In this document: positions 1 through 64,000 of the stretch, piece after piece
Layout: every line of letters starts with the position of its first letter
How positions within the stretch are numbered: position 1 is the first letter of the stretch
DNA from: Bolinopsis microptera
Taxonomy: Eukaryota > Ctenophora > Tentaculata > Lobata > Bolinopsidae
Length of the DNA: 64,000 nucleotides
NCBI RefSeq assembly: GCF_026151205.1
Contig: NC_087082.1
Location: 16,215,365-16,279,364, forward strand
Direction: 5' to 3'
The notes under the pieces: generated by a model
The model's database searches: none
The model's input: only the letters and a program-made list of their open reading frames with translations
Told to the model about the DNA's origin: nothing
Made by a program: the position numbers and the translations under genes

Positions 1-270
1 AAGACATTATGTTGATACCAAGTTATACTTGTATTCTATTGTGATGAAGGGGCCTTGCTCCATTCACCATTGTTTGGGTGGTATAATTTCTGAGCAGAGT
101 GTTTCGCCCAGCTTTTAATGATGAATCATGTACACTATTGAGCTTTCCCCGACTCTCTTAGTGGCTATTTTTCACAAAGTTATAAACTGCAGTACGCAGT
201 GAGCAACGAGGCGCCATTCAGCTCTATCCCTATTATCTTCAGTTGTGGTCAGCTGAGCACCAACTTGCAA
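1..270 (+). repeat. Interspersed repeat family A, copy 1
   Basis: This stretch is repeated with moderate divergence at about 12,950-13,420 and partly at 18,690-19,010. Shared words include TGTTGATACCAA, CCATTCACCATTGTTTGGGT, CAGAGTGTTT and GTGGCTATTTTTCAC. A further shared stretch, AAACTGCAGTACGCAGTGAG, recurs near 18,147. No protein is encoded. The element class is unknown because the copy is cut by the window edge. Confidence 0.7.
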
Positions 271-644
271 TTCGCTCCCGTTAATATTACATATTATACA
301 GAGTTTATTAGAAAAATGTATACCACATTCACATTGGACATGAGCACCAACACATTTACACAGATTATCAAAAATGAAATACTTTCTGCATTCACATTGT
401 CTTCATTTTGAAAGCAGAGACAAAGTAATCAAAAGTTCAATTTAAACAATGAATGGGCCAATGAATAGATATATATAATATAAATAATTCGAATATATAC
501 ACGATTGAATCATTTGGAAGTCCGTAAACATAAATATATTCAACTACTCAAGACTTTAAAACCTTTGGGAATAAACACTAATATAAATCCTTTTGGCCCT
601 CCCTTACTCCATATTAATTTTAATTTTATATCCGTTTTTAGGGG
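271..644. other. AT-rich intergenic DNA
   Basis: I see no gene, structured repeat or convincing signal here. Only very short random open frames are present. Confidence 0.6.
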
Positions 645-1170
645 GGGGGGCAATGGGTATTTTTTTTGTGAAATTTAATTTCGAGATAGTAGTTAAGTTG
701 ACCAACAAACTAGGACCAGTGACCGAACTTTTGAGGGGGTCCCGGACCCCAACCGCCAAACGGTGCTCGCGGGGCAGCCACGCCCATATTTGGTCCAAAT
801 TAGGCCTAATTTAGCCAAATATCCTGAACATGCCCAAAACCCAGATTTTTACTTGTAGCTAGTGGTCTCCTGAACTCGTATATGAAATTTCATCAAGATT
901 GGACAAAAAATGACTGAGTTATGAGCCAAAAACCATATGTCCATATTTGGGCATATGCACCAAATTTGGTAGATTTCGTCCCATAAATTGGTCAAATATC
1001 AATATTTTGAATGAAACTAGCTTTATATGAAAGGTAAGGCCAAACTACATATCCTCTGTAAGTTATAGCTTTATATCTGTTTAAATGTGGATACTAAAGC
1101 GAAAATAACCCAAAAAATTAACAAAATTGCCCATATCTTCGTTCGCGATATTCGCGGAATTGATTTCATT
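645..1170 (+). repeat. Interspersed repeat family B, copy 1 (inverted relative to copy at 17.4 kb)
   Basis: About 520 bases match, in reverse complement and with clear divergence, the stretch 17,360-17,870. Shared landmarks in the same order are GTGAAATTT next to TTTCGAGAT, GACCGAACTTTTGAGGGG, CAGCCACGCCCAT, CTTGTAGCTAG, AAAAACCATATGTCCATAT and CGCGATATTCGCG. The copies lie 16 kb apart and are probably independent insertions of one family. Confidence 0.75.
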
Positions 1171-2450
1171 AATTTGGAAATAACTCAATCAGTTTTCAAA
1201 ATGTTTGCATGAAATTTTCGGAATCGACTCTAATCGCATTTCCACCTCCATTCGCCATTGTTTGGGGTAATCCCTGAGATGAGTGTTTCTACAACAATCA
1301 AATACAATAATACCTTGGCTGCTTTGGGCCGCTCGTGATAATTCCCGACAGCTTGCTGGAGGGAATTTGCGGCCCGAAGCAGCCAAGGTGTTATTTCTTA
1401 TAATATTTTCCGGTTCCGATTAGGAAGGGGTGTAATCCGATACGTGCGCATGATACAATATAGTGTCTAATATATAGAACGCCAGTGTTATTTGTTTTAC
1501 AACTTGCCGCCAGCCAGTCTGAGGTCTATGCTGATAATACTTTCGCTTCCCTTGCGGGATATATCGGCAAATTATCAGCTCTCAGTGTCCGAGACTTTTA
1601 GTGGATATAATTCCCGGAAGGTATTATAATATAAATTGCTCTCTCATCTAATCTTGAATGCCAATTAAATGTCAACTTATGTCAGCTTCTTGAGTACAGA
1701 TGATTATAAGCCATTTGATTGGTACACCCATTGCAAAAAAAGCACTAATGTGAATGCCAGCCATTTACTACATAACCATCCACCATCGTTCATTGCTTCT
1801 AAAACGCCCAACTCTCGTCCGAATAGTATTGTAAACCCTGGTCATTAGGCAAGTTCCTTAGTTCGCACAAGATGGACTACGTTTTTCCCAATTTAACTTT
1901 AGAAGATTGTCACAGGAAGAACTTTTAAAATAGGCTTATGATATTTCACATTTCTAATTTTTTAATTGAATTTGAACAATAACGTCCTTTAAACTATCCT
2001 TTGACCTGGTATACATTATAATATGGATACTTTTGGTCGATGGTAGACTCCACTGCACCTACCCTTTCTGTCTTTTGATGGAGGGTAAAATAAGGCTAAC
2101 TCAAGATTTTGTTCATTACTTGTTCTACTGCTTCTCCGGACTAGCCCTTCAAATTATTTCTGTCTAACCTGTATTCATGAATAGTCGACGATCATTACTA
2201 ACCTGACATGAGTTTTGGGAGTTGAGATTGAGGCTAACTCCTTTCACACTTATTTTAATATTTAACAAGTGATAGTTTTAATGTTGCATGCTTTTATTTA
2301 CTTTAAGATTTAATTTTTGCTTTGACCTCATTTCACCCTCTCTAAGGGTGGTTAGCCTCATTTTCGCCTCGAATATTTAAAGCTTAGATCTCGATCAAGT
2401 ATAATCACTATGGATTATACTTGCAACTTGGATATCATGGACGTAACACG
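1171..2450. other. Intergenic DNA without recognisable gene
   Basis: A short stretch near 1,245-1,290 resembles part of family A (CATTCGCCATTGTTTGGGG followed by TAATCCCTGAG). Otherwise I find no coding sequence and no strong repeat. Confidence 0.5.
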
Positions 2451-2507
2451 AGAAAGTTCTTCTTGAAAGTGATATAAGCTTGAAAGTTCTTCTTGAAAGT
2501 GATATAA

Positions 2508-2554
2508 GGCTGCCATAAGCTTGCAGCCCATAAGGCTGCAAGCTTATGGCAGCC
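2508..2554. repeat. Perfect 21-bp inverted repeat with 5-base loop
   Basis: Bases 2,508-2,528 and 2,534-2,554 are exact reverse complements separated by CATAA, and the arms start GGCTGCCATAAGC. It is immediately preceded by a direct duplication of AAGCTTGAAAGTTCTTCTTG followed by AAAGTGATATAAG (about 2,448-2,507). Both features sit at the left side of the RNase H remnant and may mark an insertion edge. Confidence 0.85.
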
Positions 2555-2729
2555 TTACTCTAGAAACTATCGCCAACGGAAAAGGAACTATCAAAACTCA
2601 CACCACTATCAAGTATCAATAAACAATTCATGGTAGATCTCAATATACCACCCAGAGCAGAAAGAGACCTATCAATACCAACCATGATATTAGGACGGCA
2701 CTTCAACGTCACAAGCTGATAACACTGAA

Positions 2730-3098
2730 TATAAATATTCACTACAAAACACCATCGACAATATCTCCAGTGAGACGATCACCTGCTACACAGACGGGTC
2801 ACGTACAGACTTAGGATGCGGGGCTGGTTATATCATCACAACTGACAGCAATAACACGACACCACTCGGGAAGATCATTCAAGCTTCCTGATTATTGCAC
2901 TGTTTATCAAATAGAGCTCACAGCCATCATCGGAGCTTGCAAATATCTCTCAACCTATACCAACACACATATATCATCATAATATGGTCTGACAGTCTCT
3001 CCTCTATACAAGCTATCTCCTCGCTTTTAATGAGGAGCAGAACTACTAGAGACTTTTATGACTCCCTCAATGCACTCGGATCCCCTAACACTCTATAA
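2730..3098 (+). pseudogene. RNase H domain remnant of a retrotransposon
   Basis: Read in three successive frames, this region gives the core of a type I RNase H. The pieces are CYTDGSRTDLGCGAGY (first catalytic Asp) near 2,787, YQIELTAIIGACKYL (Glu) near 2,905, and WSDSLSSIQAISSLL (second Asp) near 2,988. An in-frame TGA follows QAS near 2,888 and a second frame change occurs near 2,970, so it cannot be translated whole. RNase H domains of this kind are carried by several LINE and LTR retrotransposon clades. No reverse transcriptase is visible upstream, so this is a dead fragment and its clade is unknown. Confidence 0.75.
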
Positions 3099-3100
3099 TT

Positions 3101-3692
3101 TGACTTACCAAAATAACGATAAACTCGGATTTGGGTATGAGGAAAATAGGGTATTTTGCTGATATTGCTCTTTCAATTACTCTTTTGGGCACTCTTGCAG
3201 TTGAACATCTACTAATGAAGCCAGCTATTCATAATTATAATATAGTTTGACTTTGAGCATAAACAGAAATAAAACAAGCTTGTAATGAACGAGAATATTT
3301 GAAATTCAGAGGACAAGGTCGCTAATCAATTATATGTTAAATGACAGTGTAAAGTTATCTAAATGTCAATAAATGCTCCCAAAAAATGATAAAAAAGGCA
3401 CTACTGTGAACTCTAGTTACTTTTGAAAAAAAGTCTCTTAAATGTCCATTCAATTTCAATATTGCTTACCGATGGTAATCTAGGTAAACTATAGGTAAAA
3501 ATATAATATTAATCATAAGCTAAAATGTACTAATCTTTGTATTCTAAATGGGGAAAAAGAAGAAACATTGTCAGTCAGTCGAGAAAATTGTCAGTCAGGC
3601 TATATGGCAGCTTTGTAGATGTTGTGACTATGCTAAATTAACCAGTCCTTCAAGTATCGCAGATTGCTTTCAGGAGTTCTGGATCGTGGTGT
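3101..3692. other. Intergenic, downstream of the kringle gene
   Basis: AT-rich sequence with no gene that I can support. It would contain the 3' untranslated region of the minus-strand kringle gene, but I could not identify a clear poly(A) signal. Confidence 0.5.
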
Positions 3693-4301
3693 CTAATTGG
3701 AAACACATTCTTCAAAGCACCAATCCCACCGAGTTGACCCAGTTGTGTAGCACCAAGGTGCACCTTCACTACTAGGATCTCTGCAATAGTTGTGATCACC
3801 AAGTCCGGAGTCAGGGTAGTCTTCAGGAAGATATATGTGAGTGTATGGTGTCTGTCTGCTCCATCTCTGACATGTCGCTCCATTGATTGTTATGGCCACA
3901 TCTCCACGATATTCTTCACCTTCAACACACTTAGGCTCTTCTGGTAGTACTTGTGGTTCAAGTACTTCTGGTAGTACTTGTGGTTCAAAAACTTCTGGTA
4001 GTACTTGTGGTTCAAGTACTTCTGGTAGTACTTGTGGTTCAAAAACTTCTGGTAGTACTTGTGGTTCAAGTACTTCTGGTAGTACTTCTGGTTCCCGTTC
4101 TCCACATCTTTCCAGATCGCAGAAAAATACCATTTGTTTTTCTATTCTTCTACACTTCTTATCAGTACCGCCTTCACACCAGCCCTTGTAACCTTTACTT
4201 TTACATGAATCCCATTTTCTTTTAAGTTGCGTGTTACAATTTCCGGTGACAACTGCCAATACACCAGTCAAGATGAAGACAGTCAATAGAAGTTTTCCCA
4301 T
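3693..4301 (-). CDS. Secreted single-kringle protein with proline/glutamate repeat linker
   Basis: This is an intronless frame of 202 residues. I chose the ATG at 4,301-4,299 because it is followed at once by a signal peptide (MGKLLLTVFILTGVLAVVTG); the open frame further upstream has no ATG. After the signal comes a six-cysteine segment (about residues 21-66), then five or so copies of a ten-residue unit like PQVLPEVLE/PQVLPEVFE (about 70-120), encoded by a 30-bp tandem repeat. A complete kringle module fills the C-terminus, with all six cysteines (CVEG, TCQRW, NYCRDP, PWCYT, DWCFEEC) and the typical GLGDHNYC and W spacing. Kringles mediate protein or lipid binding in secreted proteins. No protease or other catalytic domain is attached, so a binding or adhesive role is an inference. 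The six-cysteine segment matches no family I can name. Confidence 0.85.
   Translation of the reverse strand: MGKLLLTVFILTGVLAVVTGNCNTQLKRKWDSCKSKGYKGWCEGGTDKKCRRIEKQMVFFCDLERCGEREPEVLPEVLEPQVLPEVFEPQVLPEVLEPQVLPEVFEPQVLPEVLEPQVLPEEPKCVEGEEYRGDVAITINGATCQRWSRQTPYTHIYLPEDYPDSGLGDHNYCRDPSSEGAPWCYTTGSTRWDWCFEECVSN
3945..4095. repeat. Coding 30-bp tandem repeat in the kringle gene
   Basis: About five units alternate between two versions that differ by Leu/Phe (AGTACTTCTGG versus AAAACTTCTGG on the plus strand). The pattern is therefore a 60-bp higher-order repeat. Unit length is a multiple of three, so copy-number changes keep the frame. Stop-free frames on both strands here are by-products of the repeat. 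Confidence 0.9.
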
Positions 4302-4329
4302 TGCACTATACCTATAAATATTCACCAAT

Positions 4330-5040
4330 TATTAATGCAATTTTCTCGAGTTTAAAATTGTACAAATTTTTCAGGACATTTTGTTCTAAAAATATTATAA
4401 ATTCGGTACTTAAAGTGTTGTCACTCCAAGCTGATTGCTGTTCTTGCCTGTAAAAAACATTTTTAATGGTTATAACATTTTACGAAACGTTTTGAAACTT
4501 CCAAGGTCTGGTTAGACGACAGATAATATTTAATTGTTCTGAAAAGTTCCGAAATTTGATATTGGACCCCGATGTCCAAAGTTAAAGACCCAGCATGTAA
4601 CCTAATTACCCGAAGTCTGATCCCGAGATATCTCATTCGGCCCCGATATCCGAATATGAGGACCCGGTAATATGTTAATCGATAGCTCGAAATTTTCAAT
4701 TATGGTTTAAAAATTCCTGAAACTTTCTGAAATTTGCGGTTAATATCCGGTTAAGCAGCTTTAGAACCAGAACCGGATAATAAATCCGGAATCAAATTCA
4801 GCCGGATAACCGGTGGGTTCCTAAGTTGTATTGCGTAATCAACAGTCATCATTTGAAAAACCCCTCCCCTCGGCTGATTACGTAATATGTGAACACGACC
4901 CTATACTAACAATTTTACTTAAATTCAGCATCATGCCCAAAGTCTATTAATCTATTAGTATCTTGGTATAAGCGTTGAGAAGCCTGGTAGAGGCGTAAAT
5001 AAACATGTTAAGATGTCCAATTTAGGTGCCATATAATATA
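4330..5040. other. Intergenic, upstream of the kringle gene
   Basis: No gene is seen. The 5' flank of the kringle gene should lie here. The stretch 4,560-4,810 repeats short ATATCCGG/CCCGATATCCG-like words and looks like degenerate repeat DNA. Confidence 0.4.
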
Positions 5041-5047
5041 CATTTAT

Positions 5048-5213
5048 CACATGCCTTCTCATGCGATATCAAAACTTTCGCCCACGAGGCTTGCCGAGTT
5101 AGCGAAAGTTTCGATATTTCCCGAGGCTTGCCGAGGGTTATATCGACATTTTCAATCACGAGGCTTGCCGAGTTTTGAAAATGTTGATATCGCATGAGAA
5201 GGCATGTGATTAA
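5048..5213. mobile_element. Small inverted-repeat element with internal CGAGGCTTGCCGAG modules (MITE-like)
   Basis: The ends are inverted repeats: CACATGCCTTCTCATGCGAT at the left pairs with its reverse complement at about 5,189-5,212. Inside, the self-complementary word CGAGGCTTGCCGAG occurs three times (about 5,078, 5,122, 5,160), each flanked by runs that pair with each other, so the whole 166 bases folds into a branched hairpin. It has no coding capacity. The target duplication is not clear. Confidence 0.7.
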
Positions 5214-7072
5214 TGTTTTATCACACTTTCTTTGGAGCCAAATTTTGCCGGGAAAGCAGAATTTGATCAAACGTTAGTTATAAATCTCACCAAAGCAAAA
5301 CTAGACATGTCTAACTTATTTATGTTTATAATGTCCAAGCTATATATAGCTCTCGATAAGTTAGTATTTCAGATATTAAAGATACAATACGTCAAAATTA
5401 GAATCTCGCGTTTCACATTTATGACACAGTGAATGCTGTGTGCCGCGCTGAATTTGCTTTGTACTGCTACCTAGTGCATGCGATATTAATGTGTTTTCCG
5501 CCTATGGGTCTTGTACTTATGAGTCTAGAATATTCCGCCGCGAGCGCGTTTGATACGTAATTACATCCTGCAAATCAATCGATGTGAGGTGATTCTAATA
5601 CTTTATTTCTATTAGATATTTTTAGAGTCATTAAAACTGTAGATGTATAATGTATAGAACATCCGTTTAAGTGTTGATTATACATCACAGTCCTTATCGT
5701 ATAATCTGTATCTGCGATAAGGTGAAAGAATTTCCTGGTTGTTAAATTTGAATAGTATAGAGCTGTGGCGCCATGATTGTCTATTTATCAGTCCACATTA
5801 TACACTGCACACCCTAATTTACATCAACAATATTATCGTCCGTCTTGATTCTTGATTGTCTGTTATTTCAGAATGATTTAATGCAACTTGTTATCGTTGA
5901 CTTAGAATTTTATCGAGTATTCTGCTTAGTTCTTAGTCAGTATCCATCTTTACTTGCCATTATTTGCCATTATCTGCTTCGAGCTAGAAATTATCTGAAC
6001 TGGAAATTATCAGAACATTTGTAATATTCAAATGTATCTCTTCAACATTTTAGAACGCAGTACTCCACCAGCCTATAACCACCCTGGTGACTGGTCATGG
6101 CCAGGTAGTTCACCCGTACTGTTACCAATATTGAATTGTCTAAAGAATGGCAGCACATTAATCATCGGACCTGTTTGCCCCAGTGCCCAGACTAATTTAT
6201 AACCAGATTAGCTGATTAAGTTACGTCATTCGTCCCTTGATATATTTATATAGATAATATATTTTATAGGATGTTTTTATTGCACTTATTTGCACTAACT
6301 TAAATTCAGTTAAAACTAGTCCTGGGATAGAATTTTCGCTCTTTATTGTACAGAATCTATAAGTCTCTTTATCAGTCTGTTTATAGATCAGCCACGAATT
6401 TCGCAAGCTAATCTAGGCGAAACCGGTTTGGAAAATGGAAAAGCCAAGTATAATTTCTGCACAATTTCTATATGGAATATGGCTCAAAGAAGGGATCAGA
6501 GGGGGTTAAAATTCAGGTCTGAAATGGCTGAAATCTGGCTTTGTTTTGTGTGTTTTCTTCCTTCGAATAGATCAAACATCGTTTCTGTGTCTACTACTTT
6601 TTGTGAGGGTGACTGTAGTTTGTTCTGACACTTCCTTTTTAATTTCAAGTAAGCGATTAAGGAAATTAATAAGCCTGATTGATTGTATCGCTGACAAGTA
6701 CCAAAACTTTGTGCAACTTTCAAGTCTGCTTGTAAACTTTGATCTCGTTTTCAGTAACCTTAAGTCGCTTGAAACTCGTACAAACCAGGGAGTTTTTACT
6801 TTGTTTCATCATCCGAAGCCTAATTAGGTTTTGAACTATGAAGTGCAGTAAAAAAGCAACAGCTTGAAAAAGTTTTACAACAAAAAATTGTATTTTGCTT
6901 AACACATCTCAAACGCAAGGAAATGTTTTTAAAACAAGGTATAAATATATATTTTTCCTAAATCTGGAAAGTTTATCTGATCATTGCATTTACGGTCATA
7001 GACTACTTCAGGTTATTGATTTAAATCTTTATTTAAATCAGTACCTCACAGTAGTAGAACAGTTGTAATCCT
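5214..7072. other. Intergenic DNA without recognisable gene
   Basis: AT-rich, with only short random open frames. I see no conserved protein, no RNA gene and no strong repeat. Confidence 0.5.
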
Positions 7073-8544
7073 GTATCTGGTCAAAACCTGGCACAACTTA
7101 GCGAGTTTAGAAGGTTTGAGATGTTATTTGTGCTCCCTAGGGTCTCTACTTCAAAAAAAATTTGGGTGGATAATTTTTTATGTTTGTTTAAACCCGTGAC
7201 CACGCCCTTTTTAAAGCGTGGGAAAATTTTCCCAAAATTATTGAAATTTGCCTATAATATTTGATGGGGGTCTCTAAATGGCTTGATATGATGCCATCAG
7301 TATTACTAGAACATAATAAAATAAAATTTGGGTAAATAAAAGTGTAGTGGCACCCTGACCACGCCCATTTACAAACTTTTGGCGGAAAATTCGGAAAATT
7401 CGAAGTTGTTTACTCTAGCAGCAGGGAGGTGTTTAGTTTGTATTTAAACTGCTGAATCGAGTTAAATAGGTTATATAAGTAACTTAATTCAATTAATTGG
7501 GCATGTTGAGCCATTAGTTCAGCCTTGGGGAACCACGCCCATATTTCATATTAGGCGCGTATGTGAGAAATTTTTATCTCAGCTTCTGAAGGCCGTAGAA
7601 ACTTAACTTTGGGCTTAAAATTACCGCAATATGTAAGTTTATATTGACACCATTAAGGTGCTGAAGCTCTCCAGGACTTACTTTTGGATAAAAATGAGAA
7701 AAACTGATATAATTTACTGAAGCGCATTAACAAAAAAAACTTCCCTAGCAGCTAGGTTAAGTCAAGTAGGCACATCAATGTATAAAGTTTTACTCGACAC
7801 AGTGTCCTTCGTAAGGTCTAAAGGTCATTCTGGGCTAGAATAATTCGATTTTGGGTGCCCACTTTTATTAGTAGTCCAACCCTGTCCTAGCTGTGGTAAA
7901 ATTTCTAAACTGCCCTCAGGCGTAAATATATGATTTTTCTATCCATCTCAGCTCCTGAATATTGTATGACATTCAAGATAACCACAACAGCAGAATAGCC
8001 ATATTTATATACATTATGCAAGCTATGAAGCAGTATGGGGTGCATAGTTTTTGAGATATTTATTTTTAAAACATGATTTTTAAATGTATCTTGGGCTACC
8101 GCATTTATCTTGGGCTACCGAATTTATGTACCAGCACCATCAGCTCATCTTAGAAATCAAAAAACAACCCGCCGGGCAGCTATCTCTAGTTAAGCTCATT
8201 TCAGTACCCGTTGACTATAATATACCCGTTGACTATAATATACATAAAACATTATCGATTTTTACAATCTACACACTATTTTCAACCTACCCTGTATGCC
8301 CGCTTTTATGTCAGTACAACCTCATCTAGCAAAGTCCAGCTGAAGCTACTAACAGTTACCTCCAGCCCTATCCTATTATTACTTGTCCCTCCAATCCTAA
8401 CTCTTTCCACCGCGACCGACCTCAATCTCATTTAGGAAACTCCAGCACTAGCTAACTGCAGCTCTAGCTATCTTCTGCTATTATCCTTTCCCTCCAATAT
8501 TAGCTCTTTCCACTGACCTCAATCTCATCAAGTAAATTCCGGTT

Positions 8545-10330
8545 TTAGCAACTAACCTTCAGTTATCTCTAGGCTCCAACTCTACCCTGTTGCTGCCCTC
8601 TTCAACTAATTGTAGCTTTTAGCCTGCTAGCTATCACCAGTATCATACAAATCTAAATTTTATAGCAACCTTTTGGAGGTCTTTCACATTATATTAAGTA
8701 ATCATTTTTGGAACATTTTAAAAGAGCTTTAATTGTAGGATGTTGATGCTATTACATGGATAGAGTAAATTGCAACAGTCGTTGCTGGAAAATGATAAAG
8801 TTACTTGAAGAACACAAATGGATGGAGCAGGAAGTTATTGGCAGAAGAACTGGAATAGTAGGCTTCCAGTGGCAGCTGGATAGAGCAGAGGGTAAGAAAC
8901 TGACCGGTCAAAGGTTTTGGCCACCGGACCGGAAAAGACAGGATATTTTGGTTTGCCGCATTTTGCCGGACCGGAACCGGGTAATGTCGGCCAATCACTA
9001 AGATTCACGCTCCCTGGCTCGTAGGACTAACCCCCTACAACTAGTATACCAGTGAAAGCAGGATTAATGAACGAATAGTGTGACATTGGGTTCTCAACCA
9101 TGGAAATTTAGAAGTCCCTACATGCTGTTCTTTCTGGCTCCATGTGCTAGTTAGGGGTCTGAGGTATCCGAAAAATCATGTTTTGAGTACCCAAAGTGTT
9201 CTGGGTGCCAGGAATGAGGTTATTAAAGCGGCGAAAATGACCGATTTTGGACTATTTATGAGCTTTTTTGCCCATTTTCATGAGATAAAGAATCAGGAAA
9301 GCTGCTCTAGATGATTGAAATGGTTGATACCAATGAGGATACACCCAACACACATAAATATTCGTGATATATGTGATTTTAATGAGAAAAATATGATCTC
9401 AGGGCCAGTTTTATACCAAAATTTGCAAAAACCACTCGCACTTGTCAAAGCTTCCTCATTTTAGACACATTTAATGATTATTATGGTATCTAACTTATGG
9501 TGGATCTGATAGGAGTATGTCTTAGCTTCATTTTAAGCCATCAATGAGCATGCTGGTGTGTATGAAAGTACTTTTATCCTCCCGTGGCCGTCCATTGATA
9601 TAGTCTGGGCCATGCGCGCGCGCGCTTTTACAAACATGAATTTCTCCCTCAGTATCTATGCTATCTAAATCTTTTAAAGACATGATTTGAATGCTATCCT
9701 ACTCAGCACATGAGTGCTACAGGATGGTGAAAGAATTTCTATAAAAAATCGTTAAATGTGGAAGATATGAGGTCATTATATGTGTGTGTGCGCGCGCGCT
9801 TTTACAAACTTGATATCCTCAGTCCTTTCACATATACTGAGATTTTGTTTCAAACCTAATTGACTCTGAACCGAAATTGCCAAAGGAAACAGATAGTGTA
9901 ACTCAGAAAGACCACAAATGTATAGTTTGTGAGATATTGAGGTTATACTCCAAATAATTTACAATGATGTCACACCAGAAAACCTCTATTTTTGGTATAC
10001 TTAACCTCATATCTTGAACGCGCAGTACTGGATTGAGCTAAACTTGGTCAGGTTTTGTAGCCCTGACTATCCTCGATCATATGGAACAGGAATAAAACTG
10101 TTTAGATGTTCTATCTTAATTATATTAGGCACTTAGTTCTGAAAAGTGAGAATGTCATTAATACTGCTTTCACTGATACGAGTATAGTGCCTTGGCACAG
10201 AGTGCAAGTGGGTTAGGGTTACTGAAAAGGATATAAGCATCTCAGGCCATCCCAATACCGGAAGAGAACTGGGGGTCACAATGGTGAACAATTGTGAAAA
10301 TGGTGAAATTTTACAATGGAAACAAAATCA
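8545..10330. other. Non-coding centre of the foldback structure
   Basis: This holds two alternating purine-pyrimidine (CG)n tracts followed by the same word, GCGCGCGCGCTTTTACAAAC near 9,614 and again near 9,790. No open frame resembles a transposase. Confidence 0.5.
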
Positions 10331-10435
10331 TTCACTTGAAAAAATTAGAATGGAGTTGAAGTCACTGGAAAGAGCTAGAATTGGAGGGAAAAGTAATATT
10401 AGGATAGGGCTGGAGGTAACTGTTAGTAGCTTCAG

Positions 10436-11100
10436 CGGCTGCACGACTTCCAGGCCCCCCTATTATTATGGGTCAGATCATATGACGTATAATTAGTGAT
10501 GTGACGCATAATTAGTGATGTGATCCACCAGCTATGATTTACAGAACATGTGATTTGAGTCATTACAACAAGTCAGTAATGACTTGCTGCTCTTTAATAA
10601 TTCCTAAGGGATATGCAGGGAGCAGCCTCACCTCACTGTCCACAATGACTGACCCAAGGTAAGTCTTCTCGAAATAATCAACTATAGACATTAGCTTAGG
10701 CAAGTTTGTCTGTATATAGTACGTTATTTCAGAGAATACTTGCTCGACATCAGATCGGCTCACTCCTGTTGCATGCCTTTGACACGTACGTCTGACATCC
10801 CTAGATACGAGACCCCCCCCCCCCCCCCCCCCCCTTAGCTTTAGCAAGAGCTCCCGTCCCTTATGTGATATACGAGTCGAGCGGTCAAATCTTAAAGATC
10901 ATCAGATCATGTTTACTTCTTAATGCACAGCTATGATACATACAGAGTTAACATGTGAACTCTACCCTGTATCTCGCCCATTTCTAGGTCAATTAAATTC
11001 TACCGATGGATCACATCACTAATTATACGTCACTGATTAGTGACATGATCTGATCTCCATGGGACCCCTAATAATGGGGGGACCTGGAAGTCGGCCTTTT
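10436..11100. mobile_element. 665-bp non-autonomous DNA transposon nested in the right foldback arm
   Basis: The uninterrupted left arm has a single GCTTCAG at the matching place (reverse complement of 8,340-8,346). In the right arm GCTTCAG is present on both sides (10,429-10,435 and 11,101-11,107), so the insertion made an exact 7-bp target duplication. The ends are inverted: CGACTTCCAGGCCCCCC with TATTATTATGGG at the left versus TAATAATGGGGGGACCTGGAAGTCG at the right. GTCAGATCAT/ATGATCTGATC and AATTAGTGATGTGA motifs lie further in. A 22-base C run (10,813-10,834) lies inside. No transposase is present and the superfamily is undetermined. Confidence 0.85.
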
Positions 11101-12311
11101 GCTTCAGCTGGACTTTGCTAGATGAGGTTGTACTGACATAAAAGTGGGCATATATTATAGTCAACGGGTACTGAAATGAGCTTAACTAGAGATAGCTGCC
11201 CGGCGGGTTGTTTGTGATTTCTAAGATGAGCTGATGGTGCTGGTACATAAATGCGGTAGTGTTGAACCTTTGTTGTATTTTTAAGCGCAAGATATATTTA
11301 AAAATCATGTTTTAAAAATAAATATCTCAAAAACTATGCACTATAGACCCCATACTGCTTCATAGCTTGTATATAAATATCAATATGGCCATTCTGCTGT
11401 TGTGGTTATCTTGAAAGTCCTACAATATTCAGGAGCTGAGATGGATAGAAAAATCTTATATTTGCGCCTGAGGGCAATGTAGAAATTTTACTACCTAGGC
11501 CAGGGTTGGACTACTGATAAACGTGGGCACCCAAAATCAAATTATTCTAGCCCAGAATGACCTTAAGACCTTACGAATTTTACTCGACCGTGTCGAGTAA
11601 AACTTTATACATTGATTTGCCTGCTTGACTTAACCTAGCTGCTAGGGAAGTTTTTTGTTTGTTAATGCGCTTCAGTAAATTATATCAGTTTTTCTCATTT
11701 TTATCCAAAAGTAAGTCCTGGAGAGCTTCAGCACCTTAATAGTGTCAATATAAACTTACATATTGCGGTAATTTTAAGCCCAAAGTTAAGTTTCTACGGC
11801 CTTCAGAAGCTGAGATAAAAATTTCTCACATACGCGCCTAATATGAAATATGGGCGTGGTTCCCCAAGGCTAAACTAATGGCTCAACATGCCCAATTAAT
11901 TGAATTAAGTAACTTATATAACCTATTTAACTCGATTCAGCAGTTTAAATACAAACTAAACACCTCCCTGCTGCTAGAGTAAACAACTTCGAATTTTCCG
12001 CCAAAAATTGTGTAAATGGGCGTGGTCAGGGTGCCACTACACTTTTATTTACCCAAATTTTATTTTATTATGTTCTAGTAATACTGATGGCATCATATCA
12101 AGCCATTTAGAGACCCCCATCAAATATTATAGGCAAATTTCAATAATTTTGGGAAAATTTTCCCACGCTTTAAAAAGGGCGTGGTCACGGGTTTAAACAA
12201 ACATAAAAAATTATCCACCCAAATTTTTTTTGAAGTAGAGACCCTAGGGAGCACAAATAACATCTCAAACCTTCTAAACTCGCTAAGTTGTGCCAGGTTT
12301 TGACCAGATAC

Positions 12312-12940
12312 TTTATTATTGTTGAGAGTGGGCTCCTTGTTCCTACGGGAATATCGGACTCTCTCTGAGCAACTGATTGATATTTCATGCCCCCGGGTGA
12401 GAGCCAGTGCTCCCCATCGGGGCATGTAATATCAATTCTGCTTTCCTGCCAAATTTGGCTCGAAAGTGTGATAATATGTAATTCGATGGCATTAAATAAA
12501 TAATTAAGTACATATAATAAGCTAGCATGTGTGTAACCTAAAGTCACTTAAGTGACTCAATTTGTTATTCATTTGCCAAGATTCATCTTCTTTTGTTTTT
12601 TTTTATCAAATATCAATAATATTTAAAGTCAATGCATTATCAACTTGCTATATATCCTGATGATAATAATAATAATGAAGTTAAACTTTTTGTACGGTTT
12701 TCCTGCTTAAAAAACTAATTCTACTTTCCAATGTTTCTGATGTTATGACGTGAAAAACGCTTGATCCTAACCATAGTCACGGACATGTTGATATCACTAT
12801 ACACAACGATATCAAGTACAGTAAAACCCCCATTTACCGCGGAGTTTGGGGAAAGGTTTTACTGTACACAAATCTGATAGAACGAATAACAGCCGATGGT
12901 GCAAAAATGTGCGGTATTAGGTCAATAGTGCGATTCCATA
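12312..12940. other. Intergenic DNA without recognisable gene
   Basis: It includes a short GATAATAATAATAAT microsatellite near 12,660. Nothing else can be supported. Confidence 0.5.
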
Positions 12941-12949
12941 CCTACCGTA

Positions 12950-13420
12950 CTTATATGTTGCCTCTGATCCCCGACAATCACTAGCTAGACTGAGATACAA
13001 TGGGACTTGCAAAATGTGCTGGAAGATATAGTCATATAGTAGATTATTATACATAACCTGACTGCCTGAGCTTAAATGCCTGATTCCGATGATGCCCAAC
13101 AAATCCATTATGTTGATACCAATCTATACATTTTTCTCTTGTGATGAAGGGTCAGATTGTTATTACACCGAGCTATCAATGTACACTGTTGGCCGTTGGG
13201 CTTACTCCATTCACCATTGTTTGGGTGGGGTAATCCCTGAGCAGAGTGTTTTGCCCACCTTTCAATGATGAATTGTACACTGTTGAGCTTACTCCGATTC
13301 TCTCAGTGGCTATTTTTCACAGTACGCACTATGCCAATAAGTGCAATTATGCCGTGCAGTAAGAGTGCAATCCACAAAGTGACATCTAAGTCATCTTCAT
13401 CACTCCAGTTTGACGTTTCT
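12950..13420 (+). repeat. Interspersed repeat family A, copy 2
   Basis: Related to 1-270 and to 18,690-19,010. Shared words include GGGACTTGCAAAATGTG, TGAGCTTAAATGCCTGATT, TTATGTTGATACCAA, CTTACTCCATTCACCATTGT, CAGAGTGTTTT and CAATGATGAATTGTACACTG. It is the longest copy in the window. The words TGTACACTGTTGAGCTTACTC recur within the copy, so there is internal duplication too. Confidence 0.7.
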
Positions 13421-13439
13421 GTAATATGAATGGCAGCCA

Positions 13440-13750
13440 TTTACTACTTATAGCACACTGAGGCCAGGGTGGGGGGCCAATGGCATAAAATGGAAAGGTT
13501 TTTCCATTTTCTCCATTGAAAAGGTCTCCATTGCATGTTGAAAAAGCGCCCCCCTATTGGCGGCCCCTTCCCTTTTAGAGCCCCTCCCTAAAATTAGACA
13601 AATTAGGTGATTTTAGAGGATACGCCGGCAAATTCTCTGAAAAAATGTGTTTCTAGATCGAAACTCGCAGTTTTGCTAGTACTGAAGTTAATTTTTTCAA
13701 AATTGTCCCAACATTCAAACGACGATTTGGTGCCCCCTTAAGGGGACATA
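13440..13750 (-). mobile_element. Diverged relic of the hAT-type MITE seen intact at 45.6 kb
   Basis: The reverse complement of this stretch follows the 45,565-45,852 element. Shared landmarks are CCTCCCTAAAATT, CAAATTAGGTGATTTTA, GATACGCCGGCAAA, CGCAGTTTTGCTAGTACT, CAAACGACGATTTGG and the GCGCCCCCC/GGCGGCCCC runs. Terminal repeats are not preserved, so it is an old copy. Confidence 0.65.
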
Positions 13751-14211
13751 TACATAAAGCTTTTATGTCCTGACCGTTCAACTATGACGTGTGAATGTAA
13801 TCTTAATATTCTCTATAATCTATATCTATGAACATTTAACTCAGGCTCAATTGTTAGTTAGCAGAATTGTAGACTTAGCGGAGAGACAAAAGACTATCGT
13901 GGTAACTCGTACTCCATTTTATAGATCTAGATTGCAGAGTACGCTATATAAATATCTACCACATACCACACTTTATATTATCATGTAAACGACTAGTAAC
14001 CGAGTACCGGTCTAGAGATTTGACTGCTGAACCGGAAACAGTCGGGTATCAACCTATTTTCCTGTTAGCTACACCAAAACCGAGTGGCAAACAGGAAAAT
14101 TAAAACTATACTGAAAGGTTCTGGAATTACCGAAGTTCGACACTCGACAGGGGTGATATCTGGAGAACTTAAGTTGTCGAACTAGAGTACGTGAATCCAT
14201 ATATAATAATA

Positions 14212-15937
14212 GATTGGGAGACATCTGTCCGAAAGCGACATCTGTCCGAAAGCTGAATTAGGGATTTCGGACAGATGTCGCTGTCGGACAGGAGTCGTTT
14301 TTGGCGACATCTGTCCGAATTTCGGATCGTATTGTAATTTAGGTTCACATTCGCATTTCACAAGCTCACAGGTAATCTCGTGACGTTCTAAAGCTGATGT
14401 GATCCCTTAAGATCTGATCCATCGATACGTGATTGACTAGTTGAGAACAGGATCGTGCTAGCCGTACCCTAACAAGCTGTCGATCACATCACAGGACATG
14501 AGTACATATAGGACAGCAGTATGGAGATCACTTATCGCAATCCACAATGGCAACCAATCTTCAGTTTATCCCTGGACGCAAACAAGGCTCGGAGAACCCT
14601 ATCCTAAATGGCTTCAGATACGTCTTCGTCAAGCGAAGTAACGACACCTCCTACTGGAAATGTTCGGAATTCCGAAAGGGTTGCAGAGCCCGCATCCGTA
14701 CCGTGGACAGACAACTGATCACTCCTACTCCTGACCACACTCACCCTGTCCACCATGCTGAAACGACCGTCCACGTCAGCAAACAGAACTTGAAAAGAAA
14801 GGCTTCTGGTGGAGATCAACCGACGAAATACCTCGTATCTGAAGCAGTCGGTGGATTGGGTTACGAATCTAGAGCAAAGCTTGGCTGCCAGCTGTCATCC
14901 CTCAACAGAATGGTACCCTCTACCGCAACCTGTTCGAGGAGATAGACACCTGGGCTTCTGGGGGCTACCAACCACAATCCATCCTCATGGACTACGAGCT
15001 CGCCATTCACAACGCAGTTGCTTCCGTGTGGCCCTCCACTACCAGACGAGGATGTAACTTCCACTACAAGAAAGCCCTCCTGAAGCATGTTAAGCAGACC
15101 AACATCTGGGAGGAGTACCTGACTCCAAACTCTCCTGTTCGGGATTTCTTCGCGATGACTGGAGCTATTGCCTACGTACCGGAGACTGACGTCCCTCAAA
15201 TCTGGAGACACCTGAAGCCCCTCCTTCCTATAGACATGGCTGAGTTTGCTTCATACTACGAAAACACTTGGATCGGGACATCAACCACCAATCCTAACTT
15301 CGCTCCCCACATGTGGAATCAACACGAAGCTGCACAGATGAGGATTCCTCGCTCATCCAACATCGCAGAAGGTTGGCATCACGGATTCCATTCAATGCTG
15401 TCCTGCTCGAAGCCCACAATTTGGAAGTTCCTTGATTGCCTTAAAGCAGAACAAGCCCTTACAGACGTGAAGAAAACCAAAAGAGACGGGCGGGAACTAC
15501 CTGAGCCACGTGCACCCAAATGGATCCGTTATGATCGACAACTTCAGAGAATTGTAGATGATTACGACAACTACAGCAACCCTATGGATTTCCTTAAAGC
15601 TATCCGAAATTTGACTATGCTTTAGATTTGATTCTGTGATATTGTATTATATTGAATTAATTTATAACATTTAAATAACATTGAAACTATTGTCCAATTT
15701 ATCGACATCAAATTAAAATAAACTGTGGTAGTAAACTATGGCTCAGATCATATCTCAAATTGGACATGTTACGTATACAATTTAGCAAGTAACAGTTTAG
15801 ATCATGTCTCTAATTGGAAATGTGTCGTATTGAAATCAGGTCACAATTTCGGACAGATGTCGTTTTTTTCTGGTACCCTGATTCGGACAGATGTCGCTTT
15901 CGGACAGATGTCGCTTTCGGACAGGAGTCGTGTTACC
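14212..15937 (+). mobile_element. Mutator-like (MULE) DNA transposon, internally deleted
   Basis: The ends are inverted and built from several copies of the 16-bp word GACATCTGTCCGAAAG (four near the left end, four near the right). The flanks read ATAATAATA on both sides (14,203-14,211 and 15,938-15,946), a 9-bp duplication as expected for Mutator-like elements, although this word is simple. Inside is a FLYWCH-type transposase gene in two frames. The element is 1.7 kb, short for an autonomous MULE. Confidence 0.85.
14547..15625 (+). pseudogene. MULE transposase with FLYWCH zinc finger, first catalytic region missing
   Basis: The first frame (14,547-14,945) starts with a FLYWCH finger: GFRYVFVKRSNDTSYWKC, then FRKGCRARI and HTHPVHH supply the Cys-Cys-His-His ligands. 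This domain is a common N-terminal DNA-binding module of animal MULE transposases. Coding then jumps to another frame that is open from about 14,873 to 15,625. That frame reads NGTLYRNLFEEIDTW, MDYELAIHNAVASVWP (second catalytic acid), CNFHYKKAL (zinc/His motif) and NIAEGWHHGFHSML (third catalytic acid, Glu). The stretch that should hold the first catalytic Asp is absent at the frame change, and the downstream frame has a stop at 14,870. A catalytically complete product therefore cannot be made. What remains may still bind DNA through FLYWCH. Confidence 0.85.
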
Positions 15938-15949
15938 ATAATAATATGC

Positions 15950-16870
15950 TCTACTGAAATTTTGGTCTGCTTTTAAATTAGTTGCCGAAAAATTTAGTCT
16001 CAATAAATTTGGTTTACAACAATTTTAGTCAAAATTTGGACTAAATTTATGGTAGACTAAATTTTTCGTTCTTAAGGACCAACAAATCACAATAAATCAT
16101 AATTTTGGTTACCATAATTTTAGTCACAAATTTCGCAAATTTTTAGTCTATATTTACTACAACAATTTTGGTCACATTTTTCGACTTTTCGAAACCATTT
16201 TCCATTCCGTTTATTTGATTTTTCCATTATTTAGCTAGTTTTTTCCTCCGATTTCGCATATAAAGTCAGACCTTATAGTTAAGCGTTAGGCATGTTGATT
16301 AAATGATTTGTTGCAATAAAGAAATAAAACAAATAATTTGTAAAATAAAATGCTATCTATCAATTCGGTAATGAGCACTCGTCTGAGCATTACAGATTAA
16401 GCTGCAATGCATTACTCAGGAATTTCAATAACACCAGATCCAGAGTCTGTGACTCTGTATCACTAAGTTTTTCAGTACGCTGTTCGGTTTCTTTTTCACC
16501 CTTTTTCGACTTTTATGATCCTTCAGCCGTTTCAACAGAACATGTTGGGATGGATCGATTAAAAAAGGAATGTCCAATGTAATGTCCAAGAGGAGCTCTA
16601 AGTGCAATAGCACTTTGGTACCGTTTTGTGCTTCGTAGTTTCGCAACGGTCTTTCCTCCCAACAAAGCAGTTCAGTAGTAGGAACGGTGATGTCATTATT
16701 TTAATTATAAGCAATGTAAGCTCAATAATATTCATGTCATATATGCCTACTGAAATTTTGGTCTCCTTTAAAATTAGTCGCCGAAAAATTTAATCTCAAA
16801 AAATTTGGTTTACAACAATTTTAGTCAAAAGTTTGACTAAATTTATGGTAGACTAAATTTGCCCTTCTTA
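15950..16870 (+). repeat. Pair of ~120-bp direct repeats flanking ~670 bp
   Basis: CTACTGAAATTTTGGTCT begins the first copy (15,951-16,075) and the second (16,748-16,870). Both continue through CGCCGAAAAATTTA-like, GGTTTACAACAATTTTAGTC and TTTATGGTAGACTAAATTT to CTTAAGG. The interior repeats TTTTGGTCAC and AATTTTAGTC words. It could be an LTR-like remnant, but no coding sequence supports that. The first copy starts directly at the MULE boundary. Confidence 0.65.
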
Positions 16871-17359
16871 AGGCTTTAAGGCTTTAAGGTATATATTATA
16901 CAGATCATCTCTGAATGTGCATTTTTAGCTAGCACGTTAAAGCTGATTTTAGCGAAAACAAGTGACCCCTTCTACAGAGGAATTTTTGTCTCCCTTTGAA
17001 TCAATCAAGCCAGATTATTTGTTGTTTAAATACTGAGATCAAACTATCAATTTACAGGCTATCGTCAAACATGTTGCAAGGCGTCATCTTCAGTGACATA
17101 AGCCTACAAATTTTTAGTCAGTAAAACCCAAAATTCCTCTTTTAAAAACTCTTAAACTGATATAAAATTAAAGTTAAGATGTTAGGAGTAACTGTAAGGG
17201 AAGACCCAAAAGATTTAAAGTCTTGAGTAGTAGAATATACTTCTAAACTTTTAAGACGAGAATTATCAATAAAATCCTCCCTTTGTCGATAAACCCATGC
17301 AATTCTACATTGATTCTGTAAATTTCATGAAAAAATATTGAAACCCTATTGAGTTCTAC

Positions 17360-17870
17360 TGTTTTTGAGCGAAATCAGTTTCGCGAATATCGCAAACTGA
17401 GATATGGGTGATTTTGTTGATTTTTGCGATTATTTGAACACAGAATCCACAGTTAGGTAGATAATTGCAGAGAATGTGTTGTTTAGGCTTACCTTTTATA
17501 TAAATTTGGTTTCATTCAAAGATATTGATATTTGATCAATTTGCTATGGGTCAAAATCGATCAAATTTGGTGCGTATGCCCAAATATGGACATATGGTTT
17601 TTGGCTTACAACACAGTCATTTTTTTCCAATCACTAGCGTCTAGGGGATCAATAGCGTCTAGCTACAAGTAGAGCACATAAAATCTGGGGTTTGAGCATG
17701 TTAAGGAGATTTGGCATAATGGGGACCAAAAATGGGCGTGGCTGTCCCGCGGGCACCCAGAGTCTGGAATCCCCTCAAAAGTTCGGTCACATGCCCTGTT
17801 GATCAATTCCTAGATCTCGAAATTAAAATTTCACAAAAAAATCAGCGTAACCCCCCCACAAGTAGAGTAT
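17360..17870 (-). repeat. Interspersed repeat family B, copy 2
   Basis: This is the reverse-complement partner of 645-1,170; the landmarks are given there. It contains a local duplication, with the word AGCGTCTAG repeated near 17,635 and 17,653. Confidence 0.75.
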
Positions 17871-18574
17871 TGGAGTGTAGACGTCCGTAGGATTTTAAAA
17901 GCCACTGCTGCGATGTTATCTTCTTATTATTATAAGTATAACACTATAAGGAAATCTCCCCATTTTTTGCTGCTAATTGAATATCTATGATATATAAGAT
18001 TGTGCATCATGCAATCAATCTCGGGCTATAATTCTAATACTCAATCCCCGGGTTAAAGTTGTATCAAGTACAATCTCACATTTCTTGTAACTGTGCATTG
18101 TGGTATAAAATATACCGTACCATATAAGCCAAACCCTCCAAATCTGTAAACTGCAGTACGCAGTGAGTCACCGAGGCGCTATTATATATTATATGGTAGC
18201 ATCTCTCCGCATTATATTCAATTGTGTCACAATGGAGAAATGTATCAGAAATATTTTATACCACAATCCACATTCACATTGGACATAAGTAGGGGAGTAC
18301 TGGAAAGTGGTTTTCAGGGACCCCTGTTTTACGATGCGATAAACCTCAGATAATTGGACACACTGATTACTTCTGCTCGCGCCCTTATCCCGAAGTACGC
18401 TACCTTTTCATAAGACCTAATATTAAGGATTACGTAATATTATTATAAATTGGCAGAAACTGCTCCTATAATTTGGGGGAAATGTGAGGGGTGAAGTAAA
18501 ATATACTGTATAATCTTACGTATAATCATCTTAAGCGAACTCACAGGTATAATGTAATATTGAGATTGATCTAG

Positions 18575-18690
18575 CCATGATCTTCGAGATTGATCTAGCC
18601 ATGATCCTCGAGATTGATCTAGCCATGATCCTCGAGATTGATCTAGCCATGATACTCGAGATTGAACTAGCTATGATCCCCGAGAATTGC
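18575..18690 (+). repeat. 24-bp tandem repeat, about five copies
   Basis: The unit is GATTGATCTAGCCATGATCC plus TCGA. The last copy is degenerate (TTGAACTAGCTATGATCCCC). No coding role is seen. Confidence 0.9.
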
Positions 18691-19010
18691 TAGTAGCTAA
18701 GCAGAAGAAAAATGGGACATGCAAAATGTGATGGAGGAAATCGGTGCCTGTTTTTTTCATCGCATATCATCTCGGTAAGATGACTAAATGAGCTTAAATG
18801 CCTAATTGTGATCATGCTCAACAAGTTTATTGTTTAGATAAAAACAATCGGTCACACACGCCTAGTAGTCATATTTTATTAGGGGCGGATTATTACACTC
18901 AGCTATCAATGATAAATTGTACACTGTTGAGCTTACTCTATTGTTTGTATGGGGTGAGCCGGAGCAAAGCGTTACACCCAGCTTTCAATGATGAATTGTA
19001 CACTGTTGAG
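18690..19010 (+). repeat. Interspersed repeat family A, copy 3
   Basis: It shares GGGACATGCAAAATGTGATGG, GAGCTTAAATGCCTAATTG, CAATGATAAATTGTACACTG and CAATGATGAATTGTACACTG with the copy at 12,950-13,420. It is truncated and followed by three imperfect copies of GGAGTTTARAGCGTGSTGA-like sequence (19,010-19,090). Confidence 0.6.
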
Positions 19011-19279
19011 TTTAGGGCGTGCTGATGTGAAAAAAACTGGAGTTTAGAGCGTGGTGACGTGAAAAAACTGGAGTTTAAAGCGTGGTGACGTGAAAAAACT
19101 GTTAATTAATGAAATTTAGATTTAATTGGTTATGTGCGACAGCAGGAGTTCGGTTGAGACCTTCAGATAGGGGTTTATTTAACCTAAGATCGCTTGTTAA
19201 ATCCCCACAATTTAGTATTTAATATTTTACTGAAGTTTATAGACTAATTATAATGGTTGAGTAACAAGTCCCCCTTCAG

Positions 19280-22200
19280 GAGGTCTGGTATACAACTCGT
19301 CTCCCCGGAGCTCCTTCTCCCACCAGCCCAGCAGGTCTTCCTCCGCCTCCACAGGGAACAGACCCGCAGTACCGCTACAACAGTCTCCCTACAGAACCAG
19401 TACTAACACTGGACCTGGCATGAACCTTCCTCCCAACATACCTACGGTTTGTAGCCTTTTTTAAATGTCAAAATTCAAACATATTTTACATCAATGTATT
19501 ACAGTTACATGTACACAAGACCGAAATATCTACAATATCTAATACAGAGTCTTCTTGCGAAGACTTATCTTTGAATCTTCAGACTTCTTCTAATAGTTTT
19601 TTGAGGTATTCTAGAGTTGTTGCTGTCACTTAAAGATGAGGCTTACGTTTCTTATTTTCAGAATTCGCCCTTATCCAGTAGAACGGGTAGAAAAGGATCA
19701 GCAGGAGTAAACCCAGGTCCTCCTATTTCCAGAAAATCTAACAAAGGTACTTTTTAAATAAATTTATGTTATTCCGTCTTTATTATTATATCCAACGATG
19801 GCAGCACAGCACAACTTCATTTATGTAACATTTATGATACTTTTATGATACTTACTTTTATCGCTAGTGTGTAAGCCTGTAAGGGTGACCATTTAGGGTA
19901 TCGAGCTTTTTAGCGACCCATATAAATATTGTAATTCCATTTGATAGAAATTAACATTGTGTGACTAAAATTTGAAGTTTTTCCCTAATTACAGTTATAC
20001 TTGCAATTGCATAAGAGTTAACAATATATATTTTATTTGACAGTATCCAAGAAGTATGTTAATTTGCAATTCCAAAGTGTGAGTTCATTGCTGGCCGCAC
20101 AATTTTAGTAAATAGGGATGACCATTAACATGATTAAAGCATGAAGACAGGGTCCGGTAACCGGTTGGGGCTTCTAAATTACTAATTAGTTAATTAATCG
20201 ACTAATTGCACTAATAGGCTACAGAACACACGGTCATGAATCCGCCCGTGCTAGAGCCGGTAAGATCACCCGTTTTGTTTGAAAGTGATCCAACATGTTT
20301 TGATACATCATTTCAACATGTTTCAACGTGTTTCAACATGTTTAATACAACAATTGAACGTGTTTATAATTTGACGTTACGAATGGTTCCGTGTGGATTG
20401 TGAATTGATTTTGATATTTATGTCATGTTTATTTTAAAGTGACTGTTACGTTATTGATTGTTTTCACCAGTGTTTGATGCGCCTTGTTCAGCAAGATTTT
20501 TGGCACATGCCAGTAGTATTTGTTAATACTACAATGAAGTGTCCCATTATAATATTTGTATTTTTAACATAAATCGATCGACGGTGGCTTTCTCAAAATA
20601 ACCTCACGTATGATCTACAGATTCAAGTCCGGCATCACGACTTCCTCGAAGAAGTCGTAACTTGACCCCGGAAGCACACGAGAAGAGGTCCCGACTGGGG
20701 AGTTTCCAAGAAGCAGAAGTACAAGAGGACCACAAGAGGTCTCTGTCAGAGAGCCAGGTGGTGCTGAACCGGCCAAGACCTGCCAAACTAGCTGTCAAGA
20801 GAACTAGCATCACTCTGAGCGTGGAGGAGGAAAAGATAAGAGGACCTACTCCAGAGATAGTTGTAGAGAAGACGAAGAAAGAAAAGAAGAAACCTCCGAA
20901 ACCTAAGAAGAAGCTCGCCAAGACCAAGAGTTTGGAGGCTAAGACGGAAATGCAGTTCTAAATTATTCCGCCCAAGATCCTGAAGGTGACATTGATGACA
21001 CTGACACTGAAATTGTTCATCGTTCAAAAAGTTTCACAAAGAAAAGCAAAGTGAAACGGAGTAGCTCATCCATGTTTTCTGGATTCCGAAATAGAAGCAA
21101 GACATCTGACCAGAAGGCTGGAGAAGTAGGAAGACTCCCTATCATCACCAGTAGCTGGAAGGGAATAAGTTACAAAGACAAATCCTCCAGTATAGACCGG
21201 CTAAAAGTGAGGTTGTCTAAATCAAGGTCCTCCAGCCTAAAGAGGATGCAGAGTAAGCGGTCCTCCACCTGCAGCATAGACACAGACAGTCAACTGTCTG
21301 CCAGTCTGACAAGTATTTCTGGTCCTCGGGAGGTCTCCTCTCTTGATCGTCGTGCGAGTGTCTCTGTTAATCCTCCATATCATGATCCATTGTTTGACTC
21401 GACTAATGCGGAGTTAGCCGATGCTCTAGGTCGCCCTCCCCCTCCTCCTCCTAAATACTGTCAGGGTGCTCCCAATACGTCTTTAAAACAGCCTACCAAG
21501 AAATCGTCGCTGTCTCGCAAAACAAGTTCTAAGAGCCATACATCTGAAACCAGTGTAGAGGTTGAGTCTGCATATGCTGAGTTCGGGGACTTTTCAGATT
21601 TGCCTCACCGAATGACTCCTAATATGAATAAGCCCACGAAGTTGAGCCTCAGGGCCCCTGAGGATGCTGAAAGTCCTAAAGTTGAACCCGACAAACGACC
21701 TAATCTTGGGAAAGCAAAAAAATTTGAATCTTTCGACACTTCTGAGCTTGATTCAACAGTGGATGCAGTTGTAATTCCGCGTAGTTCAACAGGAATCCCT
21801 CCTCCGAAAGCTTCCTCTCCAATAAAGCGAGAGGTGCGCAGGTTCGTCGTCAATCAAGACAGAAAAGCTTTGATATTGCCATCGAATCTGAATATTCTTG
21901 TCTTGGTGAAATTCCCCGACCGAACAGTCTTGAGCTCGACAAAGGAGTTACAGATGAAGACATCAAAGAAGGAGCAGCAAACTTCCACAAAACTGGCACC
22001 ACAAAAGTTGACACTCCTCGTCCTGGTACATCCCCTCGTACTGTGGCATCTTCTCGACCTATCGCCTCCCCTCGACCAACGCCGGTAGTAGAAGAACCAG
22101 TTGGCTCAATTTATTGTGAATTAGGGGATGTGTTCCTGGATAGTGCTGCAACCCCCACGGCAGATTCGGAGGAAATAGAGGAAAAAATAGACATTTCAAA

Positions 22201-25200
22201 ATATCGCAAAAACTCTCAAAGTTCAGCATACGACTTTTCTGAAACGGACGACAGTTCCAACGACAACGAGGAGCCGATATACGCTGTGGTGATCAAACCT
22301 CGGATCATATCTAAAAGTTTGGACCCCGCACAAGAAGACCTCAAGTTTGTGGAAGTGAAATCAGACTTTGGGTTCGGAGACTCAGTTGAGGAAGAAATAG
22401 AGCATGATGGAGCGCTAGAGGTGGGGACCTTGGAAGACAAGGTGGGGATCAGTGAGGGCGAGATGTATTGTCCAACCTCGGATTCAAGCTCTGGATGTCC
22501 AGCAAAAAGCCCTCGTCCAACAAAAAGAAGGCTGGAAGGTGAAGAAGTGGAAGGTAGAAATTGTGTGACCTCTTCTGACTTCATCTGAGTCCTAAATTGT
22601 CATCTTCTTACATTGAGAAACGTCGACAATCACTTATTCGACCCAAAAGTAAATCACTGTGCTCCTTTTTTATTATATTTCAATCACTGATAAACTGATT
22701 TTATTTTTACGTTACTGATTATATTTTGGTCATAGACTAGACGGCATAATCATGTCATAACCATGTCATAAGTTCATGGTTATGACGCCGGGCCTGTCTG
22801 AGATGGTTATGCCGTCGGGATTCTAGTCTATGCCCTATAATTTTGATTAATTCAATACCATACGGGGGAAAAATATTTGATAAATTCCTGATAAATGATT
22901 ATACCGTAACTAAGAACTATTCGTGGACTAGATGACATTACTGCAAGTTTTCGACATATCGTCCACTCAGCTCGAATATCCTAAATCGTACAATAATTTA
23001 TGGTTAGCAAATAGATATGGAAAACTATTTTTGGTTGGAGCAAATATACTGCTTTTAATATAGTACACCGTGCAGCTTAGTGCATGTTTATACTATACTA
23101 AATGTTTGTACTACTACCAAATGTTTGTGAAATCTGCTTGCTTTTTTTTCTTTTTTTTTTTCATGATGATTTTACTATTCCGTTAGCCGTAAAATTGCTG
23201 CAAAAGAGCCTAAAAGATTATCAATAGCTGCGTGTGTAAAGTTTGAGTGTTTCTGATTTTCTACTTTTTCGTATTAAAACTTGAATCTCGATGTTATTAG
23301 TCAGCTTCGATTACTGGTTTATTCTCTATTTGAAATCGACTATCCCTCTTCCAATTTCCTGAATTCATCAGATTCCTTGAATAAATTCCCACGGCAATTT
23401 TATAACCGCTATTTAAGTTGACCTTCAACATCTTCTGCTTAATAAGTTAATAGAAGTTTGAACACTATTAATCAGTCAAACTCCATGATCTCTATTTTTC
23501 TGTTTCAACCTTCTTCTTGTTTAATGTTTAACCGGGCTCTTGTTCAACTCTCTTCTTCAACCCTCTTCTTCAACCCTCTTCTCAACCTTCTATAAATAAG
23601 CCAAAAGTTTACAACGTAATATTATGTGAACGACCTCTTATGTATTACCTATTACTCCCTACCACTACTACTTCCTCTACCCCACCCCATCATATCACTC
23701 CCTTGTTACCTTGTCACTAATACCTCCTCTCTTGCCAGGACACAGTGCAGTGCCTGGGGTAGTGAACCGTGGGGCTGTTTCCAGCTCAGTTACTCGCAAC
23801 AGGAGCTTCACAATGGACCAGGGGCCGGGGATCATTCACACCCGACATGGAAGTAGGCAGGAACACTTGGAGGATAGACTCATGAGAAGCTGTTCGGGTA
23901 GGTTTATAATGCTGGAGTTTATAGACTCCTAGATATAGGATGAGACTCCTAGATATAGGATGAGACTCCTAGATATAGGATGAGACTCCTAGATAATAGA
24001 TATAGGATGAGACTCCTAGATATAGGTGAGACTCCTAGATATAGGATGAGACTCCTAGATATAGGATGAGACTCCTAGATATAGGATGAGACTCCTAGAT
24101 ATAGGATGAGACTCCTAGATATAGGATGAGACTCCTAGATATAGGATGAGACTCCTAGATATAGGATGAGACTCCTAGATATAGGATGAGACTCATAGAT
24201 ATAGGATGAGACTCCTAGATATAGGGTATTTAAAGCTCTGTTTAAAGTTACTGACGTATCCCTAAAGTGATTTATTCACATGAATTGCGAACATCATCCC
24301 AGCAATTCCAATATTTTTTACTCGGCTGGATTAGGTTTGCTGAACCTCCGTGATACGGCCAATTCTTTTAATATTTACCCTAGCATTGTGGATAAGATTG
24401 ACTGACTGTAGCTAGGGCGAGCAACCCACATCCATTCCATAAAACCCGTATCCTCAATAACCAATATCTAGGAAAAAACAAAATGAAAAAATCTCAGTCT
24501 GTAAAAGCTAGGTCCCCCATGAAACCTTCCCCGATCGGTGAGGCGTGTCACGTGACATTATATCTGATATCTTGGTCGTTATAATGGATTAATTGTATTG
24601 ATCATCATGGGACGACTCAATGCTCAATCGTTTTACCATGCTTTAGAATTTTGCTCATTCAATTACGTACAATTCATGATTTAGTAAAAGTGATTTAATA
24701 CGCTAATGTGTCCTGATGTAAAATGTAAGTCTGATATTTTGTATATTTTGTATATAACTGTTATGTATATTATGTAAAATTGTTTGGCACAATTTGTATA
24801 GAATACGGATGCAGATTGGGTCGGTGAACCGCAGATCGCTAATATCATACCACTTTTGCCTAGTTAAACCCTGATATTGCACTATAAACCCCTACTTTTG
24901 CCAAGTTAAACTCTGATATTGCACTATAAACCACTAGTTTTGCCAAGTTAAACCCTGATATTGCACTATTATAAACCCCTACTTTTGCCTAGTTAAACCC
25001 TGATATTTTACTTTAAAATTAAACCCCCACTTTTGCCAAGTTAAACCCTGATATTGCACTATTAAATATTATAAACCCCCCACTTTTTCTAACCAAATTC
25101 CAGACATGTTTTTCCCAGTTTCGGTGACCACCCCCAAGATGCAGCGGGGCGACAGAGACGATGCACGTGCTATGACGGTCAGCGCGGGGGTGTCAGGAGG

Positions 25201-26092
25201 CGCAGGGCCGCCGTCAGTGCCGCACAGAGCGCCGCCAGCACTGCCGCCTCGCACTCAGCGCCGCCGTGTAGAGGTGAGACAAGCAGCGGCTGAGCGTGTT
25301 ACAACTTGCATGGTGTGTTTCTGTCCTGTCAGGGATCTTACATATCAATCTTTCATATACCAATCTTACTTAATCTCACAAATAAACTCAATCTTACAAA
25401 TAGACTTAAATACATTTATTATCTTTTGCATCTGAATATTCTTTTAGTTTTTCTGATTGAAATTCTGGCATGTGCCTGATCACTCTGTATTGCCTTGTAC
25501 TGCAGACTTGCTAAGCCTTGAGGGTACTTGTACTGCAGACTTGCTAAGCCTTGAGGGTACTTGTACTGCAGACTTGCTAAGCCTTGAGGGTTATTGCCTT
25601 GTACTGCAGACTTGCTAAGCCTTGAGGGTTTGAAACAGTTAATATTATTCTAACGGGATGTTTCTGTTAAAATGTACCATATAGTAGGCTCCTTTTTCTC
25701 CAGGCAATGTACGACTGTGAAGCTGATGATATTGATGAGCTGAGTTTCAAGATAGGAGATATTATTGTGGTTGTAGAGGAGATAGACGACTCTTGGTGGG
25801 TGAGTTCCAATCTTTAACTTACACAGTGCTAGAGGGATACATTGTTACATTGTTACACTGTTACACTGTTACACTATTACACTGTTGCACTGTTACACTT
25901 TTACAGTGAATCAACCTTGAATCACTTAACAATTGTTCGATACTTGAGCTATCATTTAATTTGTTGACGAATATTTTTAGGGAACGCCAATTAAATCTCT
26001 CACTTCTTCAGTTCGGTATGATCGACGGTGACGACACTCGGAAGGGAATATTCCCGAAGAACTTTATTCGCCCCTACGAGGGTTCACGTTGA
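19280..26092 (+). CDS. 3' exons of an ASAP-like ArfGAP gene: Ser/Pro-rich region and C-terminal SH3
   Basis: The exons I can phase together are 19,280-19,446; 19,662-19,746; 20,218-20,259 (weak); 20,621-22,553; 23,739-23,897; 25,104-25,273; 25,704-25,799 and 26,012-26,092, ending in TGA. The encoded C-terminal ~900 residues are low-complexity, Ser/Pro/Lys/Glu-rich and contain PPPPPP (near 21,440) and APPALPPR, a typical SH3 ligand. They end in one SH3 domain: RRRVEAMYDCEADDIDELSF, then DDSWW across an intron, then DGDDTRKGIFPKNFI. From memory, RRV-x-x-YDC-x-AD, DELSF and RKGxFPxxF closely follow the terminal SH3 of vertebrate ASAP1/2, Arf GTPase-activating scaffolds of focal adhesions and endosomes. 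The BAR, PH, ArfGAP and ankyrin domains are not in the window, so the assignment rests on the SH3 alone. The 1.9 kb exon contains two one-base frame breaks (see findings). Confidence 0.65.
20621..22553 (+). other. Large Ser/Pro-rich exon of the ASAP-like gene with two frame breaks
   Basis: The exon is open in frame 1 to about 20,950, in frame 3 from there to about 21,866, and in frame 2 to the donor at 22,553. Each break needs one extra base. Both fall in A runs (20,948-20,950 and 21,863-21,866). With each break bridged, the joins continue plausible acidic/Ser-rich text such as NYSAQDPEGDIDDTDTEIV after the first and SFDIAIESEYSCLGEIPR after the second. The remaining text past the second break in the old frame is nonsense-like (LILPSNLNILVLVKF). 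It includes possible phosphotyrosine contexts (EPIYAVV, GSIYCEL). Confidence 0.7.
22557..23738. other. Intron of the ASAP-like gene
   Basis: AT-rich. Near 22,737-22,830 a palindromic cluster of CATAACCATGTCATAA and TTCATGGTTATGAC words can fold. A pyrimidine-rich tract with CAACCTTCTTC/CAACCCTCTTC repeats lies at 23,505-23,600. Nothing coding is seen. Confidence 0.6.
23925..24235 (+). repeat. 20-bp minisatellite, about 15 copies
   Basis: The unit is ACTCCTAGATATAGGATGAG, almost invariant, with one copy carrying an 8-9 base insertion and one a 2-base loss. It lies 28 bases past the donor at 23,897 in an intron of the ASAP-like gene. CTAGATATAGG is partly self-complementary. Confidence 0.95.
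24845..25085 (+). repeat. ~57-bp tandem repeat, about five copies
   Basis: The core word is AGTTAAACCCTGATATTGCA, followed by CTATAAACCCCTACTTTTGCC with small length changes. It ends just before the acceptor at 25,103 of the next exon, so the array abuts the splice site. Confidence 0.9.
25490..25632 (+). repeat. ~37-bp tandem repeat, four copies
   Basis: The core is ACTGCAGACTTGCTAAGCCT followed by TGAGGGT, with two spacer variants. It is in an intron of the ASAP-like gene. A TTACACTG pentamer-like array follows in the next intron (25,838-25,905). Confidence 0.9.
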
Positions 26093-26549
26093 CGAAACTT
26101 CAACATAGAACTACACTGTACTCCTAACACTGTATCCGGTGCAAATTAATACATTGTACATTGTACATTGTATTTTGTTGCAAATACACGTACTGAGGGT
26201 ATAACGGTGCAGTGAGTGGTGTACAGTGGATGGTTTTGACGAGCTACATTGCATTGCATGGTGGGAGTATGGTATACCATCTGTTGGACTGAGGCTTTTT
26301 GGGTGGTCTTGCGGAGGACTTTTCTTTTTAATTACTGAGACTGACCATGATGTATAGGTGAAATCACCGTGGTGAGGATATTGAAATCTTGGGATCTGCA
26401 AACATGTTGTAATTGTGTTTCTGATGCTATGATAAAAACACGATATTTCTTGACTTCTGCGTGACATGTCTGGTATGTTAACATGTGACTGTGTGTAGCC
26501 ACCGTTTTCCTTGCCCTTCCTTTATGTGTACGTTTATATTAATGTTTCC

Positions 26550-26555
26550 AATAAA
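26550..26555 (+). terminator. Poly(A) signal of the ASAP-like gene
   Basis: AATAAA lies 458 bases after the TGA, followed by a T/GT-rich stretch. It is the first canonical signal downstream and sets the likely 3' end of the transcript. Confidence 0.6.
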
Positions 26556-26599
26556 TCCTTATGCTTCTGTTTGACACGCCCGTTTTTTCTCTCATTTTT

Positions 26600-28390
26600 T
26601 AAAATGGGCTGTTTCCCTGTTAAAACTAACGTTTTATTTTATATTGCAGAGTTGCAACAACTTTAGAACTAAATTTTGATGTAGCGCTATCCGATTATTA
26701 TTTCAATTATATACATGTGAGCAATTATTTGTACAGTTGACTTTATAGTAATACTCTGAAAATTACTCCGTCCCGTCTGGGCTATTGAGCAAACTTATTT
26801 CTTATTACGATGTTAACTATAATTCAGCAAAATTCACAATTGACAAGCTGGACAGTGTTCAATTGTGGACATTAAAGTTGATTTTATCCAAAGATGATAT
26901 ATTTTCCAATTTAACATCTGTGTAACCGTTTCGGAACCTCTATAATTTTGTTGGTTTTAAAATTAACATTAGTTGTTTAAAGTTGCCATCCAATTCACTC
27001 CTCCTCTGTTGTCAATATGCTGCCCTAAATGTACGCAGCGTATAAAATCGCGTGGTTTTCTCACAATTGGTGGTTCACTCACTGTTCACACAGAATCGAC
27101 CGACTGAAAGTTGTGCTGTCATTCACCGCCATTTGCCGTTCAACCTCACCATACATATCTTCTACTATGATAATTGCAAATAAATATTGCTACCTTTATA
27201 AGGGGTAACGGCAATTTCTTATATGAAATAACACAGAACAAACTGAGTTTAGAATAGTGTACCGTTAGACTTATCAAAAGGGCTCGACTCCTTGAATCAT
27301 TAGTTAGGAATGGTAAGAGTAATAAACCCTGTGAATAAATTTGTAACAAGTTTTTCGACAGGAATGTGTTGTCCATAGTCCCAGGAACCTAAAAATTTGT
27401 AGAGCAATTTTTCTCTAGGCACCCAACATGGCTTTAACCATGTTAGGCGTTTAACAATCGTCAAGATGCATCATTCAGTTTGGAGGTATGCTGTGCATTT
27501 AATTTTGTAGGTCGTAGGGGAGCTGAGGATGCAGAGATCTTGGGATATTAGTGGCTCTATATTCCTATCTTCCCCGTCGTTATTACATAGAATATAATTC
27601 ATTTATTAAACCATCACTTCATTATATATCATGATTGTAACTCTTCCATTTTCACATTTAGGCAAATTGAGTTTAATCCAATAGTAATTGCATATGACTG
27701 TTACCATAACTTACCATTACCAATACCATGATTACGACCCATGAAAACATTTTCACTTCAACCATAGTTGCTACTGAGTTTAACCATTAACAAGTGTTCC
27801 ACCACTTTCATAACAGCACATAATATGTAAATTTGTCAATATTTAGTTATTATATTCAGTCTCATCATAGGACTATTTTAGGGCCCTCTGCTTTTTGGAT
27901 AACTGTTTGCAGCGCATTCTAAATTGGTTTAACTTTGATAAGATTTAAATTTGAACTCGGACTTGAATTATGAATTCGTTAACTCGATTCCACATTTTGA
28001 TTTGTGTTCTTTTATATGAACTTTCTGTAATTTTAATTTCAAATGACCGTTTTAAGTCTACTCTTTGAATTTTAGTATTTTTATTTGTCTTCGATTCTAT
28101 GTAAATGGTATGATAACAAAATACAAATAAGGCGCTTTAGTAATTATTAGTAACCCTCCCTCCAACTTTAACCACAACCACCGTGCGACATACGTCAACT
28201 AAAGTGCTTTCCCTAAAATTAAATCACGAGCCCAATTAAACAAAATATTGTTAAAAGGCCCCATGCAAATTGCAAGGGTTCACAATCCCATCACAGTGCT
28301 GGCAAGCACGACCGGTGCATTTATTGTGGGTATACTATGTACCCCCTTTACTATTATACCCCCTTTACTATTATACCCCCTTTACTATTA
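26600..28390. other. Intergenic DNA without recognisable gene
   Basis: AT-rich, with only short random frames. A CCCCCTTTACTATTATA tandem (three to four copies) lies at 28,340-28,410, directly before a GC-rich hairpin module. Confidence 0.5.
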
Positions 28391-28416
28391 TATATTATAT
28401 TATACCCCCTTTGGTA

Positions 28417-28495
28417 CACGTTACAAGCCTCTTTCGTGCACGCGAAGCGTGCACTCCGGCCGGAGGCGGCGGCCGAAGGCCGCCGCCTCCGGCAG
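28417..28495. repeat. GC-rich double hairpin module (M4)
   Basis: Two perfect hairpins stand side by side, each with the three-base loop GAA. The first is GTGCACGC-GAA-GCGTGCAC at 28,436-28,454. The second is a 16-bp stem starting GCCGGAGGCGGCGGCC at 28,459-28,493. The first contains GCGAAGC, known as an exceptionally stable DNA mini-hairpin. A second copy of the leading part (CACGTT, CA, CCTCT, TCGTGCACGCGAAGCG) is at 30,836-30,870. Confidence 0.9.
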
Positions 28496-28499
28496 GAGT

Positions 28500-29500
28500 T
28501 TTTCAGGCATTAAGACTCATCGGAAGTCGTTCAGCAGATTTATTTTTAGTTCAAAACATTCTAATTTGATGTCAAAGATGACAGGAATAAAAAATAGTTA
28601 TGTTGAGATTTTTAAGAAATTTGCATAAAATACTCGCCAGCACTGTTATACGAAATTCGGTAAAAAACCCAAAATCGCCATATTCAGGTGCCTTAAAAAC
28701 CATGTTAAAATCAAGTTAGAGATCTGAAATTTTTCAGGGCGTCTAGACGTTGACCAAATCGACTGCAAAAAAAGTTTCAGCTTTTTAGCTTGCTCCTTCA
28801 TAAAGATATTCGTCATTGAAGTTTGTGCTTTTTTGAAGAATTATTTTATAAAAACGTCAATTTTGCGATTTAGTATTCTCTGGTGTTGGGCCATGCCTTG
28901 GGTTGTGGAGCTTAGTTCTGCTTCGTATAGGTATAAATTGTGCATTAGGCTAGTTTTAAAGTTAAAAATCGAAAAGTTGCACACGTGGGGACACGCCCAA
29001 ATTGATAGAAAATTGCTAAAATCACTGAAAATTGCTGTTTTCGTCATTTTCTGTCAACTTTAGAGTGCCATTGTGATTACAGTTCTTCTTGAAATACTTT
29101 GAAACTTTGCATGCTTATCAAATTATATATAAAACAATTACATGCAAAAATTTACGGCGATTCAATATTGGATGCGCACGCAACGTCCGCTCAAAGTTTG
29201 CACGTGCGAAAGGTGAGAATTTTGCTCATTCGTGATTTCCAACAAATTCTGCTTTGCCACGACAGTTTAATGTCATTATAAATGAATTTAATGCCAACTT
29301 GAATGAGTATTAAGTGGCATATTCAGTCAGTGATCGACCGATATGCTTACCTAAACACAAGGAAATGTTTTTAAAGGAAAAATTTCGAAATTTTTGAAAC
29401 TTCCTCCTTATTAATGAAGATATCAGTTTATATTGCGACTTTATAAAGATATCAGTTTATATTGCGACTTTATAAAGTACCCTGACATTATAATCAAAAA
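28500..29500. other. Intergenic DNA, degenerate repeat character
   Basis: No gene is seen. A direct duplication of AGATATCAGTTTATATTGCG followed by ACTTTATAAAG lies at 29,418-29,476. ACACGCCCAAATTGATAG near 28,990 resembles words in repeat families elsewhere in the window. Confidence 0.4.
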
Positions 29501-29509
29501 GAGATGATA

Positions 29510-30028
29510 TTTTACCAAAACCCATAATCATGGGTTAGGTAGAGTGGACCGCTGCCAGTGTCTCTCTTTCCCAAACAAAAGGAAATGATATTAATTTGAT
29601 TGACCGTTCTCAAATGCAAAATGATACCGAGAATGAAATCGGTCGCTCGCTTTTCCCATTCATTTACAATTGTATTTGTAATAGATTAAGAAGATCTACC
29701 CAAAGGCAGCTGTACTCGGCAATAAAGATTCAATAAACTTCAGCTAATTCAATAAGTAATAACTACCACCCTTACCCCGAAATACTAGGTATCGACCCGA
29801 ACGCAACCCAAAGAGATTTTTACAGCATCTGATTGATGTATCTAATCAATCGAAACTTATTACAATTCGTAAGCCGTGAATGAATGGGAAAAGCGAGCGA
29901 CCGATTTCATTCTCGGTATCATTTTGCATTTGAGAACGGTCAAGCAAATTAATATCATTTCCTTTTGTTTGGGAAAGAGAGACACTGGCAGCGGTCCACT
30001 CTACCCATGATTATGGGTTTTGGTAAAA
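29510..30028. mobile_element. Tc1/mariner-type MITE with ~180-bp terminal inverted repeats
   Basis: Left end TTTTACCAAAACCCATAATC (29,510) pairs with right end GATTATGGGTTTTGGTAAAA (30,028). The arms match for about 180 bases (landmarks CAGTGTCTCTCTTTCCCAAA, GGAAATGATATTAA, AATGAAATCGGTCGCTCGCT). TA flanks both sides (29,508-29,509 and 30,029-30,030), the target duplication of Tc1/mariner elements. The left arm has a small duplication near GGGTTAGGTAGAG. No transposase frame lies between the arms. Confidence 0.85.
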
Positions 30029-30247
30029 TAATATATATATTTATACCCATGGGCGCGATCAGATTTCGACCGTTCTGTGTATATTTGTAAATGCTGATTT
30101 TAATGGTAAGTATTTAAAGTTAAGGTGCACAAATTTGTACTTCAAATCTTTATTTATCTTCACAATTACTTTAAAACCAAAACTAACTCGAATCCTAAAG
30201 CATAAACAGCTCAAATATTATTGTTTTACTTACCTGGGGCTGGGTAT

Positions 30248-30576
30248 CCTTGTATCACGTTGCGACCCCCACGGTCGTTTCACTATGGTGTATCATGTAT
30301 CGTCCTGACGATACAGGGGGAGCCGCGCACTTCGTGCGCGGCGGGTCATACAACGTATGACAAGGGTATCCCAGGCTATCATGTTCGAATAAAAATTCGG
30401 CGGAATGACAGGCTGAGCGCCGCCTAGTGGTAGTAAATTTGTAGGTTTATAACCTACCAGGACGCGCGCCGAGTTGGACTCGTCAAAGGTCCTAATATTT
30501 GGAACAAATATTTTACGAGTATCACCCGTTAAGAATTATTTGATGCGCGGCCCAGCTAGCAGTGCATCGTGCAACA
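30248..30576. repeat. Composite of four hairpin modules (M1, M3, M2, M5)
   Basis: M1 (30,248-30,362) runs TTGTATCACGTTG ... CCGCGCAC-TTC-GTGCGCGG ... CATAC-AAC-GTATG. M3 (30,398-30,424) is GGCGGAATGACAGGCTGAGC followed by GCCGC. M2 (30,441-30,530, minus) contains GTAGGTT-TAT-AACCTAC, GAGT-TGG-ACTC and AATATTTG-GAA-CAAATATT. M5 (30,542-30,576) is GATGCGCGGC ... AGTGCATCG. Each module recurs elsewhere in the window in other orders and orientations. None encodes a protein. Confidence 0.8.
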
Positions 30577-30579
30577 AAT

Positions 30580-31335
30580 TATGACATGATCGATTTCTTG
30601 ATCTTCGGCTTCCTTGTTCACTTTTTCGAAGTTACTATCTACCTCCACATTTTGTAAAAATGTACACTGAAAATGAGATGCAGGACCGAGGTAGTCTTGA
30701 CATATGTTGCATGCCACTTTTCGCGCCGATATTTGGATACGAAACATGACATGTATTAAAGGTGGTATATAAATAAAAAACAATTTTCAAAAAGCGGGTA
30801 TTACTGATGTTTTAAGCATGCAATATTTATTGTTACACGTTGCATACCTCTCTCGTGCACGCGAAGCGCCGAAATTGGAAGTGCAAGCGTGCATTCTGTC
30901 CAGCCGGGCGCCGCGCGCGATCAAAAGGGCCGGTTGCAGCGTGTGTCAAAATATTTAATGCACGATAACCCATTTGACGAAGATGGCCTGTACTGTGATC
31001 ATATTTCATATTTGTTGTTTTTACACAACTTTTGTAATCATAGATACTGAATATATGACAGATATTTTAATATTTTTACTGCATAATGATTGACCATTGT
31101 TAATGGTTTGGCCCGGCGCGCGTTACTTCGTAGCACTTGCCATCGAGAAGAAAGCGGCGCGCGCTACTTCGAAGAAATTTAGACGAGTAACATCCGTCAA
31201 AATAATGATTACAAATGATTTTTTGTTTTTGCTTATTGTATGAAACATTCATGATTTGCAAATTATCTGCTAAAATTTTGTATCACGTCATGACCCCCAT
31301 TGCCCATTGTCGTTTTTACTAAGTGGTATCGTGGC
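30580..31335. other. Intergenic, with a second M4-like hairpin module
   Basis: The M4-like copy is at 30,836-30,870. A GCGCGCG-TACTTCG word occurs twice (31,118 and 31,157). No gene is visible. Confidence 0.5.
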
Positions 31336-32023
31336 CAGTGACGTAATGAAGGGCCCCGCCGACCCTGCTGTGCAGGGGGGGGGGGGGGCCTTGATTCACG
31401 ATGTCAATCCTTCGCATCTCGCCGATCTGCATTGTATTACGTGGTGACCCCCACGCTACAGGGGAGCCGCGCACTTCGACGCGCAGGCGGGTCATACAAC
31501 GTATGACAAGATCTGCATACATGTGGTTGCGAGAAGATGCGCGGCGCAGCCCAGTAGTGCATCGCGCTACAAGGGGGCCCTTGTAATTTGTAAGTGTAGT
31601 TGCGCGTATGCAGATCGGCGAGATGCGAAGGATTGACATTGTGAATCAACAGTAGTGCATCGCTAAAATTTTAAGGGGCGCGCCAAATCACAAATCGTCC
31701 TTACAATTACGGTACTATCAAAACTGCGCGTTTTACTCTAGAAACACACTTTTTTAAAGATTTTACTATACCCGCGGCGTATCCACTAAAATCATTTAAT
31801 TTGTTCAATTTTAGGGAGGAGCGCCAACAGGGGGGCGCACGAGTGCGCGGCTCCCCCTGTATCGTCGAAACTCTACAGTGAAGCGACAGTGGGGGTCACC
31901 ACGTGATACAAAGCAACGCTACGCCACTGATTACTGGGCCGCGCTCAGCCTGTCATTCCGCCAAATCTTTATATTATTATGTTAATGAACATAATAGCCT
32001 GGGGTCCTCAGGTAACGCCACTG
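31336..32023. mobile_element. hAT-type MITE copy disrupted by nested insertions
   Basis: It starts CAGTGACGTAATGAAGGGCC, like the intact element at 45,565, and its body continues at 31,665-31,840 (GCGCGCCAAATC, CTGCGCGTTTTACTCTAGA, AATTTGTTCAATTTTAGGGA). The right end may be CGCCACTG at 32,023; the flanks ATCGTGGC (31,328-31,335) and ATCGCGGC (32,024-32,031) agree at 7 of 8 bases. A second CGCCACTG-like end lies at 31,928, so more than one event is layered here. A 259-bp palindromic element and M1 and M3 modules are inserted within. Confidence 0.6.
31391..31649. mobile_element. 259-bp element with ~42-bp inverted ends, nested
   Basis: Left end TTGATTCACGATGTCAATCC continues TTCGCATCTCGCCGATCTGC. 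The right end is the reverse complement with one mismatch and ends at 31,649. The interior carries an M1 module (31,429-31,510) and an M5 module (31,537-31,571). Related words (GATGTCAATTC, GCATCTCGCCGATCT) recur at 47,576-47,628. Confidence 0.8.
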
Positions 32024-32520
32024 ATCGCGGCCACGATACAGCTGCGCACTGCCACTCGTGTGCGGCAGCTGGTATACAACGTATGACAACTAACATTTTA
32101 AAACCGCAAAAAAAATCTGGTGAGAGTTGGGTTACCTGGTGAGAGTTGGGTTATATCTTGGTGACAGTAATGGTTTTCAATGTTCATTTTAATGTCCGTT
32201 CATAATTTTGTCCGACAAGGTATTCAAGTCAAGAAGCTGGAAGAGAATGCCGCGCATGTTACCTGGTTGATAGACGTTGTATAAATTTTTCGCGAAGATA
32301 AGACTAAGAGGTATACAACGTGTCGATGTGGCAATTATGAATAACCTGGGGACCGCAGGCTTTTATATTCAATTTCATAAACACAAATTGAAGATATATA
32401 GCGGAATGACATAACAGGCTGAGCGCCGCTCAGTAAAATAGAAATATAAGCGGAGATGCACAAGAGGTTTGCATTTCCGATAACGAACAAGTTTCCCATC
32501 CAAGCTTTGCCATTACAAGC
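32024..32520. other. Intergenic, module fragments and 3' flank of the aminopeptidase gene
   Basis: It holds an M1 fragment (about 32,033-32,092, ending CAACGTATGACAAC), a duplicated GGTGAGAGTTGGGTTA (32,119-32,153), and an M3 copy (32,400-32,436, GCGGAATGACATAACAGGCTG). No gene is seen. Confidence 0.5.
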
Positions 32521-32526
32521 TTTAAT
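32521..32526 (-). terminator. Possible poly(A) signal (ATTAAA) of the aminopeptidase gene
   Basis: TTTAAT on the plus strand reads ATTAAA on the gene strand, 122 bases after the stop. It is a common variant of AATAAA, and no canonical AATAAA lies closer. Confidence 0.4.
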
Positions 32527-32647
32527 TGCCAAACATTTTTTTCTGTTTGCGAAAAAAAAAACAACGATAATTGTATCAAAACAATCACAAATTTAACAAA
32601 TTAATTTCGACAAAAACTGAAAGATAAGAGTTCGCCAGTCCGGCCAC

Positions 32648-35600
32648 TTAAAAGCCACGATCCTTGAACCACTGAGCCACAGCCTCGCCGTCTCTCTCCA
32701 GCCACCCGGCGCGCAGTTTAATGCTCTCCAAACTCTGTTTTATCGCTCTTTCTGCCGACGGTGCTTTGTTCTCGGAGAAGAATTTCTGAAAATATTTCCT
32801 TTAGTTTAACATGAACTAAATGTTACCCTATCAGTTATCTGCAAATTTTATTTTATAAATTGAGTTACTGGCATACATTTTGTCATACGTTGTATGACCC
32901 GCCGCGCACGAGTGCGCGGCTCCCCCTGTATCATTGAAAGCGACAGTGGGGGTGAAGCGACAGTGGGGGCCACCACGTGACAGAGGCACATATTAGGTGC
33001 GATGGGTGCGGGATCGCACAATTTACCGTTTTCCGCACATTTCCGCATAAATTATTGTTTTCCGCACACTTCCGCACATTTTGTAATTTTCTGCATATTT
33101 CCGCATAATCTAGCATTTTCCGCGTAATTTCGCATAATTTTGAAATTTTCGCGTTAAGATTTTCGAGTGTAAAAACCAAAATATGTTAAAAGTCGGGCCC
33201 TTTTAGGACCGTGACTCAGGCCCTTTTAGGACCGTGACTCAGGCCCTTTCGGGACCGTGACCCAGGCCCTTTTGGAACTCATACCTCGGCCACGTGACCC
33301 AGTTAACACGTGACACAGGCCCTTTCGGGACCCTGACCCAGGCCCTTTCGGGACCCTGACCCAGGCCCTTTCGGGACCGTGACCCAGGCCCTTTTGGAAC
33401 TCATGCCTAGGCCACGTGACCCGGTTACCACGTGACCCAGGCCCTTTCGGGACCATGACCCAGGCCCTTTCGGGACTGTTCCCCAGGCCCTTTCGGGACC
33501 GTGACCCAGGCCATTATGGAACCCTCGCCGTTACCGTACTTCGATAATACCTGCAGCCCTTTTTATCGGGTAATGAGCTCTATTCGTTGTAGTGTTGGCT
33601 TTATAGTGGGCTTAATGGATCTTGGATCAAATGGTTTACAAGTACTGACGATCAATGCCAACAAGCTTGTCACATATTTGCGATCACGCATGGGATCTGA
33701 TCAACTCTATCAAGACTCAAGAGGCGTCTTCAAATAACTGTCTCCTGATCTCTACCAGATCAAGTCACTGTTCTCAGATAACTGAATCTCAATATAGGTT
33801 CAATTATGGTCTTAGTAAAGAACTACACCCTCAGTTACACATAAACAGACCTATTTTTGATAAGAGCGGCGGTTATACGTTTAGAATTTCCAAAGTCCTT
33901 CAGAAAATGCAAAAGAAAACCGCACAATTCCCGCACAAATTTCGAAAAAATCGTCGCACATTTGCCGCATAATTGGTAAAAATTTACCGCACCTTACCGC
34001 ACATTTTACCTTTATAGTCGGGTGCGGTACCGCATAATTTCGATTTTTTTACCGCACCTAATATGTGCCTCTGCCACGTGATACAACATACATGGCCGCA
34101 TACAAGTACGTGAAGGTCAACATTCATCGTCATTATTCAGCGACTTTTGCACTTTTGGATAGCGCATTTTTGTGAACGGGTGATACTCGTAAAATGTCTG
34201 TTCCAATACACAATATAAAGTCCAACTCAGCGCGCGTCTTGGTAGGTTATAAACGTACAAGCCATCTATGCCATACTGCATACATTGATGACAATTGATG
34301 TTGAAAAATGCCGGGTAATTTTTAGACATTATTGACATTTCGCCTTTAATCCTGGACCAGGCAAAAGTCCTGCTCACCTTGGGACGTTCGCTAAGTTTCT
34401 CGATGTAATTCGAATTATATGACTCTAAATGAGTCTAAATAACACAATTGACTCGGGTAAACTTTTTCACCAGTGGGGCATTTCTCGGAATCACGCCCTT
34501 TTTGACCGCACCCATATCGCGACCCCCACTATAAATAATCTCGGCTTCTGATTGAGATACAGACCTCAGCTATGATCCAAAATGTGCCTAAGATGCATGT
34601 TTATATTAGTGTTATGAAGATACTTAAGGCCTAAGAGACTTAGTTTTGAGAAATCGCCAAAAATCCGATTTTACTACACTAGCAGTCTCGAGAGTAACAA
34701 TTATCACACTTATTTCAAGATATCTCCGCTTCTGATTGGAGCTAAGCGCTCATCTTGGGCATTAAAATGGTCAGAATCATCATATTGAGTGGGATAGAGC
34801 ATGGTTTTAAAGTCTTCAGACTTCAGGTTGTTGAGTTATTAGTTCAGATCCCATTTTTATGCTCTCGCGACTAGCGATTGATGCACTTATTTCAAGATAT
34901 CTCTGCTTCTGATTGGAGCTAAGCGTTCATCTTGGGCATTAAAATGGTCAAATTCATCATTTTGAGTTGGGTAGAGCATGATTTTAAAGTCTTCAGACTT
35001 CAGGTTGTTGAGTTATTAGGCCAGATCCCATTTTTACGCTCTCGCGAATAGCGATTGATGCACTTATTTCAAGATATCTCTTGAAAACGCTTCTGAGTGG
35101 AGCTGTGGAGATAAGCGTTCATCATGGGCATTGAAATAGTAAAAAATTATCAAATTAAGTAGCATCGAGCATGGTTTTAAAGTCAGGTTATTAAATTATT
35201 AGGTTAAACCCTATTTTTATGCTCTCGCAAGAATGGTCACTGCAATGGTGAAAATATTTATTAAATGAACTGTAATTAATCGCCAGGAAAAAGTTGTTTG
35301 CCAAGAAATATCAGTAAAATGTCACTAAAACCTCTAGCACTAGGAACATGCTTTACCCCACTTAATATGATCATACTGACCATTTCAATGCCCATGATAA
35401 GCACTTAGCTTCAATCAGAAGCTGCGATATCTTGTAATAAGTGTGTCAATCGCTACTCGCAAGAGTGTAAAAATATGTTTAAACCTAATAATTCAACAAC
35501 CTGAAGTCTCAAGACTTCAAAACCATGCTCTACCTCACTCAATGTGATGATTCTGACCATTTCAATGCCCAAGATGAGCGTTAAACTCTACTCAGAAGCT

Positions 35601-38600
35601 GAGATATCTTGAAATAAGTGCATCAATCGCTACTCGCGAGAGCATAAAAATGGGATCTGACCTAATAACTCAACAACCTGAAGTCTGAAGACTTTAAAGT
35701 TTAAAACCATGCTCTACCCCACTCAATATGATGATTCCGACCATTTTGATGCCCAAGATGAGCGCTTAGCTCCAATCAGAAGCGGAGATATCTTGAAATA
35801 AGTGTGATAATTGTTACTCTCGAGACTGCTAGAATAGTAAAATCGGATTTTTGGCTATTTCTCAAAAACTAAGTCTCTTAGGCCTTAAGTATCTTCATAG
35901 CACTAATATAAACATGCATCTTAGGCACATTTTGGTTCATGGCTGAGGTCTGTATCTCAATCAGAAGCCGAGATTATTTATAGTGGGGGTCGCGATATGG
36001 GTGGGGTCAAAAAGGGCGTGATTCCGAGAAATGCCCCACTGGTGAAAAAGTGTACCTGAGTCCATTGTGTTATTTAGGGTCATATAAGTCGAATTACATC
36101 GAGAAACTTAGCGAACGTCCCAAGGTGAGCAGGACTTTTGCCTGGTCCAGGATTACTTCAGCCTTGTCCATTAACAATGAACTCACCCCCAGTGCGCGCT
36201 ATGCTGCAGTTCTTCCTAATAACTAATTTCTCCCCCCGCATTGCTACTATTTCAAAGAAATTTAGCATTTAAATGCGTATACTGGTATAGAGTATAATCT
36301 GTCGAGATTTCTCCAGAACAGGAAGAAAAGATATTCTCGATGGGATGTAATGTGGTTGACAGAATAACTGCTTTAAGTTAATCGAGTGGCTGCTTCTATT
36401 TTCGGTATTATCTTTAATGTTGTCTCTTGTGTTAGTTGGGCCGTGCAATCGGGTCATTTTGAATAATGATTGGTTCAAAAAAATTCGTAGTTAGTAAACG
36501 GATCAGATATCGCTAAATTTGTTCTTGAATTGACATGACATATATGATCGAATAAATTAATATAATGTCGCGTGCGTACGCAAGTGCGCTAAAATGTACT
36601 TTACATGCACTAAAGTCGCATAGTGCTAGTAGTTTAGTTGATGTTGGGCGCGAATGACCCGTAAAAGCGCGCAATTGTCTTGAACGCCCGGTAAAAACAA
36701 GTTTTCTGGGTGCGTTCACGTAAATCTTACCTCAACGTCTTTGTACTTTTCCATGTCTACGAAACTAGCACAGGTAGTCTGAACCAGACGTTGGAAGAGG
36801 AAACCACCGGAATACCTTAGAAATATTAGTACAGGAATCTAATTTTAATATTCCACTCAAATATTAAATAAGTAAAAACTTGAAGTTCTTCGTTTCAATT
36901 AACTATTTTAAGTCAGAAGTACAATCAATCTCACTTAATAGAAAACTAACCGTTCCAAAAATATGGGGTATTTGTTCTTGACAAACGCCCAAGTTTGGTC
37001 TCTTCCTTCCCACCCAGCCTTAGCAACGCCGCCAATAACGAAGGGAGTGTCATTTGAACGTACAGCATCGCTTAGTGAGAAGTCTAGTGTCTTAGCTCGC
37101 AAATCAGCGTCAGGACTGGAAATAAACATATAGATAATAGATCTGGACACTGGTGGGGAGTTTATAGTGTTGTGATCACTAAGTATTGGGCCATTTAGAA
37201 GAGATTTGTAGACATAATAGTTATAGTGGTGTGATTATTTGTTCAGTCAATAAAAACAAACAATTTGATTAGGATAACCATCTAATCTTTTACTTGAAAA
37301 CCTTCATTCAACGAATACACCTATCATTCAATTAACTAATTGATATTTGATTGCTCTAACCCGCAGCCAAGAACCCTCTGGATCCTGTCCCTTTCTTCGT
37401 GCAGGTCCGTTTTATTAAACAAGGTTAGTAAGTCCTGATATTCGTCATTCCCGCCATTGGCCCGTACTGTGCTGTACACTGATCCTCTTATATCTGCTGG
37501 TATCTGTTTTCCTCCACTGTAAGAGATATTGTACACTTTCACTTTCACTTTCAACATTTGCCAATTTCGTTTTGAACGTATATTAAACATGTTGTAATAA
37601 GGAGTATTATTGTTGTAATAAGGAGTATTGTTCTGTTTCAGTAAAATTAAGGCAACTATTCCAGGAGAGATGACATACAAATAATATTTAGAGGCAAAAA
37701 CGAATAACCCGAGAAATAACCCCATAGTAACTAGTTAGTACCCTGAAATTAACATAAAAACGCTGTAGACGTGATAAGTATGTTAGTTAGACAATTCCCT
37801 GGGGACTAGTGTTGAGTCAGTGATATCAAATATCAACAGTAAGTTGACATACTGTCCGACATACGACACCATAGTACATACCATAGTACATACCTCGGTC
37901 ACGAGATATATTTCATACATTTCTAACAGAATACGGAGGTTAACATCTAGTGTTTAGTCGTAAGTCACTATAATATTGTATAAGACATCAGGTCATAAGG
38001 TCGATGAGTCAGAACGTAAATAAGTTTAAACTAAATAGTTTAAACTTATTTACTTTAATAAACTTACTTATATTTTGAAACAACGCACCTGATATGCTGT
38101 TTAAACATGTCGTTACACTTTTCAATAACTTCAGTGTCCCCACTGTGTCCCAGAGTCCCTATTAGCATGCTCCGTAACAGTGCGTCTGTGTGCCCGTCTG
38201 TTTCCTTGTTCTCCCATCCCACCTCAGTGAGAATCTTAGAGAATATCTGTCTCCTCATCGCTTTGAACTGAAGATGTTTTGGTGAAGGAGTACAAGTGAA
38301 GATTGTAGTGTGACAATGGAAATGTTCTAGAAGATGAACATTGTTCAAGATTCTCATAGTGTAATATGATAACCGCCTATCTGCACTTATAACATGCATA
38401 CTGCAGGGAAAACACGACCTACTTCCAGACATAATTACAGATAATAATTACAGGTAATTACATAAACCAGATTCTCTAGTAGCAGTAACATAAACCATAG
38501 GATTGTTATCTGATTCACTTGATTGTGGGCCCTAACCTCTACTAATTGTTATCGCTGTTACATTGTTACAATAAGCAGTGAGGGGTGACAAAGTGCGGGG

Positions 38601-41600
38601 AGACAAAGTGGGGGTGACAAAGTGCGGGGAGACAACGTGGGGGAGACAAAGTGGGGGAGACAAAGTGGGGGAGCAAAGTGGGGGAGACAAAGTGGGGGGG
38701 AGACAAGAGGGGGGGAGACAAAGTGGGGGGGAGACAAGTGGGGGGGGGACAAAGTGGGGGAGACAAAGTGGGGGAGACAAAGTGGGGGAGACAAAGTGGG
38801 GGAGACAAAGTGGGGGAGACAAAGTGGGGGAGACAAAGTGGGGGAGACAAAGTGGGGGAGACAAAGTGGGGGAGACAAAGTGGGGGAGACAAAGTGGGGG
38901 AGACAAAGTGGGGGAGACAAAGTGGGGGAGACAAAGTGGGGGAGACAAAGTGGGGGAGACAAAGTGGGGGAGACAAAGTGGGGGAGACAAAGTGGGGGAG
39001 ACAAAGTGGGGGAGACAAAGTGGGGGAGACAAAGCGGGGGAGACAAAGCAGGGGAAGACAAAGCGGGGGGAGACAAAGTGGGGGAGACAAAGTGGGGAGA
39101 CAAAGTGGGGAGACAAAGTGGGGGAGACAAAGTGGGGGAGACAAAGTGGGGGAGACAAAGTGGGGGAGACAAAGTGGGGGAGACAAAGTGGGGGAGACAA
39201 AGTGGGGGAGACAAAGTGGGGGAGACAAAGTGGGGGAGACAAAGTGGGGGAGACAAAGTGGGGGAGACAAAGTGGGGGAGACAAAGTGGGGGAGACAAAG
39301 TGGGGGAGACAAAGTGGGGGAGACAAAGTGGGGGAGACAAAATGAGTGGTGCAAAATGAGGGATGAAAAAGTGACAAACCTGTTGATAACAAGGTAGATG
39401 GTTGAATAGACCTCCCAAATCAGATAAGTTAGTGTTGATACTACTGAGAACAACGTAGTTCCTCTCAGTACTGTAAGATCCCATCAAGGTCAGTAGATTC
39501 GCGGTACTCGAGTAACCTGCAAATTGAGGGGATTTGGGAGCAATCTATAAATAACAAAGGAAATAAGTATTTCAAGATGGCAACTAAGGACCTACAAATG
39601 GGTAGTTACATCCGTAAGAGCGTAAGAGAGTTCCCCCTATGGCCTACACTAAGCACATTGCACAAAAACATAGTTATTGCACACACATATATATCCTATG
39701 TATGTGCAATAACTATATTTTCAAGCGTATAAATGTTATAGTATGTAACATGATGTATATGCCGTCACCCATTTCTGAAGAAAAAAAAAACATAAACAAA
39801 AAAAGTATATAACAATGTAAAACTAAAAACTATAATATAATTTCCAGCTAAATGCTAATTAACAATTAATTACCAGCTTTAGCCAGAGCGAACAAATCCT
39901 GCTGTATCCCCAGTCTGTCTGCAGATGACAGAGCTTGGTTCTTAACAGCTGGTAGCAGTCTCTTCAGAAGATCATCACTGTACTTAACCCGGAACAGTCC
40001 TGCACATTGGAATTTTAAACAATTTTTAAGAACACGTACGATAAACACGTACGATAAAACGAATTAGTTGCTGATAAAAAGTAGCTTCAAGAAAAAGTAG
40101 TAGAGAACCTCAACCTATTCTTAACCTAGACAAACAGCTTAAATTTCACAAAATCTCCTCAACTAATAATTACCTATTTGATTAGGATTAACTTTGACCC
40201 AGTCGCCAGGCCTGGCTCCCTCCAACACGATCTGCCCCTCTCGTCCGTCCAGCAGATAAGTCTGTGGCGTGTCACGTGACTGTGTGACCACAGTAACTGG
40301 CACCAGCCACTGCTGGTCACTGGAGTTATCTCCGTTAGCGCAGAACTTCTGTTGCTTCAAGTTGAGGGTGACACTGTCAGAGGTCTCCACTACCTCCACT
40401 GTCAACATGGGGTACCCTATTTGTCCTGTCCATGTTGACATTACCTGTAGGAGAGATTAATTAAGTAATTATAGTCAATTAGCAAAACAATACATTCTTA
40501 TATGGGGTTTAATCCAGATAATTTGATTTCAGCTATTTAAGTGCCCATTATTTCTCAGTAACAACACCTTCAGGCGGTAATTGGGGACCAAAGAAATTAA
40601 AAATGAACCTTCGTGTAACATTTCACTAAACGTTATAACAATTCAAGTTAATGTGGGCAAGGAGGAAGTAGCTTTACATTCTGACCTTGTTAACAGGTTG
40701 TCCACTTGACTCCTCAAGGGCGGCCCACAAATGCTCAGTAAGAGCGTTCTTGTACTGGTGACGTTTCAGGTACAGAGCTAGTCCCTTCCTGAACTTCTCT
40801 GCTCCCAACCAGTTGTGCAACATCCTGATCACGCTGTTACCTGAGTGAGACATCACGTAAGGTGGGTGTGACGTCACGTGAAGGTGGATGTGACGTCACG
40901 TGAAGGTGGCCGTGGGTATGACGTCACGTGAAATTGGGTGTGACGTCATGTGAAGGTGCGTATGACGTCACGTGAAGGTGGGTGTGACGTCACGTGAAGG
41001 TGAGTGTGACATCACGTGAAGGTGGGTGTGACGTCACGTGAAGGTGGGTATGACGTCACGTGAAGGTGGGTGTGACGTCACGTGAAGGTGGTTGTGACGT
41101 CACGTGAAATAGGCGTGGTCACTTCGCGTTTGGTGTGATGTTTTTATCGGTCGTTTAATTAGTCACAGATTAAAGAAATTACCTTTACAATAAGAAATAG
41201 CATCAAAGATTTCATCCACCTCTTCAGGATGACCTACAGGAACTTCAATAGGATGAGAGTTATCTAGAGCGTCCAGTTCAAGTGCACGTGAGAAATCCAC
41301 TGTGAGGAGATATTTACGTTGGTTATTAACATTTAACATTTAACAAGCACCATATAAGGTGACGAATAAAGATGCAATAAAGTGTTTATGGTTAGTGATA
41401 ACACTTGAAAATAAATTCTTCTATTTCACACAAAATATTGCTAACTATTAGTGGAAATCTGTTTGCAGATCTCTAAATCTTACTGTTGACGTATTGGAGC
41501 CAAATGTCCCAAGAAGGGAAGCAGTGATCCACGCAGAGGTACTCGATCCAGCTAGCAAAACCTTCGTTTAGCCACAAGTGAGTCCACCATTGCATGGTGA

Positions 41601-43715
41601 CCAGGTTTCCAAACCACTGATGGGCCAACTCGTGACCAACTACCAGGGCAACCCACTGTTTGGTTCCAGAAGAGGTGTTCAGTGGATCCACCAGTAACGC
41701 AGTCTCCCTGTAGGTCACCAAACCCCAGTTCTCCATCGCTCCTGAATTGTAAATATTGTTGTCATGTTGCTGTCTTCTTAATAGGTCTCAAGTCAAACGT
41801 ATCTTTAAAGAGATTTGGTTATTTTAAATATTAAATTTGATGAAATGATATGTTTAATCAGACTAAGATTAAGAATGATGCAAGTTATCGTGAGATACAC
41901 ACCAAAACTAAGAGTAGGCACTGCTATCATGTCCAATTTGGGTAAATCGTACTTAATTTCAAAATAGTCTGCGTAAAACGGCATACATTGGACCGCAACA
42001 TCCAGGGCAAACTGACCCTGTTCACTTTTACCTAAAATAATAAATCTATTACTGAATCATTAAAAATCAATTAAGTAAACGATACCTGCAGCAAAGTCAG
42101 GAATAGCAATGAGATCCATTTTGGGTAGTGGGTAGGGTATTTCAAAGTAATCATTATAAAACGGCAGAGTCTTAACGGCAACGTCTAATGCAAACTCTCC
42201 TTGTTCTTTTTTACCTGATACAAGATTTTGCGGATAAAGATTTAGACAAGCTCATAAATATCATCTATTACCGGCTATTACATACAGCACGACCTTATGT
42301 TATGATAAAGGGAACGTATTTTCTAAGATCGACTCGAGAGCATTGAAATCGAATAATATCAGCAGTTAATAGAGATACAGCTAATATATATGTAATATAA
42401 AGCCTGAAAAGAAGTAAAATAGAGGTGAAAATTCTACAAACCGACTGGAGTGTATACTCTGATAAGAACATCGTTCTTATCTCGAGCCTCAACGTAATCA
42501 AACTCTCCGACTACAAAGGCAACCAGATAGGTCGACATTATTGGCGTGCGATCGTAGGTTGTTATCTTGATACTATCTTGTACTTCCTTGATGAGAAAAA
42601 TTAGTAGAATTGAAAATGTATCAATAAATAAATCAAATAGCGCAAATATAAACCATGATCTAATTATGGAATTTAAACTTAAAATATAAAATTACTTCAA
42701 AAACAAAAACTTACTAAAACCTAAGTTAAATATCTAAAATACCTCTTTAACTGCAGGCATGTTTGACAGAGCCACAGAAGCTACAGGAGACACCAGTGTT
42801 ACATCAAATGTTGCCTTGATAGCAGGTTCGTCCCAGCAGGGGAAGGCACGGCGAGCATCTGTTGATTCGAACTGTGTGACAGCAATGGGATGCTTACTTC
42901 CATCGCCAGCTGAAGAAGAAATATGTAATTGATTCTATTTGAAGTTAAAATAGTATGTTGGAGAGATATTGTTACTGTATAACTATAATTACTGTCATTA
43001 TAATATTCATTGATCTCAAAGCCTTTATTTATGTATGGTGCCATCCAGTGAGCTAAATTCGATTTACAAACTAAAATACACAAGACTTTTTAAATTCAGA
43101 TTGCAGAAAGCAATCATAATCAGCCTCACAGCCCAAACGACACAGTTTAAGAAAGTTTTACCTGTATAGCAACTGCGATAAAATCCTCTCAACTTATCAT
43201 TCAGAATCCCAGTAAAGTTGAGGTGGATCTGTCCAGAACCTAGAGGCAAAGAACCAGGGAAGGTCACAGTTAGTGTCTCATCTTCAGCGTTAGTTTTTAT
43301 GTCTGATGAACTAACTGTGTTTCCACCAGAAGTGAAGGAGGCACTTTGAATTTCAATCTCAGCACTGTTCATCTTGACAGCATTTACAGACTCTTTCACC
43401 TGGAATTGTAAATGAGATAAGACGAGAATAATAACAAATAAAACGAAAGAAATATTGCATTATATCACAGATAGTTTGAACGAATAACAAAAGATAGGGA
43501 TAACAAACCTCAACATCGATAGTCTCTTTGCCACTAAAGGAGTTCTTCACTAGATCCGGATGAAGGTAAAGGGTGTAGTTGGAAGGAACCACAGTAGAGG
43601 GAAGATGCTCAAATGGTTTTCTTTGACTGGCAGACATCCTGAAGCTTCTTGCTAACCTTATAATTGTGACACTTTTAGAGACTGACCTGAGGCTGGATAG
43701 CAGGATTGTACTCAT
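32648..43715 (-). CDS. NPEPPS: Puromycin-sensitive aminopeptidase (M1 family), complete gene
   Basis: Coding exons, gene order: 43,715-43,509; 43,399-43,162; 42,909-42,743; 42,586-42,442; 42,214-42,086 (5a) or 42,031-41,903 (5b); 41,741-41,484; 41,299-41,183; 40,840-40,686; 40,444-40,174; 39,999-39,874; 39,516-39,380; 38,267-38,089; 37,516-37,361; 37,115-36,951; 36,815-36,731; 32,785-32,648 (TAA). All have GT/AG ends and phases agree throughout, giving about 890 residues, the usual family size. Landmarks are [25 protein letters not shown] (substrate N-terminus binding), [10 protein letters not shown] with NEGFASW (zinc ligands and catalytic Glu), the ERAP1-like C-terminal helical domain and the terminal [17 protein letters not shown] block. 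The enzyme trims N-terminal residues from cytosolic peptides. A basic, acid-free N-terminus ([20 protein letters not shown]) before a second Met at residue 27 could be a mitochondrial presequence, with cytosolic product from the second Met. Confidence 0.95.
32981..34073. mobile_element. hAT-superfamily non-autonomous element with exact 8-bp target duplication
   Basis: The ends are CAGAGGCACATATTAGG at the left and its reverse complement at the right. The flanks are CCACGTGA on both sides (32,973-32,980 and 34,074-34,081). A CAGAG terminus and an 8-bp duplication are hAT hallmarks. It split an M1 hairpin module: the left part (32,878-32,980) continues at 34,082 as TACAACATA. The interior has degenerate TTCCGCACATTTCCGCATAA repeats near both ends and a 22-23-bp minisatellite. 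No transposase is present. It lies in the last intron of the aminopeptidase gene. Confidence 0.9.
33190..33515. repeat. 22-23-bp minisatellite inside the hAT element
   Basis: About twelve copies of GGGACCGTGACCCAGGCCC followed by TTTC, with two longer variants carrying GGAACTCAT and CACGTGACCC inserts that alternate at larger period. Open frames on the minus strand here are repeat artefacts. Confidence 0.9.
34174..34260 (+). repeat. Hairpin module M2, copy 2
   Basis: It runs from AACGGGTGATACTCGTAAAA to GGTAGGTTATAAACGTACAA, with AGTCCAACTC and GCGCGCGTC between. It is the reverse orientation of the copy at 30,441-30,530 and the same orientation as 45,449-45,540. Confidence 0.85.
34349..36153. 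mobile_element. 1.8 kb near-complete palindrome (giant foldback MITE) in the last aminopeptidase intron
   Basis: Left end ATCCTGGACCAGGCAAAAGT pairs with the reverse complement at the right end (36,153), and TA flanks both sides (34,347-34,348; 36,154-36,155). The arms match almost to the centre near 35,250. Each arm contains about three tandem ~175-bp modules with CACTTATTTCAAGATATCTC, GATTGGAGCTAAGCG, CATCTTGGGCATTAAAATGG and GACTTCAGGTTGTTGAGTTA. No protein is encoded. A pre-mRNA crossing it would form a hairpin with a stem approaching 900 bp. Confidence 0.85.
38580..39345. repeat. 14-bp G-rich minisatellite, about 54 copies
   Basis: The unit GGGGGAGACAAAGT is almost invariant, with one-base G-run changes and a few degenerate units near 38,690-38,760 and 39,040-39,110. 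It fills the intron between the exons at 39,380 and 38,267; on the gene strand it is C-rich. The G runs of four to six bases, ten bases apart, could form intermolecular or long-loop quadruplexes. The very long open frames in all frames here are artefacts of the unit. Confidence 0.95.
40860..41108. repeat. 22-bp minisatellite of overlapping CRE and E-box sites, 11 copies
   Basis: Each unit centres on TGACGTCACGTGA, where the CRE/ATF palindrome TGACGTCA overlaps the E-box CACGTG. The CRE is perfect in ten units (one TGACATCA) and the E-box in ten (one CATGTG). Spacers are AGGTGGGTG-like. The array fills most of a 342-base aminopeptidase intron (40,841-41,182). It could bind bZIP and bHLH-ZIP factors, or be a chance product of tandem duplication. 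Confidence 0.9.
41903..42031 (-). other. Alternative exon 5b of the aminopeptidase
   Basis: The exon is exactly 129 bases, as is exon 5a (42,086-42,214). Both begin and end in phase 1, have AG and GT boundaries and encode homologous 43-residue segments: 5a [19 protein letters not shown] ... [12 protein letters not shown], 5b [19 protein letters not shown] ... [12 protein letters not shown]. About two thirds of residues match. Both join correctly onto GAMENWG. The intervening intron is only 54 bases. 5a keeps the conserved PDF-x-AG of the family; 5b has PTLSFG. Confidence 0.9.
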
Positions 43716-45440
43716 GTCCTCATACTAGAACTGTGTAACATGAGTCTGGCAATGTTTTAGTATAAACTTGTGGAAAAATACATTATATCATGAGAATTCA
43801 CAACATCCAATAGTTTAACTCTGTCAAGATAGCGGCTGGTACATAATCATTCCATATTTGGTAAACCTCTACTTACAATGTAGGAACTTATCAACAGTAA
43901 ACTCAACCACATTTTCAAGTTTGTGGAACAGTCGACAAGACTAGAAAGGGAAAACCTTTTTAGATAACCTCCTAGGATTCCACATCAGGAACTACACTAA
44001 ACCCCACACTAGACCCAACCCAGGCCTGTCCCCGCATAGAAACATATCTCTTAGGCTTTGACCTTGCTCGGATGTCCTTGTCTGCCCACAGAAGTACTAC
44101 AACGGAAGTGCAAGTGGGTTCGCTCTGAGCCAGGTAGTGACAGCTTCAAGACTCCAGAGGTCTGTTACGTTGATATTCATTTTTTATGATTATGCATAGC
44201 CAGCAAGAGTTGCACTCTGTGGGCACGGTGAGAAGGCTTACCGTGTACCAATGGAGGCCAGCGTCTGTTGACTGTAACCGTAGGAGAAGAGCTATGAGGG
44301 ATAGATGAGAGTAATTGCTCATGATTTATGATTGTGCTCTGCCAATTGCATCACTTGATTTAATTTATAATATATAATATTATTGGACTCTTTCGAGGTT
44401 CAATTAGAAAATAAAATCATTATCACTAGTAAGTTGTAACTGTAAAAAGCTAGGCAGTAGGCTGCAGCCAAACATCCAAAGTTAAACCAGACCAACAATA
44501 TTGGAAGATGATTACACAGGACTTTACCTTTTTCAAGTAAATTGAAGTAATGCAATATGCAAGCTACACGGCTTTTCAATAATGGAATCCTCAGGAGCAC
44601 CCTGATAGCGGTCAGGGGTGAGAGAGGGAGACGGCAATCGTATACATTGCCAGTCAGTGTAACTTCGTTTAACTTGATACCTGCCACCATGGACTATGAA
44701 TGTTTCTAGACACTATCCTTTTGATATTGAGATAATGGTATCTCAGATCACGTGTACATCGTTCCTTTTCTATGACACAGTAATTTATTGACACTCACAG
44801 CTATAATTTTAATCATTGAATCAGTATTTTTATCTGTGCTCTGCGTAATGCATCACATGAATCAGTTTTTAATCTATTCACTTATTACACATTTGTGCTC
44901 TGCTTTAGCATCACTTGACTATTTAAAAAAATTGTTTGTTCAGGCCATGACCTTATAGCCAATTGGCCATTGCTAAAATTGAATGTAATTTATTCAATAT
45001 TTTATATTTATCACAAAAAAAATAATGGAATGAAAATCATGGCTAGCATATTTAAAGCATATAAAGCACATATAATATAAAGGGGACGGCGGATGATAAA
45101 TGTGAAGTAGAGACTCCATCGGGATTGTTCATTATATCAGCATCTCAATGAGAGGCTTCTATGCGAAGCCTGCAGAACACTAAAAACCATGGTACTAGAG
45201 CAACAACTTTGAAAATTCGTTGATAGTAGTATATTTTAAGAATTGTCTGTACAAAGAAACGTGCATGTCATCAATCCCAGCGGGTGTGTTAACGAATTCT
45301 GTACCATCTCCAATCGAAGCAGCCGAATTATTGGCCCATCCGTGATTGATAGCTAGTAAAATAAAACCGGACCCAGCGAAACGATCTAGAATCAAAATTA
45401 TTATAAATGATAAATCTTGTTTGGTGTAATGGGCTGCTAA
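43716..45440. other. Upstream region of the aminopeptidase gene
   Basis: The promoter and any 5' untranslated exon should lie here, but I see no clear core promoter. The phrase TGTGCTCTGC followed by GCATCAC recurs three times (44,331; 44,836; 44,891). No other gene can be supported. Confidence 0.4.
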
Positions 45441-45448
45441 GTACACAT

Positions 45449-45540
45449 TAACGGGTGATACTCTTAAAATATCTGTTCCATATATTCAGGACCGTCGACG
45501 AGTCCAACTCGGCGCGCGTCCTGGTAGGTTGTAAACCTAC
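45449..45540 (+). repeat. Hairpin module M2, copy 3
   Basis: It runs AACGGGTGATACTCTTAAAA ... CGACGAGTCCAACTCGGCGC ... GGTAGGTTGTAAACCTAC. It is 17 bases before the hAT-type MITE. It is the only module copy outside 28-34.3 kb apart from M5-like words at 47.6 kb. Confidence 0.85.
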
Positions 45541-45564
45541 AAAGTACACATACATTGGGGTGTA

Positions 45565-45852
45565 CAGTGGCGTAACGAAAGGCCCTGCTGACCCCGCTGT
45601 GCAGGGGGGCGCCGTCTTAGGGGGGCGCCAAATCGTTGTTTGAATGTGGGACAATTTCGAAAACTTAACTAAAGTACTAGCAAAACTGCGCGTTTTGCTC
45701 TAGATACACACTTTTTTAGAGATTTTACCGGCGTATTCTTTAAAATCACCTAATTTGTTCAATTTTAGGGAGGGGCACCAAAAAGGGAGGGGGCGCCAAC
45801 AGGGGGGCGCTTTTTTCGGCAGGGGGCGCCAACAGGCAACGTTACGCCACTG
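45565..45852. mobile_element. Intact 288-bp hAT-type MITE
   Basis: It starts CAGTGGCGTAACGAAAGGCC and ends GGCAACGTTACGCCACTG. GGGGTGTA is duplicated exactly on both sides (45,557-45,564 and 45,853-45,860), an 8-bp hAT-like target duplication. The interior has several GGGGGGCGCC/GGGGGCGCCAACAGG repeats. Older copies are at 13,440-13,750 and 31,336-32,023. Confidence 0.9.
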
Positions 45853-45934
45853 GGGGTGTACTTTAACAGTATACACATAATGTCACAATGACCCTATATA
45901 AAAATAACCCTTCAAAAATTCAATATTTTTAAAA

Positions 45935-46186
45935 TCAACCTTGGCCTTGCGGCTCCAAGTTCAAATCTAAACTGTCTATATTGACAAAGTTCTTTCTCGC
46001 CCCTCTGTCTCCCCGGAGAGAAATTACCGTCGTTCTTAAGATTTCGAAACGAAGGCGCTTCCTAATGTATCCCACAGCTCATCTGAGTACCTCTGCCCTG
46101 TGTGGTATTCCATCTTACTAGCCAGCTTCTTTACTAGCCTTTCAGCTTCACCACCCATTCCACCAGACGTTGAGAAAACTAGTATA
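45935..46186 (-). pseudogene. Truncated, frameshifted copy of the 46.6 kb transposon-type protein
   Basis: It encodes SGGMGGEAERLVKKLASKME, then after a frame change near 46,070 YIRKRLRFEILRTTVISLRG and the same C-terminus ending PQGQG. The flanking AATGACCCTATATAAAA stretch is shared with the copy at 46.5 kb and with 52.2 kb, so the 3' untranslated part was copied too. Confidence 0.8.
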
Positions 46187-46598
46187 CTAGCTTGATACTT
46201 TAACTTGGTACTTTAACTAGTATACTAGCTTAATAGTCTATTGTTCGCTCCTCTCACGTATAGAAAAAAGCTTGCAAAGAGCGCGGCGCACAGGGACTGG
46301 TGTGCCATGAGGTAATATAAGAGTGTACTGTCAACTGTTCGAGATATTGATTTATATAGTATATACTACTATTTTATACAAAGTTTTGGAAATCATTCAA
46401 ATAGTATATTGTTTTGCAACTTCAAACAGTGTTTTGACAATACGTACACGTATTTTGTTTGAAAAAAGGATTGCTGTAATTTTTTTTTTTTTTTTTTTTT
46501 TGAATAAAATTATTCAAACAATATACACATAATATAGCAATGACCCTATATAAAATCAACCCTTTAAGAATATACAAAATTCCCTAAGCACTCAAAAA

Positions 46599-46925
46599 TT
46601 ACCCTTGGCCTTGTGGCTCCAAGTTAAGATCTAGACTGTTTATATTAACAATGTTTTTTCTCGCACCTCTGTCTCCACGGAGAGAAATCACTGTTGTTCT
46701 TAGGATTTCAAAGCGAAGGCGCTTTCTGATGTAACCTACAGCATCCGAGTACCTCTGGCCAGTGTGGTACTCCATCTTACTGGCCAGCTTTTTTACCAGT
46801 CTTTCAGCTTCACTACCCATTCCACCAGAAGTCGAGAACACTAAAGGTGTGAAGCTTCCTTTCTCCACTTCAAGAACCCTTGCGTTGTAACATCGCTTTT
46901 TCTCATTTTCATGGGACTGGTACAT
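46599..46925 (-). CDS. C-terminal exon of an unidentified transposon-associated protein
   Basis: This 108-residue frame has the sentence EKKRCYNARVLEVEKGSFTP, LVFSTSGGMGSEAERLVKKL and YIRKRLRFEILRTTVISLRG. I recognise this arrangement as a recurrent C-terminal region in multi-copy hypothetical proteins of marine invertebrates, where it looks transposon-linked; I cannot name its enzyme class. A splice acceptor (TTACAG) lies just upstream at 46,927, and a basic exon with a good donor (SMRSKNASLRGASKRRSPPK, donor after 47,049) may precede it. Broken copies at 45,935-46,186 and 52,008-52,160 show that it moves as a unit with its 3' flank. Confidence 0.55.
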   Translation of the reverse strand: MYQSHENEKKRCYNARVLEVEKGSFTPLVFSTSGGMGSEAERLVKKLASKMEYHTGQRYSDAVGYIRKRLRFEILRTTVISLRGDRGARKNIVNINSLDLNLEPQGQG

Positions 46926-47694
46926 TGCTGTAATACAAATTTTAAGTTATCCAAATATTTAATAAATAGCTCAGTAACTGTAAAATACAATTATTTTTAA
47001 ATATTGAGATTGCATAAATTGTAACATGCAAAGTAAAATTAAAAACTTACACATTTTGTTTTTCTTTGGAGGACTTCGCCGCTTCGACGCGCCGCGCAAA
47101 CTAGCATTCTTGCTTCGCATCGAAGATCGTTGCTGTGCGAAACAAACTAACGATTTTGATGGGTTGACACAGTCAATCAAGTTTTTCTTAAATAAATTGA
47201 AGTATAATATAAAATGTTAATTAGGTTAAATCAATTTTCCAAAAAATGTTTTTAAAATTGAGCAAGCTTTTTGGTTCAGATATACTTTACAAAAATATAA
47301 AATATTTTAGTTATTTACTTCACCTAACCATGTGCTTTCGCGCCACTTCGGGCGCGCATGTTTCACAAGTCAAGAAAAGCACCTATCCACGAACCCCGAT
47401 GGGAAAGTTCGTGCGCGCGTGCGCAGTGCTGACAACAGCGTCTATGTAGCGCAGGTAGTCTTGGCACTTCTCCCTCCAGTATGCAGTAACCACTTTTCAG
47501 GTTTCTATAGTGCATAGTGACAGTGTATAGGGGTTAATTAGGTATAAACTAAAATACAGTTGTACTTAATTGACGATGTCAATTCATGGCAGCTCGGCAC
47601 GGCACAGTAGCGCATCTCGCCGATCTAGCGCGGCACAGTAACGCATCGCGCTACATGAAAGCTGTACTTACACCTACATTCACAAGCATGCAAG

Positions 47695-47800
47695 CTCACC
47701 TGGTCCAATGAGCGGGAAACAGAGGACAAGGTCTGGTGACGTCATAGTCACGTGACCTCATAGGCTCATAATCACGTGACCTCAGACCCAATCAATGATC
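47695..47800. promoter_or_regulatory. CCAAT/CRE/E-box cluster
   Basis: Within about 90 bases there is a CCAAT (47,706), a perfect CRE TGACGTCA (near 47,737) and two TCACGTGACCTCA words (near 47,750 and 47,773). It resembles a compact proximal promoter and could serve the minus-strand exon at about 47,050-47,180. It may equally be part of a repeat. Confidence 0.4.
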
Positions 47801-48329
47801 AATTAGGTTTGGGCATGGTCAGCCCCCTGTCAGCCGATCTTGAGGTGACGTACGACACCTCGTTTACGAAATCAATGTCTGAAAGGCTACACACGTCGCA
47901 TATGAGGACAAAAGCATGGGTAATTTTGGCACCACTGTAGAGTGGTGCCAAAATTTTTGGGTGGGTTCATGGCTAGAGCCCTTTTTACCGCCGTGAGGCG
48001 GGCGCGCGCTACTGCAAGCGCAAGGGCTCTGGATAGAGCAAGTTATTTACAAATATAAAATTAAACAATAATTACGTTTACGGTTTAATTTCAGTTGATC
48101 ATAAATTTGAAAAAATTATTCCGCGTGTAAAACGTATATTCATAATTGGGGTTTTACGGTTTCATTTTAAAAATGTTTATAATTGAAAAATTTTATTTCG
48201 GGCGCCGCGCATCCTAAAAATTTATTTATTTTAAAATATGCGATAAAAATCGAGCGCTAGTATGAATTTTTGACAGGTAGCCCTGTGACTACTGACTAGT
48301 GACTCATAACTATTATCGAAGAGTATATG

Positions 48330-50986
48330 GTATTGGATCCATTCTTCATTCTTGTTATCTTTATAGTTGTTATCTTTATAGATGTAATCAAACGTGTATT
48401 GACAACATTTACACAAATGATATAAACAAGGTTGTTGCCTCAGGTACAGTATCTGACAGAATCTCGCATCATCTGCCAGTTTTTCATATTTTTGAAGACC
48501 TAGCTGTAACTAACTCTGAACCTCAAGTTAAACATACCCAATATTATGATTACAGTGAATCCAACGTTCGAGTCCTTGTTTCATCCTTAAACCAACATTT
48601 CTCTGAGCACCCACCAAAAAACTTTATTGAATTTCACGACACATTCAAAACGAATCTAGACAAATCATGTAAACTCAGTAAACCTAAAGTCTCCAAAAGA
48701 ACGCCAATGACAAATCCGTGGATAACAGGAGGATTGATCGCGTCTATAAATAAAAAACATGAGCTGCACGACCACTGGCATAAAGCGAAGAGAGAAAAAT
48801 GTTTGCATAATCCAGGTAAACTTTGTCGTGAGATCAAGGAAGCCTGTCACTGCAATCCTTGTAATGATGCCAGGGAAAAGCATGCTAATTTTACTGACAA
48901 ACGTAGGAGAGTTAAACACGTAATAAGACTAGCTCAACGCCTCTACACGTGCAACAAAATTGAGGAGTGTCAGGGTGACAGTAAAAAAACCTGGCAGTTA
49001 ATTAATAAAGTGCGAGGAAAGCAAAATAAGCAAATGAAACCGTCATTCATGATAAACAATGAGCGTGTTATTTGTCGACGAGTTATTGCTCATGAATTTA
49101 ACAAGTACTTTGTGTCAATCGCCTCCAATCTGAACGAGGTCTGTGAGAGGAGGATTGATGAAGATCCTATAATTGCTAAATCATTCACTGACTACTTGCC
49201 ACAGTCCTGTCCGTCAAGTATTTATCTTGCTGAATGTACAAGCTCTGAAATAATACAAATTATAAGTGAATTTAATAACGGTAAAGCTAGCGACATACCG
49301 GCACATGTAATGAAGCAGTGTAGTCAAACTATATCAGAACATCTTGCCAGAATTTATAACAACTGCATGAATGAAGGTGTCTTCCCTGATCAACTGAAAA
49401 CGGGTAAGATAACCCCGATATATAAAAAAGAAGATGAGGAATTACTAGAGAATTACAGGCCAGTATCAACATTACCAGTATTTGGTAAAATATTTGAAAA
49501 AATTATTTACAGTAGATTATACAACTTTTTCTTATCTCGAGGAATAATATTCGAAAATCAGTTCGGCTTTAGAAAAAACCACTCGACAAGTCATGCTCTT
49601 AACTACTCCGTAAATCACGTCGAAGAAAAACGGAATAATAAAAACCACGTATTAGGAATATTTATCGATCTCTCTAAAGCATTTGATACCTTACCATTTG
49701 ATATGCTACTTAAGAAACTTAGTAATTACGGAGTTAGAGGAAACGCACTAAAGCTGCTCTCCAGCTATCTAAATAATAGATACCAGTATGTTAGTGTACT
49801 TGGTGAAGAATCAGAGCCTCTCCCAGTTAAACTAGGCGTACCTCAAGGATCCGTTTTGGGCCCCTTGCTTTTTCTTATCTATATAAATGACATCTATAGA
49901 TGTAGTACATTAGGAAAATTTGTACTATTTGCAGATGACACAAACATCTTTGTAGCTGCTGAAACTAAGGAACAAGCATACAAAATAGCGAATGAAATTC
50001 TCGACTCTGTGTGCCAATATATGCGCCATAACCTACTGCACATTAATGTTAAAAAATCTTGTTACATGTACTTCTCGCCTACTAAACGTAAGACCATTGA
50101 TAATACTGAAAATGACTTGAATCTAGAAATTGATGGGATCCCGATCAAACAGGTTACTGAAACGAAATTTCTAGGTGTAATTATTGATGACAAACTGAGT
50201 TGGACACCTCATATCGAGAAACTAACTAAGAAATTAAACAGCATATGTGGCCGTATTTATCGAATAAAAAACTCCCTCCCCAGCCAGCTGTACAAACAGA
50301 TATACCACACTCTTTTTGAATCTCATCTAGGATACGGTATAACTGTATGGGGTGGTGTATCAATTAATAAGCTTTCACCACTATTCCTTGCACAGAAGAA
50401 ATGTGTCCGAATCTTATTTGGGGACTCGGAAGCATTTAGCGACAAGTTTAAAACTTGTTCTCGTAGCAGGCCAATCCAGTGCAGTATAAACAAGAAAGGT
50501 CAAATATCAAATGAATCAACTATACCTCACATTAAACCGTGTTCTATATGTATCAGCTTGAGGAAGACTGGTGATAAACAAGCAAGGCCACATCGCTGCC
50601 AAATACTTGGGGCAGAATTCCACTCTAGAGAATCAACAAAACCTATTTTCCAATCTAAGGAACTAATGACAGTACATAACATATATAGATACAGATGCAT
50701 TACAGAAACAATGAAGATAGTGAAGAGTCATCAGCCCATATCCATGTATTCTCTCTTTAAGAAGTCTGAGCTCAGAGATGACAGATTTGTGACACCACAC
50801 TCATCTCACAATTTCGCATATAAAGGGGCAAATTTATGGAATAGGTTTCTTGAGCAGTCAAATGCACGTGGTAAAATAGGTTCACTAGGTTCAATTAAAT
50901 CCCGATTGAAGCTTTCTATCATGAAGGCTCAACACCAACCTGACAATATTAACTGGCAGGACTTAAACTTCAACACTTTCCTATGA
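48330..50986 (+). CDS. LINE (non-LTR retrotransposon) ORF2: endonuclease tail, reverse transcriptase, C-terminal domain
   Basis: A single uninterrupted frame of 895 codons (nominal start 48,299). It opens in the last part of an APE-type endonuclease (CIDNIYTN, then SHHLPVF where the family has SDHLP, so a conserved Asp is His). The reverse transcriptase follows, with LKTGKITPIYKKEDEELLEN, FGFRKNHSTSHALNY, GIFIDLSKAFDTLPFDMLLK (first catalytic Asp), PQGSVLGPLLFLIYINDI and FADDTNIF (catalytic DD), then KFLGVIIDDKLSW and a C-terminal region with CSICISLRKTGDKQARPHRC. The style is that of the jockey/CR1 group; the exact clade is not decided. Most of the endonuclease is missing, so the copy is 5'-truncated, as is usual for LINE insertions. 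The intact long frame suggests recent insertion. Confidence 0.9.
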
Positions 50987-52000
50987 AAAGACCCCCATTT
51001 ATATTTATATATTTTAGATTTTACACCTGTCACTCACATCATATATGCACCACAAAGAAAAAAGATTCATTCAATCATTACATTATACACTCACTCCACC
51101 ACACATGCACACAAAACATTAAAGCAGGTTACACGCGGGTGTAACGTTCACTTTATCCGAAGGGAAAAATAATACTTTACGTAACGCGCGATTTACGTCT
51201 TAATAGCTAAATTATTCAAGTGCTATTTGTCAGAGCGACACAAATGCGCGAGCGCTTGCGCAGCTCACCTATCCAACACTCTTGTTTACATCGTATCAGG
51301 CAATGGTTCAGTTTAATTATGGTAAGGGCACAGCCTGTCAAAAACCCTTTTCGCATGATCCGTCGACACCGCCTGAAGGTGAATGCTTGAATTGGTTTTG
51401 GACCTCTTCAATGCTTTTAATTTATTTATTATTGTTATTTGGTATTATGAGCTGATATGTATATATATATACATACGGTATCTAAAATTAAGCGTATAGC
51501 GAGCATATTTAACAATTTTTAAGCAATAATGTATTGCGAGCAGCTGTAACTTAAATATCGCATAAAAATCATATAATTATAACACAAAACTAAAATTTTA
51601 TTGGAATCTAGGTTAAACTAAGATAAAATTAATATCAGCCCCTTCGCCACTCTCAGCAGTCAACCAGGGCTCATAAAAGCTTAACAGCGCCTGGGTCCGT
51701 TCACCAACTGTGCTAATGTGAGTGGCGGTGTGGTAAAACCCATTTTAACAGCGTGAATATTTCTCAAATATAAGCGCGCTAGCTGCTAGCATACTTGTAT
51801 CATTTAATTTCTAATCAAATTTATTCGGATATATATTTATTGATTATGTATTGAATTGGTGATAAATAATAAAAAAATTATCTTTTCTCAGTTCATTGTC
51901 ATTCTCTCAGCTCTCATTCTCTCAGCTCCCCCGTTTGCCGTTGGGAGTACATGATTCAGATTAGATATAGAAAATTCAAGTCAAATAATAAGTAAGCTGT
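50987..52000. other. LINE 3' region and AT-rich intergenic DNA
   Basis: The LINE 3' untranslated part probably ends by about 51,125; no clear poly(A) or terminal microsatellite marks it. The rest shows nothing coding. Confidence 0.4.
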
Positions 52001-52007
52001 GGGATGT

Positions 52008-52160
52008 ACTATATAAGGAAGCGTCTTCGATTTGAAATCCTTAGAACAACAGTGATTTCTTTCCTGGGAGACAGATAAGAAGTGTGAGAAAGAACTTTGT
52101 TGATATAGAGTCTAGATTTGAACTTGGAGCCACTAGGCCAAGGGTGAATTTCAAATGTTT
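52008..52160 (+). pseudogene. Third copy of the 46.6 kb transposon-type C-terminus
   Basis: It reads YIRKRLRFEILRTTVISFLG followed by DR and a stop, then resumes out of frame as RKNFVDIESRFELGATRPR-like text. The shared 3' flank TTTTATATAGGGTCATTGTG is at 52,210. It is clearly dead. Confidence 0.75.
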
Positions 52161-52280
52161 CTAGCAATATTTTAGACGGGGAATATACTGAATTTTTGCA
52201 TGTTTGATTTTATATAGGGTCATTGTGATATTATGTTATACCATTTGAATACTTTTACTTTTTTCAAAAAGAAAAAGTAA

Positions 52281-52456
52281 ATGTCATGAAGATGTAACGG
52301 GTAACCAGGTGAGACCGAGCAAATAGTCGTCACCAGTGCGTGGAGGGTCTACTTGTAGCTGTAGTCTACTGTCTACAGGTATGTCAACCCGCAGCGCACG
52401 ACTATTAGCTCAGTCTCACCTATTAGCTCTGTCTCACCTAGTTACATCTTTATGAC
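52281..52456. mobile_element. Small MITE-like inverted-repeat element
   Basis: GTCATGAAGATGTAAC near the left pairs with GTTACATCTTTATGAC at the right. AGGTGAGACCGAGC pairs with GCTCTGTCTCACCT further in. The centre repeats CTGTAGTCTACTGTCTAC and the word ATTAGCTC. It has no coding capacity. Confidence 0.65.
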
Positions 52457-53547
52457 AGTAATTGAAAGTAACCAAAGACAATTTTGTTGTTATATTTGTC
52501 TGACAACATACGTCTTCGAATTCGACAACATCGCTTGCCTAATCTCAATTATCGAATCTGATCTCTAAAGCTCTGATCTGCATTTGCATTGTGTGGCTGA
52601 CAAAATAGTCACTGTTAGGATGTACTTTCAATGATCAGGAAGCAAATAAACAAGTGATTAGTAAATGATCTTCAACATAACATAACATTATAACAAGTAG
52701 ATAATGAATACAAAAACGAATACAAATGTTGCAACATTACCATTTGGCGGTTTTTTTGTGCTCTCTACAGCTTTTTTGGCCCCCTCTGGAACTTTTTGTA
52801 TACAGAAATATTTTTTTGTGTCAACTGATCCATCAAATACTTATAATCTGATGGTGCCTCCCTTGCACAGCAGGGTCTGAGCTGTGGGGCCTCTGTTACA
52901 CCACTGGCTCCTAGTAGTTTGACTTGCTACAATAGAGAGAGGTATGGATTAATATCCTTAGTTCATAATATTAATCCTCATTCCTCAACCATAACAAGCA
53001 TAAAGAGTACCTAATATCACTGCAGAGGGAATAACAGAGTATCTGACTGGAAAATGTAGAAATCAATGAATATCTAGAAAATAACCCTTTTTAGCTAAAT
53101 GTCCTAAACTTAGAATTTGTATTGTAATTTCGATCAAAGCAGTAGAATTTATAATGCAGATGGGGGCTTCTCTGGGATCTAACACATCCTGAAGCAGCTC
53201 AACACTGTCCCAACACACTGGTTTTAGGATGTCTACCCCGGCCCCACGCCGGAACCTGCATGGTCAATAAAGCAGTCAAGCCACATGTTATGTTGAGCAC
53301 TCTCAATCAACAAATGTGGGAACTCCCACGATGAAAGACATAAAATTGATCAAGAAAATTAACAGATATAAATAAACAGACATGAATTTGTATAAACAAT
53401 TTTATTAAGAGTATGTTATTGTCCACTTGAAGGGGACGGTTAATAATTAGTTTAATTATTTGCTATTTTAGATTTAATAATTATGTCAAAATTCTATGAT
53501 ATTATGGTTACTAACTAAAAGTTCATATTTTAAAATTCAGATTAGCA
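52457..53547. other. Intergenic/5' region of XAB2
   Basis: An acceptor-like TTAAAATTCAG at 53,528-53,538 lies nine bases before the XAB2 start codon, so a 5' untranslated exon upstream is possible. No other gene is seen. Confidence 0.4.
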
Positions 53548-56500
53548 ATGGTTGCTGAAATTGATGACTCTGACGTGCCTTATGAGGAAGAAGTGTTGAG
53601 GAATTCCTACAATGTCAAATCCTGGATGCGGTATATTGAACACAAAGCAAGTGGCCCCAAGATCCCCTTGTACATGGTGTACGAGAGAGCTTTGAAGGAA
53701 CTTCCCTGTAGCTACAAGATATGGTACAAGTATCTGTGTCTAAGAAGGAGGGGCACCAGGGGTAGATGCATTGATGATCCAGAAATGAACAGAGTTACCA
53801 ACTGTTATGAGAGAGCTCTTGTCTTCCTTCACAAGGTTTTTACTTGATGTACAATTTTCGATATTCAGATGAAACATGGTTCTACTATACATTCAATGGC
53901 CAGTACAATTGATAAGACTTATTATCTAATACTGTCTAAAACATTTTATTTTTCAGATGCCCAGAATATGGATAGACTACTGTCAATTCACAGTTGATTT
54001 GAACTACATTACCAAAGCAAGACACACACTTGACCGAGCCCTGCGCTCTCTTCCGATCACCCAACACTGTCGGATTTGGCCCATATACCTGAACTTTATT
54101 AAAAAGCACACCATTAAGGAGCAAGCACTCAGACTTTACAGACGGTACTTACAACTTGCTCCCGATGATGCTGAGGTTTGAGAAGCTTTCATGTTATGTT
54201 GTATTTACAGCATATTTTATGCTGTGGGGTTATGTGTCGAATTTGGGTACAATTCATTTGATGTCCAAGTAATAAGAGCAAATTTGGTATCCCGATATTT
54301 ATTTCAAACTATATAGTAATTTTATTCTTTTTTCACTGCCTATGTGAATTTATCTGCTCTCAGATATTGATTGATTTTCTGTTGTCTGTGGAGCACCTTG
54401 ACGAAGCAGCAGTTCTCTTAACCAAGTGTCTGAACAACGAAGATTTCCAGTCGAAGAAAGGTTTTCTTCAAGTTTTAATATTCTAATTTTGATATTTTGT
54501 ACATTTTTTCTTTTTCAAAAGTTTTTAAATTCGAAACCATTATTTAGCTTTTTATTATATTGAGTTGTTGTTGGTTAGCATTTAATTAGTGAGTGACATT
54601 ACGATAAGCTAAATTATTGATAATACACAGGTCAGTCTAAGCATCAGATGTGGGTACAGTTGTGTCAGCTGTTGAGTGAGAATCCCAACAAGATCACGAG
54701 TATCAAAGTGGAGCCTATCATTAGACAAGGACTTCAGCGATTCACTGACATGACAGGTGAGTAGTTGAGTTTTATTAGTTTCAACTTTTCAGATTAAAAT
54801 ATCATTTTCTGGTTCACTTTCAATTTTTGTTTCATTTTAAGTACCAACTTCAGTTTCAGATTCATGTTACTTCAAGTCAATCTTATCTCGTTAGACGTTC
54901 CTTAATCCATTCCATTCTCGATCTCCACATAATGTTGACTATACAACATCCAGGTAAACTGTGGATATCACTGGCAGACTACTACATCAGAAAACACCAG
55001 TTTGACAAAGCACGTGATATTTACGAAGAGGCTGTGAAAACTGTGATGACCGTCAGAGATTTTGGCCAGGTTTGTTTTGCTCCTTCATAAAGATATTTGT
55101 TAAATGTTAACTTGCACTTCTTCAAGATGATCTGCTCCGAGCAACCATGTCCCTCTCATCATTTGTTATGGAGTCTCATTTTGTTGATGCACTCTAAATC
55201 AAATTTACAAGTTCCGTTTAGCAAACAAAGCATCTACGCTCAAGCATCATTGTCTCTCTTTGCTAGGTGTTTGACGTGTATGCGGAATTTGAAGAACAAC
55301 TGATAACACTGAAGATAGAAAACAGGAATAAGAACGGCAAAACACCTGATAATGAATTAGATCTGCAGCTCAGACTCAGGCGATTCGAAAAGTTAGTTAC
55401 TCTTGAAAGTTGTACTAGCCCTTTACGATTTTTCGTTCTTAGTCTTCATTAGATTTAATGTGATATTGTCTTCTGTGTGTTTAGGAATATTGTGAAAATT
55501 ATCTTTGGGAGTTCGTGATATTTATGAACAGATGAATGCGGGATATGTAATTATGAAATACTCAATATTATCGTTATCCGCACTATTATCCGTACTACTA
55601 TCCGTAGGTACTGTTATCTGCACTAATATCCGTACTATTAATTATTATCCGTACTGTTATCTGCACTAATATCCGTACTATTAATTATTATCCGTACTGT
55701 TATCTGCACTAATATCCGTACTTCTAACCAGGTTGATGCAGAGAAGACCACTCCTTCTCAACTCTGTTCTCCTCCGTCAGAACCCTCACAATGTAGATGA
55801 GTGGCTAAAACGTGTCTCTCTGTTTGAAGGTTGGCAGATCAGTAATGTGCATTAGTTTATTCACTGTACTTTCTTACTTTACATTACTTTAAGGACATGA
55901 TCATTGATCAATACTTTAACATGATCAATACTTAGTGTTTCACCCCCGAGTTTGAAAGCAGAAAACAAGACTACTAATCGATCACTCCTTTGAAAAAGCA
56001 AATTGATTAATTAATTAATTAATTAATTGCTCGTTACCCAGGGAAGCCGCGTGAGATAGTTAACACCTACACAGAAGCGATAAAGACAATAGACCCGAAG
56101 CTCGCTACAGGCAAACTCAGCTCCCTTTGGATTGAGTTCGCCAAATTCTACGAGGACAACAAACAGCTGAAAGAAACTCGCGTTATATTCGACAAAGCGG
56201 TCCTCGTCCCATTTGTCAAGGTGGACGAGTTGGCGGACGTGTGGTCTCACTACATTGAGATGGAGCTGCGCCACGAGTGCTACGACGAAGCGCTGAAGCA
56301 CGTGCGCACCGCGACCACGCCTCCTCCCCACAAACCAAGCTACTTCGACCGCACGGAATCAGTGCAGAACCGCGTCTACCGGAGCCTCAAACTGTGGTCA
56401 ATGTACGCAGATCTGGAGGAGTCACTTGGAGACTTCACTACCACTAAAAACGTGTACTACAGAATCCTAGATTTGAGAATCGCCTCCCCACAGGTCATCC

Positions 56501-58092
56501 TCAACTTCGCGGGACTTCTCGAAGAGAAGAACTATTTCGAGGAGTCCTTCAAGATCTACGAACGGGGGATAGGCATGTTCAAATGGCCACTTGTCTACGA
56601 TTTATGGACTACGTATCTGACTAAGTTCGTGACACGTTACGGAGGAGACAAGCTGGAGAGAGCACGTGACCTGTTTGAGCAGTCTCTGGACCAGTGTCCT
56701 GAGAAGTTTGCTAAGTCTATATTTCTGTTGTATGCTAAGTTGGAGGAGGACTTCGGGTTAAAGAGACACGCCATGGCGGTGTACAACAGGGCCACGCAAG
56801 CTGTGCTCAAGGTTGGTTACTATCTGTCATTTTAACAGGTGTTGTAATGTCACAACAAAGTAATCGCTTTATTGTTCTTCGTGCTGATTAATGATGTATA
56901 ACTTCCTAATTCAGAACTTTTCTTAAGAATCCCATGGCTAATGACTAGATAATTGTGATTTTATTGATTATCAAAGCAACAAAGTGAAAAGTAAAACAAT
57001 ACTAAATCACCAATAATCAGGAGGAGCAAGCGGAAATGTTCCAGATCTACATAACCAGAGCAACAGCCTGTTTCGGAGTGACCCACACTCGTCAGATATA
57101 CGAGCAAGCGTTGGAGACACTACCCGACACTGACGCTCGTGTCTTCGGACAGCGCTTTGCGGAACTGGAGACAAAACTTGGAGAGATTGACCGGGCGCGC
57201 AGCATCTACATTCACACTTCACAATTCGCAGATCCTAGACAGTGCAGTGAATTCTGGAGGGTAAGTTAACAACTTTAAAAGTGTTAAAACATGTTGTTAT
57301 TGTTGATGGTGTGTGTAGTTATTGTTGTTATTGTACTTTGTGAGTGCGGATACCACCCTGATATCTCTACTAGTATGAGGTTTACTTTACACTCAAATTG
57401 TGCAATTATAAAGTAGGTAATTGACTTATGTTTAAGTAAGTTAAATCTAACCCCTGCTCCAACAGCTATGGCAGACATTTGAAGTAGCGCACGGCAACGA
57501 GGACACATTCGGGAGATGCTGCGTATCAAGCGGAGCGTGCGTGACAAGTACAGCACCCAGAGCAGCTTCAACCTGCCACCTGATGCTGACACTACAACTG
57601 CGGCGGCGGCTGATCCCATGGCACAGTTACAGAAGGACGTACAGTTCGTCAGAGGTAATGTTTTATGTTTCAAATATTTAGGGTTGGTCACAGTTTTAGT
57701 GTTTTGAAGTTAGTTTTTAGAGAATGTGAGTTTTAGTGGGACTGTCACATAATATTTTAAGATTATTGTGATAGATATTATACTACCTAAACAACTATAA
57801 ATTTAAAATCATAACTTTCCTTGAATTAATCAATTGTACTGATAAGCTTTCTAATATCTCTTTCATTTCAGGAAATGAACAGACCCAGGCAAGCACTGTA
57901 CAGAACCCAGATGAGATAGCTCTTGATGACGATGACGAAGACGAAGACGATGAAGATGAAGATGATGAACAAGAAGAGGAAGAAGCAGGAGAAGAAGAAG
58001 GAGAAGATGGTATAGTGAAACAGTGTGTACCTGATGAAGTTTTTGGGAAACTTGCAGAGCAAGTCAACCAAGACGAGGACGAACTGCAGTGA
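53548..58092 (+). CDS. XAB2: Pre-mRNA-splicing factor SYF1/XAB2, HAT-repeat protein
   Basis: Coding exons: 53,548-53,835; 53,957-54,175; 54,364-54,460; 54,631-54,756; 54,954-55,069; 55,267-55,391; 55,732-55,829; 56,042-56,811; 57,021-57,260; 57,466-57,654; 57,872-58,092 (TGA). Phases agree, apart from one missing base in the tenth, giving about 830 residues against about 855 in vertebrates. The product is almost wholly HAT (half-TPR) repeats, for example MPRIWIDYCQFTVDLNYITK, LWISLADYYIRKHQFDKARD, VQNRVYRSLKLWSMYADLEE and TKLGEIDRARSIYIHTSQF. It ends in a Glu/Asp-rich tail and PDEVFGKLAEQ, as in XAB2. SYF1/XAB2 is a scaffold of the Prp19/NineTeen-associated intron-binding complex and links splicing with transcription-coupled repair. 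The eighth exon is unusually long (770 bases), richer in GC and CpG than the others. Confidence 0.95.
55570..55728 (+). repeat. ~45-bp tandem repeat in a XAB2 intron
   Basis: The core TTATCTGCACTAATATCCGT is followed by ACTATTAATTATTATCCGTACTG, about three copies with degenerate leading units. It ends at the acceptor of the exon at 55,732. Confidence 0.85.
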
Positions 58093-58529
58093 AAGTGGAA
58101 GTGAAAGTGGAAGTGAAAGTGAAAGTTAAAATTTATAAGCCCATCAATATTTGACTGCCCTTTTAAGCTTTAAATTATTGCAGCAAGACGTTTTATTTTA
58201 AATTTTAAAACACAAATTTTTTAACTTTTTATCAAAACTTCATAGTTTCAATTATAAATTGACCTTGGTATTGAAAGATGTGTAACCATATATTCAGTAT
58301 ATTCCGCTTCTAATTCGAAGTTTGTTTGTGCTTTATTGTGCATAAAGGCTATATTTAATCATCGCATTATCTTTTATTTTAATGGTCGGAATTAAACCTT
58401 AAAACTTATGAGTCAGGGAGTGTGCATTTTCAGCCGAAGCTGTTTTAGTATATTAGTGTAATCATATATTATATGTATAAATACTAATTTAAGTATATTT
58501 TGAATTACCGAATTAGTGTAGTTTTGGAT

Positions 58530-58535
58530 AATAAA
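58530..58535 (+). terminator. Poly(A) signal of XAB2
   Basis: AATAAA lies 438 bases after the XAB2 stop and is the first canonical signal on this strand after the gene. Confidence 0.5.
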
Positions 58536-58894
58536 CCTTCAATTCATTTAGGTCTCTGATCAGTATGAGTTTATGTCTATATCGGACAAAGACTCTCTCA
58601 AAATGGCAAGTTTTAGAACTAATTCTTTATTTGCTAAATGAAGTTAAGTATCTAGCAATTCTAAGTTTATCCAAATATTTCGGTTTGTGACATTTTGACG
58701 GCGGTTTGTGACATTTTGACGGCGAATATGCAAAGTTTAAGTAATTTCCCGAATCCCGGCCTTAGTATTCCAAAAAGTGGGTAGTACTGTAATAGAAATC
58801 ACTGCACCCAACATTTTGAAGTCAAGCAAAGTACGATTTAAAAATAAGTTAATTAAATACTATACTGATAAACCAATGAGTTATCTCTCTGCAG

Positions 58895-59037
58895 TTTAAC
58901 ACCAGTGATACAGCAAGTTGCTCATTACAATGACAAGTACGTCGCCAGAAAGAAAAGGTGGCCTGAACACGTTAACAATATGAGAAAAACAAAGGTCCTC
59001 AGGAAGATTCTTAATGAAGTAGAGGTAACTTTCAAAT

Positions 59038-59069
<32 letters not shown>

Positions 59070-59873
59070 GCTAACTAAACTGGCTAAACTCACAAATTTA
59101 CTCTCACATTATGCTGGCAAACAAAGCCCCCTTTTCGGAAGGCTTGTAACTAAATACATAATAGACTGTCGACGACTCGACTATCATGATATTGAAACTT
59201 GTAGCAAATCTTCTCTGAGAATTTCCAGCCAATCGTTTAGTGTGGATCAAACAACTATTACACAATAATCTATTATTGATTTTGTAATTTTTGTTACAAG
59301 TCACTAATTTTAAAGTAAATTTGTTTTGACAGCCGACCCCACACGACACGATGCTGGAGGAAGCGTTGAGATTCAGCGAAGGGGAGTTTAGAGCCCAACT
59401 ATTACATCTTAGAGGTGTTTATTTTATTTTATAACCATTACTATTAGCATATTTAGTGGGTTGTACTTTTTTAATTTCCTATATTGTCAAATTAACTGTC
59501 AGTTTGCAATGTTTGCTATTGTTATCATGATACACTGCAATTTCTAAAACTAACTACATTATTTTTAGCTTTCAAAATCTAGATTTCAATGATGTACAGT
59601 TTAAAAAAATCAGATCACAGAATATGACTCTTTCTAAGTATTTCTCTCGTTATTAAACAGATTTATTTTCTTTTAGAGGAGTGGGGTAAGATGTACAATG
59701 TCCGGGAAGAAACAGCACGTGCAACAAGTGCTGCGCAGCACAAGGAACTGGAAAAAGAGCGATGGACCTTTGTGAAGCAGTTAAACGCGAAACAAGCTAA
59801 AAAGAGGCGCAAGAATAACAACAAAATACCTATGATACATTCTGAAATGGAACGGTTCGTTTTTAATTTGTAA
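58895..59873 (+). CDS. Unidentified charged helical protein, at least three exons
   Basis: Three exons join in phase: 58,895-59,024, 59,333-59,414 and 59,677-59,873 (or to a weak donor after 59,852). They encode TPVIQQVAHYNDKYVARKKR, then MLEEALRFSEGEFRAQLLHL, then EEWGKMYNVREETARATSAA and a Lys/Arg/Asn-rich end (KQAKKRRKNNNKIPMI). The first exon enters mid-codon, so a start exon lies upstream, possibly in 58,540-58,880, but I could not place it. The segments look alpha-helical and partly coiled coil. I do not recognise the family. AATAAA at 60,062-60,067 could end the transcript. A shadow frame over the XAB2 tail shows that the two genes run tandem with about 0.4-0.8 kb between them. Confidence 0.6.
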
Positions 59874-59879
59874 ATTCAA

Positions 59880-61015
59880 AATTAGAGGTTTTATTGACGA
59901 CACTAACTGAGCTTGTTACAATTTGCAGAAATTGTACACAAAACATCAATGCGCGTTTCGTTGCTTTAAATGATTTGTTGTGATAAGCTGACATTAACGC
60001 TCATACTATACTACCGTAAAATATCGATCAGGGAATATTTAGAACTTTGTTATTATCGACGAATAAAACTGCGTACGGTTTTAAGTGGTACTATATAATG
60101 ACGAATAAGGATATTGTACTGATGTTAAAAGTTGAAACTAGTGAGCTTATGAAAAATGTCTAGGACATTGTTCGTTTTCCTAAATCTAAGCGATGATGGG
60201 CGTTATTAAATTATTATACTTTTTAAATTTGTTAAAAATTAGAAAAGTTTATTCACCCAATGACTCCGCAATTCATTTTTTAGAAAAAACAAAATGAAAT
60301 AAAAATCATGAGGAGTACACAAACACACGCTAAATATTATATCAATCATGTAATTGGTAGTTATGTATTTATTCGGTATGCCATAAGGATCGGAATCTGT
60401 CAAGCAAAATTGTGATAAAATGATCACAGGCACATTTTATATTATATAGAAACATATTATCATGATGGTCAAATTATGAAGGAAAAATATTTATTCAGAC
60501 AGTTAATTTTAAAAATATAACTTGAAACATCTTCTTTCATATCAAGGCGATATTGTCTTTTTCGTAAAATAATTCACAAAATAGAGATGAATTCCGATAT
60601 CAATCGAACGAATTTCAATTATTTCAATCATCTTAATCATTAATCAATAACCTTTTTTTCTTTTTTTATGATCATCAATCTTCTTAATCATTGAACATCT
60701 TAATCAATAATATTTTTTTCTTTTTTACATTTTTTAAAAAGGCGTGACTTCACGTCACGCCTGTGACGTGAAGCAAAATTAATTATTTTAACAAACCATC
60801 TTAATCATAGCAAATTTAATTATCGGCCTAAATCAGAGTTTTAAAACAAAAATAATCACTTAATGTGGAAAGAGGGTCCAGAAATCAAATTGTCCAACCG
60901 TTCCTTATGTCATAAATGATCAACCATGTATAAGGTAGTTATGATCAGATCTCTAATTGTATATCATATATTATTCTTTGAGCAAAATAACAAACTTTGC
61001 CGAGTATGTAGGTAG
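59880..61015. other. Intergenic, very AT-rich
   Basis: It includes repeated ATCATCTTAATCATTAATCAATAA-like units with T-runs (60,625-60,730) and a perfect GGCGTGACTTCACGTCACGCC hairpin-like palindrome at 60,741-60,762. No gene is seen. Confidence 0.5.
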
Positions 61016-61021
61016 TCCTGA

Positions 61022-61382
61022 TCAAATCTCTGCATATCCTCGTCTTCTTTGAGCCAGATAACGAACTTTTCCATAGATGGTGAGTGGCAGAAGGAGGACT
61101 TTTGTTATGTAGTTTCTGTACCGTGCTCTCAGTTCCGGTTTACGAAGGATCAGGATGGTTGGGAACACTGCTGCGTTTATCAAGGGAAGGGTGAATTCTA
61201 ACAATACGAGGAGGGGTGCTGGGAGGATGTTATACACCCAGATATCAACAATCACAAATACACACCGATATAACAATCGCTATCTGCAGATAGCGATTGT
61301 ATTCACCCCAGTCATGACCGTCTATAACTATGGAGGTATTAGGAGGCGAGTTTGTGGTACTCATATTGTTTGTCCAGATCAT
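61022..61382 (-). pseudogene. Receptor-like membrane protein fragment with frame break
   Basis: From ATG at 61,382 the frame reads an N-terminus with glycosylation sequons (NNMSTTNSPPNTS), then a hydrophobic start (YLQIAIVISVC), then a stop. One base over, the text continues VFVIVDIWVYNILPAPLLVL, LEFTLPLINAAVFPTILILR and KPELRARYRNY to a stop at 61,022. The second part resembles transmembrane helix 7 and the start of the cytoplasmic tail of a class A G-protein-coupled receptor (N-A-A-V-F-P in the NPxxY position, then R-K-P-E-L-R). Helices 2-6 are missing. The frame change sits beside a perfect 28-bp palindrome (61,273-61,300). It is probably a receptor pseudogene with an internal deletion; a small membrane protein or assembly artefact is possible. 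Confidence 0.45.
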
Positions 61383-62605
61383 TGTTCTGCGGGGTAACTT
61401 TACGAGGTTTTGGAGGGAATAGAACGAACTAACTATACGATCCAGAAATGAACTGCGAAAAATATTAGGAAACTTGCTCTTTTATATAAAAGTATCTCTA
61501 AGGAAGATAATGCAGCTTGAGAATCTCACTTATAGTAGCTACAGTGACATTTGGATTGTAGTGACTTTATTTCCTATTATTCATCTATACCAATATTTGT
61601 ATCCTAAAAACATAATCTTTTGTATCAAATTTCGTATTAGGAAGATAATTGATAATGCACCATGGAAATTTCACGTATAGTAGCTACAGTGAGTTCTGGC
61701 ATCTGGATTGTCATGACTTTATTTCCTATTAGCAATTAGCATTATTTATTTCCTATTTATTCTAATACAAGAACGTTGAGACAAAGATGGGTAAGAAAAT
61801 GTTATTCGATCACCAATTTACAAAAAAAATATACCAATTTTAGGTCTTTGCTGTTTTTCCAAGGTCCAATGTTAGCATCTACGCCGCTACAACATCTTGA
61901 TCGCGAAAGATGTATCGCCTTCATCGTTTCACAAATCATAATTTACATGAACAGTAAAATCGCTATTATTTACTTAGGTACCAGACAGAAGGCAACCCAA
62001 ACGAATGGATGAGCTCGAATAATTTACTTAACAATATTCCGGGACTGCCAAACGCTCACTGCTCAGTCATTACAACAGAAATCAATAATCTAGAATTGTT
62101 TTAAGCGTTCACCCTGACAAACTAATAAGCTGAGTCGTGCGACTTACGACTTCTTCACATATATTATATTGTTTTACAATCACAGTGCTGACAAGCTCGA
62201 CCATCAGCCTGTATAGTGTATACCCCTTTTACAATTTGTATCCATTTGTATTCATTGAATATTCAATAATAGCAAGTCAAAACAAATTAAATTATGATAT
62301 CAGCTGATAAAATCGTGGCTGATTATTTAACAATTAATCGACACTGAATGGTAAAAAGTGAATACATAGTTGAGAACAGATGTTACTTTACATTTACATT
62401 CAAGAAGCAACTAATAGTAATATCAAGATTGCGGTATGCTTTTAAAGAATCCTATATCAAATAAAAGGCTCGATAGTCGATGGTGCTGTAGATGTGTCGA
62501 GTAAGCATCAAATGTGTTAGTTTATGTTAGATACAAATAATAACTAAGACGAGACAGAATATTTTATTACAGTCAATAAAGTTGGCATACGATGCAATAA
62601 TATGA
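61383..62605. other. Intergenic DNA without recognisable gene
   Basis: Two related stretches, AGGAAGATAATGCA...CTATAGTAGCTACAGTGA-like at 61,500-61,560 and 61,638-61,690, are local duplicates. Nothing coding is supported. Confidence 0.5.
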
Positions 62606-64000
62606 CGTGACATGATACGCATCGTTAACACGAAACGAAACCGCGCAAAGTATGAAATGATCTACAACCAAACCACATACAGAGCCATCGCTGTAGCGAG
62701 CAATCTCGGAAAGCTCTTTGCAAGCATATTGCTGAAAAGATTGATATCATTCCGTGATCAATGTGATCCTGATACAGCCAACCAACTAGGTTTCTGTAAA
62801 GACGCACAGACAGCAGACCACATTTTCACACTTTCAACCTGCGTGGAAAAGTATGTCACCAAGAAACGCCAAAGGCTATACACATGCTTTGTCGATTATG
62901 CCAAAGCGTTTGATTCCATCTGTCGTGAGGCACTCCTATACAAGTTGTGGAAAATGGGTATTCAAGGGAGATTCTTTGAGTGCATTAAGTTCATGTACTC
63001 AAACTCCTCAGCCAAAGTGAAGCTACTAGACAAGCTGTCACAGAAGATCGACATATTATGTGGTACCGAGCAAGGACACCCCATGTCCCCTGAACTGTTT
63101 AAATGCTTTGTCCACCAGCTTTCACATGATCTCAACAACATCGAAGGAGTGAAAGTCCCTGTCCTAAATGATACAGATATAACTCATCTGCTATGGGCAG
63201 ACGACCTTGTCCTTCTAGCCCTCAACAAACACAGTCTTCAACAAATGCTTGATGTCCTAAACAATTACTGCTCAGAATGGGGCCTGACAGTAAACATTGG
63301 AAAAACTTCAGTCCTTGTGTTTAACCCAACAGGAAGGCATCTGAAGGAAAGTCATGAGTTCAAACTGGGAGAACAACAGATCCCCTCCGGGAGAGAGTAC
63401 TGTTACCTTGGCATTACATTTACTCTGAGCGGATCACTTAAGCTAACACAACAAAAGCTGAGGCAAAAAGCATTAAGAAGTTATTTCTCTTTGAAAAGCT
63501 ACATTGATACCCGCCACATCAGGAAATCTATACTGTTCAAGCTATATGATACACTTATTGTACCTGTGGTGTCGTATGGTTGCCAAGTGTGGCTGCCAAG
63601 CACAGCTCTGTTCCGCAACTTCCCCACAAACACGAGCACCACACCAGAAACAGGAAACGTGTGTACACTCATAGCCAGGGACCCTCTAGAGAACTTTCAT
63701 CTGTCTCTTTTGAAATGGACCTTAGGGGTGAGGAAGTCAACATCCAATGCTGCGATATGGGGTGACACAGGCAGGCATCCACTAGGCATCACGCTATCAA
63801 AGCAAGTGTTTAACTACAAAGAAAGACTTGAACAAATGGTTGTAGACGGTCGTGACTGCTTTGCTAGACACGCTTTCGAAGAGCAGGCGACCCTAAACCT
63901 GAGCTGGTTCTCCACTCTCGAGCAGATGCAAGAAACCATCGAGGCATCAGAGAGAAACCAAGGATTAAGACCAAGCCAGATTAGAAAGAGTTTGCAAAAG
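62606..64000 (+). CDS. LINE reverse transcriptase, partial (second family), open at window end
   Basis: One frame is open from 62,606 to the last base. It enters inside the reverse transcriptase fingers: YRAIAVASNLGKLFASILLK, NQLGFCKDAQTADHIFTL, CFVDYAKAFDSICREALLYK (catalytic Asp), GTEQGHPMSPELFKCFVHQL, LLWADDLVLLALNKHSLQQM (catalytic DD), WGLTVNIGKTSVLVFNP, YLGITFTLSGSLKL, then thumb and C-terminal text. It differs from the element at 48.3 kb in every motif (WADD versus FADD, DYAKAFDS versus DLSKAFDT) and belongs to a different non-LTR clade. The frame begins at a stop, with no endonuclease visible, so the copy is 5'-truncated near 62,600. No frameshift is seen in 460 codons. Confidence 0.85.

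What the first reader, a model, noticed from the sequence alone, without database searches (positions are those of the whole stretch)
41903..42214. Mutually exclusive exon pair just before the aminopeptidase active-site GAMEN motif
Exons 5a and 5b are both 129 bases, have the same phase and splice signals, and encode homologous segments. The intron between them is 54 bases, so close spacing could by itself stop both being used together. The swapped segment runs straight into GAMENWG, which binds the substrate N-terminus. 5a keeps the family PDF-AAG; 5b has PTL-SFG. Swapping would make two enzymes with different pockets from one gene. I know of no such pair in vertebrate puromycin-sensitive aminopeptidase.
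Basis: partly seen in the sequence, partly recalled or inferred. Interest (0 to 1): 0.85.

Follow-up and report, generated by a model that had tools for sequence, protein, structure and literature searches.

The report
Swappable active-site exon in comb-jelly aminopeptidase
A comb-jelly gene for a general peptide-trimming enzyme carries two alternative versions of the exon that helps build its substrate pocket, spaced so closely that they probably cannot be used together, so one gene probably makes a wide-pocket and a narrow-pocket enzyme.

Summary
On the minus strand, a puromycin-sensitive aminopeptidase (PSA, family M1) gene holds two tandem 129-nt homologous exons: 5a (42214-42086) and 5b (42031-41903). 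Both are in phase 1 with AG/GT borders, 54 nt apart. The genome is a lobate ctenophore, very probably Bolinopsis microptera. 5b is not dead: 29 of 44 residues match 5a although synonymous sites are saturated. 5a is the conserved form; 5b carries nearly all the change. Four adjacent replacements, DFAA to TLSF, lie directly before GAMENW. The last is human PSA Ala315, credited with PSA's open S1 site; LTA4H has Tyr there (PMC10343166). All four inclusion patterns keep frame, so exclusivity must come from splicing. The gap is about half the shortest of 117 sampled introns (98 nt), and the two inner splice sites score lowest among those modelled. The Mhc2 pair, predicted in another ctenophore, has a 59-nt gap here. 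Best reading: sterically enforced mutually exclusive exons that switch the S1 gatekeeper. No RNA or second-ctenophore data were available.

The parts
42086..42214 (-). Exon 5a, 129 nt, phase 1; conserved PSA version ending ...PDFAA(G)
   Evidence: 35 of 44 residues equal human PSA
41903..42031 (-). Exon 5b, 129 nt, phase 1; alternative version ending ...PTLSF(G)
   Evidence: 29 of 44 residues equal 5a, 24 of 44 human PSA
42032..42085 (-). 54-nt gap between the 5a donor and the 5b acceptor
   Evidence: shortest of the 15 introns modelled in the gene
42442..42586 (-). Exon 4, upstream splice partner of 5a or 5b
41484..41741 (-). Exon 6, downstream splice partner; GAMENW and HELAH-X18-E zinc site
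36731..43637 (-). Modelled part of the PSA gene: 16 exons counting 5a and 5b; exons downstream of 36731 and any upstream of 43637 not traced
   Evidence: 900 bits to human PSA 8sw0

Best explanation
5a and 5b are a tandemly duplicated, mutually exclusive exon pair in the PSA gene of a lobate ctenophore. Exclusion is probably steric: with only 54 nt between the 5a donor and the 5b acceptor, the splicing machinery cannot use both across that gap, so exon 4 is joined to either 5a or 5b and then to exon 6. The swap replaces a 44-residue segment that ends at the GAMENW loop and includes the S1 gatekeeper (human Ala315: Ala in 5a, Phe in 5b). 5a should give the usual broad-specificity PSA; 5b should give a zinc aminopeptidase with a shorter or narrower S1 pocket, LTA4H-like at this position. 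Shown: gene, exons, frames, constraint on 5b, asymmetry of change, gap against sampled introns, splice-site ranks. Inferred: expression, exclusive inclusion, steric mechanism, changed P1 preference.
For: Tandem homologous exons of equal length and phase; saturated synonymous change with conserved protein; 5a=human and not 5b at 11 sites, the reverse at 0; DFAA to TLSF at the S1 tract next to GAMENW; a bulky residue at this position shortens or narrows S1 in other M1 enzymes (PMC6222927 section 3.2); gap 54 nt against 98 nt for the shortest of 117 sampled introns; inner donor ranks 16 of 16 and inner acceptor 15 of 15; all inclusion patterns in frame, so decay cannot police the choice; OGDH precedent with branch points 25-41 nt from the donor; Mhc2 tandem pair with a 59-nt gap in the same genome.
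Against: No RNA evidence for either isoform. One species only. 5b replaces Asp and Phe that are invariant in the 79 bacterial relatives aligned, so its product might be impaired. Some animals splice introns of this length (recalled; not tested). The splice-site model rests on 13-14 sites. A run of four or more changed residues somewhere would arise in 29% of random placements.
Confidence: 0.72

Rival explanations
1. The exons are mutually exclusive, but the 5b product is catalytically weak or dead and acts as a decoy, a binding form or a regulatory subunit rather than as an enzyme with another pocket.
For: 5b loses Asp312 and Phe313, invariant in 79 of 79 bacterial relatives aligned, together with both Ala; radical replacements A-F and P-D.
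Against: GAMENW and the zinc site lie in the shared exon 6. This genome's LTA4H-type gene also lacks the Asp and has Tyr at the gatekeeper (PSFPYGGMEN). 5b still matches the M1 model at 185.5 bits when joined to exon 6, against 192.9 for 5a.
Confidence: 0.15
2. Exclusion rests on another splicing device: U12/U2 incompatibility of the 5a donor, or competing RNA structures.
For: 5a donor GTATCGTTT matches the U12 donor consensus (recalled) at 8 of 9 bases; U6atac and U12 genes are present.
Against: The acceptor of exon 6, which 5a must use, has no good U12 branch site (best 5 of 9) and the 5b donor matches only 4 of 9. Seven duplex tests between the introns and exons were no better than shuffles (fractions 0.12-0.87) and the whole-region fold had z +0.8; single-sequence tests are weak.
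Confidence: 0.07
3. The exons are not exclusive: 5b is an ordinary cassette exon, sometimes included together with 5a.
For: Double inclusion keeps frame.
Against: The 54-nt gap is about half the shortest sampled intron; the two inner sites score lowest; repeating the 43-residue segment before GAMENW would probably disrupt the catalytic domain (inference).
Confidence: 0.04
4. 5b is an unused relic of an exon duplication.
For: No transcript seen; 5b has the weakest acceptor modelled and nearly all the amino-acid change.
Against: Open frame, exact length and phase, intact AG/GT, saturated synonymous change with 29 of 44 residues kept; 0 of 20,000 neutral simulations did as well.
Confidence: 0.02

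Closest known systems
OGDH exons 4a/4b of vertebrates (PMC7969005, passages); alpha-tropomyosin mutually exclusive exons (seen only as cited)
   Same: Tandem exclusive exons; donor-to-branch spacing below about 50 nt proposed to block joining of the two
   Different: There the branch points were mapped and exclusivity was shown by experiment; here only sequence. Here the whole gap is 54 nt
Mhc2 cluster-0 of the ctenophore Mnemiopsis leidyi (PMC3912159, passages) and its counterpart in this genome
   Same: Predicted exclusive tandem pair in a lobate ctenophore with a very short gap (59 nt here)
   Different: Motor protein; exons of 193 and 223 nt, unequal and not multiples of three; affects loop-1, not a substrate pocket. 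The pair was a prediction there too
Human PSA / NPEPPS (8sw0; PMC10343166, abstract and passages)
   Same: Gene identity; 5a shares 35 of 44 residues, including DFAAG
   Different: No alternative exon is mentioned in the passages seen; Ala315 only
LTA4H (leukotriene A4 hydrolase, M1)
   Same: Bulky aromatic (Tyr267) at the position that is Phe in 5b; narrow S1 tunnel (PMC6222927 section 3.2)
   Different: A separate gene, not a splice form; the 5b protein otherwise stays PSA

Membership tests
Mutually exclusive tandem-duplicated exons | Adjacent homologous exons with compatible phase and splice borders | tested here: met
Mutually exclusive tandem-duplicated exons | Both copies coding and under constraint | tested here: met
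   (within one genome only)
Mutually exclusive tandem-duplicated exons | Exactly one copy in each mature transcript | not testable with these tools
   no RNA data available
Steric-exclusion subclass | Donor-to-branch distance below about 50 nt | tested here: met
   The gap is 54 nt in all; the six pattern-matched branch sites listed lie 14-45 nt from the 5a donor. The branch point itself is not mapped
Steric-exclusion subclass | Gap shorter than introns the species normally splices | tested here: met
   0 of 117 sampled introns below 98 nt; a sample, not the whole genome
Docking-site/selector RNA structure subclass | Complementary intron elements beyond chance | tested here: not met
   single sequence only
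U12/U2 incompatibility subclass | U12 donor with a matching U12 branch site at its acceptor | tested here: not met
   donor 8 of 9, branch site at the exon 6 acceptor at best 5 of 9
Puromycin-sensitive aminopeptidase (M1, NPEPPS type) | Closest to PSA among solved M1 peptidases; GAMENW and HEXXH-X18-E present | tested here: met
   900 bits to 8sw0 against 464 for the next type; motifs in exon 6
Puromycin-sensitive aminopeptidase (M1, NPEPPS type) | Broad P1 specificity and puromycin sensitivity | not testable with these tools
   needs enzyme assay

The most novel reading that the evidence does not exclude
Ctenophores switch the substrate range of their PSA gene by an exon pair that toggles the S1 gatekeeper between Ala (wide) and Phe (narrow), probably by cell type, for instance in peptide-signalling cells. 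Very short gaps (54 and 59 nt, against a sampled intron floor near 98 nt) may be a general ctenophore way to make exons mutually exclusive, shared by PSA and Mhc2.
Probability: 0.4. Interest if true: 0.72.

Novelty: new member of a known kind. Interest (0 to 1): 0.55.

Why it matters
[quoted passage not shown] A natural splice switch at the residue linked to its broad specificity would be a ready-made test of how the S1 gatekeeper sets M1 specificity, which also bears on inhibitor design. It would add a second gene with a predicted exclusive pair in ctenophores, a lineage proposed as sister to all other animals, with a simple spacing rule that one minigene experiment can test.

Tried and rejected
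Retrocopies as fossil transcripts: the intronless 879-aa M1 genes on C5 are another M1 type (PNYLVGGMEN), not PSA retrocopies, so they say nothing about exon use.

Competing RNA structure and U12 incompatibility: tested and not supported (U6atac and U12 genes exist).

Other tandem pairs: none among the modelled PSA exons. Kinesin matches with overlapping profile ranges were read in two genes (C7, and one of the two C13 genes) and two overlapping myosin pairs were read (C3, C6): I read them by eye as ordinary neighbouring exons or read-through. The other C13 gene and the overlapping pairs at C6:14631478 and C6:16804344 were not read. COX1 for taxon identification: no match.

Gatekeeper census in bacteria: 80 loci from one scan whose patterns included AAGAMENW, so residues 314-315 lean towards Ala. 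One of the 80 was lost to a stricter pattern. The M1 loci from 13 further-searched genomes (L101-L115) were fetched but not analysed, nor were L006, L009, L092-L094, L097 and L098. A structure prediction of the spliced isoforms was not attempted: the tool takes proteins that the DNA gives letter for letter, and these are spliced.

Literature: PSA with 'mutually exclusive exon' gave one plant paper (listing only). The listings (2 papers; 20 of 40 shown; 10 of 18 shown) named no such pair in PSA; one search found 0 papers. The Drosophila exclusive-exon paper sought by DOI is not held. These searches cover an open-licence library only, not annotation databases, so absence from print is not shown.

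Full report
WHAT IS THERE. The minus strand of window 43637-36731 holds a puromycin-sensitive aminopeptidase gene. Sixteen exons, counting 5a and 5b, were reconstructed by reading AG/GT borders in the sequence (exon 13's end corrected). Exons downstream of 36731, and any upstream of 43637, were not traced. The spliced protein with 5a matches human PSA (8sw0) over residues 2-734 at E 9.3e-270 and 900 bits; the next M1 type, glutamyl aminopeptidase, scores 464 bits. Exon 6 carries GAMENW and HELAH-X18-E. Exons 5a (42214-42086) and 5b (42031-41903) are each 129 nt, phase 1 at both ends, separated by 54 nt. All coordinates in the finding are right.

WHICH ORGANISM. The genome has 264.65 Mb in 232 contigs; the contig numbers met run to C13, and C13 is still 16.35 Mb long. 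An intronless glutamate receptor of this genome matches ML032222a iGluR (a Mnemiopsis protein; organism recalled) at 407 bits, and the first listed receptor of another name scores 243 bits; a second receptor of this genome, L010, matches kainate receptors slightly better than ML032222a. Bolinopsis microptera is reported with 13 chromosome-scale scaffolds and a k-mer genome size of about 254 Mbp (PMC10232365, passages). So the source is a ctenophore, most likely lobate and very probably B. microptera; the species name is an inference.

IS 5b REAL. 5a and 5b share 82 of 129 nucleotides and 29 of 44 residues, counting the two split glycines. Synonymous differences are saturated (pS 0.765) while dN is 0.30; differences fall 16, 8 and 23 on codon positions 1, 2 and 3. 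In 20,000 simulations with the same number of random changes the mean was 16 shared residues, the maximum 25, and 81% contained a stop. The simulation treats all base changes as equally likely. Joined to exon 6, both versions match Peptidase_M1 (5a 192.9, 5b 185.5 bits). 5b is therefore most likely an old, protein-coding exon.

WHICH IS THE CONSERVED FORM. 5a shares 35 of 44 residues with human PSA, 5b 24. Sites where 5a equals human and 5b differs: 11; the reverse: 0 (binomial P 0.001); sites where 5a equals 5b but not human: 5. Against the consensus of bacterial relatives the two counts are 12 and 1, and 5a is closer than 5b to all 79 aligned, of 80 fetched. The 80 were found with 5a as query, which favours 5a; the human comparison has no such bias. 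Four of the five sites shared by 5a and 5b match the bacterial majority, so they do not date the duplication.

WHAT THE SWAP DOES. The last four residues before GAMENW (human 312-315) are Asp-Phe-Ala-Ala in 5a and human, Thr-Leu-Ser-Phe in 5b. In the 79 bacterial relatives Asp and Phe are invariant and each Ala is kept in 76 of 79; the Ala counts lean high because a scan pattern contained AAGAMENW. The human PSA structure paper numbers GAMENW 316-321 and says that the small Ala315, where APN has Met260 and LTA4H a larger Tyr, opens the S1 site and may allow a broad range of P1 residues (PMC10343166, passages). PMC6222927 (section 3.2) describes the same variable gatekeeper: Val459 of PfAM1 and Pro333 of ERAP2 might shorten the pocket, and Tyr267 of LTA4H induces a narrow S1 tunnel. 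Phe in 5b is thus predicted to narrow S1. An M1 paralogue of this genome, which I take for LTA4H-type by its motif, reads PSFPYGGMEN, so an aromatic residue there is natural. That the 5b enzyme is active, and what it prefers, is inference. With 15 changes placed at random, a run of four or more appears somewhere in 29% of placements, and at exactly this place in 1%; the place was picked after seeing it.

HOW EXCLUSION WOULD WORK. All four inclusion patterns (5a, 5b, both, neither) keep frame without a stop over the modelled exons (819, 819, 862 and 776 residues), so nonsense-mediated decay cannot police the choice. The gap is 54 nt; the other 14 introns modelled in the gene are 109-1112 nt. 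From consecutive exon matches, 41 myosin introns are estimated at 98 nt or more (41 of 62 neighbouring pairs; 21 skipped because the profile coordinates did not abut, one of them the Mhc2 pair itself). Sixty-two kinesin introns are estimated at 107 nt or more (pairs outside the accepted profile gap were dropped, four of them listed as overlapping, and four in-frame insertions of 117-195 nt inside matches were not counted). The shortest of each family was read exactly: 98 and 107 nt. So 0 of 117 are below 98 nt; most are estimates. A donor-to-branch distance of about 50 nt is described as the minimum for efficient splicing (PMC6692369, passages), and in human OGDH branch points 25-41 nt from the donor enforce exclusive use (PMC7969005, passages). 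Here the six pattern-matched branch sites listed lie 14-45 nt from the 5a donor. In a leave-one-out model built from the gene's other sites the 5a donor ranks 16 of 16 and the 5b acceptor 15 of 15: the two sites that would have to be joined for double inclusion. The outer sites are also on the weak side (5b donor 13 of 16, 5a acceptor 13 of 15), and the model rests on 13-14 sites.

A PARALLEL IN THE SAME GENOME. [quoted passage not shown] The myosin search found tandem exons of that kind here; read exactly, they are 193 and 223 nt, the second with a longer loop (ten residues), and the gap is 59 nt. I identify them with that pair by position and by the longer loop. Two tandem pairs with 54- and 59-nt gaps, where sampled introns start at 98 nt, suggest a common spacing rule. 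Unlike PSA, the Mhc2 exons are not multiples of three.

ALTERNATIVES. RNA pairing gave no signal beyond shuffles. U12/U2 incompatibility fails at the shared acceptor, although U12 and U6atac genes exist. A dead exon is unlikely. A catalytically impaired 5b isoform stays possible, because 5b loses the Asp and Phe that are invariant in the relatives aligned.

KNOWN OR NEW. Sterically enforced tandem exons are a known kind: a human survey lists potential steric interference in 57 clusters, 9% (PMC5740500, passages). I found no report of such a pair in PSA, but those searched an open-licence library, two of them showing only part of their lists, and no eukaryotic genome collection or annotation database was available. 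I file it as a new member of a known kind with an unusually clear functional prediction.

Noticed in passing
L091 1-2301 (G000:C3:9153100-9155400): Tandem homologous myosin exons (193 and 223 nt, 59-nt gap), apparently the counterpart of the Mnemiopsis Mhc2 exclusive pair predicted in PMC3912159.
   Followed up: partly
40845-41108: About 12 copies of a 22-bp repeat holding TGACGTCA (CRE-like; label recalled) in PSA intron 7, ending just before the exon 8 acceptor.
   Followed up: no
38577-39341: About 54 copies of a 14-bp minisatellite in PSA intron 11.
   Followed up: no
3693-4328: Open frame with a Kringle domain and a short repeated PEVLEPQVL-type stretch.
   Followed up: no
14873-15625: MULE transposase domain in an open frame.
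   Followed up: no
48296-50986: 896-aa open frame that looks like a LINE-type reverse transcriptase (by eye; no family search run).
   Followed up: no
56023-56835: Syf1/CRNKL1-type HAT-repeat splicing factor exon.
   Followed up: no
L001 and L002 (G000:C5, about 151 kb apart): Two nearly identical intronless 879-aa M1 aminopeptidase frames reading PNYLVGGMEN.
   Followed up: partly
L011 and other loci: Bacterial MAGs (Binatia, Patescibacteria) encode PSA-type peptidases up to 77% identical to this ctenophore enzyme over 135 residues of the catalytic core, strikingly close for bacteria.
   Followed up: no
G000:C1:24797798, C2:8889635, C7:12555123: U6atac (two) and U12 (one) genes: this genome keeps minor-spliceosome RNAs.
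   Followed up: no
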